A stretch of DNA of 43,541 nucleotides, taken from the NCBI GenBank assembly GCA_018302465.1, contig JAGVZQ010000002.1, forward strand, positions 1 through 43,541, given 5' to 3'. The notes beneath the pieces were generated by a model. It was not told the DNA's origin and ran no database searches. It saw only the letters and a list, made by a program, of their open reading frames with translations. Source of the stretch: Candidatus Woesearchaeota archaeon. GTDB lineage: Archaea; Nanobdellota; Nanobdellia; SCGC-AAA011-G17; GW2011-AR20. How positions within the stretch are numbered: the first letter of the stretch is position 1; every line of letters starts with the position of its first letter. A program made the translations under genes and the position numbers. Shown piece by piece: positions 1 through 43,541 of this stretch.

Positions 1-49
1 TTTTCCAGTAGCCATTATCCATAGATGGCATTACAAATAATATTTTCAT
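1..49 (-). CDS. N-terminal fragment of a gene leaving the window
   Basis: An ATG on the minus strand at 49-47 opens a frame reading MKILFVMPSMDNGYWK and runs off the left edge. A short beta-strand rich start of the type KILFVMPS is common in B12-binding radical SAM proteins and in GT-B glycosyltransferases. Sixteen residues cannot separate these. No function is assigned beyond 'probable cytosolic enzyme N-terminus'. Confidence 0.5.
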   Translation of the reverse strand, partial: MKILFVMPSMDNGYWK

Positions 50-183
50 GTTAATTACCTCAGAATACTAGATATTTTAAAGGTTTTTAATATATAAAAT
101 TAGTGGTTTTAAATCGTAGGGTGCTAGACTAACAAGAAGAGGGTAAGGTTAATCATGGAAAGGCGTTGTCAAAAAGTCTATAA

Positions 184-191
184 TTTAAATA
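184..191 (+). promoter_or_regulatory. TATA-like box for the 214 gene
   Basis: TTTAAATA ends 22 nt before the ATG at 214, the spacing expected when an archaeal promoter produces a leaderless mRNA. No Shine-Dalgarno lies between. Confidence 0.45.
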
Positions 192-213
192 ATCTCTCTT
201 ATAACCACTTTTC

Positions 214-1299
214 ATGAAAATATCCCAACTCATGACATCCATGATACTATTTTTTTTATTGATTCTAACTATGGCATCAGCCTATCCAATATTTAAATGT
301 GTGTCTGGAGAACACAGTGATGATTACGCCCTAGAAGAAGGTAGGGTTTTGTTAATCAATATGGATTCTGGTGAACAGTCTATCTTAAACATGGGTCATG
401 ATGGATGGCAGTTTGATTTCGAAAAAGAGTCTTTTGTTAGACAATTTTGCTGGTCCGCTAATCTATCAGAAAAAACATATTATATCTGGTCATACAAAAT
501 AAACGGTGATTCTAAAGCTGCTGAAGATTTTTCAAAGAATGTACATTTTGGAGGGAGCTTCCTTCCAGACTATATGGTCAGGGATGATGAGAGAAACAGG
601 CACTTAAACTTGGACGGTAGCATAGACTTCGAGTATATAATAAGATATACTAGTCGAAGAAACAGCGATCAAATAAATTTTTCCATTTATGAACCCTCAA
701 CGCTATATAAAAAGACAGATGTAACCTTTTACAATTTAGAAACGAACGAGATATTAAACGTGAGTTTTAAAGAAAAAGATTTTGTTGGTTTTCTTTTCCC
801 AGTTTTTAATATTTATGATACCCATGGAATAAAAGCAAAAGGATCATACGGTGAATCTGCTACATTTAGAATAGAGAATGGAGTTTATTACTACAATGGA
901 AAGGATTCATTACAAGGTTACGACCCCAGAGTTCATAACGAGGGATTTAGAAACCTAGTTTACGTACCAATCAATAAGAAGCTATTGGGAGTAGAAACAC
1001 ACAAATTAAATGTAATTAGTATGTCTCCGACCCCAGATAGTATGCTTTCTGATGGAGATAATTTAGTAATGACTTGGATTTCTCCTTCATTTGAGGATTC
1101 TTCTTTTTTTAAAACAGAAATAACCTTAGTTTACTCTTACAAATTTCAGTGGGATACTCTTTTAATCGCTTTTACAGGAGCCCTACTTGCTGTATTACTG
1201 GAGAAAGTAATAGAGACGTATTATTGGGGTAAAATAGAAAGATTCCTGTCTAGAACAAATAGAATACTAAAAATTATTATTGGTAAAAATAAGCCTTAA
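214..1299 (+). CDS. Secreted, C-terminally anchored protein of unknown function
   Basis: The 361-residue product begins with a Sec-type signal peptide or anchor (hydrophobic residues about 8-23, ending MASAYP). A long polar, aromatic-rich, probably beta-rich ectodomain follows. There is one transmembrane helix near residues 316-332 (LLIAFTGALLAVLLE) and a short basic cytoplasmic tail. The topology is that of a surface protein held in the membrane from its C-terminus. I recognise no family. It stands alone on the plus strand with its own TATA-like box, and the next gene converges on it. Start choice is supported by the TATA spacing and by the signal peptide beginning at this Met. Confidence 0.75.
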   Translation: MKISQLMTSMILFFLLILTMASAYPIFKCVSGEHSDDYALEEGRVLLINMDSGEQSILNMGHDGWQFDFEKESFVRQFCWSANLSEKTYYIWSYKINGDSKAAEDFSKNVHFGGSFLPDYMVRDDERNRHLNLDGSIDFEYIIRYTSRRNSDQINFSIYEPSTLYKKTDVTFYNLETNEILNVSFKEKDFVGFLFPVFNIYDTHGIKAKGSYGESATFRIENGVYYYNGKDSLQGYDPRVHNEGFRNLVYVPINKKLLGVETHKLNVISMSPTPDSMLSDGDNLVMTWISPSFEDSSFFKTEITLVYSYKFQWDTLLIAFTGALLAVLLEKVIETYYWGKIERFLSRTNRILKIIIGKNKP

Positions 1300-1344
1300 A
1301 AAAAATTATGTCAATTAACAGAATCAATAAACATCACTATTTCC

Positions 1345-2073
1345 TCAGTCATGCTCAAAAACATTGCCTAAATTAATCCCGCTTCCCTTTCCTCCGCCAG
1401 CAGGTCTAGGCATATATTTAATTAATTTATTAGCTAAGTTTCTTATAGGCATACTCTGTAAAATAACTTTGCCAGGTCCTTGTAATTTAGCTAAAAATAA
1501 TCCCTCTCCACCAAATAAAATATTCTTAACACCTTTAACAGTCTCTAAATCATAAGAAACACTTTCTTCATACATAGCAATATGCCCAGTATCAACTTTA
1601 AGAACTTCATTCTTTTTTAAATTATACTCAGCAACACTTCCATCTATTTCTAAAAATACAGTTCCAGGACCAGTAGTTTTCTGTAAAATAAATCCCTCTC
1701 CACCAAATAACCCAGTTCCTAATTTTTTCCTGAGATGCATTTCTAATTTAACACTATCTTCAGCGCATAAAAAAGAATCTTTCTGGATTATTATAGATTC
1801 ATCTTTTTTCAGTTTAATAGCTTTAATCTCACCAGGAAATTCAGAAACAAAAGTTACTTCTCCTTTCCCTTTTGAAATAAAATTTACTAAGAATAAAGAC
1901 TCACCTGAAAACATCCTTCCCACTCCTTTTAATAATCCCCCTCTTGTAGAAGTCTCCATATCAATATTATCAGACATCCAGGCCATTCCACCAGCATCAG
2001 AATAAACCTTTTCTTTATCATTCAGAGTTATACTGACAACTGGCAAATTTCCGCCATAAATTTTGTATTGCAT
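1345..2073 (-). CDS. AIM24/TIGR00266-family protein
   Basis: The 242-residue protein shows the pattern of the AIM24 (DUF124, TIGR00266) family: an early SDAGGMAWMSDNI segment, repeated double-stranded beta-helix units, two GLF/FGGEG(F/L)-type glycine turns (about residues 123-129 and 189-194), and a Gly/Pro-rich tail after MPRP. The family has a trimeric tryptophan-RNA-binding-attenuation-like fold. Its role in prokaryotes is not established, although in mitochondria AIM24 affects inner-membrane organisation. A TATA-like TTATAAATC about 25 nt upstream of the ATG suggests a leaderless transcript. It is complete and of normal family length. Confidence 0.88.
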   Translation of the reverse strand: MQYKIYGGNLPVVSITLNDKEKVYSDAGGMAWMSDNIDMETSTRGGLLKGVGRMFSGESLFLVNFISKGKGEVTFVSEFPGEIKAIKLKKDESIIIQKDSFLCAEDSVKLEMHLRKKLGTGLFGGEGFILQKTTGPGTVFLEIDGSVAEYNLKKNEVLKVDTGHIAMYEESVSYDLETVKGVKNILFGGEGLFLAKLQGPGKVILQSMPIRNLANKLIKYMPRPAGGGKGSGINLGNVFEHD

Positions 2074-2238
2074 ACAATAAGAAAGATGTAAGGATTTATA
2101 AGATTATTTCTAAGCTTCCGTTGCAGTACTAGTTCTAGAATCTGCACGATTAGGAGCATTCTTTCCAAGTTCATAAGCAAAAAAACAACATTTGTAGCTC
2201 CTAAGACACCAATCAACATATTAGAAACTATAAAAACA

Positions 2239-2244
2239 TTTAAA
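2239..2244 (+). promoter_or_regulatory. TATA-like box for the RelE-like toxin
   Basis: TTTAAA lies 22 nt before the ATG at 2267, consistent with leaderless transcription of the toxin gene from its own promoter, separate from the antitoxin. Confidence 0.4.
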
Positions 2245-2266
2245 CAAAAGCCTATATAGTTATATT

Positions 2267-2539
2267 ATGGATTGGATAGTTCTAAAAACAGAAATGTTCG
2301 AAAGAAAATTCAGTAAGCTTGATAAAAGTATACAAAAAGAGATTGAAGACATAAAAAACCAGTTAAAAATAAATCCTTATGTTGGAAGAGAATTAAAATA
2401 TGAATTTTTTAGAGAAAAGAAAGTTGGTAAATTCAGAATTTATTACTTAATCTATAAAAAATATGTAATAGTATACTTAATCACAGTTAGTGAGAAGAAA
2501 GACCAACAAAAGACGATAAACACCATTTATTATTCTTAG
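2267..2539 (+). CDS. RelE/ParE-family toxin, probably C-terminally frameshifted
   Basis: The 90-residue frame matches the archaeal RelE/ParE toxin core: an N-terminal helical pair (FERKFSKLDKSIQKEI), a central KVGKFRIYYLIYKK strand pair with the basic residues used for RNA or gyrase contacts, and a final VIVYLITVSEKKDQQKTI strand/helix. After QQKTINTI the frame stops early. A neighbouring frame immediately continues with a plausible amphipathic tail (LDKYKEEIEKW...) to a stop at 2584-2586. Adding one T near 2535 would join the two and give roughly 105 residues, the usual length. So the gene is either a recent frameshift allele or carries a sequence error. The antitoxin lies convergent at 2583-2717. 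Confidence 0.78.
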   Translation: MDWIVLKTEMFERKFSKLDKSIQKEIEDIKNQLKINPYVGRELKYEFFREKKVGKFRIYYLIYKKYVIVYLITVSEKKDQQKTINTIYYS

Positions 2540-2582
2540 ATAAATATAAAGAAGAAATTGAAAAATGGACTGAAGAACACAG

Positions 2583-2717
2583 TTAATTCCAGACCTTAAC
2601 TCTTCCAGCTTTAATATCCTCTAAACCCTGCACTAATTCAGCTAGCAATTTCATATCTATATCTTCTAGCTTTTTTAGCTTCCTATATTCCTGTTTTGGG
2701 ATAGTTATAGTTTCCAT
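2583..2717 (-). CDS. Small antitoxin-like protein, convergent to the toxin
   Basis: A 44-residue frame begins METITIPKQEYRKLKKLE and ends RVKVWN. The pattern 'ETITIPKxEYxxLKK' plus a short acidic helix ending in a basic, tryptophan-containing tail resembles small archaeal RelB-like antitoxins that pair with RelE. An ATG 12 nt further upstream (2729) is possible. I prefer 2717 because the TATA-like box at 2738-2747 sits about 20 nt before it. Its stop overlaps the end of the restored toxin frame, so toxin and antitoxin are tail to tail, which is not the usual antitoxin-first operon. Confidence 0.6.
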   Translation of the reverse strand: METITIPKQEYRKLKKLEDIDMKLLAELVQGLEDIKAGRVKVWN

Positions 2718-2737
2718 GGGATTATCCATACTCAGCT

Positions 2738-2747
2738 GTATTTAAAC
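2738..2747 (-). promoter_or_regulatory. TATA-like box for the small antitoxin
   Basis: On the minus strand the sequence reads GTTTAAATAC, about 20 nt upstream of the antitoxin ATG at 2717. It supports independent transcription of the antitoxin from the opposite strand to the toxin. Confidence 0.4.
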
Positions 2748-2786
2748 ATTTCGAAACTTATTTCTTCATATCACCACAAGCTATAA

Positions 2787-2867
2787 TGCAAAGATAAAAT
2801 ATTTACAGAAGATTTAACAATAAAAGCAGCAGCTAAACTAGCTTCAAAGAGACTAAAAGAAGGATAG
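2787..2867 (+). pseudogene. Possible gene remnant
   Basis: Between two stops a 26-codon stretch reads like a helical protein C-terminus (FTEDLTIKAAAKLASKRLKEG). It has no start codon, and a stop sits directly upstream. It may be the decayed tail of a small helical protein of the toxin-antitoxin island. It may also be chance. Confidence 0.2.
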
Positions 2868-2900
2868 ATTAAGTATTTCTCCAAAAACTAAATGGAAAGA

Positions 2901-2908
2901 TTTATAAA
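2901..2908 (+). promoter_or_regulatory. TATA box of the HEPN/MNT operon
   Basis: TTTATAAA, preceded by a purine-rich BRE-like GGAAAGA, ends 23 nt before the ATG at 2932. Confidence 0.55.
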
Positions 2909-2912
2909 CGAG

Positions 2913-2930
2913 TGGAAATATATATTTCCA
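2913..2930 (+). promoter_or_regulatory. Perfect palindrome, probable autoregulatory operator
   Basis: TGGAAATATATATTTCCA is an uninterrupted 18-nt palindrome placed between the TATA box and the first codon of the MNT gene. The first gene product has an N-terminal helix-turn-helix domain, so dimeric self-repression at this site is the simplest reading. Confidence 0.55.
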
Positions 2931-2931
2931 T

Positions 2932-3450
2932 ATGGAAAAAATATTAAACATACTATCGACCTTTTTCGAAAATCCAAAGAAAGAATTTTATATCAGAGAA
3001 TTAGCAAAGATATTAAAAACAAACCATACAACTGTAAGGAATTATCTTAAAAAATTAGAAAAAGAAAATTTCCTAATAATAAGCAAAACTGGGCTTTATC
3101 CGTCTTATAGATTAAATCTATCAAAGAAAACTCTAAATTTAAAATTATTTTACAACCTTGAAAAATTAAGAAAATCCAACTTAATAGAAGGTTTAGAGAA
3201 ATACTATGATTTCCCTGTCATAGTTTTGTTCGGAAGCTATTCAAAAGCTACTGATGACAAAGAGAGTGATATTGATATTTGCATAATATCAAAAATAAAA
3301 AAAGAATTTAATGTTAAAGACTATGAAAAAAAACTCAACAGAGAAATAAGTTTGCATCATTTTGAAGATATTAAGGGTGCTAAAAATAAAGGGTTAATTA
3401 ACAGTATATGTAATGGTATTGTTTTATCAGGAGATTTGGAGGTTTTCTAA
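2932..3450 (+). CDS. HTH-fused MNT nucleotidyltransferase (antitoxin of HEPN/MNT module)
   Basis: The 172-residue protein has a winged-helix domain (about residues 1-60, TTVRNYLKKLEKENFL recognition region) followed by a minimal nucleotidyltransferase domain with the motif GSYSKATDDKESDIDI near residue 100 (GS followed by DxD). In characterised HEPN/MNT modules the MNT partner neutralises the HEPN RNase, in some cases by AMPylating it. The position where many active members carry a third Asp reads REISLHHF here, so catalysis is uncertain and neutralisation may be by binding. The HTH fusion suggests that it also represses its own operon through the palindrome just upstream. Its stop overlaps the next ATG by one base (TAATG). 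Confidence 0.85.
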   Translation: MEKILNILSTFFENPKKEFYIRELAKILKTNHTTVRNYLKKLEKENFLIISKTGLYPSYRLNLSKKTLNLKLFYNLEKLRKSNLIEGLEKYYDFPVIVLFGSYSKATDDKESDIDICIISKIKKEFNVKDYEKKLNREISLHHFEDIKGAKNKGLINSICNGIVLSGDLEVF

Positions 3451-3854
3451 TGGATTTTAGAACGCACTTAAAAGAAGGAAAAATAAGAGAAGTAAAGAAA
3501 GATATAATCCGTGCTAAAAGCTTAATGAAATCTTCAAAACAGGCAGTAGACACTTCTAAATTAATTCCTTTAAATGAAAATACTTGTAAAACAATATTCA
3601 GAGAGTTATATGAAGGGCTAAGAGAATATTGTGAAGCACTAGGCTACTTACATGGTTACAAATTCTTTGATCATCTGTCTATAACTTATTTTTTAAAAGA
3701 AATTATAAATAAAGGTGAAATTGCAAAAAAGTTTGATAGGCTTAGGAAAATAAGGAATGGAATAAATTATTATGGAGAAGATTTAAATCTGGAGACTGTG
3801 GAAGAAGCATCAAAAGAAATTCCTAAAATTATTAAAGAACTAGAAACTATTTAA
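3450..3854 (+). CDS. HEPN-domain toxin
   Basis: The 134-residue all-helical protein has the HEPN layout of long helices with a C-terminal RKIRNGINYYGED motif. HEPN RNases use an R-x4-6-H active site. Here the arginine-asparagine pair is kept but the histidine position is a tyrosine, a variant common in archaeal HEPN proteins next to nucleotidyltransferases, so RNase activity cannot be assumed. Translation is coupled to the MNT gene through a one-base overlap, which marks the two as a module. Confidence 0.82.
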   Translation: MDFRTHLKEGKIREVKKDIIRAKSLMKSSKQAVDTSKLIPLNENTCKTIFRELYEGLREYCEALGYLHGYKFFDHLSITYFLKEIINKGEIAKKFDRLRKIRNGINYYGEDLNLETVEEASKEIPKIIKELETI

Positions 3855-3858
3855 AAAT

Positions 3859-4737
3859 TCATTTCTTCATATCAGCCAAAAACCCAAATAACCCAATCTG
3901 AACTCCAATAATAACTAACATAATACTTAATATTGTCAAAGGCAGATGTCCAACTCTTCCTGTAAATATAAAATTCAATACTAATATTATGCCAATAAAT
4001 ACTCCTAACAAAAAGAAAAACAATCCAATGCTTCCAAAAAACTTCAAAGGCCTGTAATCTCTGTAAATTCTTAAAATATTAATCCATGCTTTGAAAGCAT
4101 ACTCAAAAGGATTCTTCATCAATCTGCTTTCCCCATTTCTTTTCCTAAAGTATGTAGGAATCTCTTTTATTTTAAATCCTAAATTAACAGCTCTTATTAT
4201 CTGCTCCTGAGTATAAGTATGGTCAGAACCAATCTCAATTTTCGCAACTTCAGAAGTAAAAGCTCTGAAACCAGTCTGGCAATCCCCAACCCTATAACGA
4301 ACAATTTTAGATATAGTATTTGAAAAAGCCAAGTTTCCTAACTGTTTTAACACAGGCATGCTTTCTATTCCACCAATAAATCTATTCCCTAAAACTAAAT
4401 CATATCCTCCTTTTACTTGTTCAATTAACCTTGGAATATCCTCAGCTAAATACTGCCCATCAGCATCTGTATGAACTATAATATCAGCATTTAACTTCAA
4501 GCATTCTTTCATCTCAGTTCTGAATGCCTGAGCTAACCCTAAATTTCTATTATGAGAAACAACAATAGCCCCATTCTTTTCAGCTATCTCTTTAGTCTTA
4601 TCTTTAGAACCATCATCCACAACTAAGATAGTATAGCTATACTTCTTTCCGCTAAGAACTTCCTTAATATCCCTTACAACATACCCTATGCTCTTTTCCT
4701 CATTATATGCAGGTATGGTAACCACTATTTTTTCCAT
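3859..4737 (-). CDS. Family 2 glycosyltransferase, dolichyl-phosphate-sugar synthase type
   Basis: The 292-residue enzyme starts with a GT-A fold: VTIPAYNEEKSIG, then VDDGSKDKT, the metal-binding DADGQ (about residue 92) and QTGFRAF. Two transmembrane helices follow at about residues 234-260 and 268-288, ending FGFLADMKK. This is the arrangement of membrane-bound polyprenyl-phosphate mannose/glucose synthases, which load a sugar from a nucleotide donor onto dolichyl phosphate at the cytosolic face for later use by GT-C enzymes. Several GT-C proteins lie in the same window (6835-8532, 32063-34916). It is separated from the upstream glycosylation operon by the RelE toxin-antitoxin pair. Confidence 0.9.
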   Translation of the reverse strand: MEKIVVTIPAYNEEKSIGYVVRDIKEVLSGKKYSYTILVVDDGSKDKTKEIAEKNGAIVVSHNRNLGLAQAFRTEMKECLKLNADIIVHTDADGQYLAEDIPRLIEQVKGGYDLVLGNRFIGGIESMPVLKQLGNLAFSNTISKIVRYRVGDCQTGFRAFTSEVAKIEIGSDHTYTQEQIIRAVNLGFKIKEIPTYFRKRNGESRLMKNPFEYAFKAWINILRIYRDYRPLKFFGSIGLFFFLLGVFIGIILVLNFIFTGRVGHLPLTILSIMLVIIGVQIGLFGFLADMKK

Positions 4738-4787
4738 ACAACATTCAATAAGGAAAGAATTAAAAGGATTTTGAAAAGCCCTGATTC

Positions 4788-5054
4788 TCAGTAAACATCA
4801 TCGTGGTGGGCAAAATCTACAAATAAGATAAAATTCTTTTCCTTATCAACTTTAAAAGTTAATACAAAGTGCTTGTCTATATGGACTCTTTTAAATTCCT
4901 TTAAATCATATCTCAAATTTTTATAATGCTCTACAGACTCTGTGTTTATTATTTCTTTAATTTTTTTATGTATAATCTCAACTTTTTTCTTGTCTTTTTT
5001 TACTAATTTTCTTATCTTAAATTTTAGCTCATCACTCAAATCAAAGTCAAACAT
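4788..5054 (-). CDS. RelE-type toxin
   Basis: The 88-residue protein has the RelE fold order: N-terminal helices (KFKIRKLVKKDKKKVEIIHKKI), a NLRYDLKEFKRVHIDKHFVLTFKV strand region and an acidic/histidine tail FAHHDDVY. The family comprises ribosome-dependent mRNA interferases or gyrase inhibitors. Archaeal members of this type often keep a conserved HxDxxY end, as here. Its ATG directly follows the stop of the upstream antitoxin (TAG-ATG), the normal antitoxin-toxin operon layout. Confidence 0.8.
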   Translation of the reverse strand: MFDFDLSDELKFKIRKLVKKDKKKVEIIHKKIKEIINTESVEHYKNLRYDLKEFKRVHIDKHFVLTFKVDKEKNFILFVDFAHHDDVY

Positions 5055-5309
5055 CTAAGAAACCTCGCATAGTTTATCCAATTCCTTTATACTCATTTTC
5101 TTACTATCATACTTTTTTAGGTGTCTCTCACTTATCCCAATCACTTTTTTTACATATTGGTCTTTTGCTTCCCTTTCAACTACTTCATCGCCATACAATT
5201 CAACAAACTTGTTTAATGCCTCTGATTTGTCTTTTAGATCAAATTTTGCTTTTACTACATTCAATACTTTGTCAGAATATTTACTTAGAACTACTCTCGC
5301 AAGAACCAT
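5055..5309 (-). CDS. DUF2683-like antitoxin
   Basis: An 84-residue protein starting MVLARVVL, with a ribbon-like N-terminal strand then helices (KAKFDLKDKSEALNKFVELYG), as in ribbon-helix-helix DNA-binding antitoxins. A C-terminal region ending KKMSIKELDKLCEV would bind the toxin. The KYIKKV/YVKKV segment resembles archaeal DUF2683 antitoxins. Start choice: an upstream Met would add 23 residues, but the ATG at 5309 has a GGAGGT 4 nt before it, and the extension would lie over the promoter. The downstream gene is the RelE toxin. Confidence 0.75.
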   Translation of the reverse strand: MVLARVVLSKYSDKVLNVVKAKFDLKDKSEALNKFVELYGDEVVEREAKDQYVKKVIGISERHLKKYDSKKMSIKELDKLCEVS

Positions 5310-5313
5310 TTTT

Positions 5314-5319
5314 ACCTCC
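5314..5319 (-). promoter_or_regulatory. Shine-Dalgarno deciding the antitoxin start
   Basis: GGAGGT on the minus strand sits 4 nt before the ATG at 5309 and rules out the upstream in-frame ATGs. Strong Shine-Dalgarno sites are rare before the first genes of units in this window. Confidence 0.65.
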
Positions 5320-5321
5320 GA

Positions 5322-5338
5322 ATACATGTGACATGCAT
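5322..5338 (-). promoter_or_regulatory. Imperfect palindrome, probable antitoxin operator
   Basis: On the minus strand ATGCATGTCACATGTAT is a 17-nt inverted repeat around a central C with one mismatch pair. It lies between the TATA-like box (5347-5354) and the Shine-Dalgarno, where bound antitoxin would block transcription initiation. Confidence 0.45.
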
Positions 5339-5346
5339 ATGAAGTG

Positions 5347-5354
5347 TATATAAG
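5347..5354 (-). promoter_or_regulatory. TATA box of the RelE/DUF2683 operon
   Basis: CTTATATA on the minus strand, about 38 nt upstream of the antitoxin ATG. The expected transcription start is near 5322, giving a short leader that carries the Shine-Dalgarno. Confidence 0.5.
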
Positions 5355-5388
5355 TATATTTAAAGTTTTCTCTTTCAAGAAATATATT

Positions 5389-6222
5389 TTATTTTTTCCG
5401 TAATTTCAAGATAATATGCCAGCTTTGGTTTTTAACAACAGGAATATTGGATATGATTTTATCAAATCCTAAAAAGCCAGCCATTAGAAGTTTATTACAT
5501 TTCAGTTTTCTGTTGGTTCCTTCATACATATACCCAAGATAGCTGACATTTTCCATAGAATAAATTTCAAAATACGGTTTTATTATTTTAATTAATTCTT
5601 CTTTCTCAAAATTCTTATGCCAAGGCCCGAATCTTTTTGTATCCTTATAAGCATCTCTCCTTAATTTTCTATTAACTAAAGCAGCATGCGTTTCAGAAAC
5701 AACAGCAATTCCATCATCTTTCAAAACTCTAAATATTTCTTTAACTCCATCCTCAGGATTTTTTAAATGGTGCAGCATTGAATCAGTATAAACAACATCA
5801 AATGTTTTATCTTTAAATGGTAATTTTTCAGCCTGTGCTCTTACTAAATATTTAATTCTTTTCTTAGCTTCTCTCAGCATATCCAAAGAAATATCACTGC
5901 CAACTATAACATTCCCCTCAGGAATAACTAAAGATAATTTTCCAGGACCGCATCCATTATCTAAAACCAGTCCTTTTTTGTCAACAATTAATTTTTTCTT
6001 CCAGTTTCTCCAGCTCATTGTAATTGCTTTATTAGTTTGAATGCCTCCATAATTTCCGACTGCAGTTTCCTGAGCATTAAACTCTTTTTCTAACTCTTTT
6101 TTATTTAATATAAAGTCAGGGATATCACCTAAAAATTTATGCCTGCCACAGCTATATCCTTCTTTAATTTTCTTTAAATCTTTTCCGCATTTAACACATT
6201 GCAGAGTATTTTCAAATCTCAT
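5389..6222 (-). CDS. SAM-dependent methyltransferase with N-terminal zinc-ribbon segment
   Basis: The 277-residue protein starts with a Trm112-like metal-binding segment (C9-x2-C12 ... C25-x2-H28). A class I methyltransferase domain follows: motif I DNGCGPGKLS near residue 93, the acidic strand end GSDISLDM, and the post-motif stretch VVYTDSMLHHLKNPEDG. Such type-11 methyltransferases commonly methylate sugars, lipids or quinones. The operon context (GT-C enzyme and another methyltransferase upstream) favours a sugar or glycolipid substrate, but this is inference. The start overlaps the stop of the upstream gene as ATGA. Confidence 0.85.
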   Translation of the reverse strand: MRFENTLQCVKCGKDLKKIKEGYSCGRHKFLGDIPDFILNKKELEKEFNAQETAVGNYGGIQTNKAITMSWRNWKKKLIVDKKGLVLDNGCGPGKLSLVIPEGNVIVGSDISLDMLREAKKRIKYLVRAQAEKLPFKDKTFDVVYTDSMLHHLKNPEDGVKEIFRVLKDDGIAVVSETHAALVNRKLRRDAYKDTKRFGPWHKNFEKEELIKIIKPYFEIYSMENVSYLGYMYEGTNRKLKCNKLLMAGFLGFDKIISNIPVVKNQSWHIILKLRKK

Positions 6223-6842
6223 TTTGTTAACCTAAATTCTAATTCAAATATATTCGTAAAGGGAGAAATCGTTTCAGAAAATTTTTCATACAAAACCGGC
6301 TTAATATTCATAACAGTCTCCCAGACTCTCAGTATTGGAAAAAGAAAATAATAAAGATACATTAATTTAGGATATTTTTTCATGTTATTCTTTGTCATGT
6401 AAAAAGATCTTAATCTGACTTTGACTTCTGAAAAAACAATCCCAGGAAACATGAACGACATAGGATCATTCTGTTTAAAACCGTCCATTATAGTGGTGTT
6501 AAAAAATAGTTTATGCCCGAATGTAAATGCTCTGAATGAAGAATAATGTGGAACTTTTATTATTGCCACTCCCCCTTTCTTCAACACCCTGCAAACCTCC
6601 CCCATCTGAAATTCAAAGTTGCTCATATGCTCTAAAGAATTATCCATGTATACCATATCAACAAAACTATCCGGAACAGGGATCCCTTTATCAATATCGT
6701 AAACAATATCCACACAAGGAGTTTTTACTTTATCAATGCCAATAACTCTTTGTCCTTCCTTTCCTTTATATTTTCTCATTCCGCACCCTACGTCTAAGAC
6801 AGTATACTCATTAGGGTTTATTTTTACTATATTATCAACCAT
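6219..6842 (-). CDS. SAM-dependent methyltransferase, type 11
   Basis: The 207-residue class I methyltransferase has motif I VLDVGCGMRKY, the acidic IGIDKV after strand 2 and VDMVYMDNSLEHM at motif IV. The 'NSLEHM...CRVLKKGG' pattern is typical of small methyltransferases in O-antigen or S-layer glycan clusters. The C-terminal third is hydrophobic and basic (LMYLYYFLFPILRVWETV) and may touch the membrane. It overlaps the GT-C gene upstream by 8 nt and the next methyltransferase by 4 nt, so the three are translationally coupled. Confidence 0.85.
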   Translation of the reverse strand: MVDNIVKINPNEYTVLDVGCGMRKYKGKEGQRVIGIDKVKTPCVDIVYDIDKGIPVPDSFVDMVYMDNSLEHMSNFEFQMGEVCRVLKKGGVAIIKVPHYSSFRAFTFGHKLFFNTTIMDGFKQNDPMSFMFPGIVFSEVKVRLRSFYMTKNNMKKYPKLMYLYYFLFPILRVWETVMNIKPVLYEKFSETISPFTNIFELEFRLTK

Positions 6843-8532
6843 TTTCGTAAACTTTCACATCTCCCTCTTCATGAACTAATTTTAAATTTAAATCTCCCTT
6901 AGAAATAACATATTTAAATCCTTCTACATTTTCAACATCACCAATCCTTATTTCATTATTTATAAAAAATCCAACTACTGTAACACTGTTGTTTCCCTCC
7001 CCTTCATATAACGAACTTTGATCTTCTTTCCATATCTTCCCTTCATATTTATCATCTATTAAAACAGGATATTCAGAGTTATCATACTTATTCAGCCACT
7101 TTCCAGTCTTCATTAACTCTCCATCATCCCAGTATTTTTTAGAATTATATACATTCACACCATAAACGCCTAAACTTGTAACGATGAAAAATACAAACAA
7201 TAAAGGTAAAATATTCCTTAACTTTAATTTTCCTAAATAATGTAAGTAATAAATAATTATAACAGCAATTAATAAAATAATCATTAGTATTATATAACTT
7301 CCAAGGAAGAAGTCAGTATTCAATCCTTTTCCATATAAATATCCAAGAAGTGAATTCAAAACACCAAGCCAGGTTAATGTCATATTATTTACTGGATATA
7401 AGGGAAAAAATAATAAAGTAGAGCCAATCAAAACAAAGATTGAAGTAATCAAAAATCTTTCATTAAACCAATTTTCTTCTTCCTTATATTTTTCAAAACC
7501 TAAAACTCCCAATATAATAAATAAAGGTAACAAAACATCAATATATCTTCCAACAGGCCTTCCAAGCAGCCATGGAAAAAAGGTCTCATAAAAACTAACA
7601 GCAGATATATTCGGAATTGCTAACATTCCAGATAATATAACTAGGCTAAAAAACACAAATATACTAAAATCTTTTACTTTCTTATCTTTGCTAAATAAAG
7701 TATTTAGAGACATTAAAAATAATATAATTCCTGATCCTAGTACTATAAAACTAATGTACAATAAAAACCAGCTTAAAACATTAGGCAAGGCTCCTAATAA
7801 ATTAAGTGTTAAAGAAGCTTCTTTTGAGTAATGCCCTAATATTCCAGAGAAGTTAAACCCAAATAATAACCCATTTCTTATAATCCAAGGTAAAACAGTC
7901 AAAAAGAAAAATAATCCTAAAACAACTTTCTTCTTAGCCTGTTTTAAACTAAATTTATAACAAAAATAGAAAAATACCAAAACCAGCAGCATAATAGAAG
8001 TAACCTTAGTTAAGAAGCTTAATCCAATAAATATTCCAGCTAAGATATCAAACTTATACCCTTCCTCATTAAAAGACCTATATATTAGGTAGAAAGCGCT
8101 CAAAACTAGAGGATATAACAGATTCTCAGCCATTATATATCCTGAAAAGGCGAAACTGCCAGGTAATAAAGAAACTAACAATCCTATTATAATAGACCTC
8201 TTTTCATTAAAAAACTCTTTAGAGAGTAAATAAGCAGGGATAAATATTAAACTGGATAAAATAACATTAATAACCTTCATCAGCCAATAAACAAAAACCA
8301 TATCTTTGAAAATATATGATACAGACAATAATATTGGATACAAAGGAGGAAATAGACTGGTAGGAACACCATGGATTGAAAACTCCATAAAATTAAAGAA
8401 ACTCCATGCCATTTTACTATAAATATAGACATCACTAAACTCAGAAGGGGCAGGAACTAAACTGACTAAAGCAGTTTTTACTAAAATAATTCCTAAAATT
8501 ATAAAAAATATTACCTTTCTATAGCTTTCCAT
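6835..8532 (-). CDS. GT-C membrane glycosyltransferase (family 39-like)
   Basis: The 565-residue polytopic protein has about eleven to thirteen hydrophobic segments. The first helix is followed by an external loop with an acidic motif (PSEFSDVYIYSKMAWSFF), as in GT39/PMT enzymes that use dolichyl-phosphate sugars. A C-terminal extramembrane domain of about 110 residues (from NSKKYWDDGELMKTGKW) ends in GDVKVYENG. Family members transfer sugars to proteins or lipid-linked glycans on the outer face. It heads a coupled operon with two methyltransferases. A TATA-like box at 8555-8563 gives a leaderless start. The acceptor cannot be read from sequence. Confidence 0.85.
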   Translation of the reverse strand: MESYRKVIFFIILGIILVKTALVSLVPAPSEFSDVYIYSKMAWSFFNFMEFSIHGVPTSLFPPLYPILLSVSYIFKDMVFVYWLMKVINVILSSLIFIPAYLLSKEFFNEKRSIIIGLLVSLLPGSFAFSGYIMAENLLYPLVLSAFYLIYRSFNEEGYKFDILAGIFIGLSFLTKVTSIMLLVLVFFYFCYKFSLKQAKKKVVLGLFFFLTVLPWIIRNGLLFGFNFSGILGHYSKEASLTLNLLGALPNVLSWFLLYISFIVLGSGIILFLMSLNTLFSKDKKVKDFSIFVFFSLVILSGMLAIPNISAVSFYETFFPWLLGRPVGRYIDVLLPLFIILGVLGFEKYKEEENWFNERFLITSIFVLIGSTLLFFPLYPVNNMTLTWLGVLNSLLGYLYGKGLNTDFFLGSYIILMIILLIAVIIIYYLHYLGKLKLRNILPLLFVFFIVTSLGVYGVNVYNSKKYWDDGELMKTGKWLNKYDNSEYPVLIDDKYEGKIWKEDQSSLYEGEGNNSVTVVGFFINNEIRIGDVENVEGFKYVISKGDLNLKLVHEEGDVKVYENG

Positions 8533-8554
8533 AATAATTTCACAGTTAGAAACA

Positions 8555-8563
8555 TTTAAATAT
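8555..8563 (-). promoter_or_regulatory. TATA-like box of the GT-C/methyltransferase operon
   Basis: The minus strand reads ATATTTAAATG about 23 nt before the ATG at 8532. It shares the 8533-8633 intergenic stretch with the divergent promoter of the surface protein. Confidence 0.45.
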
Positions 8564-8570
8564 CAGTTGA

Positions 8571-8580
8571 TTTTTATATC
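8571..8580 (+). promoter_or_regulatory. TATA-like box of the surface-protein gene
   Basis: TTTTTATATC lies 54 nt before the ATG at 8634, so the predicted transcript has a leader of about 25-30 nt, unlike most genes here. Confidence 0.4.
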
Positions 8581-8618
8581 CTCTATTAAAAATATCAATA
8601 TTAAATATTATCATTAAA

Positions 8619-8626
8619 GGAGGGTG
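8619..8626 (+). promoter_or_regulatory. Strong Shine-Dalgarno before the surface protein
   Basis: GGAGGGTG ends 7 nt before the ATG at 8634. It fixes the start and marks a leadered, probably highly translated mRNA. Confidence 0.65.
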
Positions 8627-8633
8627 TTGATTA

Positions 8634-10442
8634 ATGGAAAAAAAGAGGATATTAGATTTACTTCTTATTAGTTTTTTGTTTATGGTAGGTGTATATTTAG
8701 TTTCAAGCACAGTAGCTTTTAATAGCATAGGAAGTGCTGTAAATATTAGTGGAAATGAACAAAATCGTTCTGCTTCAAATGGGTATGTTAATGGGAGTGT
8801 GTGGACTAAAGGAGGGACTACAGAAATTATAAACTTTACAATAAACTTCACAGGTCCGGATTCTATTTCAGCGGTTAATATCACTATTCCAATAGAAGCT
8901 TATAGACTTATGAACAGAGATGTTAGAAATGTTACTATTTCTATGAATGATAAGACAGGTCTTGCAAACGGGGCGGGTATTGAAACAGTAAACTGGACAA
9001 TTACAAATACTACTAGTGTAGTTATCTTACGTACAGTGCAAGGAAATTATTCAACAAACGGAACAGATACATTACAAATACCCCTAAACATAGAGTTCAA
9101 TGTAACTGCAAATAATAGTCTTGAAGGAGCTTATACATGGAATGTTTCCTTCACAGATAATGGAACTGCCACTACAGATATAGAGTCAACAACATTTGTA
9201 ACCTACATTGATGGTTTAAGACCAAGGATTACAGAAATAAATGTTACAGATGATACAACAGTATTAAAAGCAAGTAGTGAAGAATTAAACAACACTAAAT
9301 GGTTAAAGAACACTTCTATTACCATTTATGCAACTGCAACTGAGTTGAATTTGGATGAAGGTGCTCTTCCTAGAATACTTTATACAGTAGATGGAACAGG
9401 CGCAAACACTTCATCTACAGCCATAGTAATGAGTGTTCCAAGCGGATCTGCAAATGGAAGCCTATTACATAGGTTAAATGCGACTATACCTGTGTCTGTT
9501 TTAAGAGGAAATGGATCTTATGCATTATCCTTCATAATACAGGCAAACGACACTTATAACAACATGTATGTGTATAACACAAGTGCTCAAGGTGGATTTA
9601 ACTTTAGTATCGACGGAGCCAATCCAACATCTGCAATAACACCACCTACACTTACAACTATATCTACATCAGACTCGATAAAATATACTTGTACAGGAAC
9701 TGATGCTGATAGTGGAGTAAATTCCTACCTTTGGACAATAACAAAACCAAATGGCCAGGCAATAACAAAGACAACCTCAGCAATTACCCTAACAGGAGCT
9801 GATACAGCTGGTGCAGGAACATATAACCTTAATTGTAAGGTAACTGATATAGTAGGCTACGAAACAACCTCTGCAACATACCAGTTTACAGCCCATATTA
9901 CCTCTACAGGTGGTGATTCTGGTTCAAGCGGAGGATCTTCTGGAGGAACAGGAGCATCTACAGCAGAAGTTAAAGTAGATAAGAGTATAACAGAGATTGG
10001 AGCATCTGCTACAATTACAAAGAGCGAAGGACAAAGCTCTACATTCAGCCTTGATGGAAAAGTGTCTCATACACTTAAATTCAAGACAGTAACATCAGGG
10101 TCAGCAACAATAGTAATCCAGTCTGATCCAATAGAGGTTACATTAAATGTCGGAGAAACCAAGGAAGTGGATGTGGATGGTGATGGAACAAATGACCTGG
10201 AAGTAACTTTAGAAAGCGTTTCAAGCGGAGCTGCTAAAGTAACATTAAAAAAGATTGCTGAAACAACAGCAGAAACTGCTGCAGCAGAGCCAACAACACC
10301 TACTGGAGAAGAAACTACTGCAACACCAACTGAACCAGAAACAAGCGAAGGAAAAACGAGCTTAGTATGGTTATGGGTAGTAATTGTAGTCATAATAGTA
10401 ATAGCAATTGTAGTAGCTTTCCAAAACAAAAAGAAGAAGTAA
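8634..10442 (+). CDS. Heavily sequon-rich, C-terminally anchored cell-surface protein
   Basis: The 602-residue protein has a signal peptide (hydrophobic about residues 8-28) and a long beta-rich ectodomain with Ig/cadherin-like stretches. By eye it holds about 25 N-x-S/T sequons within the first 330 residues and almost none after. A Ser/Gly linker (GGDSGSSGGSSGG, about 425-437) precedes a second beta domain, then a Thr/Glu/Pro-rich stalk, a transmembrane helix (LVWLWVVIVVIIVIAIVVAF) and KKKK at the C-terminus. This is the architecture of an archaeal surface glycoprotein anchored through its tail, a likely main substrate for the surrounding glycosylation genes. The strong Shine-Dalgarno and the terminator suggest high expression. 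The exact role (S-layer partner, adhesin) is unknown. Confidence 0.82.
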   Translation: MEKKRILDLLLISFLFMVGVYLVSSTVAFNSIGSAVNISGNEQNRSASNGYVNGSVWTKGGTTEIINFTINFTGPDSISAVNITIPIEAYRLMNRDVRNVTISMNDKTGLANGAGIETVNWTITNTTSVVILRTVQGNYSTNGTDTLQIPLNIEFNVTANNSLEGAYTWNVSFTDNGTATTDIESTTFVTYIDGLRPRITEINVTDDTTVLKASSEELNNTKWLKNTSITIYATATELNLDEGALPRILYTVDGTGANTSSTAIVMSVPSGSANGSLLHRLNATIPVSVLRGNGSYALSFIIQANDTYNNMYVYNTSAQGGFNFSIDGANPTSAITPPTLTTISTSDSIKYTCTGTDADSGVNSYLWTITKPNGQAITKTTSAITLTGADTAGAGTYNLNCKVTDIVGYETTSATYQFTAHITSTGGDSGSSGGSSGGTGASTAEVKVDKSITEIGASATITKSEGQSSTFSLDGKVSHTLKFKTVTSGSATIVIQSDPIEVTLNVGETKEVDVDGDGTNDLEVTLESVSSGAAKVTLKKIAETTAETAAAEPTTPTGEETTATPTEPETSEGKTSLVWLWVVIVVIIVIAIVVAFQNKKKK

Positions 10443-10470
10443 TCTTCTTTTTCTTTTTTTATTTTTCAAT
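10434..10470 (+). terminator. Hairpin plus T-rich terminator after the surface protein
   Basis: AAGAAG (10434-10439), a four-base loop, CTTCTT (10444-10449), then a long T-rich tract. The stop codon lies in the loop. The T tract alone would terminate an archaeal RNA polymerase. Confidence 0.5.
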
Positions 10471-10474
10471 AATC

Positions 10475-10483
10475 TTTAATATC
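10475..10483 (+). promoter_or_regulatory. TATA-like box for the 10503 gene
   Basis: TTTAATATC ends about 20 nt before the ATG at 10503, consistent with a leaderless transcript. Confidence 0.35.
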
Positions 10484-10502
10484 TCTCTGTTTTCTATAAT
10501 TC

Positions 10503-11228
10503 ATGATAAAAGTACTAATTGGCATCCCAACCTCCTTCCACAAAGAGTACTGCCTGAAAGAGTTTACTAATGGGCTAAAAAAACTAACATATCCTAAAAA
10601 AGAGATTTTATTTGTAGATAATTCTAAAGAAGACACTTATCTAAAGAAAATAAGATCTTTAGGTTTTAATGCAATTAAAGGTCTTTATTTTGACTCTCCA
10701 GTGCAAAGAATCTCAGCTTCTAGAAATAAAATAATAGAAAAAGCAATAAAAGAAGATTTCGATTACATATTCTTCCTAGACCAGGACACCATACCTCCTG
10801 AGGACTCAATAGAGCGATTTCTAAAACATAATAAAAAAGCTTTGTGCGGCATATGCTTTAGCAGAAGAGCATTCGTAGCCGGGAAGCCAATTTTCACACC
10901 AAATGTATACAAAGTTATCCTTTCAGACAAAGAACTCCCAGATATGAAAGAATTAACTCATGAAGAAATATTTTCAAATGAGTTACATGAAGTAGTTTCA
11001 TGTGGGGGAGCCTGTATTTTCATACACAAAGACATATTTAAAAAAGTAAGATTTAAGGAAGATTTAAAGCAGTTTGAAGATCGTTGGTTTTGCATAGATT
11101 TATACAAAAACAAGATTCCATTATTCTGTGATACTTCAATAAAATGCAAGCATTTAGTATTAAACAGAACTCATAGTTGGAAAGAAGGCCAGTTAATAGA
11201 AATTAAAGGTGAAACTAAATCCATTTAA
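10503..11228 (+). CDS. GT-A-type glycosyltransferase, single domain (paralogue 1)
   Basis: The 241-residue protein shows a GT-A-like pattern: VLIGIPTSF at the start, EILFVDNSKE for the nucleotide site, FFLDQDTIPP (about residue 95) in place of the usual DxD, a Gly-rich CGGACIFIHKD turn, and a terminal IKCKHLVLNR with a candidate metal-binding His. The same series of motifs occurs in the C-terminal half of the 11215-12645 protein and in the 12642-13394 protein, so the three are paralogues. No transmembrane segment is present. Donor and acceptor are unknown. It is on the opposite strand to its paralogues and overlaps the next gene tail to tail by 14 nt. Confidence 0.75.
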   Translation: MIKVLIGIPTSFHKEYCLKEFTNGLKKLTYPKKEILFVDNSKEDTYLKKIRSLGFNAIKGLYFDSPVQRISASRNKIIEKAIKEDFDYIFFLDQDTIPPEDSIERFLKHNKKALCGICFSRRAFVAGKPIFTPNVYKVILSDKELPDMKELTHEEIFSNELHEVVSCGGACIFIHKDIFKKVRFKEDLKQFEDRWFCIDLYKNKIPLFCDTSIKCKHLVLNRTHSWKEGQLIEIKGETKSI

Positions 11229-12645
11229 CATTTTTATTAACAACTAAATGTTTACATCTCATCCTGGTATCTAAAACAATAGGAACATTCATGTCATACA
11301 CATCATCAGAAAAATACCGGTCATCCGTATTCTTTCTCTCTTCATCAAACCTAAATTTAGTTTTCTCTAATACATCTTTATGAATTATCATACATCCTAA
11401 TCCAGTCATTCTAACAGCAATTTTTCTTGGGGGGTTTATATCAAGCTCGTTCAGCCTTCTGAAATTCTGCTCCTTGCTACTCTTCTTTTTCTCTTCCTCA
11501 TTAAACAATTTGTAAGCCACAGGCATTAAAGTTATTTTTTTTACATCTCCAAATTCATAAGGGTTAGTAAATCCAAAGTATAACCCAGAAATAACCTTTT
11601 GTTTTGAATCCAATAAAGTTTCTATAACTTCAAAAGGAGGAATAACATCCTGTTCCAAACTAAAAAAATAATCATATTCATTCTTTAAAGCATAATCCCT
11701 AATTATATTCCTGGAATTAACAACTCTTTTTATTGCAGATTCATTGAATTCACTTTTGATAACTTTAATTCCATATTCTTTTAATTTTTCATAAAATTCA
11801 TTTCCCTCAGAATTATCGACGAGCAAAATGTCAAAATTAGGATAGTTTAAGGAAAAAACTCTCATTAAATACTCTTCAACACAATATTCATAGTCTTTTG
11901 ATGTGGGGCATCCAATTAACATTTTAGGATAATTTTTATTGCTGTCAAAATCCACAGCTCTCCATTCAAATGATCTATTTGGAATTTTCTCTAACTTGGT
12001 ATAGGGTAAACTATGTTTTTCAATAAATTTTTTCCTTAATCTCTCATAAGATTCATCTTTTTTTCCACCAGAAAAGTGTTTTAATAAGATATCATATGTA
12101 ACAATATTTTTTAACTCTTTAGAAACTCTTAAGCTAAAATCAACATCATAGAAATGGAACCCATCTAACTCTTCATCAAATAAAAATTTCTCCCCAACTT
12201 CTTTTCTGCATGCTAAAAATAATCCATCCAGAACAACAACCTCACCATCTTCTCTTATACTCCCATATCTATCCAATCTCTCTTTCCCATTTACAACATG
12301 AACTACTCGTCCCATCACAAAAGGTTTTTTTACAGAAAACCACATTCCATTTTCAGGCATTAAAGAAGAGCCGGCAACGCCCAAAACTCCCACTTCATTA
12401 TTCTCTAACTTTTCAACTACTTTTCTTCCCCAATTCTCAGTTAAGAATCTTACATCTTCATGAACAAAACACAAGTAAGGATACTTAGCTTTCTTCACTC
12501 CTTCATTGTACACATAACATATGCTATTTCCTATTTTATTATCTATTCCTAATATCTCAAATTCACAGCCTATTGTTTTCTCCACATTTCCATTTAATCC
12601 TTCTAATAAAGTTTTATCTTTAGAGCATACAATTATACTTATCAT
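11215..12645 (-). CDS. Two-domain glycosyltransferase (STELLO-like GT domain fused to paralogue 2)
   Basis: About 476 residues. The first half opens MISIIVCSKDK and carries CFVHEDVRF and LDGLFLACRKE, with DGFHFYDVDFSLRV, the pattern of the Glyco_tranf_2_5/STELLO-like family of GT-A proteins. The second half, from MLIGCPTSKDYEYC, repeats the neighbour's motifs (LLVDNSEG, FSLEQDVIPP, GLGCMIIHKD, RMRCKHLVVNK). A bifunctional enzyme adding two sugars in turn is plausible. Start choice: a longer frame begins at 12672, but the ATG at 12645 overlaps the stop of the upstream gene as ATGA, and MISIIVCS is the normal start of the domain. Confidence 0.75.
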   Translation of the reverse strand: MISIIVCSKDKTLLEGLNGNVEKTIGCEFEILGIDNKIGNSICYVYNEGVKKAKYPYLCFVHEDVRFLTENWGRKVVEKLENNEVGVLGVAGSSLMPENGMWFSVKKPFVMGRVVHVVNGKERLDRYGSIREDGEVVVLDGLFLACRKEVGEKFLFDEELDGFHFYDVDFSLRVSKELKNIVTYDILLKHFSGGKKDESYERLRKKFIEKHSLPYTKLEKIPNRSFEWRAVDFDSNKNYPKMLIGCPTSKDYEYCVEEYLMRVFSLNYPNFDILLVDNSEGNEFYEKLKEYGIKVIKSEFNESAIKRVVNSRNIIRDYALKNEYDYFFSLEQDVIPPFEVIETLLDSKQKVISGLYFGFTNPYEFGDVKKITLMPVAYKLFNEEEKKKSSKEQNFRRLNELDINPPRKIAVRMTGLGCMIIHKDVLEKTKFRFDEERKNTDDRYFSDDVYDMNVPIVLDTRMRCKHLVVNKNVKWI

Positions 12646-13394
12646 TGGTTTTTTACTTTTCTCCATTCCCATTTTCTCTTAATTATCAGATGCTTGCACA
12701 TAACTCCTGTATCTGCATATACTTTATACCCTAAACTCATAACATCTTTACATAGCCAGAAGTCATCCCAGTTTGTATTTCCTTCTTCATACCTAAACCT
12801 AATCTTCTCAAGAATCTCCCTACTAAGCATGATACATCCCCCTCCAACAAGAAAAGCTTCTATAACTCTTTCAGGTTTTAGCTCCTCTATTCTCAAATAC
12901 CTGCATTTATCTTTGTCTTTAGGGTGGTTAACCCACACAATCGGAGTTACAATAGTTGCTTTTCCCTTTCCAATGCTAACTATATTATTTTGTGTAGGAT
13001 TAAATCCTTCATTATGGGGGTATCCTAAATATACTCCTGCAATAAAGTGCTTGCCAGAGCTCAAAAGGCACTCTATAATATTGCCTGGAACCAAAACATC
13101 CTGATCTAAGGATAAAAGATAGTCATATTTTCCTTTTAATGCCATTTCTCTCATAAAATTTTTACATTTAACCACTTTTTCTCTTATTATATCAACATCA
13201 GAATACTTCCTGATAATATTTAGTTCAGGATATTTTTCCTTAAGGAATTTATAGAATTCTTCATTTGTGGAGTTCTCAACAATTAAAACATCAAAATTTA
13301 GGTATTCTATTTTCTTAAGAGACTCAATAAACTCTCCTATAGCATACGCATGCATATCAGACACAGGAATGCCTATTAAAACTTTAGGTTTCAT
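12642..13394 (-). CDS. GT-A-type glycosyltransferase (paralogue 3)
   Basis: The 250-residue protein begins MKPKVLIGIPVSD and has VLIVENSTNE, LSLDQDVLVP (about residue 94), GGGCIMLSREI and a C-terminal VMCKHLIIKRKWEW. It is a paralogue of the 10503 gene and of the second half of the 11215 gene. An open frame extends upstream to 13481, but that extension translates tRNA-Ser, so the Met at 13394 is the start. It lies 44 nt downstream of the tRNA and is followed by the fused paralogue through an ATGA overlap. It may be co-transcribed with the tRNA. Confidence 0.75.
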   Translation of the reverse strand: MKPKVLIGIPVSDMHAYAIGEFIESLKKIEYLNFDVLIVENSTNEEFYKFLKEKYPELNIIRKYSDVDIIREKVVKCKNFMREMALKGKYDYLLSLDQDVLVPGNIIECLLSSGKHFIAGVYLGYPHNEGFNPTQNNIVSIGKGKATIVTPIVWVNHPKDKDKCRYLRIEELKPERVIEAFLVGGGCIMLSREILEKIRFRYEEGNTNWDDFWLCKDVMSLGYKVYADTGVMCKHLIIKRKWEWRKVKNQ

Positions 13395-13438
13395 ATTATA
13401 ATATAGAGCAATAGAATAAAAAAGCTTTCTTAAAGAAT

Positions 13439-13522
13439 CGCCGCGACCCGGATTTGAACCGGGATATCCCGGAGGAAACAAGCTCTCAAGGCTTGCGCAA
13501 TACCAGGTTATGCGATCGCGGC
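13439..13522 (-). tRNA. tRNA-Ser (UGA anticodon)
   Basis: On the minus strand an 84-nt class II tRNA: acceptor GCCGCGA pairs with TCGCGGC, discriminator G. The anticodon stem CAAGC/GCTTG encloses loop CTTGAGA with anticodon TGA. A long variable arm and a T arm CCCGG-TTCAAAT-CCGGG follow. CCA is not encoded. No intron is evident. Confidence 0.95.
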
Positions 13523-13545
13523 ATAGGAAAAATCATTCAAAACAC

Positions 13546-13554
13546 TATATAAAA
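13546..13554 (-). promoter_or_regulatory. TATA box of tRNA-Ser
   Basis: TTTTATATA on the minus strand ends 23 nt before the mature 5' end of the tRNA. Confidence 0.55.
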
Positions 13555-13558
13555 CTTA

Positions 13559-14215
13559 TTAAAGAACACCAAATAGACCATATACAAGCCTTTCAGAAGA
13601 CTTTATTAGATTGTCATAACTATCCCCCTCAACTATAATGCAATCCCCTTTTGAATATACTTTATTTTCATCCCCTAACACTAAATTTATCACAATAACC
13701 CCATCTTTTGCATCTTCACATGTTTTAACAGGATAATCTGAATCTATTTTCTCTGTAAATGCACCCTGTGTAGGTATCTTAAAAACTCCAAAATCAGCAG
13801 TTCCTAAAACACCTGCAAGCTCTATCGCCCCAATTGATGCATAAGCCTTTAAATTAGGATCAAACGTGATAAATATCCCCCCAGCATTAAGTATTTTTTT
13901 TACTTCTTTAGAATTTAAAGAAATAATTTTTACATCTTCTGGCAGATTTCTTAAAGGAATTTGATATAAGTGCCCCACCCCATACCTCTCTGCATTGATC
14001 TGTAGCTCATACACTTTAATGTCTCCTGCCTTGTTTTCAACAAGAGTAAATTTCTCTCCTCTAGGAGATTCATATATATGCATCCCAGTAAAAGTCCCCT
14101 TATTATAGGTTAAAGAAGCAAATATAATAAAACCAACCAATATCACAAAGAATACACCTATAACAATGCTTATTCTCCTACTGTTGTTACTTCCTTCAAT
14201 TCGTTCTTCAATCAC
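13559..14215 (-). CDS. S-layer-linked membrane-anchored protein, paralogue A
   Basis: The 218-residue protein has one N-terminal transmembrane helix (about residues 17-36, ISIVIGVFFVILVGFIIFAS) and an external domain. The C-terminus holds a motif series CEDAKDGVIVINLVLGDE, NKVYSKGDCIIVEGDS, then IKSSERLVYGLFG. The same series ends the preceding gene product (14212-14754), so the pair arose by duplication. The two genes overlap as ATGA and lie directly after the S-layer gene, suggesting a role in S-layer anchoring or assembly. I know no named family. Confidence 0.72.
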   Translation of the reverse strand: MIEERIEGSNNSRRISIVIGVFFVILVGFIIFASLTYNKGTFTGMHIYESPRGEKFTLVENKAGDIKVYELQINAERYGVGHLYQIPLRNLPEDVKIISLNSKEVKKILNAGGIFITFDPNLKAYASIGAIELAGVLGTADFGVFKIPTQGAFTEKIDSDYPVKTCEDAKDGVIVINLVLGDENKVYSKGDCIIVEGDSYDNLIKSSERLVYGLFGVL

Positions 14216-14754
14216 AATCCCACCAGCTTTATATCAATTTTATCTATAGATTTAGTTATCCCTTCATTATCTCCCTCTACAACAATGCATTTTCCTTCAT
14301 TATAAACTTTATTTTCTTCTGTAATCTTAAGATATACAGCATCTTCTGTGCAGTCTTTTATAGGCGCATTCTCAGGGCATCCTTCTTCTTTATCACAAGC
14401 ATTGATCACAGCTCTATTTGTAGCCTGTAAAGTATATGAAAGTTTCTGGACATTATAATTTAAATATGAATTAGTCTTGTTATGATCAAAAATTATATAA
14501 ACTTTATTCCCAAAATTCAGTTCTGGAACTGCCAAATCATTCAATTCCTCAGGAGAATAATCAAATATAAACTGAACACCATCGATTATAGTAACCCATC
14601 TATTATCTAAGGTGGATGAGAATTTTTGTCCATTATATTTTATACTTTTCCCAGTCTGAGGCTCTTCAGAATTAGAAGTAATTCCAATAAACCCTATAGT
14701 GCTAGAAGCCATCAAAAAAATAATAAATAAAGACATCCATTGAGCTTTTTTCAT
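14212..14754 (-). CDS. S-layer-linked secreted protein, paralogue B
   Basis: The 180-residue protein begins MKKAQWMSLFIIFLMASSTIG, a signal peptide or prepilin-like anchor (K-K-A-Q before the hydrophobic run, as in the pilin-like proteins at 17372-24090). The C-terminal part has CTEDAVYLKI, ENKVYNEGKCIVVEGDN and ITKSIDKI, matching the downstream paralogue. Two Cys residues (DACDKEEGC-like region about residues 118-124) could form a disulfide outside. It follows the S-layer gene by 70 nt and is coupled to the next gene. Function unknown. Confidence 0.7.
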   Translation of the reverse strand: MKKAQWMSLFIIFLMASSTIGFIGITSNSEEPQTGKSIKYNGQKFSSTLDNRWVTIIDGVQFIFDYSPEELNDLAVPELNFGNKVYIIFDHNKTNSYLNYNVQKLSYTLQATNRAVINACDKEEGCPENAPIKDCTEDAVYLKITEENKVYNEGKCIVVEGDNEGITKSIDKIDIKLVGL

Positions 14755-14792
14755 AAAAATATCAAATAAGAACTATATAAAAAGTTTTCTTA

Positions 14793-14826
14793 AAATAAAA
14801 AGAAAAAAAGAAAGGCTTAAGCCTTT
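14793..14826 (-). terminator. Terminator after the S-layer gene
   Basis: The perfect palindrome AAAGGCTTAAGCCTTT (14811-14826) touches the S-layer stop codon. On the minus strand it is followed by a T-rich run (complement of 14793-14810). Together these form a hairpin and U-tract arrangement able to separate S-layer transcripts from the two small genes downstream. Confidence 0.55.
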
Positions 14827-17167
14827 ATGCTGTTGAAGCAACTACTGTTGGATTGGATGTTGTTCCTTTGACAGTTACTTCTGAACCCTTCAAGTTACTC
14901 TTGTAAGCTGAGTAATCTCTCAAGACTCTTGAAGCTCTTACTGTGTCTCCAGATTCATATCCGGCTACAACCATAGCTACTTTGTTACCATTTTCCTTCA
15001 AGCTAAGTATAGCCTCTCCAGAACTAATTCCAGAGTCTGCTCCATATGCAGGATATGTTAATCCTAGGAATTCAGCACTTAACTTGTTAACTGCAGGTCC
15101 TCCAACTAAGATTAAGTTGTCTGCAGCTTTATTAGATACTTCAGTATCTAATACAGGTGATGGTGCCTTATCCACAGCAGCCATAACAATACTTCCACCA
15201 GTACTACCAGAAGATACTACAGCAGATGTACCTTTAATTACTACATTAGCTTGCATAAAATCTGAAGGTATTTCTAATTCTACTTTATCTCCAGCACCCT
15301 TAGTCTTAGGGTTTCTAATAATCATACCGAATCTGGATCTGTGGTCTTCATCTTTTGTACCAATTGTAGTGGATTCCCATATCAATTCATTAGCTTCTTC
15401 AGATGATGCACTAATACCCAAAGATACTAAAGTACCATTTACATGAGCACCAGTGGTATTGGAGAATGTCCAGTTAGTCCATATGGTATCTGCTCCTGCA
15501 GGGGATAAGTCTGTATCAACTGGCTCTATTACTAACTCAATACTGGTATGGAAACTATTTCCAGCACCGTCTCCTGCATGCCTACCTCTTCTAGTGGCAT
15601 TAAATACAATAGCAGTTCCTGTTGTTCCTCTAACCTTATTGTTATCAATATATGCAAAGTTTGTCGTATTTAGATTATTAGTCAACCATCCTGCTAATTG
15701 GGTAAGTCCATTACTATCTTCATAATAAATATTATATGAAGATGAGTTAAATGCACCTATCCATATCTTATCTGACTTAGGGTCATTACTAAGAGTACCA
15801 TTCTTTACAAATCCGGCACCATCTAAATCAATTGCTAATACATCATCTACATTAGAAGAGATTAATATAGCAGCCTCTCCTGATTGTCTACCTATAACCC
15901 CAGCTTCACTAGATTCTGAATCAAACCCTGTATCCCTTTCAAGTGTTAATATCAAGTTTTCTGCATCATCTGTTGTCAAACTATCAAAGCATACACTTAG
16001 GTAGTTATTAGGGAAACTTATACATTCCCCGGCTGCAGGAGGCTCATCTTTGAAGTCATTCAAAGCAAAGTCATTTTGCAATGCCAATACAGGTCCAGAT
16101 GTTCCCCAGCTTACACCATTAGCGGCTGTGTTTGTATAAGCTGTTGTTCCTACAGTATTCATATTTTTAACAACCCATTTCCAACAGTCTGGATCATTAG
16201 GGTCATCACTTGTACATACATCATCTCCACCAAAATACTTTCCGCCATCTTGGAGTGTATCTACAGCATCAGTTCCAATAACTAAATTAGCAGAACTTGA
16301 TTTTTGGTTGTTTGAGTCATAGAATTGCTCTGAGTTTTTAATTTCTAATCCATTAACAGTAGCTGTCTGTCCATCAGATAGAATCTTTGAAACTCCATCT
16401 ACATCAACAGCTACATCTCCACCAGACCCCACCTTGGATAACATAATGGTCTTCCCATCCACTTCAACACTCTCTCCTGAAGTTAACAGATATTCTGTAC
16501 CAACACTAGCTGTAAGTTTTGTTGCAGAGTCTACTGAAGTAATTTTTAGTGTTTTACCTAAAAATTGGATTTCCAATGCATCACTTGATGAAGTCTTATT
16601 AACTTGTATTTGCTCATCAAATCTGTATAAATATACAAGTGCACCTTTTTCTATTTCCATCCTAATTGCAGATCCATAGTCATCATCTGAACTTGACAAA
16701 CTAGTCTGGATACTTGTGTTTTTGTTAAGATTTAACAAGAATTCCTCACTTGTATCATAGTTTGTACTTTGAAATGTTACTTCTCCATCAAACAAACTCT
16801 CAACATCATCATCTGTCATAACAGAATCAAACTGATTTACAGCAGCTAAGTTATTCGTTAATGGAATATCTTCTGTTTGTCCACCACTAACACTAACAGT
16901 TGTTGACCCACCAGCACTTCCTACTGGAACAGATGCAAGTCCAGCTGCAATATCTAAAGCACCGGATGTATCTTTAGCTGCTCCTTCTCCAGAAGCTCCA
17001 GATCCTAAAACTAATAAATAATCAAACTTTTTAGTTCCAACGTTAACAAATGGTGCAGGATATTCATTTAAATCTGCTGCTAATGCTCCTGTCATTGAAG
17101 CACCGAGCATCGCTACACCTGTAGAAATAGCGCCTAATTTTTTAACTATACCTTTTAATTTTTGCAT
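14825..17167 (-). CDS. S-layer protein, methanococcal (S_layer_N/S_layer_C) type
   Basis: The 780-residue protein begins with a basic/hydrophobic signal peptide MQKLKGIVKKLGAIST... cut after ALA at about residue 30. The C-terminal domain has the methanococcal S-layer signature: LILVGGPAVNKL, FLGLTYPAYG, SGISSGEAIL, VAMVVAGYESGDTVRASRVL, and a closing strand. An N-terminal part (YPAPFV ... DYLLVLGSGA) matches the other half of this family. The middle, about residues 100-600, is Asp/Ser/Thr-rich and carries several N-glycosylation sequons (e.g. NWT, NTT, NGT). Start choice: the Met at 17167 has GGAGGTG 6 nt upstream. The longer frame from 17182 would overlap this site. It forms the paracrystalline coat outside the membrane. 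Confidence 0.93.
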   Translation of the reverse strand: MQKLKGIVKKLGAISTGVAMLGASMTGALAADLNEYPAPFVNVGTKKFDYLLVLGSGASGEGAAKDTSGALDIAAGLASVPVGSAGGSTTVSVSGGQTEDIPLTNNLAAVNQFDSVMTDDDVESLFDGEVTFQSTNYDTSEEFLLNLNKNTSIQTSLSSSDDDYGSAIRMEIEKGALVYLYRFDEQIQVNKTSSSDALEIQFLGKTLKITSVDSATKLTASVGTEYLLTSGESVEVDGKTIMLSKVGSGGDVAVDVDGVSKILSDGQTATVNGLEIKNSEQFYDSNNQKSSSANLVIGTDAVDTLQDGGKYFGGDDVCTSDDPNDPDCWKWVVKNMNTVGTTAYTNTAANGVSWGTSGPVLALQNDFALNDFKDEPPAAGECISFPNNYLSVCFDSLTTDDAENLILTLERDTGFDSESSEAGVIGRQSGEAAILISSNVDDVLAIDLDGAGFVKNGTLSNDPKSDKIWIGAFNSSSYNIYYEDSNGLTQLAGWLTNNLNTTNFAYIDNNKVRGTTGTAIVFNATRRGRHAGDGAGNSFHTSIELVIEPVDTDLSPAGADTIWTNWTFSNTTGAHVNGTLVSLGISASSEEANELIWESTTIGTKDEDHRSRFGMIIRNPKTKGAGDKVELEIPSDFMQANVVIKGTSAVVSSGSTGGSIVMAAVDKAPSPVLDTEVSNKAADNLILVGGPAVNKLSAEFLGLTYPAYGADSGISSGEAILSLKENGNKVAMVVAGYESGDTVRASRVLRDYSAYKSNLKGSEVTVKGTTSNPTVVASTA

Positions 17168-17173
17168 GTAACA

Positions 17174-17180
17174 CACCTCC
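17174..17180 (-). promoter_or_regulatory. Shine-Dalgarno of the S-layer gene
   Basis: GGAGGTG on the minus strand, 6 nt before the ATG at 17167. It is among the strongest translation signals in the window and fixes the start. Confidence 0.7.
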
Positions 17181-17204
17181 ATATGTGTTTCCCTTGAGTG
17201 GGAT

Positions 17205-17253
17205 ATTTATATGTATTTTTTGTTATTAAACTAATACTCGTCTGCTTTATAAA
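17205..17253 (-). promoter_or_regulatory. S-layer promoter region with two TATA-like boxes
   Basis: On the minus strand TTTATAAA (17246-17253) and TATAAATA (17205-17212) both lie upstream of the S-layer start. The distal box would give a leader of roughly 55 nt and the proximal one about 10-15 nt. Tandem promoters are plausible for a very abundant protein. The rest of the 204-nt gap to the pilin-like gene shows no open frame or RNA that I recognise. Confidence 0.45.
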
Positions 17254-17371
17254 CTTTTCTTTACTAAAAGCTATAATTTTAACCTTATTCCTAAAAATTT
17301 AAGCGAGTTAAGCTTTCTAAAGGCAAAACAATCAATTAATTTTACTCATTTTTCGTTTCATTCTTCAGTGG

Positions 17372-17806
17372 TTATTTCATACATAAAGATACTTCTACCT
17401 TTAAATTTCTTGATAAAGGTTGGGAAGCAGAGCTAAACTTGTTCAAACAGCTGCTCGTATCCCCTATTATAATAGGTTTACTTCCTTCAACCTTAAATTC
17501 ATATACTATATTAGGCTCTAAAACAGAATCTATCATATTTTTTATCTCATCTTCTAATTTTCCACAATCCTCAAGGCATTCTGGAGCATTAGACTCACAG
17601 TTAAGAATTTCTTCTTTCATACTTACTTCGTTACATAAAGTATAGCTTAACACAGAAACTCTGAGAGCATCTGCCTTAGCACTTAATAAGGAATCACTAT
17701 TTCTAGTATCTTCTTTTAACAAGAAAGGGAGAGTAAAAACCAATAAAATAACTATCACAACTACAACCAATACAAGTCCAACTGATTCTATTTGGCCTTT
17801 ATTCAT
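17372..17806 (-). CDS. Pilin-like surface protein (5th of the cluster)
   Basis: The 144-residue protein begins MNKGQIESVGLVLVVVVIVILLVF. A short basic leader ends in KG, followed by Q at the mature +1 position and a long hydrophobic helix. This is the class III (type IV prepilin) signal of euryarchaeal pilins processed by an archaeal prepilin peptidase. The remaining domain is polar with five to six Cys residues (CNEVS, CESNAPECLEDCGK, SCLNKF, SLCMK), probably disulfide bonded outside. Its ATG overlaps the upstream pilin-like gene by 8 nt. It is the last gene of the cluster before the S-layer gene. Confidence 0.7.
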   Translation of the reverse strand: MNKGQIESVGLVLVVVVIVILLVFTLPFLLKEDTRNSDSLLSAKADALRVSVLSYTLCNEVSMKEEILNCESNAPECLEDCGKLEDEIKNMIDSVLEPNIVYEFKVEGSKPIIIGDTSSCLNKFSSASQPLSRNLKVEVSLCMK

Positions 17807-18272
17807 ATGTAGTTATGGTTAGTTTCCCAACCTTAACCTCCTTTGTTAATGGGAAGTATAAAGAAACAGGAATAGAAACTACATTTTTATTGCCAGTTTG
17901 TCTAACCCTATTATATATTATGTATGAATTACATCCAGGATAATTATCAGAATTACATTCAACTTTGTCTACTTCAGGATAAGTTTGAGTTATCTCTATT
18001 GTTCTAAACCCTAGTCCATTAAGTTCTAAATCTAAAATCTTTAAGGTATCAACAGCTTCTTTTTCATTGCCAAGTTCGCTCTGTTGAATTAGTGGAGAGC
18101 CAGGAAGGTTATTTAATAGGCTTAAACTCCTGCTTTCTTCTATATCTTTCTGTATTCCTTGCACAGATAAAGTATTATACCTATAAACTCCAAATAAAGC
18201 CATAGCAAAGATAATAGAAAAGATAAATATTACAATTATTGATTCATGTATTTGTGACTGAGCTTTTTTCAT
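17799..18272 (-). CDS. Pilin-like surface protein (4th of the cluster)
   Basis: The 157-residue protein begins MKKAQSQIHESIIVIFIFSIIFAMALFGVYRY: leader KKA, mature +1 Q, acidic residue near +6, then one transmembrane helix to about residue 28. A soluble domain follows with two Cys (about residues 110 and 118) and predicted beta strands. The start follows the upstream stop directly (TAA-ATG). It belongs to the same transcription unit as the four other pilin-like genes. It is a subunit or pseudopilin candidate, with no family assigned. Confidence 0.7.
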   Translation of the reverse strand: MKKAQSQIHESIIVIFIFSIIFAMALFGVYRYNTLSVQGIQKDIEESRSLSLLNNLPGSPLIQQSELGNEKEAVDTLKILDLELNGLGFRTIEITQTYPEVDKVECNSDNYPGCNSYIIYNRVRQTGNKNVVSIPVSLYFPLTKEVKVGKLTITTYE

Positions 18273-19148
18273 TTAAAACACCAATGGACAATTTTCATTT
18301 AGTAGCGCCTCATTTTGCTTTTCAAGAGCTTTTGCTGTATCAACTAATTCCTTTCCACTTAAATTTTCCATCTTTTGAAAGTTTAAGAGTAAGTTATTAT
18401 AATTACAATTAGCAGGAAGATGGCTTATTTTATTCCTATAAGAGCTAATAACATCCAATCTTATCTTATCTGCCTTCTCAAACAAGCATGCTGAGTTTTC
18501 TCTTGAGATTATCGCTCCATACAGCATTGCCCTGTTATAATAATCTAAACTATTCCCGCCCCTAAAGTAGATCTTTCCACTTTCTTCTGTTTCAGGGATT
18601 ACATAAATGTCTGCATTATCATTCCTTTCAAAATAAACCTTTATCTTGTTTTTAGGGTCATTAGTTATCTCAACATTATCTGGGAAATAAGACTTGAAGT
18701 CCTTGCCAATCTCTCTAACTACCTCTTCATTACTATTATCATATACCAAAGAATAAGTATCTGTTTTCTTTATTATGTAAAAGAAGTTAGTTATCTTAAA
18801 TGGTAATTTATCAGGACTAAATCCTATAAGTACCTCTTCATTAAGATTTCCTAAAGAAAAGATTAGATTATCAGACTTTAAACTCCTTCCATTTATCAAA
18901 AGGACTTCTTCAGTAGGCGTGCAAACAACTCTCATATCCACAGGAAGCCTGAATGAAGTTGAAGTTTGGAACTGAGATCCTTGCAGCTCTGAAAAAGAGC
19001 TTTCTAAATTGTTCAAAACTCTTATAGTGGTCTTTTCTTCCTGCACTTCCTTAAACTTCAAACCAAAACTAACAAGGAATGCAAGTATAATTGCTCCTGC
19101 AATAAGTACAAAAACCAGATAAAATTGAATCTCAGCCTTCTTTGACAT
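18273..19148 (-). CDS. Pilin-like surface protein (3rd of the cluster)
   Basis: The 291-residue protein begins MSKKAEIQFYLVFVLIAGAIILAFLVSFG: leader KKA, +1 E, and one transmembrane helix to about residue 28. The external domain (about 260 residues) contains mixed strands, FRLPVDMRVVCTP and Cys residues near 72, 225, 253 and 287. The C-terminal part is helical. It is the largest of the five pilin-like proteins, so it could be a minor, tip-type subunit. It overlaps the upstream gene by 17 nt. Function is inferred from signal type and gene order only. Confidence 0.68.
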   Translation of the reverse strand: MSKKAEIQFYLVFVLIAGAIILAFLVSFGLKFKEVQEEKTTIRVLNNLESSFSELQGSQFQTSTSFRLPVDMRVVCTPTEEVLLINGRSLKSDNLIFSLGNLNEEVLIGFSPDKLPFKITNFFYIIKKTDTYSLVYDNSNEEVVREIGKDFKSYFPDNVEITNDPKNKIKVYFERNDNADIYVIPETEESGKIYFRGGNSLDYYNRAMLYGAIISRENSACLFEKADKIRLDVISSYRNKISHLPANCNYNNLLLNFQKMENLSGKELVDTAKALEKQNEALLNENCPLVF

Positions 19149-19578
19149 CTTTTAATATAACTTTAGTCTCCCCATCTATAATATTATTTTCAAGAACAAA
19201 GCTTATTTCTCCATTAGTTCTTATATTTGAAACAGTTGTCTTTAGTTTATCAACTGTAAACCTATTATACTTTACATCAGAAGGTATGACATTTATCTCA
19301 CCATTCTTCTCTTCAAAAGAAATGCTTTTTATTGAGCTTGGGAGTCTTAATGGTTTATTAGAACTAAAACTTGAAAAAGTCATAACTGTTCCTTCATTTT
19401 TATTATAAACATTCTCAATAGATTGTCTAAACTCTGATTGGAACTCAACATATACAGCCTGCTCATTTAATCTGTTTAACTTGTTTATCTGCTGAAAGCC
19501 AAATAAAAAAACTAAACCTACAACTATTATTACAAAAATGTAAATAAAAACTTGGCTAGAAACTCCTCTTTTTTGCAT
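19132..19578 (-). CDS. Pilin-like surface protein (2nd of the cluster)
   Basis: The 148-residue protein begins MQKRGVSSQVFIYIFVIIVVGLVFLFGFQQI: leader KRG before a hydrophobic helix, in the class III style, then a beta-rich domain lacking Cys (strands ISFEEKNGEINVIPSDV, NGEISFVLENNI). It lies 31 nt after the stop of the large Cys-rich gene and overlaps the next pilin-like gene by 17 nt. No family recognised. Confidence 0.68.
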   Translation of the reverse strand: MQKRGVSSQVFIYIFVIIVVGLVFLFGFQQINKLNRLNEQAVYVEFQSEFRQSIENVYNKNEGTVMTFSSFSSNKPLRLPSSIKSISFEEKNGEINVIPSDVKYNRFTVDKLKTTVSNIRTNGEISFVLENNIIDGETKVILKDVKEG

Positions 19579-19609
19579 AAACTCTTACTTTTTATGTTTC
19601 TTATATAGT

Positions 19610-21574
19610 TTATGGAATAATAGTATATCCCGGACTTAATCTCTTAGTTCTTGTATCCTCGCACTTGACATAATAGATTCCATCTCCATTTAATTGCAGT
19701 TGATGCTGCACATTATTGCTTGTAGACATCTTTAGCCCAGTTGTAAAATCAAAATCCTTGACTTTGTTTGAATAGGAACAAGTAGAAGGTTGGTCTGTTT
19801 TTATTATCAATGCTCCTCCGCTTGTATAAACCCTCTTTAAGCTAGGATAGGCATTACTATTAACTTCTAAGGTTGTAGTTTCTTCATCTTGTTTAAATCC
19901 ATCATCACAGTTAACAGTTATAGTATGGGCCCCATCTGACAAACTTATATTTGCATCATGCACAGTTTCAGAAGTTAATATATTCTTATTAAACTGAATT
20001 CCAGAGCCATATCTACAAGTTGAGTTTCCATTATTATAAACTCCTCCAGTTGTCTTTACAGTGACTGGAACAATATTAGTATAAACTGTAGTGTCTTTTG
20101 GCTTTACTTCAGTAATTTTTAATTCTGGTGTATCAATGTTAAATACAGCGCTTATTGTAGCCTGGTTTCCAGCATCATCCGTGCAGATTACATCCATATT
20201 ATGGCTTCCTATTTCAAGATTAATGTCTAATGTACTTGTAGTATCATCAGTAACACTGAAATCTTTTTCATCTCCACTATCTAATTTGTAACTACAAGTC
20301 GACTTAGCGCTTGTTGAAACAAACAAAGATTGGCTTGGTCTGAATATAGTTCCCTGAGGAAGATTATTCCCAGTTATTACCAAAGGTTCTGTTCCCATTA
20401 TTATAAACTCAAATCCTTGATCCATAGTATTTTGTCTTGGAGATGAATCTCTGCATCTGAAATAATATTTATTTTCCTGTCCAGGAGTTATATTTTTTAA
20501 TGTAGTATCGCATCTAAACCCCCCCTCGGAAATATCCTTCACATTCTCACAATTAAATGAGTTCTCTGCTGACATTTCTTCGAATCTTACATCATTTCCT
20601 TTGTTATACCTACATTGTTGTATTCCTATCTTATCATCAACATACATGAAAAATTCAGCTTCATTTACATTGGCTGGAACAGCTGCTCCGCTTACCACAG
20701 CAGTGCTGGTTATCAAGGGCTTACTTATATCTGGAGCCTCCCTTAGCTTAAAGTTAATAAAGTAATCAGCTCCCATAGTATTTGGCACAGGATCTTGGCA
20801 TTTAATATAGCCACTGCATGCCTCCCCTTCTCTACAGTCTTCTATTGTTTGTAAAGAAACATTTCCGATATCAAATAATAAGAAATGCTCATCATCATAC
20901 AGCCCCCCACCTAATTCTCTTCCAGCACTATTATCAAATCCTAATCCAGGAGAGGAGAATACTTTACATCTTGCATTCTCATCCAAATCAAACTTAACAG
21001 CTAAAGTAGAGAATGTTGGAACCTCACCCAAAATTTTACACCCGCTATTGGTGCTTTCAACATTATAAGATTCTCTTGTATCTAAGTCTATAGCTTGGCA
21101 TTCCTCCACTACAGGTGCACTTTTATCAGTTGACTCAACTTCAACACATCTTTCTTCTTCATTTAAATATTGGCAACTTTTCCCCAAGGACTTACAATAA
21201 TATTCAGTACAAGGCATTAATTTATCATTACAAATATCACAATTTACTCCGCCTTCCGGAATTCCATCCCATACATTACATGTTCCTCCAGATGCTTTAA
21301 AACCACCTATAGTTCCACCAATTACAGCCCCGACTATTGCAGCTACAACTATTGGAGCAATAGCATTAACTTCCTCTGAATTAGACACAAAATAACCAAG
21401 TGCCCCCCCTATCATTACTCCAGGAAAACCGGCAAAACTCCCAATACTCCCCCCGACAATCACGCCATAAGATGCATGACCTGTATATGTACTCAAGGGA
21501 GTTGCGTAAAATAAAAAAGTAGATACTAAGATAATCAAGAATACGGACAAACCCTTTTTTAATATTATGTCCAT
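19610..21574 (-). CDS. Large Cys-rich surface protein with glycine-zipper membrane segments
   Basis: About 654 residues. A basic start and signal/anchor helix (about residues 5-25) are followed by two glycine-rich hydrophobic segments (GVIVGGSIGSFAG...GGALGYFV and APIVVAAIVGAVIGGTIGGF), typical glycine-zipper helices that pack tightly or oligomerise in membranes. Next is a Cys-rich module (CNVWDGIPEGGVNCDIC, MPCTEYYCKSLGKSCQYL). Several Ig-like repeats then follow, each with a Cys pair (CSYKLDSGDEK...DVICTDDAG, STCRYGSG...TVNCDDG). Start choice: the Met at 21574 comes one base after the stop of the upstream gene. The longer frame from 21607 adds 11 residues translated from the end of that gene. 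Function unknown; a scaffold for the pilin-like proteins is possible. Confidence 0.7.
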   Translation of the reverse strand: MDIILKKGLSVFLIILVSTFLFYATPLSTYTGHASYGVIVGGSIGSFAGFPGVMIGGALGYFVSNSEEVNAIAPIVVAAIVGAVIGGTIGGFKASGGTCNVWDGIPEGGVNCDICNDKLMPCTEYYCKSLGKSCQYLNEEERCVEVESTDKSAPVVEECQAIDLDTRESYNVESTNSGCKILGEVPTFSTLAVKFDLDENARCKVFSSPGLGFDNSAGRELGGGLYDDEHFLLFDIGNVSLQTIEDCREGEACSGYIKCQDPVPNTMGADYFINFKLREAPDISKPLITSTAVVSGAAVPANVNEAEFFMYVDDKIGIQQCRYNKGNDVRFEEMSAENSFNCENVKDISEGGFRCDTTLKNITPGQENKYYFRCRDSSPRQNTMDQGFEFIIMGTEPLVITGNNLPQGTIFRPSQSLFVSTSAKSTCSYKLDSGDEKDFSVTDDTTSTLDINLEIGSHNMDVICTDDAGNQATISAVFNIDTPELKITEVKPKDTTVYTNIVPVTVKTTGGVYNNGNSTCRYGSGIQFNKNILTSETVHDANISLSDGAHTITVNCDDGFKQDEETTTLEVNSNAYPSLKRVYTSGGALIIKTDQPSTCSYSNKVKDFDFTTGLKMSTSNNVQHQLQLNGDGIYYVKCEDTRTKRLSPGYTIIP

Positions 21575-21575
21575 T

Positions 21576-23375
21576 TTATTGTTTTTCAGCTGTGTAGACA
21601 ACATCATTCCCTTCTGTATCTTTACCAGTCATATAATAATTACCTTCCTTTTGATAGACTTTATTTCCACCCTGTTCTCCTAGAACCTTCCCTAGTAGAT
21701 ATTGGGGGAGGAACCATTCAATAGCTTCCTTAGCTACAAAGGTTCCAGTTTTTTCTAATGAAACTTTTGCTCCCGCAGCAATAGGTGCTTTATAAAATCC
21801 AAGACTCAGAGCTTCTTTTATGTATCCTGGACCAAAATGGTATGCTCCAACTGCAGTGATAGCTCCAATAGGTGCTCCGACTAATACCCCCTCTGTAACA
21901 GATAATCCTTCTTTAAAGTTTCCACAATCTCCTAAATAAGAGCATTCAGTTCTATCACAAGAATTACTCCCTTTGCCACATATACCGCACGTATTTTCAA
22001 ATGTATGTTTACTATTTGGTATGCCTGTCAAATCTCCAATAAAATCTATTCCTGGAGGGTATTTTGGCCAGCATTCATTTATCCCCCCTGTATTATACAC
22101 ACATTGACTTTTTTCAGTATCTAAAGAACCACCTAACTTCAAACATTCATTTCTTCCACATTTCTTCCACTTTCCATCTCCGCATTTAGAACATTGATCC
22201 CATTTATTATCAACCCTAACTGCATTTTCATATTCAACATTATTTCCATCTATCACTCTTTCCTTGATTTGCGATTCGCATATAGTGTTTCTAAACGTGC
22301 CCAAAGGTGATACCTCTACTTTGCCAAGTTGGCAGGAGTAAATATAGTGGGTTGTTCCAGGAGGATTAGGGTCAACCCCCGTATTAGTCATACACCACGA
22401 CTCTCCATTATATCTTATCTCTCTTTCTCCTAAATCATCATTTGTTATAGCAATTCTTTCTGGAGTGCTACTTCCTTCTTCAAAACTATATTGAACAAAA
22501 CCATTAGCAACAAACGTATCTCCAACCTTGCAATTAATATCTATGCACGCTTTTTGTCCGCTATTATCCTCCCCACATACTGTGCCAAAACTAAAATCAC
22601 AATTTCCAACTTTCCCTATTTTGTCACTCTCACTATCATGAATAAATCCATCATAATTAACACCTGCAACATTCTCTTTATTCCCTTTAGAATCAACCAA
22701 GTATACATCCTCATTAAAGCATTGCTTAGTTGTTTCTTTCTTTATTCCAGGGCAAACTCCCGCTAAATCAGGATTGCTGCATAACGTCCCTCCCCTAAAA
22801 TCACCACTAATCTGAGAACATTCACTTGCAGTTGTCCTCCTGCATGTGGAGTCTTGCACGACACAACAGCCTTCTTGCAAAGAGTTTTTTTCAATACATT
22901 GTTCCAACGAAGTAATACTTGAATCAAAAGTTGTTTCAGCATTCTCTTCTTCTTCTGCTAATTCACACTCTTTTTGTGTCATTGGAAAAGAGCATTGCCC
23001 ATTAATTATGCAAGCCCCTGTTTGGCATTGAGATGCAGCAGAGCATGAATTTGAAGAGGTAGGAGTTCCACCTTGTCCAATGCATTGAGCTCTTGAAACT
23101 TTCTCAGAGCAAGTTCCCTCTGCATTAACGCAGCAGATAGGTTCATTACATACACTTACTTGAGAGCAAGCAAAACTGCTCTGCTTTAATGGTAATTTAT
23201 TTTCTGTATCAAAAGTTAAATCACAATTATCAGCGCTTGTATATGAGCAATATTCTCCATTCAAATTTTTTAAACAGCAAACATTGCTGGTCTGCGCACT
23301 TACAAGTGTTACATTTACAGGGATAAAACTAAACAAAAACATTACAATAATCAAAAAAGAGACTAGCTTATTCAT
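21576..23375 (-). CDS. Large Cys-rich secreted protein
   Basis: The 599-residue protein has a signal peptide (MNKLVSFLIIVMFLFSFIP ... VSAQ, cut near residue 28). Many Cys-rich units follow (e.g. NVCCLKNLNGEYC, PICCVNAEGTCSEKV, EGCCVVQDSTCRR, DQCSKCGDGKWKKCGRNECL, CGICGKGSNSCDRTECSYLG). A late hydrophobic Gly/Ala segment (GVLVGAPIGAITAVGAYHFG, near residue 500) and a C-terminal domain complete it. The repeats of C-C-x(8-12)-C resemble each other, so internal duplication is likely. Such Cys density implies oxidative folding outside the cell. It overlaps the first pilin-like gene by 8 nt and is followed at once by its companion Cys-rich gene. No named family. Confidence 0.7.
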   Translation of the reverse strand: MNKLVSFLIIVMFLFSFIPVNVTLVSAQTSNVCCLKNLNGEYCSYTSADNCDLTFDTENKLPLKQSSFACSQVSVCNEPICCVNAEGTCSEKVSRAQCIGQGGTPTSSNSCSAASQCQTGACIINGQCSFPMTQKECELAEEEENAETTFDSSITSLEQCIEKNSLQEGCCVVQDSTCRRTTASECSQISGDFRGGTLCSNPDLAGVCPGIKKETTKQCFNEDVYLVDSKGNKENVAGVNYDGFIHDSESDKIGKVGNCDFSFGTVCGEDNSGQKACIDINCKVGDTFVANGFVQYSFEEGSSTPERIAITNDDLGEREIRYNGESWCMTNTGVDPNPPGTTHYIYSCQLGKVEVSPLGTFRNTICESQIKERVIDGNNVEYENAVRVDNKWDQCSKCGDGKWKKCGRNECLKLGGSLDTEKSQCVYNTGGINECWPKYPPGIDFIGDLTGIPNSKHTFENTCGICGKGSNSCDRTECSYLGDCGNFKEGLSVTEGVLVGAPIGAITAVGAYHFGPGYIKEALSLGFYKAPIAAGAKVSLEKTGTFVAKEAIEWFLPQYLLGKVLGEQGGNKVYQKEGNYYMTGKDTEGNDVVYTAEKQ

Positions 23376-24090
23376 TTTTCACTCCAAATACAAACCCATC
23401 TTCTTCATTATCAGTTACAATTCTGTAAATTATACCATTATCTGCATCAGTTCTTGTTACAGTTACATCTTTATTTTCTAAGAAGTACTCATTAATATCA
23501 AACCCACCATTAACTTCAGCATTTACAATATCATTTACAGCATCATAAATTTTCCCAAAATCATCCTCAATTATAACATTGAAATCATTAACTGTTAGAG
23601 AAGTTTCTCCTTTGCTTACAACTAAAGGATAATCCATTTTAACAACAACACTGCTGTCCTTGATATCAGTTTCAACTTTTATCTCTCCCTTAACAATTTC
23701 AAAATCACTCAAATCACAATCATTCATAACAACATCTTTAACATTTGCGGAAATTTCATTTTCAATTCCTGTTTTTGAATTCATCTTATTTGGAACATCA
23801 GAGCTTTTATCAACAATAGCATTAATTTCATATCCTGAATAAATAACAGTAGAACTTATTTTATTAAAATAGCCTGAATTTTTTTTCAAATTTATTAAAT
23901 CCTCATTAACAGATTCTTCCATGCATAATGTAACAAAACTCTTTAATGGCTCTAATCTTGAAGCATCTAATGTTCCAGGTCTTGTAAAATTCTGAATTTG
24001 ATCTCCGTAAAAATATGCAACAGCGCCAATAACTGCTATAACTATTATACCAAGTAGAATAAAAACACTAACTTGCGCCCTCTTTTTCAT
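23368..24090 (-). CDS. Pilin-like surface protein (1st of the cluster)
   Basis: The 240-residue protein begins MKKRAQVSVFILLGIIVIAVIGAVAYFYG: leader KKRA, +1 Q and a transmembrane helix, again class III-like. An external domain (about 200 residues) follows, with strands and helices and two Cys near residues 56 and 120. It opens the cluster, with a TATA-like box about 22 nt upstream, and overlaps the next gene by 8 nt. Members of this protein type are widespread, to my knowledge, as hypothetical proteins in related archaea, but I cannot name a family. Confidence 0.7.
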   Translation of the reverse strand: MKKRAQVSVFILLGIIVIAVIGAVAYFYGDQIQNFTRPGTLDASRLEPLKSFVTLCMEESVNEDLINLKKNSGYFNKISSTVIYSGYEINAIVDKSSDVPNKMNSKTGIENEISANVKDVVMNDCDLSDFEIVKGEIKVETDIKDSSVVVKMDYPLVVSKGETSLTVNDFNVIIEDDFGKIYDAVNDIVNAEVNGGFDINEYFLENKDVTVTRTDADNGIIYRIVTDNEEDGFVFGVKNE

Positions 24091-24112
24091 AATTAATATC
24101 TTAATAACTTTG

Positions 24113-24122
24113 TATTTAAATA
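24113..24122 (-). promoter_or_regulatory. TATA-like box of the pilin-like cluster
   Basis: The minus strand reads TATTTAAATA, ending 22 nt before the ATG at 24090 and placed downstream of the PCNA stop. The seven-gene cluster therefore has its own promoter. Confidence 0.5.
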
Positions 24123-24129
24123 TTCTCTT

Positions 24130-24870
24130 TTAATCATTCTTAACTCTTGGAGCAAGAATAAATTGCAGGCTCATCTTATCCCTGACTTTGTATTCAATCT
24201 TTAGTGGATAATCATTTCCAAGATAAATATGAGCACTATCCGTAAGTTTAGCGCCCTTCATCATTTTTCTTAAGTATTCTATAGAATATTTCGAAGATAT
24301 CTTCTCTCCATCTAACTTTATATTTATATCCTCACTCGCCGGCATATTTATTTTTGCATTGCTCATATTTCCTGAAGCCTGTATTGAAATATTTTCTTTT
24401 TCCAATCCTATCAAAACAGCATCAGATACAACACCCATATCCTCAATTGCTTCGTCTAGTATGCTTGAAGACATCTCCACCTTGCCCGTAAATTTCAAAT
24501 CAGGCTCTTTATGCCCCTGATCATCAAGGTCTAGTAAAGCAAGGTTAAATGTTCTTTTTGAATCCCCCGAAAATTCTATTTTTAATTTATTCCCATTAAG
24601 TTCGAGGCTTAAAACATCAGAAGATTTTGCTCTTCTTAAAATATGTTTTAAATTATCAAGGTTAACAGATATATCTATAGGCTTCTCAACAGAATATTCA
24701 ACAAAAGCAGAGCTTAAAAGATTAAATTTGACCATTGCAACATTAGCAGGGTCCATAGCAACCAGTTCCACATTATCACCCTTAATCTTTAAAGTAACCT
24801 CATTTACAAGCTCAGAAATTATATTAATGGGGTCTTTCAAAAATCTGCTTTCAGCTAAAGTCAATTTCAT
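24130..24870 (-). CDS. pcn: PCNA sliding clamp
   Basis: The 246-residue protein matches archaeal PCNA along its length: the N-terminal TLAESRFLKDPINIISELV, the VELVAMDPANVAMVKF segment, the interdomain connector region, and the C-terminal YPLKIEY...LQFILAPRV. It forms the trimeric ring that tethers replicative polymerase, FEN1 and ligase to DNA. Length is normal. It follows the OB-fold/TFS/signal peptidase genes in order and orientation, so it may share their transcript, with a 51-nt gap. Confidence 0.95.
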   Translation of the reverse strand: MKLTLAESRFLKDPINIISELVNEVTLKIKGDNVELVAMDPANVAMVKFNLLSSAFVEYSVEKPIDISVNLDNLKHILRRAKSSDVLSLELNGNKLKIEFSGDSKRTFNLALLDLDDQGHKEPDLKFTGKVEMSSSILDEAIEDMGVVSDAVLIGLEKENISIQASGNMSNAKINMPASEDINIKLDGEKISSKYSIEYLRKMMKGAKLTDSAHIYLGNDYPLKIEYKVRDKMSLQFILAPRVKND

Positions 24871-24921
24871 GACTCTAAAATAAAGTCTCAGCCTTAAATC
24901 GTTTTTGGTAATAATATATAA

Positions 24922-25257
24922 TTATTGGAGTAAAGCCTTTACCTTCATATACTTTTCAATATCCAATTCTGAAAGGTCCTGGATTATATGCCCCTGCACC
25001 TCAAAACCGTCATCATAAGGAATAAGAACTCCGAAAACCCTTACAAATTTGTTCATTTCAAGCTCAGTTTCAATTTCCACAGGGATATTCCCAGTAGTGT
25101 CATCTATCACTATCTTGCCATTATCCTTAGAAACTATAATGCCTGAAACAGCTAGTTTTATATCCTCCTTTTTAATATCTTTAATAAATTTCTCTTTGTA
25201 AGCAGGAATTAAAGGATTCAATCGTACTGCCTCCATTGATGTCTGCATTTCTGGCAT
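24922..25257 (-). CDS. Small OB-fold nucleic-acid-binding protein
   Basis: The 111-residue protein has the five-strand pattern of an OB fold: LAVSGIIVSKDNGKIVIDD, GNIPVEIE, FVRVFGVLIPYDDGFEVQG, then a C-terminal helix (DLSELDIEKYMKVKALL). This recalls RPA-like or aspartyl-tRNA-synthetase-like OB domains. A single-stranded DNA or RNA role near PCNA and TFS is reasonable but inferred. The N-terminus overlaps the end of TFS. Met codons at 25257, 25248 and 25236 are all possible, and the true start may be 25236 because earlier codons translate the TFS coding end. Confidence 0.7.
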   Translation of the reverse strand: MPEMQTSMEAVRLNPLIPAYKEKFIKDIKKEDIKLAVSGIIVSKDNGKIVIDDTTGNIPVEIETELEMNKFVRVFGVLIPYDDGFEVQGHIIQDLSELDIEKYMKVKALLQ

Positions 25258-25532
25258 CTAAAAAACCTTGTTTCAGCTTCATCCGAACTCCTCGTCTGTG
25301 CAGTCCAGTAAAATGCCTTTACATAAGTGCATTTAGGACATTCTGCTTCTGTTAAAGGCAGAGTCTCAATAGTCTTATCAACTACTTCTAATCTAGAGTC
25401 TATATCAACTTTTTCCTTAACACTTAGATTTTTTTTCTGTCTTGGTTTATAACCACATGAAGCGCACATAACTTTCTTAGGGTCATCTTTATTAGGTATT
25501 AACAATCCCTTGCATTTAAGACAAAACAACAT
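25218..25532 (-). CDS. tfs: Transcription factor S (TFS)
   Basis: The 104-residue protein has an N-terminal zinc ribbon (CLKCKG...CASCG) and a C-terminal TFIIS-type ribbon (CPKCTYVKAFYWTAQTRSSDEAET, then RCQKC). The Asp-Glu pair in SSDEAET is the catalytic tip that stimulates RNA cleavage by backtracked RNA polymerase, so the factor should be active. The Met at 25532 starts MLFCLKCKG. An earlier Met (25547) would add MGGLK, which lies in the upstream gene. It overlaps both neighbours, suggesting one mRNA with the signal peptidase gene. Confidence 0.92.
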   Translation of the reverse strand: MLFCLKCKGLLIPNKDDPKKVMCASCGYKPRQKKNLSVKEKVDIDSRLEVVDKTIETLPLTEAECPKCTYVKAFYWTAQTRSSDEAETRFFRCQKCRHQWRQYD

Positions 25533-26085
25533 TTTTAAACCCCCCAAATATTTCTGAAGCCCAAACCTTAACCCATCCTAAAAAAGGCACTCTAAATAAA
25601 GCTTTCCCTATTATCCTTTCTTTAGGAATATTCATTTCTCCCAAATTTTTAGATGAATCGCTATTTGCATCCCCTTTTGTTTGATAGTCATTTTCTTTTT
25701 TAACAACCACTCTGTGAATTATAGGGTTATTTGAATTAGCATCAAACACTATAATTTCTCCAACTTCAAATTCATCTTTTCCTTTTAAAAATATCATGTC
25801 CCCTTTTTGAAATCCATTTTTCATGTCAAACCTCATAAAATCAGCTTTAGTAATATTCTTTTCTTCATACCATCTTCCTTGCCTTTCCCACCAATCATCA
25901 AAGTTTCCATGATGGTCCATACTCTCAGAAACAACGGCCACAACGGGATGAGATGTTCCTAATGCCAGTCCCATTCCAGGAAATATCAGAAACTTTACAA
26001 TTAAAAAAGCTAAGATTACATTAACTACCCATGATAGAAAAGAATCTTCTTTCCATATAAAATTCCAAATTTTTTTTAAACTCAT
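25516..26085 (-). CDS. Signal peptidase I, archaeal type
   Basis: The 189-residue membrane protease has an N-terminal transmembrane helix (about residues 17-36) and the catalytic Ser in SESM (S55). His-124 in IIHRVV stands where bacterial enzymes have Lys, and the Asp is in TKGDANS (D139). The Ser/His/Asp set is that of archaeal and ER signal peptidases (family S26B). A Trp/Tyr-rich insertion (DDWWERQGRWYEE, about 63-75) follows the active-site Ser. It would process the Sec-type signal peptides of the surface proteins in this window. The prepilin-like leaders would need a different peptidase, not seen here. Confidence 0.92.
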   Translation of the reverse strand: MSLKKIWNFIWKEDSFLSWVVNVILAFLIVKFLIFPGMGLALGTSHPVVAVVSESMDHHGNFDDWWERQGRWYEEKNITKADFMRFDMKNGFQKGDMIFLKGKDEFEVGEIIVFDANSNNPIIHRVVVKKENDYQTKGDANSDSSKNLGEMNIPKERIIGKALFRVPFLGWVKVWASEIFGGFKNVVLS

Positions 26086-26168
26086 TTACTTTTTGAATTT
26101 AAAATCCATTTAATAAAAAGGTTTCTAATCTTGTCATAAATTACTAGAAAGTAGTAAAAATAGGAAGA

Positions 26169-26176
26169 TTTATAAA
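26169..26176 (+). promoter_or_regulatory. TATA box for the 26200 gene
   Basis: TTTATAAA after AGGAAGA, ending 23 nt before the ATG at 26200, the leaderless spacing. Confidence 0.5.
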
Positions 26177-26199
26177 GGATAAAATTTCCAAATATTAAA

Positions 26200-26895
26200 A
26201 TGAGATCAAGATTTTTAACAAAAGGATTAACTGCATTAGCTACTGTAGCAATAGGTTTAACTAGTAAAGCATCAGCAGATGAGCCAGCAGTTTATACGGG
26301 AGTCGATACTACTTATGTATATGCAGATTCTCTTAGAAATATTAGAGCAAGTGAACCGCCTGTAGAGCCACCTATAAATACGGCTTTGCCTCAAGAGCAA
26401 ACTGAAGGTGCAACAGGAATTAGTAAATACTTTCCTAAACAGTTATGTGTTCTATTTGGAGTAGAAGGATATGATGGGCATAATAATCAATTTCCAAAAA
26501 ATGATATGGCAGTAGTAGGTCTTGAAGTTAGATTAACAGATCCTTCCCCTAGACTACCAGGAACATTATGGTTAATAACAAGCGGAAAGAGAGGGAGAGG
26601 AGAATCTAATTATAACTACAATGAGTCTGGTAGCGTACGTAGAATAGGTGGAGAGGTTAGGTCAAACACGCCAATTAGGGTCATAGCGGGTTGTGGTTTA
26701 GATATAACAAATTCAACAGATAGAAGATATGATAGAGGCAGAGGATTTTACTATAATGCAGGTGTGGGGTTTGGTCCAATTCCTTATGAGTGGGAGACAA
26801 TGGTATGGCCACAAGGTTTAAAAATCATGGTTGGTGGATCCTCTAAAAAAGGTCGAGATGTTTCTGCTAAATTCATTTGGTCAATGCTTGAATAG
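26200..26895 (+). CDS. Secreted beta-rich protein of unknown function
   Basis: The 231-residue protein has a signal peptide (MRSRFLTKGLTALATVAIG...ASADE, cut near residue 26), a Pro/Glu linker, and then short alternating hydrophobic strands with Gly-rich turns (MAVVGLEVRL, GTLWLITSG, RRIGGEVRS, IRVIAGCGLDI, FYYNAGVGFGPI, LKIMVGGSS, SAKFIWSM). The strand pattern and the aromatic residue near the C-terminus look like a small beta-barrel, a bacterial outer-membrane style unexpected in an archaeon with an S-layer. A soluble beta protein is an alternative. It is an isolated plus-strand gene, and its end overlaps the converging membrane-protein gene by 23 nt. Confidence 0.65.
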   Translation: MRSRFLTKGLTALATVAIGLTSKASADEPAVYTGVDTTYVYADSLRNIRASEPPVEPPINTALPQEQTEGATGISKYFPKQLCVLFGVEGYDGHNNQFPKNDMAVVGLEVRLTDPSPRLPGTLWLITSGKRGRGESNYNYNESGSVRRIGGEVRSNTPIRVIAGCGLDITNSTDRRYDRGRGFYYNAGVGFGPIPYEWETMVWPQGLKIMVGGSSKKGRDVSAKFIWSMLE

Positions 26896-27619
26896 ATAAA
26901 AAAGCCTTATTGATCAAATCAGTTCTCCAATTCTTAGATCTCAAGCTTTCAAATATTTGAGACTTGCTTAATCCTCTTTGCATGCTTTTTTTGATATAAT
27001 CTTTCAGAGTTTCTAAATTAATATCATCAGTAGCCATTTCTATTTGCTGCATTGTATACCCTTCATTCATTAATAAATTAAATATATCATCTTTATTCAT
27101 ATTCTCCATTAACTTACTCTTTATCTTCCCTTTTAGTTCAGAAGAATTAACCATTTGTTTCTGAAAATTCTGTTCATTTTTAACAGGTTCATAAGTTTTT
27201 TCATAAGGGCTCGGAGCTTTAATATGTGGTTCTTCATCCTTTCCAAATAATTCATCTATATCTGTATCAGGTATCTCTTTTTCTTGATTACTCTTATGTT
27301 TATCTTCAAGTTTAGATCCAGGCAACTCAACATTTTTCTCTGCCACAGGAACTTCAGGCTCATCACTTTTCAAAGCTTTCTTCTTAGTAGCCATTTTTTT
27401 TAAAAAAATAAAAGAAAACCCAGCTATTAAAATCACAATAGTTCCAATCACAATATAGCCCGCAGTTGAAGTAATATCGCTGACAGCTATAGCCCCGCTG
27501 ACTTCATTCCCTCTTGGTTTCTCAGATGTTCCTGGCTGTCCAAGAAAGAAAAAAACTAAAAATAATAACCCAAATGATGCTAGCACATAAAAAGAAACAG
27601 GTGCCTCTTTATTTTCCAT
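26873..27619 (-). CDS. Two-TM membrane protein with C-terminal helical repeats
   Basis: The 248-residue protein has a transmembrane helix at about residues 9-27, a short external loop, and a second at about 52-71. A charged, disordered cytosolic linker (KSDEPEVPVAEKNVELPG...) follows. Two related helical units of about 35-40 residues close it: KDDIFNLLMNEGYTMQQIEMA and LSKSQIFESLRSKNWRTDLINKA. These units look like small UBA- or SHOCT-like three-helix elements. Function unknown. It is convergent with the 26200 gene. Confidence 0.65.
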   Translation of the reverse strand: MENKEAPVSFYVLASFGLLFLVFFFLGQPGTSEKPRGNEVSGAIAVSDITSTAGYIVIGTIVILIAGFSFIFLKKMATKKKALKSDEPEVPVAEKNVELPGSKLEDKHKSNQEKEIPDTDIDELFGKDEEPHIKAPSPYEKTYEPVKNEQNFQKQMVNSSELKGKIKSKLMENMNKDDIFNLLMNEGYTMQQIEMATDDINLETLKDYIKKSMQRGLSKSQIFESLRSKNWRTDLINKAFLSIQALTK

Positions 27620-27677
27620 TCATTAAGCTACAGAAAACTGGTTTATATAATTTTTGATTAGTTATTCTAGGAATAGG

Positions 27678-27685
27678 TTTATAAG
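27678..27685 (+). promoter_or_regulatory. TATA box for the 27709 gene
   Basis: TTTATAAG ends 23 nt before the ATG at 27709, again leaderless spacing. Confidence 0.45.
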
Positions 27686-27708
27686 ATTTTATACTTTTAA
27701 ATTATAAT

Positions 27709-28776
27709 ATGGGGAATATTGAGTTTAGAAAGCTTTTGGAAGCACGAGTTGAAGAAGGGCCAAAACAACTAGATCTATTTCCAGAACAAGCGAACCTTGT
27801 CCCATCACAAAATGAATATGAAAAAGAAATCAATAGCCTTTACGATGAATGGTATCAACTAAGAGCCAGACTAGGAGATCTAGAAACACAGAGAGAATTA
27901 TTTGATGAAGTACTAATTCCAATTGCAAGAGGTGTTGTAGATTCAAGAGCAAGGCAGGCTAATCAAAGAGAATTGCAAACAACTAGCTTAGTACCACATA
28001 ATGTTTCCTTTTTGGAGTCAAGGGGGAAAGAAAGATTTGCAGAAACAACTCAAGCGTTAGAAAGGAGAATAGAAGAAATAAGGCAAAGAATAGGGGAAGT
28101 TGTTCAAACCTACATTTCTACTGCACAATTTAATGTTACTGTAGACTTAGGGATGAATGAAGAGCATCATGATTCAAACTACATTCTCTTCCCGGATTTG
28201 GGAGGAATGGAAAAAATGGTGCTTTTCTATTTAATGACTGGAGCAGTGCCGATTTTAGACCTAATCCCTGATTATGATGATGCTTATGACATAATGAATA
28301 ATCACTTAAGGAGAAGCATGCCCAAACTTATGGAAGTTTCAGATGTCCCAAGGTATGCTGATACATACATTAAAAACGAAGATAATTTAGAGTTAAACCT
28401 ATCTCTTCTTAGTAGATATTTTCCTGATGAATTTTTAGGTTTGCATCCATTACAGTCAATAGGAGTTCCTATATGCGATGAGCATCAAGAAGGAGAAAAA
28501 CATCACGTAAGGTTCCACATAATTCTTAAAGGAAGAGGAAGTAAACACGAAAGTAGAGTATTCAGCTACATTCAACCACAATCAATAAGAGAAAAAACAT
28601 TCAAACTCCCTTTCATGGTTTGGTATCGAGGTTATGGTATAAATGCTGTTGGACCACCAGAAGATCGTCTTTCAAGAGAACGAATTGTTAGGGTAACAAC
28701 GTATTTAGAGGCAACATTTGGATCCCAGGGGTTAGCAGAAAGGTTAAAACTTAGAGTTCATGCTTTTAGAGAATAA
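27709..28776 (+). CDS. Orphan cytosolic protein with coiled coils
   Basis: The 355-residue protein has no signal peptide or membrane helix. Residues about 35-65 and 110-145 are predicted coiled coils (EYEKEINSLYDEWYQLRARL; ALERRIEEIRQRIGEV). The C-terminal half is globular, with His/Glu-rich turns (NEEHHDSNY near 155; DEHQEGEKHHVRFH near 265-280) that could bind metal. Near the N-terminus is KQLDLFPEQ, which matches the bacterial clamp-binding consensus QL(S/D)LF rather than the archaeal PIP box. I recognise no family. It is flanked by genes on the other strand and may be an accessory gene acquired by transfer. Confidence 0.65.
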   Translation: MGNIEFRKLLEARVEEGPKQLDLFPEQANLVPSQNEYEKEINSLYDEWYQLRARLGDLETQRELFDEVLIPIARGVVDSRARQANQRELQTTSLVPHNVSFLESRGKERFAETTQALERRIEEIRQRIGEVVQTYISTAQFNVTVDLGMNEEHHDSNYILFPDLGGMEKMVLFYLMTGAVPILDLIPDYDDAYDIMNNHLRRSMPKLMEVSDVPRYADTYIKNEDNLELNLSLLSRYFPDEFLGLHPLQSIGVPICDEHQEGEKHHVRFHIILKGRGSKHESRVFSYIQPQSIREKTFKLPFMVWYRGYGINAVGPPEDRLSRERIVRVTTYLEATFGSQGLAERLKLRVHAFRE

Positions 28777-28824
28777 GATTAATCTCCTTTAAATTAGGAT
28801 AAAACTCTTTGAATTAATTTTTGA

Positions 28825-29097
28825 TTACAATGCAGAATTCAAATTCTTCTTAAGCTCATTAAATTTCTTCCTTAAAGACTCAGAAGCATTCAAAACAACT
28901 TTTTTAGCATCAGTTTTTTTAGTTTCTACAAGCATAACAGGATCACTGATTAAAGGATGCTCAATACCATATGCAGCTATATCAACATCGCTTTCATTCC
29001 ATAGCTCTTTTCTTAGGGCATTACATAAGGTGTGATCCTCTCCCTTTATAACGAATTCAACCTTATTCTTCTCATCCTTCAAAAACTCGATTTCCAT
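28825..29097 (-). CDS. rpoL: DNA-directed RNA polymerase subunit L (Rpo11)
   Basis: The 90-residue protein contains the subunit L/RPB11/AC19 signature: VEFVIKGEDHTLCNALRKELW, then GIEHPLISDPVMLVET and a C-terminal helix (LNASESLRKKFNELKKNL). It pairs with subunit D in the polymerase assembly platform. Start choice: the Met at 29097 gives MEIEFLKDEKN, the usual family N-terminus. A frame from 29142 adds 15 residues overlapping the upstream gene. It is the last gene of a long co-directional run. Confidence 0.93.
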   Translation of the reverse strand: MEIEFLKDEKNKVEFVIKGEDHTLCNALRKELWNESDVDIAAYGIEHPLISDPVMLVETKKTDAKKVVLNASESLRKKFNELKKNLNSAL

Positions 29098-29128
29098 AAG
29101 ATTAAAACAAAAAAATTCATTTAAAAAC

Positions 29129-29725
29129 CTATTGTTTTTCAAAAAACCAGCACCCTACCTCAATTTTCTCCACATTTTTCCTATGAAAGTCATAGCTTTT
29201 CTTCAAAGGAAGTTTAACCTTGAAAACTTTACTTACCTTAAACCCATTATTCCTGGCTACTTTTTCCACAAACTTTGAGGTAGATAGTTTATGCATAGAA
29301 TAAACCTTCTCAGCTATTTCAAATGCCTTAATTAAAAATTCTCTATCAATATGTTTATTTCTTGTGCCATAAGGTGGGTTTTCTATCACAGTATCGACTT
29401 TTTTATTAAACTCATTTACATCTGAATGAATAAACTCGCATCTTGCATCCTTAATATTTTCTTTGGCCAGATTTAAAGCGTCCATATCATTATCAACAGC
29501 ATAAACCTTTTTTGCGTTTAGAATTAAGCATCCCAAGCTGAATATTCCTGTCCCGCTTCCAAGATCAGCAATACTCTTATTCTCAATATTCCCATCAAGA
29601 TAAGCATTCCATAATATTTCAGCAGCAAACTCAGAATCAGTAACATACTGCTCTAATTTAATTTTTGGGTTTACATATCCCTTTATTTTTGAAAGCTCAA
29701 TAGCAATTCTGGATTTAGTTGTCAT
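29129..29725 (-). CDS. METTL5-like rRNA N6-adenine methyltransferase
   Basis: The 198-residue protein begins KSRIAIELSKIKGYVNPKIKLEQYVTD, then motif I DLGSGTGIFSLG, the acidic VDNDMDAL and the catalytic NPPYGTRNKHID motif. An N-PPY tetrad with the 'LEQY.T' lead-in is the signature of archaeal homologues of METTL5, which methylates an adenine in small-subunit rRNA. The rRNA target is inferred from the family. It overlaps the MBF1 gene by 11 nt and precedes rpoL by 31 nt. Confidence 0.85.
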   Translation of the reverse strand: MTTKSRIAIELSKIKGYVNPKIKLEQYVTDSEFAAEILWNAYLDGNIENKSIADLGSGTGIFSLGCLILNAKKVYAVDNDMDALNLAKENIKDARCEFIHSDVNEFNKKVDTVIENPPYGTRNKHIDREFLIKAFEIAEKVYSMHKLSTSKFVEKVARNNGFKVSKVFKVKLPLKKSYDFHRKNVEKIEVGCWFFEKQ

Positions 29726-30170
29726 TCTTCATTCTTAGTAAATCTCCAATAGTAAGGTTATCCTTCTTAAAATCTATTTTTTTATTTCCTCCAGTAATAG
29801 TAATATCTTTTGAAATAATTTCTATATTAAGAAAAACTTCAAGTTTCTTTGCAAGCTTCAATGTAGGTTTTAGTCTTCCAGATTCAATATTCATTATAGT
29901 AGAAGATTTTTCAGCAAGGCTCTTAGCCAGATCTTCCTGTGTCATGCCTTTTCTTTCTCTCGCTCTCTTTATCCTGTCATGATAGCCTTCTTCTATGTAT
30001 TCTATTACTTCTTCATTTACTTTTACAGGAATACTGCTTTTAAAAACACCAGGTCTGCTGATAATTTTGCCAAATTTTGCACAGTCCTCGCAAACAGAAA
30101 CTCTGCTTTCCTCTATAATTGATTCAACAAGTCTTTCCCTTAAAACCCCACATATGCTGCATGTTGGCAT
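29715..30170 (-). CDS. mbf1: MBF1-like HTH protein
   Basis: The 151-residue protein has an N-terminal zinc ribbon (CSICG at 4-8, CEDCAK near 27-32) and a Cro/C1-type helix-turn-helix (RIKRARERKGMTQEDLAKSLAEKSSTIMNIESGRLKPT) at about residues 66-105. This is the archaeal multiprotein bridging factor 1 arrangement. Archaeal MBF1 binds the small ribosomal subunit and helps prevent frameshifting. The genes for METTL5-like methyltransferase and RNA polymerase L follow in the same run. One base separates its start from the upstream stop. Confidence 0.9.
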   Translation of the reverse strand: MPTCSICGVLRERLVESIIEESRVSVCEDCAKFGKIISRPGVFKSSIPVKVNEEVIEYIEEGYHDRIKRARERKGMTQEDLAKSLAEKSSTIMNIESGRLKPTLKLAKKLEVFLNIEIISKDITITGGNKKIDFKKDNLTIGDLLRMKNDN

Positions 30171-30171
30171 T

Positions 30172-30822
30172 TTATTTCAGTAGTTTTGTAATCTCCTCTT
30201 CATTTATATACCCTTCTTTTTTAGTTTCATAATTGATAATTATAGTAGGTTCAGATTCTACATTATAATACTCTTTTAAGGAATTAACAGCAGGTTCATC
30301 AAATCCCCCATCAATGGAAAATATAACCACATCACCACGATTTTTTACCACAGAGTCCAAGGCATAACCCTGGTTTAAGGATTCCTGATTCTCTTGAGTA
30401 TCATAAAAGAATAAGATTATATTAGATCCATCAGACTCGCATGTTTCAAGTATCTGTTTTCTTAATGTATAAGCTCTTATTTCAAGAAGAAAGTATTTTC
30501 TTTTTAACTGGTCATAAAGTTTATCATTGCTTATTTTTCTTACATTATATTTTTCTATAACTTTCCCTATTTCATTCAGGTTATTGCTTAGCTCCAGTAT
30601 TCTGTTATTAAGAAGAGAGCAGTCCTGCACCTCAAATGTGTTCATAAATTCTTTTTCAGTTAAAAAACTGTCAGTATCTAACTGGGTAATAACTAACAAT
30701 TCTTCACCATTTGAGATTCTAGACTCATCAACCATAGAGCCAATATAGAACCCAAAAATGAATATAAACAGAGCTATCAAAAATGAAGTAACAAGCATAT
30801 CTTTTCTAAATACATTTACCAT
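30172..30822 (-). CDS. Membrane-anchored thioredoxin-fold protein without CxxC
   Basis: The 216-residue protein has one N-terminal transmembrane helix (about residues 10-28, MLVTSFLIALFIFIFGFYIG), a helical linker with paired Cys (C53 and a second near C128), and a C-terminal segment with the thioredoxin strand order (NIILFFYDTQENQ, DVVIFSIDGG, EYYNVESEPTIIINY). The site expected to hold CxxC reads YDTQENQ, so redox catalysis is unlikely. A chaperone or binding role on the outer face is more likely. It overlaps the GT2 gene by 7 nt. Confidence 0.7.
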   Translation of the reverse strand: MVNVFRKDMLVTSFLIALFIFIFGFYIGSMVDESRISNGEELLVITQLDTDSFLTEKEFMNTFEVQDCSLLNNRILELSNNLNEIGKVIEKYNVRKISNDKLYDQLKRKYFLLEIRAYTLRKQILETCESDGSNIILFFYDTQENQESLNQGYALDSVVKNRGDVVIFSIDGGFDEPAVNSLKEYYNVESEPTIIINYETKKEGYINEEEITKLLK

Positions 30823-32063
30823 TTTTTCTTTGCCCCAAATGATTCAAGCAATGCAGCATGAACCCATTGCATACTTCTAAAGAAGGGATAAACAAAAAGA
30901 TATAAAATAGAGGGTATATAAAACTTCCATTTCTCACCAACATACTTATGGGCCTCTAAATATAAATAGAACGCAGTAGAAAGAACTATAAAAAATGGAA
31001 ATATAAAATTCCAGTTTAGACCAAGGACTAACTGGGTAGTGGAGTTGGGTGCAATATCAAAAAGAGTATTACTCGCAATATAAACTCTAAAAACAAGATT
31101 AATAATTTCCTCTAAAAAATTAAAACCAAGAATTATAACAGATACAAATAAAGTGATAAGAACAAATACTTCTAAGGGGATTTGAAAAAGACCAAGTAAG
31201 CCAAAATCTCTATTTAATATCATTCTCCTGTATTTTAGGTTATTATAAATAAACCCCCTAAACCATCTTACTCTCTGCATCCACATTTTTTTGATAGTAC
31301 TAGGAATCCTTGTGTAAAAATTTCCTTTCTCGCACATCACAATCCTATAACCCCTAGACCTTAATCTCATTGCTATTTCGAAATCTTCTGTTAGATTGCC
31401 TTCATCAAATCCTCCTAGTTTTTTTATCAATTGTGTTTTAAACAGGCTAAGTGCATTGGTTATATGCAAAGTATCAACAGTTCCTGTCAATTTTCTTATA
31501 AATGCAGTCATAACATATTCCAGCCTTTGCATTTTTTCCACAACATTTCCCTGGTTCTTTATTAGGGTTATAGAAACCACAGCCCCTACATCTCCATTAT
31601 TTTTTTCATAAAATCTTGAAACAAGATTCTTAAGCAAATCTTTTGAACAATAAGAATCAGCATCATATACCCAAAAAAAATCTCCTCTTGCCTTGCTAAG
31701 AGCAGTGTTCATCGCTCCAGCCTTTCCCTTATTTTTACTATGCTCTATTAAAAGAATGTTTTTATGTTTAGAAATAAATTTCTTAACAACACCAACAGTA
31801 TTATCAGTACTTTTATCATCTACAATAATAATTTCTAGTTTGTCTAAAGGATAGTCTAAATTAAGAATGCATTCTAAAGTAGAAATAATAGACTTTTCTT
31901 CATTCCATACAGGGATAGCAACAGTTACTTTTGGAAAATTTTTTAGAACTACAATCTCTTTTTTATGCTGTTTTGAAACAGAATTAACAATCATCCAAAA
32001 TAGTGATACAAATACAGAAATAAATGCTAAAACCCATAAGTAAACTGTTACTGTTGAGACCAT
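30816..32063 (-). CDS. Processive-type membrane glycosyltransferase (GT2)
   Basis: The 415-residue protein has an N-terminal transmembrane helix, then a GT2 domain: VAIPVWNEEKSI, VDDKSTDNT, YDADSYC (metal binding), LTEDFEIAMRL (catalytic base) and the QRVRW motif of processive enzymes such as hyaluronan or poly-GlcNAc synthases. Three or more transmembrane helices close it. These enzymes polymerise a sugar and may pass it through the membrane. It is coupled to the upstream GT-C gene by a TAATG overlap, so a polysaccharide or lipid-linked glycan pathway with its two GT-C neighbours is likely. Confidence 0.88.
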   Translation of the reverse strand: MVSTVTVYLWVLAFISVFVSLFWMIVNSVSKQHKKEIVVLKNFPKVTVAIPVWNEEKSIISTLECILNLDYPLDKLEIIIVDDKSTDNTVGVVKKFISKHKNILLIEHSKNKGKAGAMNTALSKARGDFFWVYDADSYCSKDLLKNLVSRFYEKNNGDVGAVVSITLIKNQGNVVEKMQRLEYVMTAFIRKLTGTVDTLHITNALSLFKTQLIKKLGGFDEGNLTEDFEIAMRLRSRGYRIVMCEKGNFYTRIPSTIKKMWMQRVRWFRGFIYNNLKYRRMILNRDFGLLGLFQIPLEVFVLITLFVSVIILGFNFLEEIINLVFRVYIASNTLFDIAPNSTTQLVLGLNWNFIFPFFIVLSTAFYLYLEAHKYVGEKWKFYIPSILYLFVYPFFRSMQWVHAALLESFGAKKKW

Positions 32064-33499
32064 TATTGTAAAAAGTTAACCCTCCATACCTCCACTTCAT
32101 TATTATTGTAAACTTTCTTAAAATTATTTCCGCTGAATTCAAGCACAAAAAGAAGTCCTTCTTCAGGTTCATTCCATACCAGGCCATTTTTCATATCGGG
32201 GGTTATATATACATATTTTATATTATACTTTTCAATAACACTTTTTGCAATTTCAAAATCTCTTGTATAAAACAATGTCTTCGAATCTTTTAGCCTTTCT
32301 TTTACATTAGGTGCATACGCAGAATTCAGGTCTATAATATTAGGTCTTCTTGCTATTGAATTTATTAAAATTCCATTATTCTGATGGGAAAAAATAATAT
32401 CTCCAGGATTTGTCCTGTCTCTTAAAAATTCAAGGCTGTTTATCATGTCTTTGTTTGGGGGAAGCTGGGGTATCTTAGACAAAAAGCTTAGCCCTGAAAA
32501 TACCAACCCAGAAATTAAAAGGATTATAGTAAGATACTTTATTATTCCTGACTCCCATTTAGTCTGGTTTATCTCTATAATCCCCATAGATAGTATTGGA
32601 GAAATGCACAACATGAAGTATATTCCAGATTTCTGATTAAAAAGAAATAAAAGCAACAAAACAGTTAAGGAAACATAATAATCCTTGTATTTATATTTGC
32701 TTTTCCATAAATGTCTTAATCCAAACACTAATGTAAGAATAGAGAATATACTTATTCCAAAGTTCCCGCCAAATTCAGAAATAACCCTTAACAATATATC
32801 TCTTTCATCAGCAGACCCAAAAAATAATCCGCTGCTAAGCTGGCTGAAATAAACAAGCCCAGTCAATAAAGTCATAGTGAAAATCAGAAGGTTGACTCTC
32901 TTTATCTTTTTCAGCCCATATAAAAACAGGAATATTAGTGAGAATATTACATGAATATACCCAAAAAATGGAATTGTTAAAAATAGTATAGTGGAAATTG
33001 TTCTAAACATTCTTTTATCTGTCATAAAGAGAAAAATAGCAAGCACATTCAGGAATATCGGGATTGTAAACGAGTTAAAAACTGAAAAATTATAAATAAA
33101 TGGGGGGCTAAATACGAAAACCGTATTTGCTATAATCACCAGTTTATCATTAAATCCGAATTTTTTCAGTATCGAGAATAATAATGAAATTGTCAATACT
33201 CCCAGTAAAAAAGGCAGAATGTTAAGCGCAATATTTCCAGGCAGCAACTTTTCTAGCATATGCAATAAAAAGGGAGTTCCCAAGGGGTAAACAAAAGGCC
33301 TAGAGGCAAAACTTAATGGATCAATATCGGGAAGTTTATCTCTTTCAAAAATGTCAGATAACCTTTGATTAAAGTAAGGCTCAACACCATTAATATTGTC
33401 TATACCTCTCAAGGTTATTGGTGTTCCTAATACAATCATTGCAAGTAATACTACTGCAATCTTATTAACATACAATTTTGTAGATTGTTTCTCTTTCAT
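32063..33499 (-). CDS. GT-C-like membrane glycosyltransferase, paralogue 2
   Basis: About 478 residues with ten or more hydrophobic segments. The first external loop reads NINGVEPYFNQRLSDIFE, like the D/E-P-Y-x-N-x-R loop of STT3/AglB and PMT enzymes, where an acidic residue binds metal or the lipid-linked donor. A C-terminal soluble domain of about 110 residues ends WRVNFLQ. The STT3 WWDYG motif is not visible, so an oligosaccharyltransferase role is not supported. Start choice: the Met at 33499 gives MKEKQSTKLYV. The longer frame from 33520 overlaps the upstream gene further. Confidence 0.78.
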   Translation of the reverse strand: MKEKQSTKLYVNKIAVVLLAMIVLGTPITLRGIDNINGVEPYFNQRLSDIFERDKLPDIDPLSFASRPFVYPLGTPFLLHMLEKLLPGNIALNILPFLLGVLTISLLFSILKKFGFNDKLVIIANTVFVFSPPFIYNFSVFNSFTIPIFLNVLAIFLFMTDKRMFRTISTILFLTIPFFGYIHVIFSLIFLFLYGLKKIKRVNLLIFTMTLLTGLVYFSQLSSGLFFGSADERDILLRVISEFGGNFGISIFSILTLVFGLRHLWKSKYKYKDYYVSLTVLLLLFLFNQKSGIYFMLCISPILSMGIIEINQTKWESGIIKYLTIILLISGLVFSGLSFLSKIPQLPPNKDMINSLEFLRDRTNPGDIIFSHQNNGILINSIARRPNIIDLNSAYAPNVKERLKDSKTLFYTRDFEIAKSVIEKYNIKYVYITPDMKNGLVWNEPEEGLLFVLEFSGNNFKKVYNNNEVEVWRVNFLQ

Positions 33500-34916
33500 G
33501 TTCAAAGCAGGAAACATCATCTATATATAGAATCTTGTCTATATCATAAGTTTCCTTTGTTTTTTCAGATAATAGTACATATCTTACATTGCCCCTTTTC
33601 ATAATTTCAAGAGCTTTCGATTTAGAAAATGTTTTGTAAACGACTTCTGTATCGCCAAGTCTCTGCACAGGATTAGGCGCCAATATAAAATTTGAATCAG
33701 CAAAGTTCTTTTTCCCTGAAAAATAACTGACTATATTCCCTTCATTAAACGCAGATAAGACAACTATTTCAGAATCATTAATTTCTTTTAAGAATTCTAA
33801 GTCATCTACATTGTATTTTTCCTCTAAATCATTTTGATAATAGTACAAAGATGGAACAATGCCAAAGACAGCGATAATTATTAAGAAAACAACAACGAAA
33901 TGAGTATAGTATTTAGACCATTTTGTAAGTTTAAAGTAATCCAATAATCTTCTTATACTTAATGGGGTCATCAGTGTTAGAAATAACCCAAGAAATAGGA
34001 TGCCAACTTTAACATCAATATTTTTTAGTAATAAAAGTACAAAAGTAGCAAGAATTGGACTGCCAAGCAGCAAAACATCTTTCTTTCTCTTCCCAGAAAG
34101 CCCATAATAAATTCCAAGAATACCAAAGACCAAAGGTATAACTCCTATTATAACCAAAGAGTCAGATAAGCTAAAATTAAAGAAGTAATAATTAAATGCT
34201 GTATCCGGTATATTCTGCCTCACAAAAGAACTGCCATACTGCAGAAAAACCTTTCTGAAAAGTATAAAATTTATAAGGAACATTGAAAAAAATGAAAATA
34301 TTATAGCCTCTTTTCTTATCCCGGATAAACTCATTGATTCAGATACTAAGATGACTATGTAAAGCAATAGAGATAAAATAAACAAAAATGATGAAGCATG
34401 CACTAAAGGAAATATAAATGATAAAATAATAAACAATATTAAAAATTTTTTATCTTTTATTTTAAGTAATGAATAAAACATTAATAGCATCAATGGAAGC
34501 GCTAGTGAATATACAGAAAGATGATTTACAGTAGAACTAAAAACAATTGGGATAAAAGAGGATATAAAAGCGGTTATCAAAGAAGAGTTTTCATCTTTAG
34601 TGAGCTCAAGGGAAATAAAATATATAATTAAAGGCAGAGTAGATATAAATATTTCAGGAAATAATTTCAAAGAGAATGGAATAAACGCAAGTATCGCCAT
34701 TATACCATGAAACAGCTGGGGGGTTATTACATCTCTCCCGCCGTAGCTGAGGGGGTCATAGGTAATCAGGTTGGTCTTATCTCTCATCATTTCAATAAGC
34801 CTTAAATTAGAATAAGAATCATCATCTGCAAAATAATCAGAATGAAAAGATATAACTATCCTTACAATAAAACTAAACAAGATAATTAACGCCAGCAAAA
34901 TAGTTTGCTTTTTCAT
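33465..34916 (-). CDS. GT-C-like membrane glycosyltransferase, paralogue 1
   Basis: The 483-residue polytopic protein has a short first helix and then an acidic loop FADDDSYSNLRLIEMMRD near residue 33, comparable to the STT3/AglB N-terminal DxD loop. About eleven transmembrane helices and a C-terminal domain (about residues 370-483) follow. Its loop layout and C-terminal 'VRYVLLSEKTKETYDIDKI' resemble the downstream neighbour's 'IKYVYITPDMKN', so the two are paralogues. Its ATG overlaps the scpB stop as ATGA. Substrate unknown. Confidence 0.78.
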   Translation of the reverse strand: MKKQTILLALIILFSFIVRIVISFHSDYFADDDSYSNLRLIEMMRDKTNLITYDPLSYGGRDVITPQLFHGIMAILAFIPFSLKLFPEIFISTLPLIIYFISLELTKDENSSLITAFISSFIPIVFSSTVNHLSVYSLALPLMLLMFYSLLKIKDKKFLILFIILSFIFPLVHASSFLFILSLLLYIVILVSESMSLSGIRKEAIIFSFFSMFLINFILFRKVFLQYGSSFVRQNIPDTAFNYYFFNFSLSDSLVIIGVIPLVFGILGIYYGLSGKRKKDVLLLGSPILATFVLLLLKNIDVKVGILFLGLFLTLMTPLSIRRLLDYFKLTKWSKYYTHFVVVFLIIIAVFGIVPSLYYYQNDLEEKYNVDDLEFLKEINDSEIVVLSAFNEGNIVSYFSGKKNFADSNFILAPNPVQRLGDTEVVYKTFSKSKALEIMKRGNVRYVLLSEKTKETYDIDKILYIDDVSCFEHERETIYKIVC

Positions 34917-35443
34917 TTTTCTTGAGGCTCTGCTTTTATGACCTCACCAGCATTTTCTATTTCACCAAATTTCTGCTGTAGCTTATCCTCAACAACATCA
35001 AAATAGTCAAAGAATTTTGGTGTTAATTTTAATAACCTTGTTCTCCCTTTCTTTTCAGATATCACAAACTCTAATTCCTTTAATTTCTTTATATGGTCAT
35101 ATGCGCCGTTTCCTCTCATTTTTATCATATCTGACTGCAGGGCAGGTTTCTTATAGGCGATTAAAGCTAAAGTTTCCTGAGTTGCCTTGTCTAATTCTGA
35201 ATCATTCAATAATTTAGTAGTCAAATACATATAGTCTTTTTTTATGTTTAATGATGCCACATTATTGTCTACAGTTAGCTTAAGTGAGGTATCTCTTTTC
35301 TCATAATCTTCCGCAAGCTCATTCAATGCATCTCTAACAGCTCCAACAGAGCCAAGGTTGCACAAAGAAGCAAGTTCTTCAAAAGTTATAGCCCTTCCAA
35401 CAGTAAACAAAACAGCTTCTATCCTGTTTTTGATATCTTGCAT
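34913..35443 (-). CDS. scpB: ScpB-like condensin subunit
   Basis: The 176-residue protein has the two winged-helix domains of ScpB: IEAVLFTVGRAITFEELASLC (first) and ATQETLALIAYKKPALQSDMIKMRG (second, the most conserved ScpB segment). A RTRLLKLTPKFFDYF turn follows. ScpB binds the SMC-kleisin complex that organises chromosomes. The partner scpA is not adjacent. Instead the gene is overlapped (ATGA) by a GT-C membrane protein gene. A TATA-like AATTTAAAAATC in the 37-nt gap after aRF1 suggests a new transcription start. Confidence 0.88.
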   Translation of the reverse strand: MQDIKNRIEAVLFTVGRAITFEELASLCNLGSVGAVRDALNELAEDYEKRDTSLKLTVDNNVASLNIKKDYMYLTTKLLNDSELDKATQETLALIAYKKPALQSDMIKMRGNGAYDHIKKLKELEFVISEKKGRTRLLKLTPKFFDYFDVVEDKLQQKFGEIENAGEVIKAEPQEK

Positions 35444-35480
35444 AAGAATAAGAGTTCTATTTGATTTTTAAATTTTTGTA

Positions 35481-36968
35481 TTAATTATTTATAGCAAATC
35501 TTAACAAAGCAACTATCCCGGTAATCTCTTTTATCTGCTTCCCCTCGCTCGTTTCTGTGGAAATAAACTCTACATCAGCCCCAGTAGCATCTGCTTTTTT
35601 CTCTAATTCCTCAGTAGTCTCTTCATCCAAGTCTTCAGACAGTAAAAGAAGTTCAACAGCCCCATACTCTAAAGCTTTTTCTACCTCTGCCTTACCATAC
35701 GCAACCATTTCAGGACGTTTTGCAAGAGTTTCCAGAACTTTGTTAACTATATTCTTCTCTTTTATTATAGATTCTTGTGTTAAAAGATCAGAAGATTTAT
35801 CCACCAGCTCATTAAGACCGAATTCTCCAGTATAACTCAGGTCTTTTGTTCCGATAACCTTCTTTTTTAATTCATTATTCAGATAATCCCCATCAAAAAA
35901 TGTTTCTTTAGTATGACCCGGACCCCCTATTAAAATTCCTTTTATCTCTTTTTTCTCTAAAAACTCTTTATTAGCAGCCCCTCCAATTCTTTTATAAAAG
36001 TCTTTGGCAGCTCCTTCTCTCAGCCTTGCAAACCTGGCCTGTGAATTATGAACTAAAATTTTATTAGCAAAAAAGTTTTTGTTACTAACTTCTATGTCTA
36101 TCATTGTAACTTCCTTATCTAATACTTTTATTGAGCTTATACTAACATCTTTTCCTTTGCAATCAACAAGCTTATCATGTTTTGTAAGTTCAAACGCAGA
36201 TTTTGTGCTGCCGTCCCCTAAGAATAATAAATGATCCCCGCTGCATTGTATTTCTTCCTCTTCTGTTTTGATAACATAAACATTCTCCTTTGTTGTCTTC
36301 CAGACTTTTTTTACTTCAGAAACTATTTCTTTTTTCTCTTCAAAATTATAGGATACAACTTCATCTCCTTCTTCCAACTCTTCTATATGGGCTGATTGTC
36401 CGTCTGCAAGATCCACAGAAGTATCTGGCATTAAACACTGCCCCCCTGATTTTATTTTTCCAGGAACTCCAGAAGTCAAATGAATAAGCTCAATTATTGC
36501 ATTCCCCTTTAACACCCCAATTGTCCCATCTCTATTGTCCATGACAATTAAACCATAGATTTCCTTAGTTTCAAGCATTTGTTTTAATATATCAAGAACA
36601 AAATTTTGATCGCATCTATACAACCTTGTCTGTATCGGTGTTGGAGGTTCAATGCTCCAGACTTTGATATCAACTTTGCTTTCATTTGTGGATGCATTTC
36701 CTGAAAAAGCAGCTAATCCATTTTCAGGTGTTCTCTTATACAATCTCAGATGCCTGATCATTTTTTCTAAAGAATCAATAACTCTCTGCCTGTTGTTCTT
36801 GTCTTTTATATTGGAAGCAGTCCCTTGCTCTTGCTCTAAATGCTGTATTATCTTAATTAAATCATATCCCTGAGGTACATAAACAGAAACAAGCTCAGTA
36901 TGCCTGCCTCTTATTGCTTCTAGTTCTTTAATGAACTTTTTTAATTTCTGTATTTTTCTTTTATCCAT
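35481..36968 (-). CDS. prf1: Peptide chain release factor aRF1, intein-containing
   Basis: The 495-residue precursor contains an aRF1 host protein of about 364 residues plus a 131-residue intein. Host landmarks are the stop-codon recognition loop TASNIKDKNNR (residues 51-60, NIKD where the consensus is NIKS), YRCDQNF (the YxCxxxF motif, 117-123) and GGQ at 175-177. The host resumes with SQARFARLREGAA at 309. Domain 3 is short: the zinc-binding mini-domain with paired CxxC found in many archaeal homologues is absent. aRF1 reads stop codons and its Gln triggers peptidyl-tRNA hydrolysis on the ribosome. The start overlaps the valS stop by 8 nt, so the two are co-transcribed. Confidence 0.93.
   Translation of the reverse strand: MDKRKIQKLKKFIKELEAIRGRHTELVSVYVPQGYDLIKIIQHLEQEQGTASNIKDKNNRQRVIDSLEKMIRHLRLYKRTPENGLAAFSGNASTNESKVDIKVWSIEPPTPIQTRLYRCDQNFVLDILKQMLETKEIYGLIVMDNRDGTIGVLKGNAIIELIHLTSGVPGKIKSGGQCLMPDTSVDLADGQSAHIEELEEGDEVVSYNFEEKKEIVSEVKKVWKTTKENVYVIKTEEEEIQCSGDHLLFLGDGSTKSAFELTKHDKLVDCKGKDVSISSIKVLDKEVTMIDIEVSNKNFFANKILVHNSQARFARLREGAAKDFYKRIGGAANKEFLEKKEIKGILIGGPGHTKETFFDGDYLNNELKKKVIGTKDLSYTGEFGLNELVDKSSDLLTQESIIKEKNIVNKVLETLAKRPEMVAYGKAEVEKALEYGAVELLLLSEDLDEETTEELEKKADATGADVEFISTETSEGKQIKEITGIVALLRFAINN
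36045..36437 (-). other. Mini-intein in the GGQ motif of aRF1
   Basis: Precursor residues 178-308. Block A begins with the splice nucleophile Cys (CLMPDTSVDLADG). The block B-like stretch is QCSGDHLLFLGDG, with His-246 in the conserved TxxH position (SGDH). Block F is DIEVSNKNFFANKILVHN, and block G ends in His-Asn followed by host Ser. These are the residues needed for standard class 1 splicing. At 131 residues there is no room for a homing endonuclease domain, so it is a minimal Hint-type intein. Removal regenerates GGQ-SQARF. It is known that inteins favour conserved active sites. That this one controls termination is inference. Confidence 0.9.
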
Positions 36969-39357
36969 CTTTAAATTTTATCTCTAAACCATCCCCAAAA
37001 GATAAGTTTTCTGTGTTAGTAACAGCTTTAAAGTCTTCTATTAAATCTTTTTCATATTTTTTATACTTAACTGGTAGAACAACATCTATCTTTTCTTTTA
37101 AGGATTTTTTATTCTTATTCTTGTGCATTCTTATTTCAGAGATTAATTGGATAAACTCTTCATACTTTTTACAGAGCTTGCTATCAACATGACCAATACC
37201 AGGCCATTCACTTATATGAATACTTTTAACTTTTTCATATTTTAAGAAATGCTTCTGGTATAATTCTTCTGTGATATAAGGAAGAATAGGCGATATTAAC
37301 TTTACTAATGTTAAAAGTGAAGTATATAAGGTATACTGGGCAGAAATTCTTGCATCTTTTCCTCTTTTATCAGGATTGTATAATCTATCCTTAACTACTT
37401 CAAGATAATTGTCACAAAATGTATGCCAGAAAAACTTTTCTACTTCCAATTTAACTTTTGAATACTCATATGATTCAAATGCTTCAGTGCATGTTTTTAT
37501 CAATTTATTCAGTTGGAATAATTGGCATTTATCTAATGTTAAAACTTTTTTAGGTTTCTGAATCTTAAAATCATCCAGATGCATAAAAGCGAATTTAGAA
37601 GCATTCCAAAGTTTTATTGTGATTTTTTGGCATGCAATTAATTCTTTTTCCTGAAAAGCAAGATTATCTCCCAGCTTAGAACCTGCAGTCCAGAACCTCA
37701 AACAATCTGCAGAATACTTCTTCATCACTTCCTGAGGCTCTATTATGTTTCCCTTAGATTTAGACATTTTTCTTCCTTTCGGGTCTAAACCCCATCCGCT
37801 AATCATAACATCTTTCCATGGATTTTTCTTAAAATGTAATTGGCTTTTAACTAAAGTATTGAACAGCCAGAAAGTTATAATATCCTGAGCCTGAGCTCTT
37901 AATGACATCGGGAATATTTTTTTTCTTACTTTCTCATCTTTTACTAATTGAACTGCAATCTGTGGAGTTAAAGATGAAGTAGTCCATGTATCTAAAACAT
38001 CCTTTTCAGGAATAAATTCATTAGAAGAACATTTTGGACATTTTTTTATTCTTGGTTTGTCATACATTGGATCAACAGGCAAATCTTTTTCATCTGCTAA
38101 TATCACTTCATTACAGTTTTTGCAATACCATACAGGAAATGGAATGCCAAAATATCTCTGCCTGGATATGCACCAGTCCCATTGCAGTCCTTTTATCCAG
38201 TTATCATATCTTACTTTCATATGCTCCGGATACCAGTTTAATTTACTCCCTTCATTTAAGAATAATTTTTTTAAATCCAAATATCTGATAAACCACTGTT
38301 TTGTCTCTAAAATCTCTATCTCAGTCCCGCATCTTTCATGAACATTGACCATATGTGTAATCTCTTTTTGGGAAACTAATAGTCCTCTTTCTTTTAAATC
38401 TTCAATTATAGTTTTTCTTGCTTCCTGGATAGACATATCATTGTATCTTCCAGAATTAATTATCTTTCCATCCTTACTAATTACAATTTTCAAAGGCAGT
38501 TTATATGCCTTGTACCATTCTGTATCAGTAAGATCCCCGAAAGTGCAGCACATTACAATTCCGGTTCCTTTTTCTATATCAACTCTCTCATCAGCAATTA
38601 TCTTAACCTCATGGTTGAATATCGGAACAATCGCAGTTTTTCCTATTAAGCTTTTATTTTTCTTGTCTTTTGGATGTACAAATATGGCAACACAGGCTGC
38701 TAACATCTCAGGTCTCGTAGTCCCTATTACAATATCTTTTCCATCTTTCAATTTAAATTTTATATCATTAAAATAAGATTTCAGTTCCTTATCTTCCAAC
38801 TCTGCCTGGGCAATAGCTGTCGTACATTCAGGGCACCAGATAGATGGAGCTTCTTTTTGATATTCCCTTCCATCCTCATACAAATCTAAAAAAGATTTCT
38901 GGGAAATTCTTCTGCAATGTTCATTTATAGTAGTGTAAAATAAAGAGAAATCACAGCTCATACCTATATCTTTCCAGTTTTTTATGTATTTTGGCCTGAA
39001 CTCTTTCTCCAAAGCATCTAAACATATTTTTACAAACTCCTGTCTTTCCATGTTTGCAGCTTTTACTTTTCTTTCTTTCTCAACTAGCCTTTCTGTAGGC
39101 AGCCCATTATCATCAGTCCCAAAAGGATAAAATAAATTAAATCCCCTCATTCTTTTATAGCGGGCAATAAAATCCATTTGTGAATAAGAGAAAGCATGAC
39201 CCATATGCATCTTCCCAGACACAGTAGGGGGGGGAGTATCTATAGAAAATACAGGTTTCTTGCTTTTTGCATCAAATTTGTATACCTTTTCTGATTCCCA
39301 GAATTTCTGTAATCTAGGCTCAGCTTCTTTTGCATCATAATTCTCGTTTGAAACCAT
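36961..39357 (-). CDS. valS: Valyl-tRNA synthetase
   Basis: The 798-residue class I synthetase has HMGH (residues 51-54) in the HIGH position within PPPTVSGKMHMGHAFSYSQ, the ValRS phrase FGTDDNGLPTERLVEKE, a zinc-type CPECTTAIAQAELED, an editing domain with TTRPEMLAACVAIFVHP, a second metal-type site (CKNCNE ... CPKCSS), and KMSKS at residues 530-534. The anticodon-binding helical domain closes it. It charges tRNA-Val and edits mischarged threonine. A TTTAAATAG box upstream fits a leaderless start. The last 8 nt overlap aRF1. Confidence 0.95.
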   Translation of the reverse strand: MVSNENYDAKEAEPRLQKFWESEKVYKFDAKSKKPVFSIDTPPPTVSGKMHMGHAFSYSQMDFIARYKRMRGFNLFYPFGTDDNGLPTERLVEKERKVKAANMERQEFVKICLDALEKEFRPKYIKNWKDIGMSCDFSLFYTTINEHCRRISQKSFLDLYEDGREYQKEAPSIWCPECTTAIAQAELEDKELKSYFNDIKFKLKDGKDIVIGTTRPEMLAACVAIFVHPKDKKNKSLIGKTAIVPIFNHEVKIIADERVDIEKGTGIVMCCTFGDLTDTEWYKAYKLPLKIVISKDGKIINSGRYNDMSIQEARKTIIEDLKERGLLVSQKEITHMVNVHERCGTEIEILETKQWFIRYLDLKKLFLNEGSKLNWYPEHMKVRYDNWIKGLQWDWCISRQRYFGIPFPVWYCKNCNEVILADEKDLPVDPMYDKPRIKKCPKCSSNEFIPEKDVLDTWTTSSLTPQIAVQLVKDEKVRKKIFPMSLRAQAQDIITFWLFNTLVKSQLHFKKNPWKDVMISGWGLDPKGRKMSKSKGNIIEPQEVMKKYSADCLRFWTAGSKLGDNLAFQEKELIACQKITIKLWNASKFAFMHLDDFKIQKPKKVLTLDKCQLFQLNKLIKTCTEAFESYEYSKVKLEVEKFFWHTFCDNYLEVVKDRLYNPDKRGKDARISAQYTLYTSLLTLVKLISPILPYITEELYQKHFLKYEKVKSIHISEWPGIGHVDSKLCKKYEEFIQLISEIRMHKNKNKKSLKEKIDVVLPVKYKKYEKDLIEDFKAVTNTENLSFGDGLEIKFKDG

Positions 39358-39382
39358 TTTATAAATTCCTAAAATAAACTAT

Positions 39383-40054
39383 TTAAAGATTTTTAATAGT
39401 CTTTTTCCCTATTTCAATGCATTTATTTAGATATTTTATATAATCCTCTTCAACAATAAGTTTAGCGTTCTTCATTATCACAAATGGATTCTCAAATTTA
39501 ATATGATTAATTTTCATAGATTTATATTTTTTATATACCATTAACTTTCTAACTAGTGCAGTAAAAGAATAAGGATTCTTCAATAGGCCTATTTTTCTCG
39601 CATCTCTTACTGCTTCTAAAATTTTATCTTCTTTTTCATTAATCACTTTTTCCAGATAAGAAACCACTTCTTCATCACTAACAGATTTTATAGCATTTCC
39701 AAGCTCTTCTTTTAACTCAGGATGTTCCTTTAGCAATAGCCTACCCATCGCAGATTCAATAGCTCCATGTGCAAGATCAATATCAATTCCAGCTTTTTTG
39801 GAAAGTTTTGCAGCCTTCTTTAATATATAATTTGGGTGCATGTACTTATCTACAATAATATGCGTCTTTATACCTGCTCCAATATACTTTGTTTTCTTAT
39901 TTTTCATTAAAAGATTAGCTAGTTTCAACGATAGGATATGTTTTCTATCTCTAACTATCAATAATGTAGTATCAGGCAGCACATTCCCCAATAGAAAATC
40001 TTTTCTTTTAGAGATATGTTTGGCAATATAGATATGGGTTATAAGTCCAGGCAT
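39383..40054 (-). CDS. Zinc-dependent phospholipase C-like / metal-dependent hydrolase
   Basis: The 223-residue protein begins MPGLITHIYIAKHI and has GNVLPDTTLL, GAGIKTHIIVDKYMHPNY (H-x3-D then H) and DIDLAHGAIESAMG, the spaced His/Asp residues of the zinc-dependent phospholipase C-like family (PF00882-like). Family members bind zinc and cleave phosphoesters or lipids. The archaeal members are mostly uncharacterised. No signal peptide or membrane helix is seen, so it should act in the cytosol. It is transcribed away from tRNA-Phe and ends 26 nt before the valS ATG. Confidence 0.7.
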   Translation of the reverse strand: MPGLITHIYIAKHISKRKDFLLGNVLPDTTLLIVRDRKHILSLKLANLLMKNKKTKYIGAGIKTHIIVDKYMHPNYILKKAAKLSKKAGIDIDLAHGAIESAMGRLLLKEHPELKEELGNAIKSVSDEEVVSYLEKVINEKEDKILEAVRDARKIGLLKNPYSFTALVRKLMVYKKYKSMKINHIKFENPFVIMKNAKLIVEEDYIKYLNKCIEIGKKTIKNL

Positions 40055-40101
40055 GATTAAGGTATAGATTAGTTGTTTAAAAAATTATCACTTTAGAAAT
40101 A

Positions 40102-40109
40102 TTTATAAG
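40102..40109 (+). promoter_or_regulatory. TATA box of tRNA-Phe
   Basis: TTTATAAG ends 26 nt upstream of the mature 5' end at 40135. Confidence 0.5.
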
Positions 40110-40134
40110 AGCATCTTGAGGTCTTTTTAAATAC

Positions 40135-40208
40135 GGGGCAGTAGCTCAGCCTGGGAGAGCACACGGCTGAAGACCGTGGTGTCGGGAGTTCAAATCTCCC
40201 CTGTCCCA
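40135..40208 (+). tRNA. tRNA-Phe (GAA anticodon)
   Basis: A 74-nt tRNA: acceptor GGGGCAG pairs with CTGTCCC (one G-U), discriminator A. The D arm is AGCTC...GAG. The anticodon stem CACGG/CCGTG encloses loop CTGAAGA with anticodon GAA. The T arm is GGGAG-TTCAAAT-CTCCC. CCA is not encoded and no intron is visible. Confidence 0.95.
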
Positions 40209-40220
40209 CATTTCGATATT

Positions 40221-40228
40221 TATTTAAA
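40221..40228 (+). promoter_or_regulatory. TATA-like box for the CBS-domain gene
   Basis: TATTTAAA ends 22 nt before the ATG at 40251, supporting that start over an in-frame ATG inside the tRNA. Confidence 0.45.
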
Positions 40229-40250
40229 CCACCTAACATTTTACTTCTGC

Positions 40251-40694
40251 ATGGATACAGTAGGAAGCATCATGACTCATGATGTTCAGATTTCTAACAA
40301 GGAGGAGAAAATTTTCAACATCGCTAGAATGATGTACGGCAGAAAAATTGGCTCTGTTGTAGTAACAGAAGGAAGAAAACCAGTTGGAATAATCACAGAA
40401 AGAGATTTAGCTTACAAAGTAGTTGCCAATAACATCCAGCCAAAAGTAGCTACAGCCCATGATATCATGACCTCGCCTTTAATATCAGTCAAACCACAGG
40501 ATAACATCTATTTTGCTTATAAGATAATGAATGATAAAGGAATAAAAAAATTAACAGTTGTTGACGATAACGGAAATCTAATAGGAATAATAACACAGAC
40601 TGATATGATTAACTTCTTCAATAAACAAAGAAAGGAATTCATAATAAGCGCTGTAAAAGGCAAACCTACAGGAAGTTATGCTTTAGAAGGCTAA
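40251..40694 (+). CDS. CBS-domain pair protein
   Basis: The 147-residue protein consists of two CBS domains (about residues 2-55 and 70-125): VGSIMTHDVQISNKEE...GRKIGSVVVTEGRKPVGIITERDL and HDIMTSPLISVKPQDN...GIKKLTVVDDNGNLIGIITQTDM. Such pairs bind adenosyl ligands and sense energy or SAM status. The effector target is unknown. Start choice: an in-frame ATG at 40176 lies inside tRNA-Phe. The Met at 40251 has a TATA-like box at leaderless distance. Its end overlaps the convergent regulator gene by 4 nt. Confidence 0.9.
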   Translation: MDTVGSIMTHDVQISNKEEKIFNIARMMYGRKIGSVVVTEGRKPVGIITERDLAYKVVANNIQPKVATAHDIMTSPLISVKPQDNIYFAYKIMNDKGIKKLTVVDDNGNLIGIITQTDMINFFNKQRKEFIISAVKGKPTGSYALEG

Positions 40695-41002
40695 TTAGTA
40701 ACTAAAACTTTTTCTTCTGAACCTTTGATCAAGTTCCAGTCTAATTTTATCAGTTGTTTTATTGCAGGGTTTTCTGTATTTAACTTATACAAATCTGATT
40801 TTCCAACCCTTCTTGTTTTTACCACAACATTATTATTCTCTAATTTATTCCAAAAAGTCTGCAAAGTAGAATAACCCACGCCAGAATTTTTAGCAATCTC
40901 AGTTAAGGAATAATCAAATAGCTGGAAGGTTATAAGAAAGTCTATAACTTTTATAATGGGGTTGTTTCCAAAAACCTCTACAAAAACAGTTTCATCTTTC
41001 AT
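40691..41002 (-). CDS. Winged-helix transcriptional regulator
   Basis: The 103-residue protein has a winged-helix fold: NNPIIKVIDFLITFQLFDYSLTEIAKNSGVGYSTLQTFWNKLENNNVV, then a wing VVKTRRVGKSDLYKLN. A C-terminal helix (NPAIKQLIKLDWNLI) likely dimerises. The 'FGNNPIIKVIDFLI' N-terminus is typical of small archaeal ArsR/MarR-type regulators. A TATA-like TATTTATAA at 41027-41034, 24 nt before the ATG, suggests leaderless expression. An ACTTACTTACTT repeat next to this box might be an operator. Confidence 0.8.
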   Translation of the reverse strand: MKDETVFVEVFGNNPIIKVIDFLITFQLFDYSLTEIAKNSGVGYSTLQTFWNKLENNNVVVKTRRVGKSDLYKLNTENPAIKQLIKLDWNLIKGSEEKVLVTN

Positions 41003-41026
41003 GTGATACCTGCATACTTACTTACT

Positions 41027-41034
41027 TATAAATA
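41027..41034 (-). promoter_or_regulatory. TATA-like box of the winged-helix regulator
   Basis: The minus strand reads TATTTATAAG ending about 24 nt before the ATG at 41002. It is divergent from the promoter of the ribosomal operon. Confidence 0.45.
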
Positions 41035-41071
41035 TTCCTATCTATATTTTTATATTACAATATTAAGAACA

Positions 41072-41079
41072 TTTAAATA
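41072..41079 (+). promoter_or_regulatory. TATA-like box for the 41103 gene
   Basis: TTTAAATA ends 23 nt before the ATG at 41103, leaderless spacing. Confidence 0.45.
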
Positions 41080-41102
41080 TTTATCCATCCATCTTAGAAA
41101 AT

Positions 41103-41375
41103 ATGACCCATGATGAAGACAAAATTAAAGCTACTATTCTATATAACCTCAGAAGAAAGAAAATTATAGGTGGGGTCCATACTCATTACGACACTCTAAA
41201 AAGGGGGTTTCCTTCCCCTTTAGGAAAGGATATAGAAAAGGTAGCAAAAAAACTAATTAAAGAAGGGTTTATAATAACAAAACCGACATCTTATGGACTG
41301 CAAGTTTCATTAAACAAGGAAAGGCTAGCAGATATAGAAGAGATTATCACAAGGACAATTAAAATAAAGTTCTAG
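41103..41375 (+). CDS. Small winged-helix-like protein upstream of rps19e
   Basis: The 90-residue protein has helix-turn-helix-like layout: DKIKATILYNLRRKKIIGGVHTHYDTLKRGFP, GKDIEKVAKKLIKEGFIITKPTSYGLQVSLN (recognition helix and wing with a 'YGLQVSLN' ending), then a C-terminal helix. It is basic and may bind nucleic acid. The 'HTHYDTLKRGFP...KLIKEGFI.KPT.YG.QVSLN' pattern recurs, to my knowledge, as hypothetical proteins in related archaea. Its position before ribosomal genes could mean a translation-linked role. No function known. Confidence 0.7.
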   Translation: MTHDEDKIKATILYNLRRKKIIGGVHTHYDTLKRGFPSPLGKDIEKVAKKLIKEGFIITKPTSYGLQVSLNKERLADIEEIITRTIKIKF

Positions 41376-41393
41376 GACAAAGAAATAAAAAGC

Positions 41394-41401
41394 TTTAAAA
41401 A
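41394..41401 (+). promoter_or_regulatory. TATA-like box of the rps19e operon
   Basis: TTTAAAAA ends 23 nt before the ATG at 41425, suggesting a leaderless start of the ribosomal operon in addition to any read-through from the 41103 gene. Confidence 0.45.
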
Positions 41402-41424
41402 ACCCTCATTTCTCTATTCTAACT

Positions 41425-41832
41425 ATGGCAACAATATATGATACTAATCCAAATGCACTGATAAATAAGGCTGCTGAAGAGCTCAAAAAACAGATAAAAG
41501 AGCCAGAATGGGCCAAATTTGTTAAAACAGGGGTAGCCAAAGACAGGCCCCCTGCTGAAACGGACTGGTGGTATAAGAGAGCAGCGTCTATACTTAGAAG
41601 TGTTTATCTTAAAGGACCTATAGGAACGAATAAACTAAGGCATAAATACAGCAGTAAGAAAAACAGAGGATACAAGCCAGAGAAGACATTTAACGCTGGA
41701 GGTAAGATCATAAGAACTATTCTACAGCAATTAGAAAAGGCAGAATTAATCCAGAAAGGAGAAAAGGATAAGCATAAAGGAAGATTAGTAACTCCAAAAG
41801 GAAAAAGCTTCTTAGATAAGCTTTCAAAATGA
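41425..41832 (+). CDS. rps19e: 30S ribosomal protein eS19
   Basis: The 135-residue protein matches eS19: LINKAAEELKKQIKEPEWAKFVKTG, then DWWYKRAASILRSVYLKGPIG (the most conserved stretch), the basic loop KKNRGYKPEKTFNAGGKIIRTILQQLEKAELIQKG and GRLVTPKGKSFLDKL. It sits in the head of the small subunit. The stop overlaps the next ATG by 4 nt (ATGA), coupling it to the PDCD5-like gene, an arrangement common in archaea. Confidence 0.95.
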   Translation: MATIYDTNPNALINKAAEELKKQIKEPEWAKFVKTGVAKDRPPAETDWWYKRAASILRSVYLKGPIGTNKLRHKYSSKKNRGYKPEKTFNAGGKIIRTILQQLEKAELIQKGEKDKHKGRLVTPKGKSFLDKLSK

Positions 41833-42146
41833 ACATTGATGAAATAAAAAGAAAAAAGCTGGAAGAAATTCAACAAAAATATCAGCAGGGTTTTAATGAA
41901 GAGGAAGCCTTAAAAAACCAGGTAGAACAAATAGAAGCATTAGCAAAACAGCTTTTAGACAAAGAAGCATTATCAAGGTTTGGCAACATAAAAATTGCTC
42001 ATCCTGAAAAAGCAATACAACTCGCTTCTGTATTAATACAGATGGCAAGAACAGGAAGATTAAAAGAAAAATTAAATGATGAACAGTTAAAGCAGATATT
42101 AACAATGTTACAGGAAAAAAAGGACTTCACAATCAAAAGAAAATAA
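41829..42146 (+). CDS. PDCD5/TFAR19-family DNA-binding protein
   Basis: The 105-residue protein is a basic helical PDCD5 homologue: an N-terminal KRKKLEEIQQKYQQG helix, then QVEQIEALAKQLLDKEALSRFGNIKIAHPEKAIQLASVLIQMARTGRL, and the conserved C-terminal LNDEQLKQILTMLQEKKDFTIKR. It is a nucleic-acid-binding protein of unsettled function in archaea, usually next to rps19e as here. One base separates it from rpl39e. Confidence 0.92.
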   Translation: MNIDEIKRKKLEEIQQKYQQGFNEEEALKNQVEQIEALAKQLLDKEALSRFGNIKIAHPEKAIQLASVLIQMARTGRLKEKLNDEQLKQILTMLQEKKDFTIKRK

Positions 42147-42147
42147 A

Positions 42148-42321
42148 ATGGCAAGATTTAAAGGATTAGCAAAAAAATTAAGATTAGCAAAAAGATTAGC
42201 TCAAACTAAATGGGCTCCATTCTGGACAGTTCCAAAGATTTATGGAAAGAACAGAAGAGTTCATCCTGGAAGACATACAGCTATAAAGAGACATTGGAGA
42301 AGAAACAGAACTGACGCATAA
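42148..42321 (+). CDS. rpl39e: 50S ribosomal protein eL39
   Basis: A 57-residue, very basic protein: MARFKGLAKKLRLAKRLA, then WAPFWTVPKIYGKNRRVHPGRHTAIKRHWRRNRTDA. The KKLRLAK and RHWRRN motifs are those of eL39, which lines the ribosomal exit tunnel. The family usually has about 51 residues, so it is a few residues longer. It starts one base after the PDCD5 stop and ends one base before rpl31e. Confidence 0.93.
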   Translation: MARFKGLAKKLRLAKRLAQTKWAPFWTVPKIYGKNRRVHPGRHTAIKRHWRRNRTDA

Positions 42322-42322
42322 A

Positions 42323-42868
42323 ATGGCACTCGAAAGAATTTACACAATACCATTAAGAAAAGAATTTTCAAGAGCTCCTAATTACAAAAGGACTAAGAGA
42401 AGTGTTAGAACTATCCGTGAATTTCTTCAAAAACATATGAAATGTGATAATGTTAAACTTGGGAAATATTTAAATTTAGAATTATGGAAAAATGGAAGAA
42501 AGAATCCCCCTCCAAGAATTCAGGTTAAGGCAATAAAGGATAAAATAAAGATAAAAGACAAAGATGTTGAAGTTGTTCAGGCTGAATTAATTAATGCTCC
42601 TATTGAATTCAAGAAAGAAGATAAAAAAGAGGTTAAGAAAGAAGAAAAGAAAGATAAATTAGAAGAAGAAAAGAAAGAAGTTCTTGAATCTAAAGAAGAG
42701 AAAAAAGAAACTAAGCTTCAAAAAGAAGAAGAATCAAAATCTAAAGATGTAATAAAACATCAAAAGGTTGCTTCTGAGCAAGTTCAGGAAAAAATGAGAA
42801 GTCAAAAGATAATAACCTCCCCTCAAAAACCAAGGCATGAACATCATGACGCTAAAGGAAAGAAATAA
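42323..42868 (+). CDS. rpl31e: 50S ribosomal protein eL31 with long charged C-terminal extension
   Basis: Residues 1 to about 90 match eL31: ERIYTIPLRKEFSRAPNYKRTKRSVRTIREFLQKHM, LGKYLNLELWKNGRKNPPPRIQVKAIKD. From about residue 95 the protein changes to Lys/Glu-rich low complexity (KKEDKKEVKKEEKKDKLEEE...) ending in a His-rich HEHHDAKGKK. The family normally ends near 90-100 residues. The extension of about 85 residues is probably disordered and may contact rRNA or a neighbouring factor on the ribosome surface. Start overlaps nothing. It ends inside the next gene. Confidence 0.92.
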   Translation: MALERIYTIPLRKEFSRAPNYKRTKRSVRTIREFLQKHMKCDNVKLGKYLNLELWKNGRKNPPPRIQVKAIKDKIKIKDKDVEVVQAELINAPIEFKKEDKKEVKKEEKKDKLEEEKKEVLESKEEKKETKLQKEEESKSKDVIKHQKVASEQVQEKMRSQKIITSPQKPRHEHHDAKGKK

Positions 42869-43541
42869 TTCTGAAACTCTTTTACCTTTTGAAAAAGCAG
42901 AAAAGGAAGTATTTGTAAAAAAGCAAGCCGAAACTGATCCTAACCAAGGAATTAATCCAGAAGAAAGACCAACTGAAGAATTAATAAATTATGGAATAAT
43001 AAATTTAAATAAACCAAGAGGTCCTTCATCTCATCAAATTTCTGCTTATGTCCAGCAAATTCTTGGGATAGACAAATCAGGTCATTCAGGAACCCTTGAC
43101 CCCCATGTAACTGGAGTCTTGCCCATTGCTTTAGGAAAAGCAACAAGAATAGTCCAGACTTTATTAAAAGCAGGAAAGGAATATCTTGGGATAATGCATT
43201 TGCATACTGATATTCCTGAAGAAGAAATAATGAAAGTAGCAGAACAATTTCTAGGAAAAATAGAACAACTCCCCCCAATAAGAAGTGCTGTCAAAAGAAG
43301 ACTAAGGACAAGAGAAATTTACTATTTAGAAATATTAGAAATAGAAGGCAGAGATGTTTTATTTAAAGTGGGTTCAGAAGCAGGTTTCTATGTAAGAAAA
43401 TGGTGTCACGATTTCGGTTTAAAATTAAAAACAAATGCCCACATGCTTCAGTTAATAAGAACAAAAGCAGGCCCATTCAAGGAAAAAGATTGGCATTCTC
43501 TGCATGATTTAAAGGATGCTTATACTTTATGGAAGGAAAAA
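42837..43541 (+). CDS. cbf5: tRNA/rRNA pseudouridine synthase Cbf5 (partial)
   Basis: The frame runs to the end of the window, giving 235 residues. It has an N-terminal PPxE-like region (TEELINYGIINLNKPRGPSSHQ), the catalytic loop GHSGTLDPHVTGVLPIALG with the active Asp, KEYLGIMHLHTD, LPPIRSAVKRRLRTREIYYLEIL and AGFYVRKWCHDFG. This is Cbf5, the catalytic protein of H/ACA RNPs, which isomerises uridines in rRNA and tRNA position 55. The PUA domain would follow past the end. An ATG at 42846 is an alternative start. Both overlap the rpl31e end by 23-32 nt, an unusual length of overlap. Confidence 0.93.
   Translation, partial: MNIMTLKERNNSETLLPFEKAEKEVFVKKQAETDPNQGINPEERPTEELINYGIINLNKPRGPSSHQISAYVQQILGIDKSGHSGTLDPHVTGVLPIALGKATRIVQTLLKAGKEYLGIMHLHTDIPEEEIMKVAEQFLGKIEQLPPIRSAVKRRLRTREIYYLEILEIEGRDVLFKVGSEAGFYVRKWCHDFGLKLKTNAHMLQLIRTKAGPFKEKDWHSLHDLKDAYTLWKEK

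Follow-up and report, generated by a model that had tools for sequence, protein, structure and literature searches.

Nanoarchaeota are tiny, probably symbiotic archaea, and how such cells touch and hold others is the question raised by the locus described here. It lies in a stretch of 43,541 nucleotides of a Candidatus Woesearchaeota archaeon genome (contig JAGVZQ010000002.1), hereafter the window. A preliminary description, made from the letters alone, had noted a cluster of seven genes, five for pilin-like proteins and two for large Cys-rich secreted proteins, with no assembly motor among them. What could such a set build, and what would drive it? All seven reading frames were found in place, all on the minus strand, and are given here with their neighbours (a slash marks the predicted class III cleavage site).

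14825..17182, (-) strand: S-layer protein (785 aa), PF05124 S_layer_C 5.4e-14; conserved neighbour downstream of E
17372..17806, (-) strand: pilin E (144 aa), leader NKG/QIESV; Glu at +3 in the family
17799..18272, (-) strand: pilin D (157 aa), leader KKA/QSQI; Glu at +6 in the family
18273..19148, (-) strand: pilin C (291 aa), leader SKKA/EIQF; modelled with a long N-helix and an alpha/beta head
19132..19578, (-) strand: pilin B (148 aa), leader QKRG/VSSQ
19610..21607, (-) strand: Y2 (665 aa, 23 Cys), C-terminal half of Y; Cys motif, Ig-like domains, own hydrophobic start
21576..23375, (-) strand: Y1 (599 aa, 41 Cys), N-terminal half of the giant Cys-rich protein Y; predicted to be secreted
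23368..24090, (-) strand: pilin A (240 aa), class III leader KKRA/QVSVF; in relatives always paired with Y
24091..24129, (-) strand: PCNA-A gap with TATA-like TTTAAATA; possible operon promoter, judged by sequence only
24130..24870, (-) strand: PCNA (246 aa), conserved neighbour upstream of A; not thought to be part of the system

The genes had been said to overlap nearly throughout. This is so for A/Y1, Y1/Y2, B/C and D/E, but C and D abut and a gap of 31 nt separates Y2 from B. The TATA-like TTTAAATA falls within the 39 nt between PCNA and A, and a promoter there serving the A-Y-B-C-D-E operon is plausible. Past the S-layer gene, two small secreted-looking proteins, dn1 and dn2 (13559-14754, minus strand), are conserved in close relatives only; dn1 starts with MKKAQ, a site that is missing in several of the relatives. 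Elsewhere in the window, the gene of the peptide chain release factor aRF1 (35481-36968, minus strand) carries a mini-intein of roughly 130 aa in its GGQ motif, with the junctions GGQ/CLMPD...LVHN/SQ (Pfam Intein_splicing 6.8e-14, TIGR01445 2.2e-9).

Are A to E pilins? They are five consecutive families with class III (prepilin) signals, and 256 of 264 homologues (A 117/117, B 38/38, C 33/37, D 33/36, E 35/36) retain the cleavage motif, a basic residue and then G, A or S before the helix, usually with Gln as the next residue after the site. Because the motif is conserved across these homologues and the gene order is kept across the phylum, the leaders are not due to chance, and the five pilin-like products of the preliminary description stand, with cleavage itself predicted from sequence. 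Pilin C, the one pilin modelled (AlphaFold2 with 33 sequences, pLDDT 92.5, pTM 0.83), shows in its model the architecture expected of a pilin, namely a single 54-residue N-terminal helix (residues 3-56) followed by an alpha/beta globular head and a helical C-terminus. No solved structure matched this model as a whole in Foldseek; the best match (E 0.01), a weak alpha/beta domain common with tRNA synthetases, was not used as evidence. Pfam and NCBIfam have no family for any of the seven window proteins or for the C and E family profiles, no curated pilin or class III family in these libraries matched A to E, and a PDB sequence search with C or D returned no match. Outside E and D, which have the Glu residues listed above, families A, B and C mostly have none, and Glu at +5 of the mature subunit, a mark of type IV filament subunits, is not a feature of the A-E families. 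This residue may be absent from minor and tip pilins, so its absence is not exclusionary. The capping tip pilin of known systems is likewise without an early Glu, as are A, B and C (PMC10191384). There is no major pilin in the operon. By sequence, the operon represents a new group of families of the type IV filament kind.

The two Cys-rich proteins of more than 600 residues in the preliminary description are present as reading frames (599 and 665 aa) but are not independent, being the fission halves of a single gene, Y. In most relatives Y is one protein of 1000-1430 aa, and its Cys number about 55-78 (typically 60-70); the reading as two Cys-rich genes was rejected on this ground. Aligned to the Y protein of AR20, Y1 covers residues 77-442 and Y2 residues 695-1370, and the split occurs in the middle of the protein, where conservation is weak and where some homologues are hydrophobic. 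A frameshift error is an unlikely cause, since in several genomes the two halves show a clean overlap, and Y2 begins with a hydrophobic segment of its own. The split is common to the window genome, a genome of the same genus (G001), G008 and G011, and is therefore a real fission in this family, each half having a hydrophobic start of its own; second copies of Y are also split in many Pacearchaeota loci. The model of Y1 was partial (pLDDT 73), good only at residues about 30-290 and 320-440, with no PDB match and nothing usable from Foldseek. Pfam found on Y only Ig-like and similar weak domains, the best being a sub-threshold Ig-like domain in Y2, and did not find the PilC/PilY1 C-terminal domain. 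Some Y N-termini themselves look pilin-like, for example KKA-STSYLEILILVIS (L093 9860, L115 8323, L128 7672, L122 4489), so that in some members of the family Y may be a modular pilin.

How widely is this arrangement kept? Relatives were searched with Y1, and the genes of 20 loci, from further genomes in the family and order, were read one by one. The gene order PCNA-(A-Y)n-B-C-D-E-S-layer is shared by Woesearchaeota and Pacearchaeota, often with PCNA upstream, and the sizes in these relatives are about 250 aa for A, 145-180 for B, 280-370 for C, 155-195 for D and 140-165 for E. Among 84,980 genomes scanned, 225 loci were confirmed, and 78 of these (GTDB) were analysed for adjacency; they are labelled Woesearchaeota, Pacearchaeota, Nanoarchaeota/Nanoarchaeia, plain archaeon and, in two cases, 'bacterium'. 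MAGs labelled 'bacterium' that carry the archaeal operon (L128, L132) are probably mislabelled bins. The adjacencies in the 78 loci were A-Y 108, Y-B 37, B-C 34, C-D 35, D-E 36, E-S-layer 28 and PCNA-A 35, and B-C-D-E was inverted in none of them. For a census of the phylum, 193 genomes at least 80% complete were taken. Because the Ig-like part of the Y profile gives weak matches in many genomes, pilin C was counted instead; it was present in 156 of the 193 (about 80%). Conservation of order, left by the preliminary description as a matter for checking, thus holds in the order, in the 78 loci and in distant families. In relatives, small gene pairs resembling nucleotidyltransferase/HEPN recur within the operon, most of them in the gap before B (L044, L049, L055, L058, L059 and L062, between Y and B or beside A-Y), and one lies at 2932-3854 of the window; the gap between Y and B behaves as if it tolerated insertions. 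The operon is real, conserved and so far unnamed, and a search of the literature available found no description of it. Profiles now exist for six families that are unnamed in curated libraries.

Within the operon the closest partnership is that of A and Y. Y nearly always follows A, and the two are duplicated together, as a unit repeated up to three times. Across 95 A-Y units from 66 loci, the distances of matched A and Y correlate at r=0.753; when A was swapped among units of the same locus, r fell to 0.499 (sd 0.025), and none of 1000 swaps reached 0.753. A and Y are thereby shown to duplicate and to diverge in concert, which would be expected if A holds Y and which supports that view without proving it. 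Linked duplication of the block could by itself give such a correlation.

What, then, would assemble these subunits? The cluster itself lacks PilB and TadC, as first described, but the cell does not: contig C27 of the window genome encodes a PilB with an inserted intein, a pair of TadC proteins and two class III pilins, all unlinked to the A-E operon. It is the cluster, and not the cell, that lacks a motor. The genome also encodes a prepilin peptidase (contig C5, PF01478 8.1e-15), the enzyme that the preliminary description had proposed to look for. Of the outcomes named there as refuting its view (a genome with no prepilin peptidase and predicted structures that lack a pilin helix and head, or a random gene order in relatives), none was observed. 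The intein in the contig C27 ATPase (L009 8492-11515) contains LAGLIDADG and sits inside the ATPase domain; G218 and G121 have ATPase reading frames of ~1285-1293 aa that may resemble this gene.

Over the 193 genomes, TadC was detected by PF00482 in 150 and prepilin peptidase in 187. Pilin C was present in 41 of the 43 genomes without a PF00482 TadC, and 40 of these 41 have prepilin peptidase, so that dependence on PilB/TadC is not general; a first reading of A to E as minor pilins of the PilB/TadC pilus is weakened by the same 41 genomes. Among the loci listed from 20 taken from TadC-negative genomes, the operon keeps its order, and in distant families A and Y are larger and a second class III gene set often follows; an S-layer gene beside E was not recognised in these distant loci. 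With phylum-specific profiles, run on the 41 genomes and on three TadC-positive genomes as controls, 43 of the 44 gave an ATPase match at E<=1e-5, mostly in reading frames of about 750-800 aa, and a TadC-like segment was found in many. The idea that these cells have no motor at all was rejected, since nearly all TadC-negative genomes have a divergent ATPase and many a TadC-like platform. In the 29 loci read, a secretion ATPase of ~770 aa is often adjoined by a protein of ~730 aa with 7-9 TM segments, and hhalign relates the family of this protein to TadC (probability 95%, E 2.2e-8). Also conserved next to the ATPase (L191 4279-5789 and equivalents in L192-L210) are a 4-TM protein (~180 aa) and two genes for small soluble proteins (~130 and ~220 aa). 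AR20 has both PilB/TadC and this second motor, followed by about eight class III genes. Families F5, F7, F9 and F12 lie beside the ~770-aa motor in AR20 and beside A-E in TadC-negative genomes, and some of them lie beside that motor in G018 and G152 as well; family F8 of the second set, which is short and drifted in iterative search, was left out. This bridge suggests that the ~770-aa motor and the A-E operon are one system.

We lean towards the view that A to E, as type IV filament subunits, form together with Y a complex that primes a filament or sits at its tip, Y being the effector or adhesin. The five distinct subunits would be cleaved at their class III sites by the prepilin peptidase of the genome and would assemble at the membrane into a hetero-oligomer of defined make-up, which would prime and cap a thin surface filament. 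Y, here as two secreted halves, would be a giant extracellular effector stabilised by disulfides and held by pilin A. It is probably an adhesin or contact module that projects past the S-layer encoded by the neighbouring gene, and it may form the tip of a cell-surface fibre that touches other cells. PilB/TadC of contig C27 is the sole candidate motor seen in the window genome, and elsewhere the divergent ~770-aa ATPase with its ~730-aa platform would more likely serve. A motor-specific form of this explanation, which we put forward tentatively, holds that the latter belong to a separate and so far undescribed type IV filament machine, spread across the phylum and made of the ~770-aa ATPase, the fused ~730-aa platform, the second class III set and A-E with Y as the distal complex, the contig C27 pilus being unrelated. 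It draws on the 41 genomes that keep C, with prepilin peptidase in all but one and ATPase profile matches in nearly all, on the likeness of the ~730-aa platform to TadC and on the four bridging families. On the other side, the ~770-aa ATPase was not found in the 97.7%-complete assembly of the window genome, the motor and A-E were never adjacent in the loci read, and G036, the one genome with neither C nor Y that was examined for this ATPase, has a 791-aa T2SSE reading frame.

Need the subunits polymerise at all? A to E could instead remain a static complex, anchored in the membrane by their N-helices, with the heads outside fastening Y and the S-layer and class III processing serving maturation only. 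In Pacearchaeota and in the order to which the window belongs, the constant linkage to the S-layer gene would suit such an anchor, as would the lack of a major pilin in the operon, the weak or unusual positions of Glu and the retention of the operon where TadC is not recognised. We nevertheless think it unlikely: TadC-less genomes nearly all have the divergent secretion ATPase and many the TadC-like platform, five distinct pilins are more than an anchor needs, and among the loci listed the distant ones have no recognised S-layer gene beside E. A pseudopilus as in type II secretion, which would export or fold Y and make no surface fibre, is very improbable. Five unlike pilins, one of them large, do recall GspG-K, and the Cys-rich Y is the only secreted product of the operon; however, Y has its own Sec-like leader, archaea of this kind have no outer membrane to cross, and C gave no match to GspK.

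The operon is a specific candidate for the means by which Nanoarchaeota (DPANN) touch and hold other cells, and a role in cell contact is plausible. Its candidacy rests on its presence in about 80% of the sampled genomes of the phylum, many of them without a recognisable TadC, and on a giant disulfide-rich surface protein. A separate machine, if true, would be one retained where no PilB/TadC pilus is detectable, and through it these reduced archaea could make contact with other cells.

Among known systems, the GspH-I-J-K tip of type II secretion has likewise several distinct small pilins and one large one, and C is like GspK in size and in having no Glu5; it differs in that C matched GspK neither in sequence nor in Foldseek, and there is no outer membrane and no secretin here. 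More widely, no homology to GspH/I/J/K or PilV/W/X was detected by Pfam/NCBIfam (window proteins, C and E families), PDB sequence search (C, D) or Foldseek (C). The modular tip pilins PilABC of Streptococcus sanguinis and the tips of the Tad-type Kil pilus of Myxococcus are minor-pilin complexes that display adhesive domains or adapt pilus tips (PMC9934059, PMC12075869), as we propose here; they differ in that the large domain is grafted on a pilin, whereas here it is a separate secreted protein. With the archaeal ATPase-TadC-PilA pili (Makarova et al. 2016, PMC4858521) the system shares its class III pilins, the occurrence of PilB/TadC and of prepilin peptidase alongside them in the cell, and S-layer proteins and predicted adhesins as neighbours, but none of A to E falls into a pilin family of Pfam or NCBIfam. 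That census reported a nanoarchaeal secretion ATPase without identified cognate pilins (PMC4858521), for which A to E are a candidate set.

The nearest parallel is the minor-pilin operon fimU-pilV-pilW-pilX-pilY1-pilE of the type IVa pilus of Pseudomonas, whose products form a priming and tip complex (PMC5979040, PMC10191384); assembly of type IV filaments starts from a minor-pilin complex (PMC10191384). Both operons combine several minor pilins with a very large secreted adhesin-like protein that is not a pilin, apart from the motor genes, and our operon indeed holds several minor pilins and one giant secreted protein. It differs in a Y without the PilC/PilY1 domain, with a Cys-rich N half and an Ig-like C half, and in its archaeal class III leaders, its linkage to S-layer and PCNA genes and the repetition of A-Y up to three times. 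By analogy, then, the operon may work like the FimU-PilVWX-PilY1 tip complex, which it resembles in layout and not in sequence.

Follow-up and report, generated by a model that had tools for sequence, protein, structure and literature searches.

It is very probable that the aRF1 gene of the window (the 43,541-nucleotide stretch of contig JAGVZQ010000002.1 from a Candidatus Woesearchaeota archaeon) carries a class 1 mini-intein between the GGQ motif and the following serine of the only aRF1 in the genome, that translation termination depends on its splicing, and that it belongs to a DPANN-wide allele whose mini form is inherited mostly vertically.

Identification of a class 1 mini-intein in aRF1

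The host protein was identified as aRF1 by the presence of eRF1 domains 1–3, the GGQ motif and a match to TIGR03676 (aRF1_eRF1) scoring 393 bits (cut-off 234.7), which is broken at the insert (Table 1). The translation of the ORF reads ...PGKIKSGGQ/CLMPDTSVD... at the first junction and ...FFANKILVHN/SQARFARL... at the second. This places the insert exactly between GGQ177 and Ser309, as 131 codons running from 36437 down to 36045, the same coordinates as those given in a preliminary description of this DNA. The start of the gene is overlapped by 8 bases by the upstream aminoacyl-tRNA synthetase gene and the two are probably co-transcribed.

Table 1. Features of the aRF1 gene, its intein and the neighbouring genes (positions in the window)
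Feature	Position	Strand	Remarks
aRF1 precursor ORF, intein included	35481..36968	minus	495 aa + stop; TIGR03676 393 bits
N-extein, residues 1-177, eRF1_1 and start of eRF1_2, GGQ at end	36438..36968	minus	
Catalytic GGQ codons, residues 175-177	36438..36446	minus	
Mini-intein, 131 aa, Cys178-Asn308	36045..36437	minus	PF14890, TIGR01445, Hint fold (predicted)
Intein Cys1, first nucleophile, block A	36435..36437	minus	invariant 74/74
Block B SGDH, Ser243-His246, S-x-x-H form	36231..36242	minus	His 74/74, Ser 72/74
Block F Asp291	36096..36098	minus	invariant 74/74
Intein C-terminal His307-Asn308, block G	36045..36050	minus	invariant 74/74
+1 extein nucleophile Ser309	36042..36044	minus	invariant in 29 aligned minis; Ser in every counted +1 codon
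C-extein, remainder of eRF1_2 and eRF1_3	35484..36044	minus	
Class I aminoacyl-tRNA synthetase (Leu/Ile/Val type), upstream neighbour	36961..39357	minus	Pfam
ScpB-like gene, downstream neighbour	34913..35443	minus	Pfam

The insert matched Pfam PF14890 Intein_splicing (E 2.2e-15, 57 bits) and TIGR01445 (intein_Nterm; 42 bits against a cut-off of 24.5). Its AlphaFold2 model (29 site-mates) had a mean pLDDT of 89 and a pTM of 0.82, and a Foldseek search against the PDB returned intein or Hint domains for the whole of the top 50 (BIL2, Ssp DnaB, gp41-1, NrdJ-1, hedgehog), with E-values of 1e-9 to 1e-12 for the BIL2, Ssp DnaB, gp41-1 and NrdJ-1 inteins. When the whole precursor was modelled, the strands of the insert were unchanged and confidence was low at the two joints only. 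The preliminary description had proposed a mini-intein directly after GGQ, with the reservation that the 131 residues might be another domain lacking a Hint fold; the profile matches, the predicted Hint fold and the catalytic residues bear the proposal out.

In the 74 inteins parsed from this site, Cys1, the block-B His, the block-F Asp and the terminal His-Asn were invariant (74/74). The site family is assigned to class 1 on its Hint fold, Cys1, block-B His, terminal His-Asn and +1 Ser. The earlier statement that all class 1 splice residues are present holds with one correction, in that block B has the form S-x-x-H instead of the textbook T-x-x-H, a conservative variant found throughout the family (Ser in 72/74, Thr in 2/74). 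No match to LAGLIDADG was obtained in a profile scan of the 131-aa insert, in line with the earlier view that it contains no endonuclease.

The chemistry of class 1 intein splicing is established. The site, the fold prediction, the conserved residues, the single aRF1, the distribution and the purifying selection are read from sequence; splicing, homing and the reason for retention are inferred. The translated insert would fold into a Hint domain, the Gln177-Cys178 bond would be converted to a thioester by an N-S shift, and the chain would be transferred to the hydroxyl of Ser309. Cyclisation of Asn308, aided by His307, and an O-to-N shift would then link GGQ to SQARF. The GGQ loop would be whole only after splicing, leaving termination reliant on this reaction. 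It is expected that endonuclease-bearing relatives home into the highly conserved GGQ site, with the mini form there now passing mostly by vertical inheritance, and that the intein persists because the host is essential and only its precise loss would be tolerated.

Copy number of aRF1 and dependence on splicing

The window genome is a draft of 748,631 bases in 30 contigs and is 97.7% complete. No second aRF1 was found in it using PF03464, PF03465 and the protein itself as queries; the three whole-genome searches of the draft gave one eRF1-family gene, which agrees with the earlier claim that this is the only release factor gene. A single-contig genome, G003 (archaeon GW2011_AR20, CP010426.1; 829,411 bases), also has an only aRF1 that is occupied at the same site, here by a full-length intein of 510 aa. 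It should also be noted that a pelota gene was not found in the window genome by the same whole-genome searches; several relatives have one. Genome G176 of the same class has two aRF1-like genes, on contigs C25 and C33, one of which fits the general profile for archaea far better (526 bits); contamination could account for this.

The GGQ tip of class-I release factors must reach the peptidyl transferase centre. As the insert interrupts this tip, unspliced precursor should be inactive, and as the interrupted gene is the sole aRF1, peptide release should depend on splicing. The position of the insertion directly after the GGQ of the sole aRF1 thus supports the reliance on splicing that had been suggested, and the protein synthesis of the host, like that of the relatives occupied at this site, appears to be dependent on the self-splicing of the insert. 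It follows logically, as also suggested, that the stop codon of aRF1 itself would require spliced aRF1, which would form a feedback loop. For the motif, which has been described as universally conserved in e/aRF1, cf. PMC2613156.

Distribution of inteins at the GGQ site

A match to aRF1 was present in 89 of the 103 genomes of the same order. An intein occurred at the identical codon in 44 of the 88 genomes read at the site and was absent from the other 44, and a presence of this frequency at one codon indicates that the insert is not due to chance. The carriers span 14 of the 19 families and 32 of the 62 genera, with 27 having a mini-intein (130-144 aa) and 17 a full-length form, the latter count taking in two broken by contig ends. 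A sample of 280 genomes drawn from the class yielded further inteins at the site in members of other orders, and an intein-plus-junction profile run against GTDB species genomes detected 149 related stretches. The best 80 of these 149 were essentially from DPANN archaea, namely from records of Woesearchaeota, Pacearchaeota, Nanoarchaeota, Aenigmatarchaeota, Diapherotrites, Ca. ainarchaeum, Forterrea and Nanohaloarchaea, along with a few whose title is simply 'archaeon' and one 'bacterium' record. The nearest named relative was Ca. Woesearchaeota RIFCSPLOWO2_02_FULL_34_11. Viral carriers were also looked for, and no relatives were found in viral contigs. The GGQ codon is a recurrent insertion site for inteins, not the site of a one-off event, and the allele is common in DPANN archaea.

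Full-length forms and history of the mini-intein

The full-length relatives examined are 421-522 aa in length and carry LAGLIDADG_3. On the host tree, intein presence shows at least 20 state changes. An intein tree built on 131 columns split most minis from the full-length forms (98/97), with two Diapherotrites minis grouping with the full-length forms. Mantel comparison of intein and host distances gave 0.74 for the minis and 0.42 for the full-length forms. The simplest reading would be one of repeated homing by endonuclease-bearing forms, together with a mini lineage that is now mostly vertical.

An origin of the mini form by simple decay of the resident full-length intein of its family was rejected for families f1, f4 and f23, where the two forms did not fit one clade (AU p 0.001-0.003) and so are different lineages at one site. 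Decay of the full-length form to the mini was not rejected for f13 (AU p 0.53), nor was a single clade of mini and full-length forms for f10 (AU p 0.21). Grouping all minis in one clade was likewise not rejected (p 0.61; p 0.10 for a narrower subset that excluded G081 and the named loci), and the minis may possibly have arisen once.

Within genus g40 (L042, L060, L061), the intein lengths are 422, 359 (with an internal deletion) and 144 aa, and the endonuclease is apparently in the course of being lost. In L034, L043 and L225 (508-522 aa), the N-terminal splicing part and LAGLIDADG are separated by an HTH_3 domain (XRE-type), which is absent from the scanned forms of 422-434 aa. The codon of the +1 Ser (TCN in carriers and AGY at empty sites, in five pairs) was considered as a footprint of homing and dropped, as phylogenetically independent pairs gave p ~0.5. 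Elsewhere in the window genome (G000), intein N-terminal matches amount to ten in 0.75 Mb, with contigs C7, C13, C16, C26, C27 and C28 involved. The seven scanned besides aRF1 have SMC, Rpb1 domain 5, T2SSE ATPase, HATPase, MCM and PolD DP2 hosts and carry LAGLIDADG; the HATPase host has two intein matches in one 1589-codon frame.

Selection and alternative explanations

For close pairs, dN/dS of the inteins was 0.08-0.22 where measurable and that of the exteins 0.02-0.10, values obtained by a counting method and rough since dS approaches saturation. The exteins are strongly constrained, and the ratios of the inteins, though higher, are far below 1, so that splicing is almost certainly maintained. 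In five pairs from sister lineages, the empty site and the occupied one are flush on both sides, with zero host codons lost or gained.

These results bear on two readings in which splicing of the sole aRF1 would not be needed. One is that the Hint domain no longer splices, or is capable of cleavage alone, aRF1 being active as the precursor or as a pair of fragments. Among the top structural matches are BIL domains, a group in which some members cleave instead of splicing; however, every copy at the site keeps all of the splice residues, the +1 Ser and the terminal His-Asn among them, and the insert occupies the very tip that has to reach the peptidyl transferase centre, so that this reading is highly improbable. 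Just as improbable is a non-functional gene with an intact aRF1 elsewhere in the genome. The preliminary description had named such an intein-free second copy as the finding that would count against it, and a draft of 30 contigs at 97.7% completeness leaves some room for one, but no other aRF1 came to light in the three whole-genome searches, the exteins are strongly constrained, and the single-contig AR20 genome likewise has an intein-bearing aRF1 only.

It could also be proposed that the mini-intein is now a domesticated switch, a cue such as redox, metal, temperature or energy state altering the speed of splicing and so controlling termination post-translationally. The retention of the endonuclease-free mini form across the radiation of family f4 and in other lineages would fit this, and conditional splicing is reported for other inteins (PMC5790916, PMC6195587). 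Against it, Cys1 is the only cysteine conserved among the minis and no extein Cys adjoins the site, the host tree calls for 20 or more transitions in intein state and many close relatives lack the intein, and there is no other pointer in the sequence to a sensor; a domesticated switch is therefore considered unlikely. As no conserved second (regulatory) Cys was found in 32 mini-inteins, the redox control of termination suggested earlier is unsupported, while metal or temperature control of aRF1 splicing, from the same suggestion, is logically possible. In the conditional inteins of P. horikoshii RadA and mycobacterial DnaB an essential protein is also blocked until splicing; in contrast, no response to a cue is evident for the aRF1 intein. 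That DPANN archaea retain the endonuclease-less GGQ minis as a post-translational gate on peptide release, in which a cue-set splicing rate would fix the supply of mature aRF1 and with it termination and growth, is likewise unlikely.

Relation to known inteins

It is well established that inteins can occupy essential active sites. Those of archaeal MCM, RadA, RFC, PolD and RNA polymerase likewise lie in a highly conserved catalytic motif of an essential gene, are patchy in distribution and have LAGLIDADG forms at the same site; they belong mostly to replication, repair and transcription, whereas aRF1 acts in translation termination. The mini-inteins of Ssp DnaB, gp41-1 and Mtu RecA share with the aRF1 insert the Hint fold, Cys1, block-B His, C-terminal His-Asn, a nucleophilic +1 residue and the lack of an endonuclease. 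The present case differs from these splicing domains in its host, a class-I release factor, in its site at GGQ and in having Ser for Thr in block B. BIL domains (Tetrahymena BIL2, C. thermocellum BIL) are the best fold match to the insert, but in the aRF1 intein family the residues needed for splicing are all retained at the two junctions, and the host is conserved on either side. One translation factor intein is recorded in eukaryotes, in eIF5B/IF2 (PMC5784728), and differs from that of aRF1 in protein, site and domain of life. No report of an aRF1 or eRF1 intein was found in the open-access literature searched; an earlier listing elsewhere, such as in InBase, is possible. Relative to the open-access literature searched, the aRF1 host and the GGQ site are therefore new, the kind of element itself being known.

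Peptide release is universal and essential. With about half of a DPANN order having an intein at the GGQ tip, it would seem that the entire termination step can be in the hands of a self-splicing element. The site also offers roughly 75 natural inteins, both mini and full-length, as a set for testing mobility, endonuclease loss and conditional splicing.

Aromatic variants of the GGQ motif

In eight genomes of the order, the sole detected aRF1 has an aromatic residue in place of the Gln of GGQ: GGW in G040 (L045), G051 (L042), G080 (L060), G081 (L061) and G083 (L071), GGF in G013 (L140) and G079 (L070), and GGY in G009 (L139). About three independent origins are suggested. Four of the eight have an intein after the W and four have none, which indicates that the change of Gln was not caused by the intein. 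TIGR00537 (hemK_rel_arch), which we take to be the archaeal family that includes the GGQ glutamine methyltransferase, was over cut-off in 71 of 80 GGQ genomes versus one of the eight aromatic-variant genomes (Fisher p 1e-5, uncorrected for relatedness). These variants, which are possibly more surprising than the intein, and the accompanying loss or mutation of the methyltransferase call into question the indispensability of the GGQ glutamine. In seven of the variant genomes TIGR00537 is absent or below cut-off, and in the eighth, G013 (L229), the copy has NAPY for NPPY.
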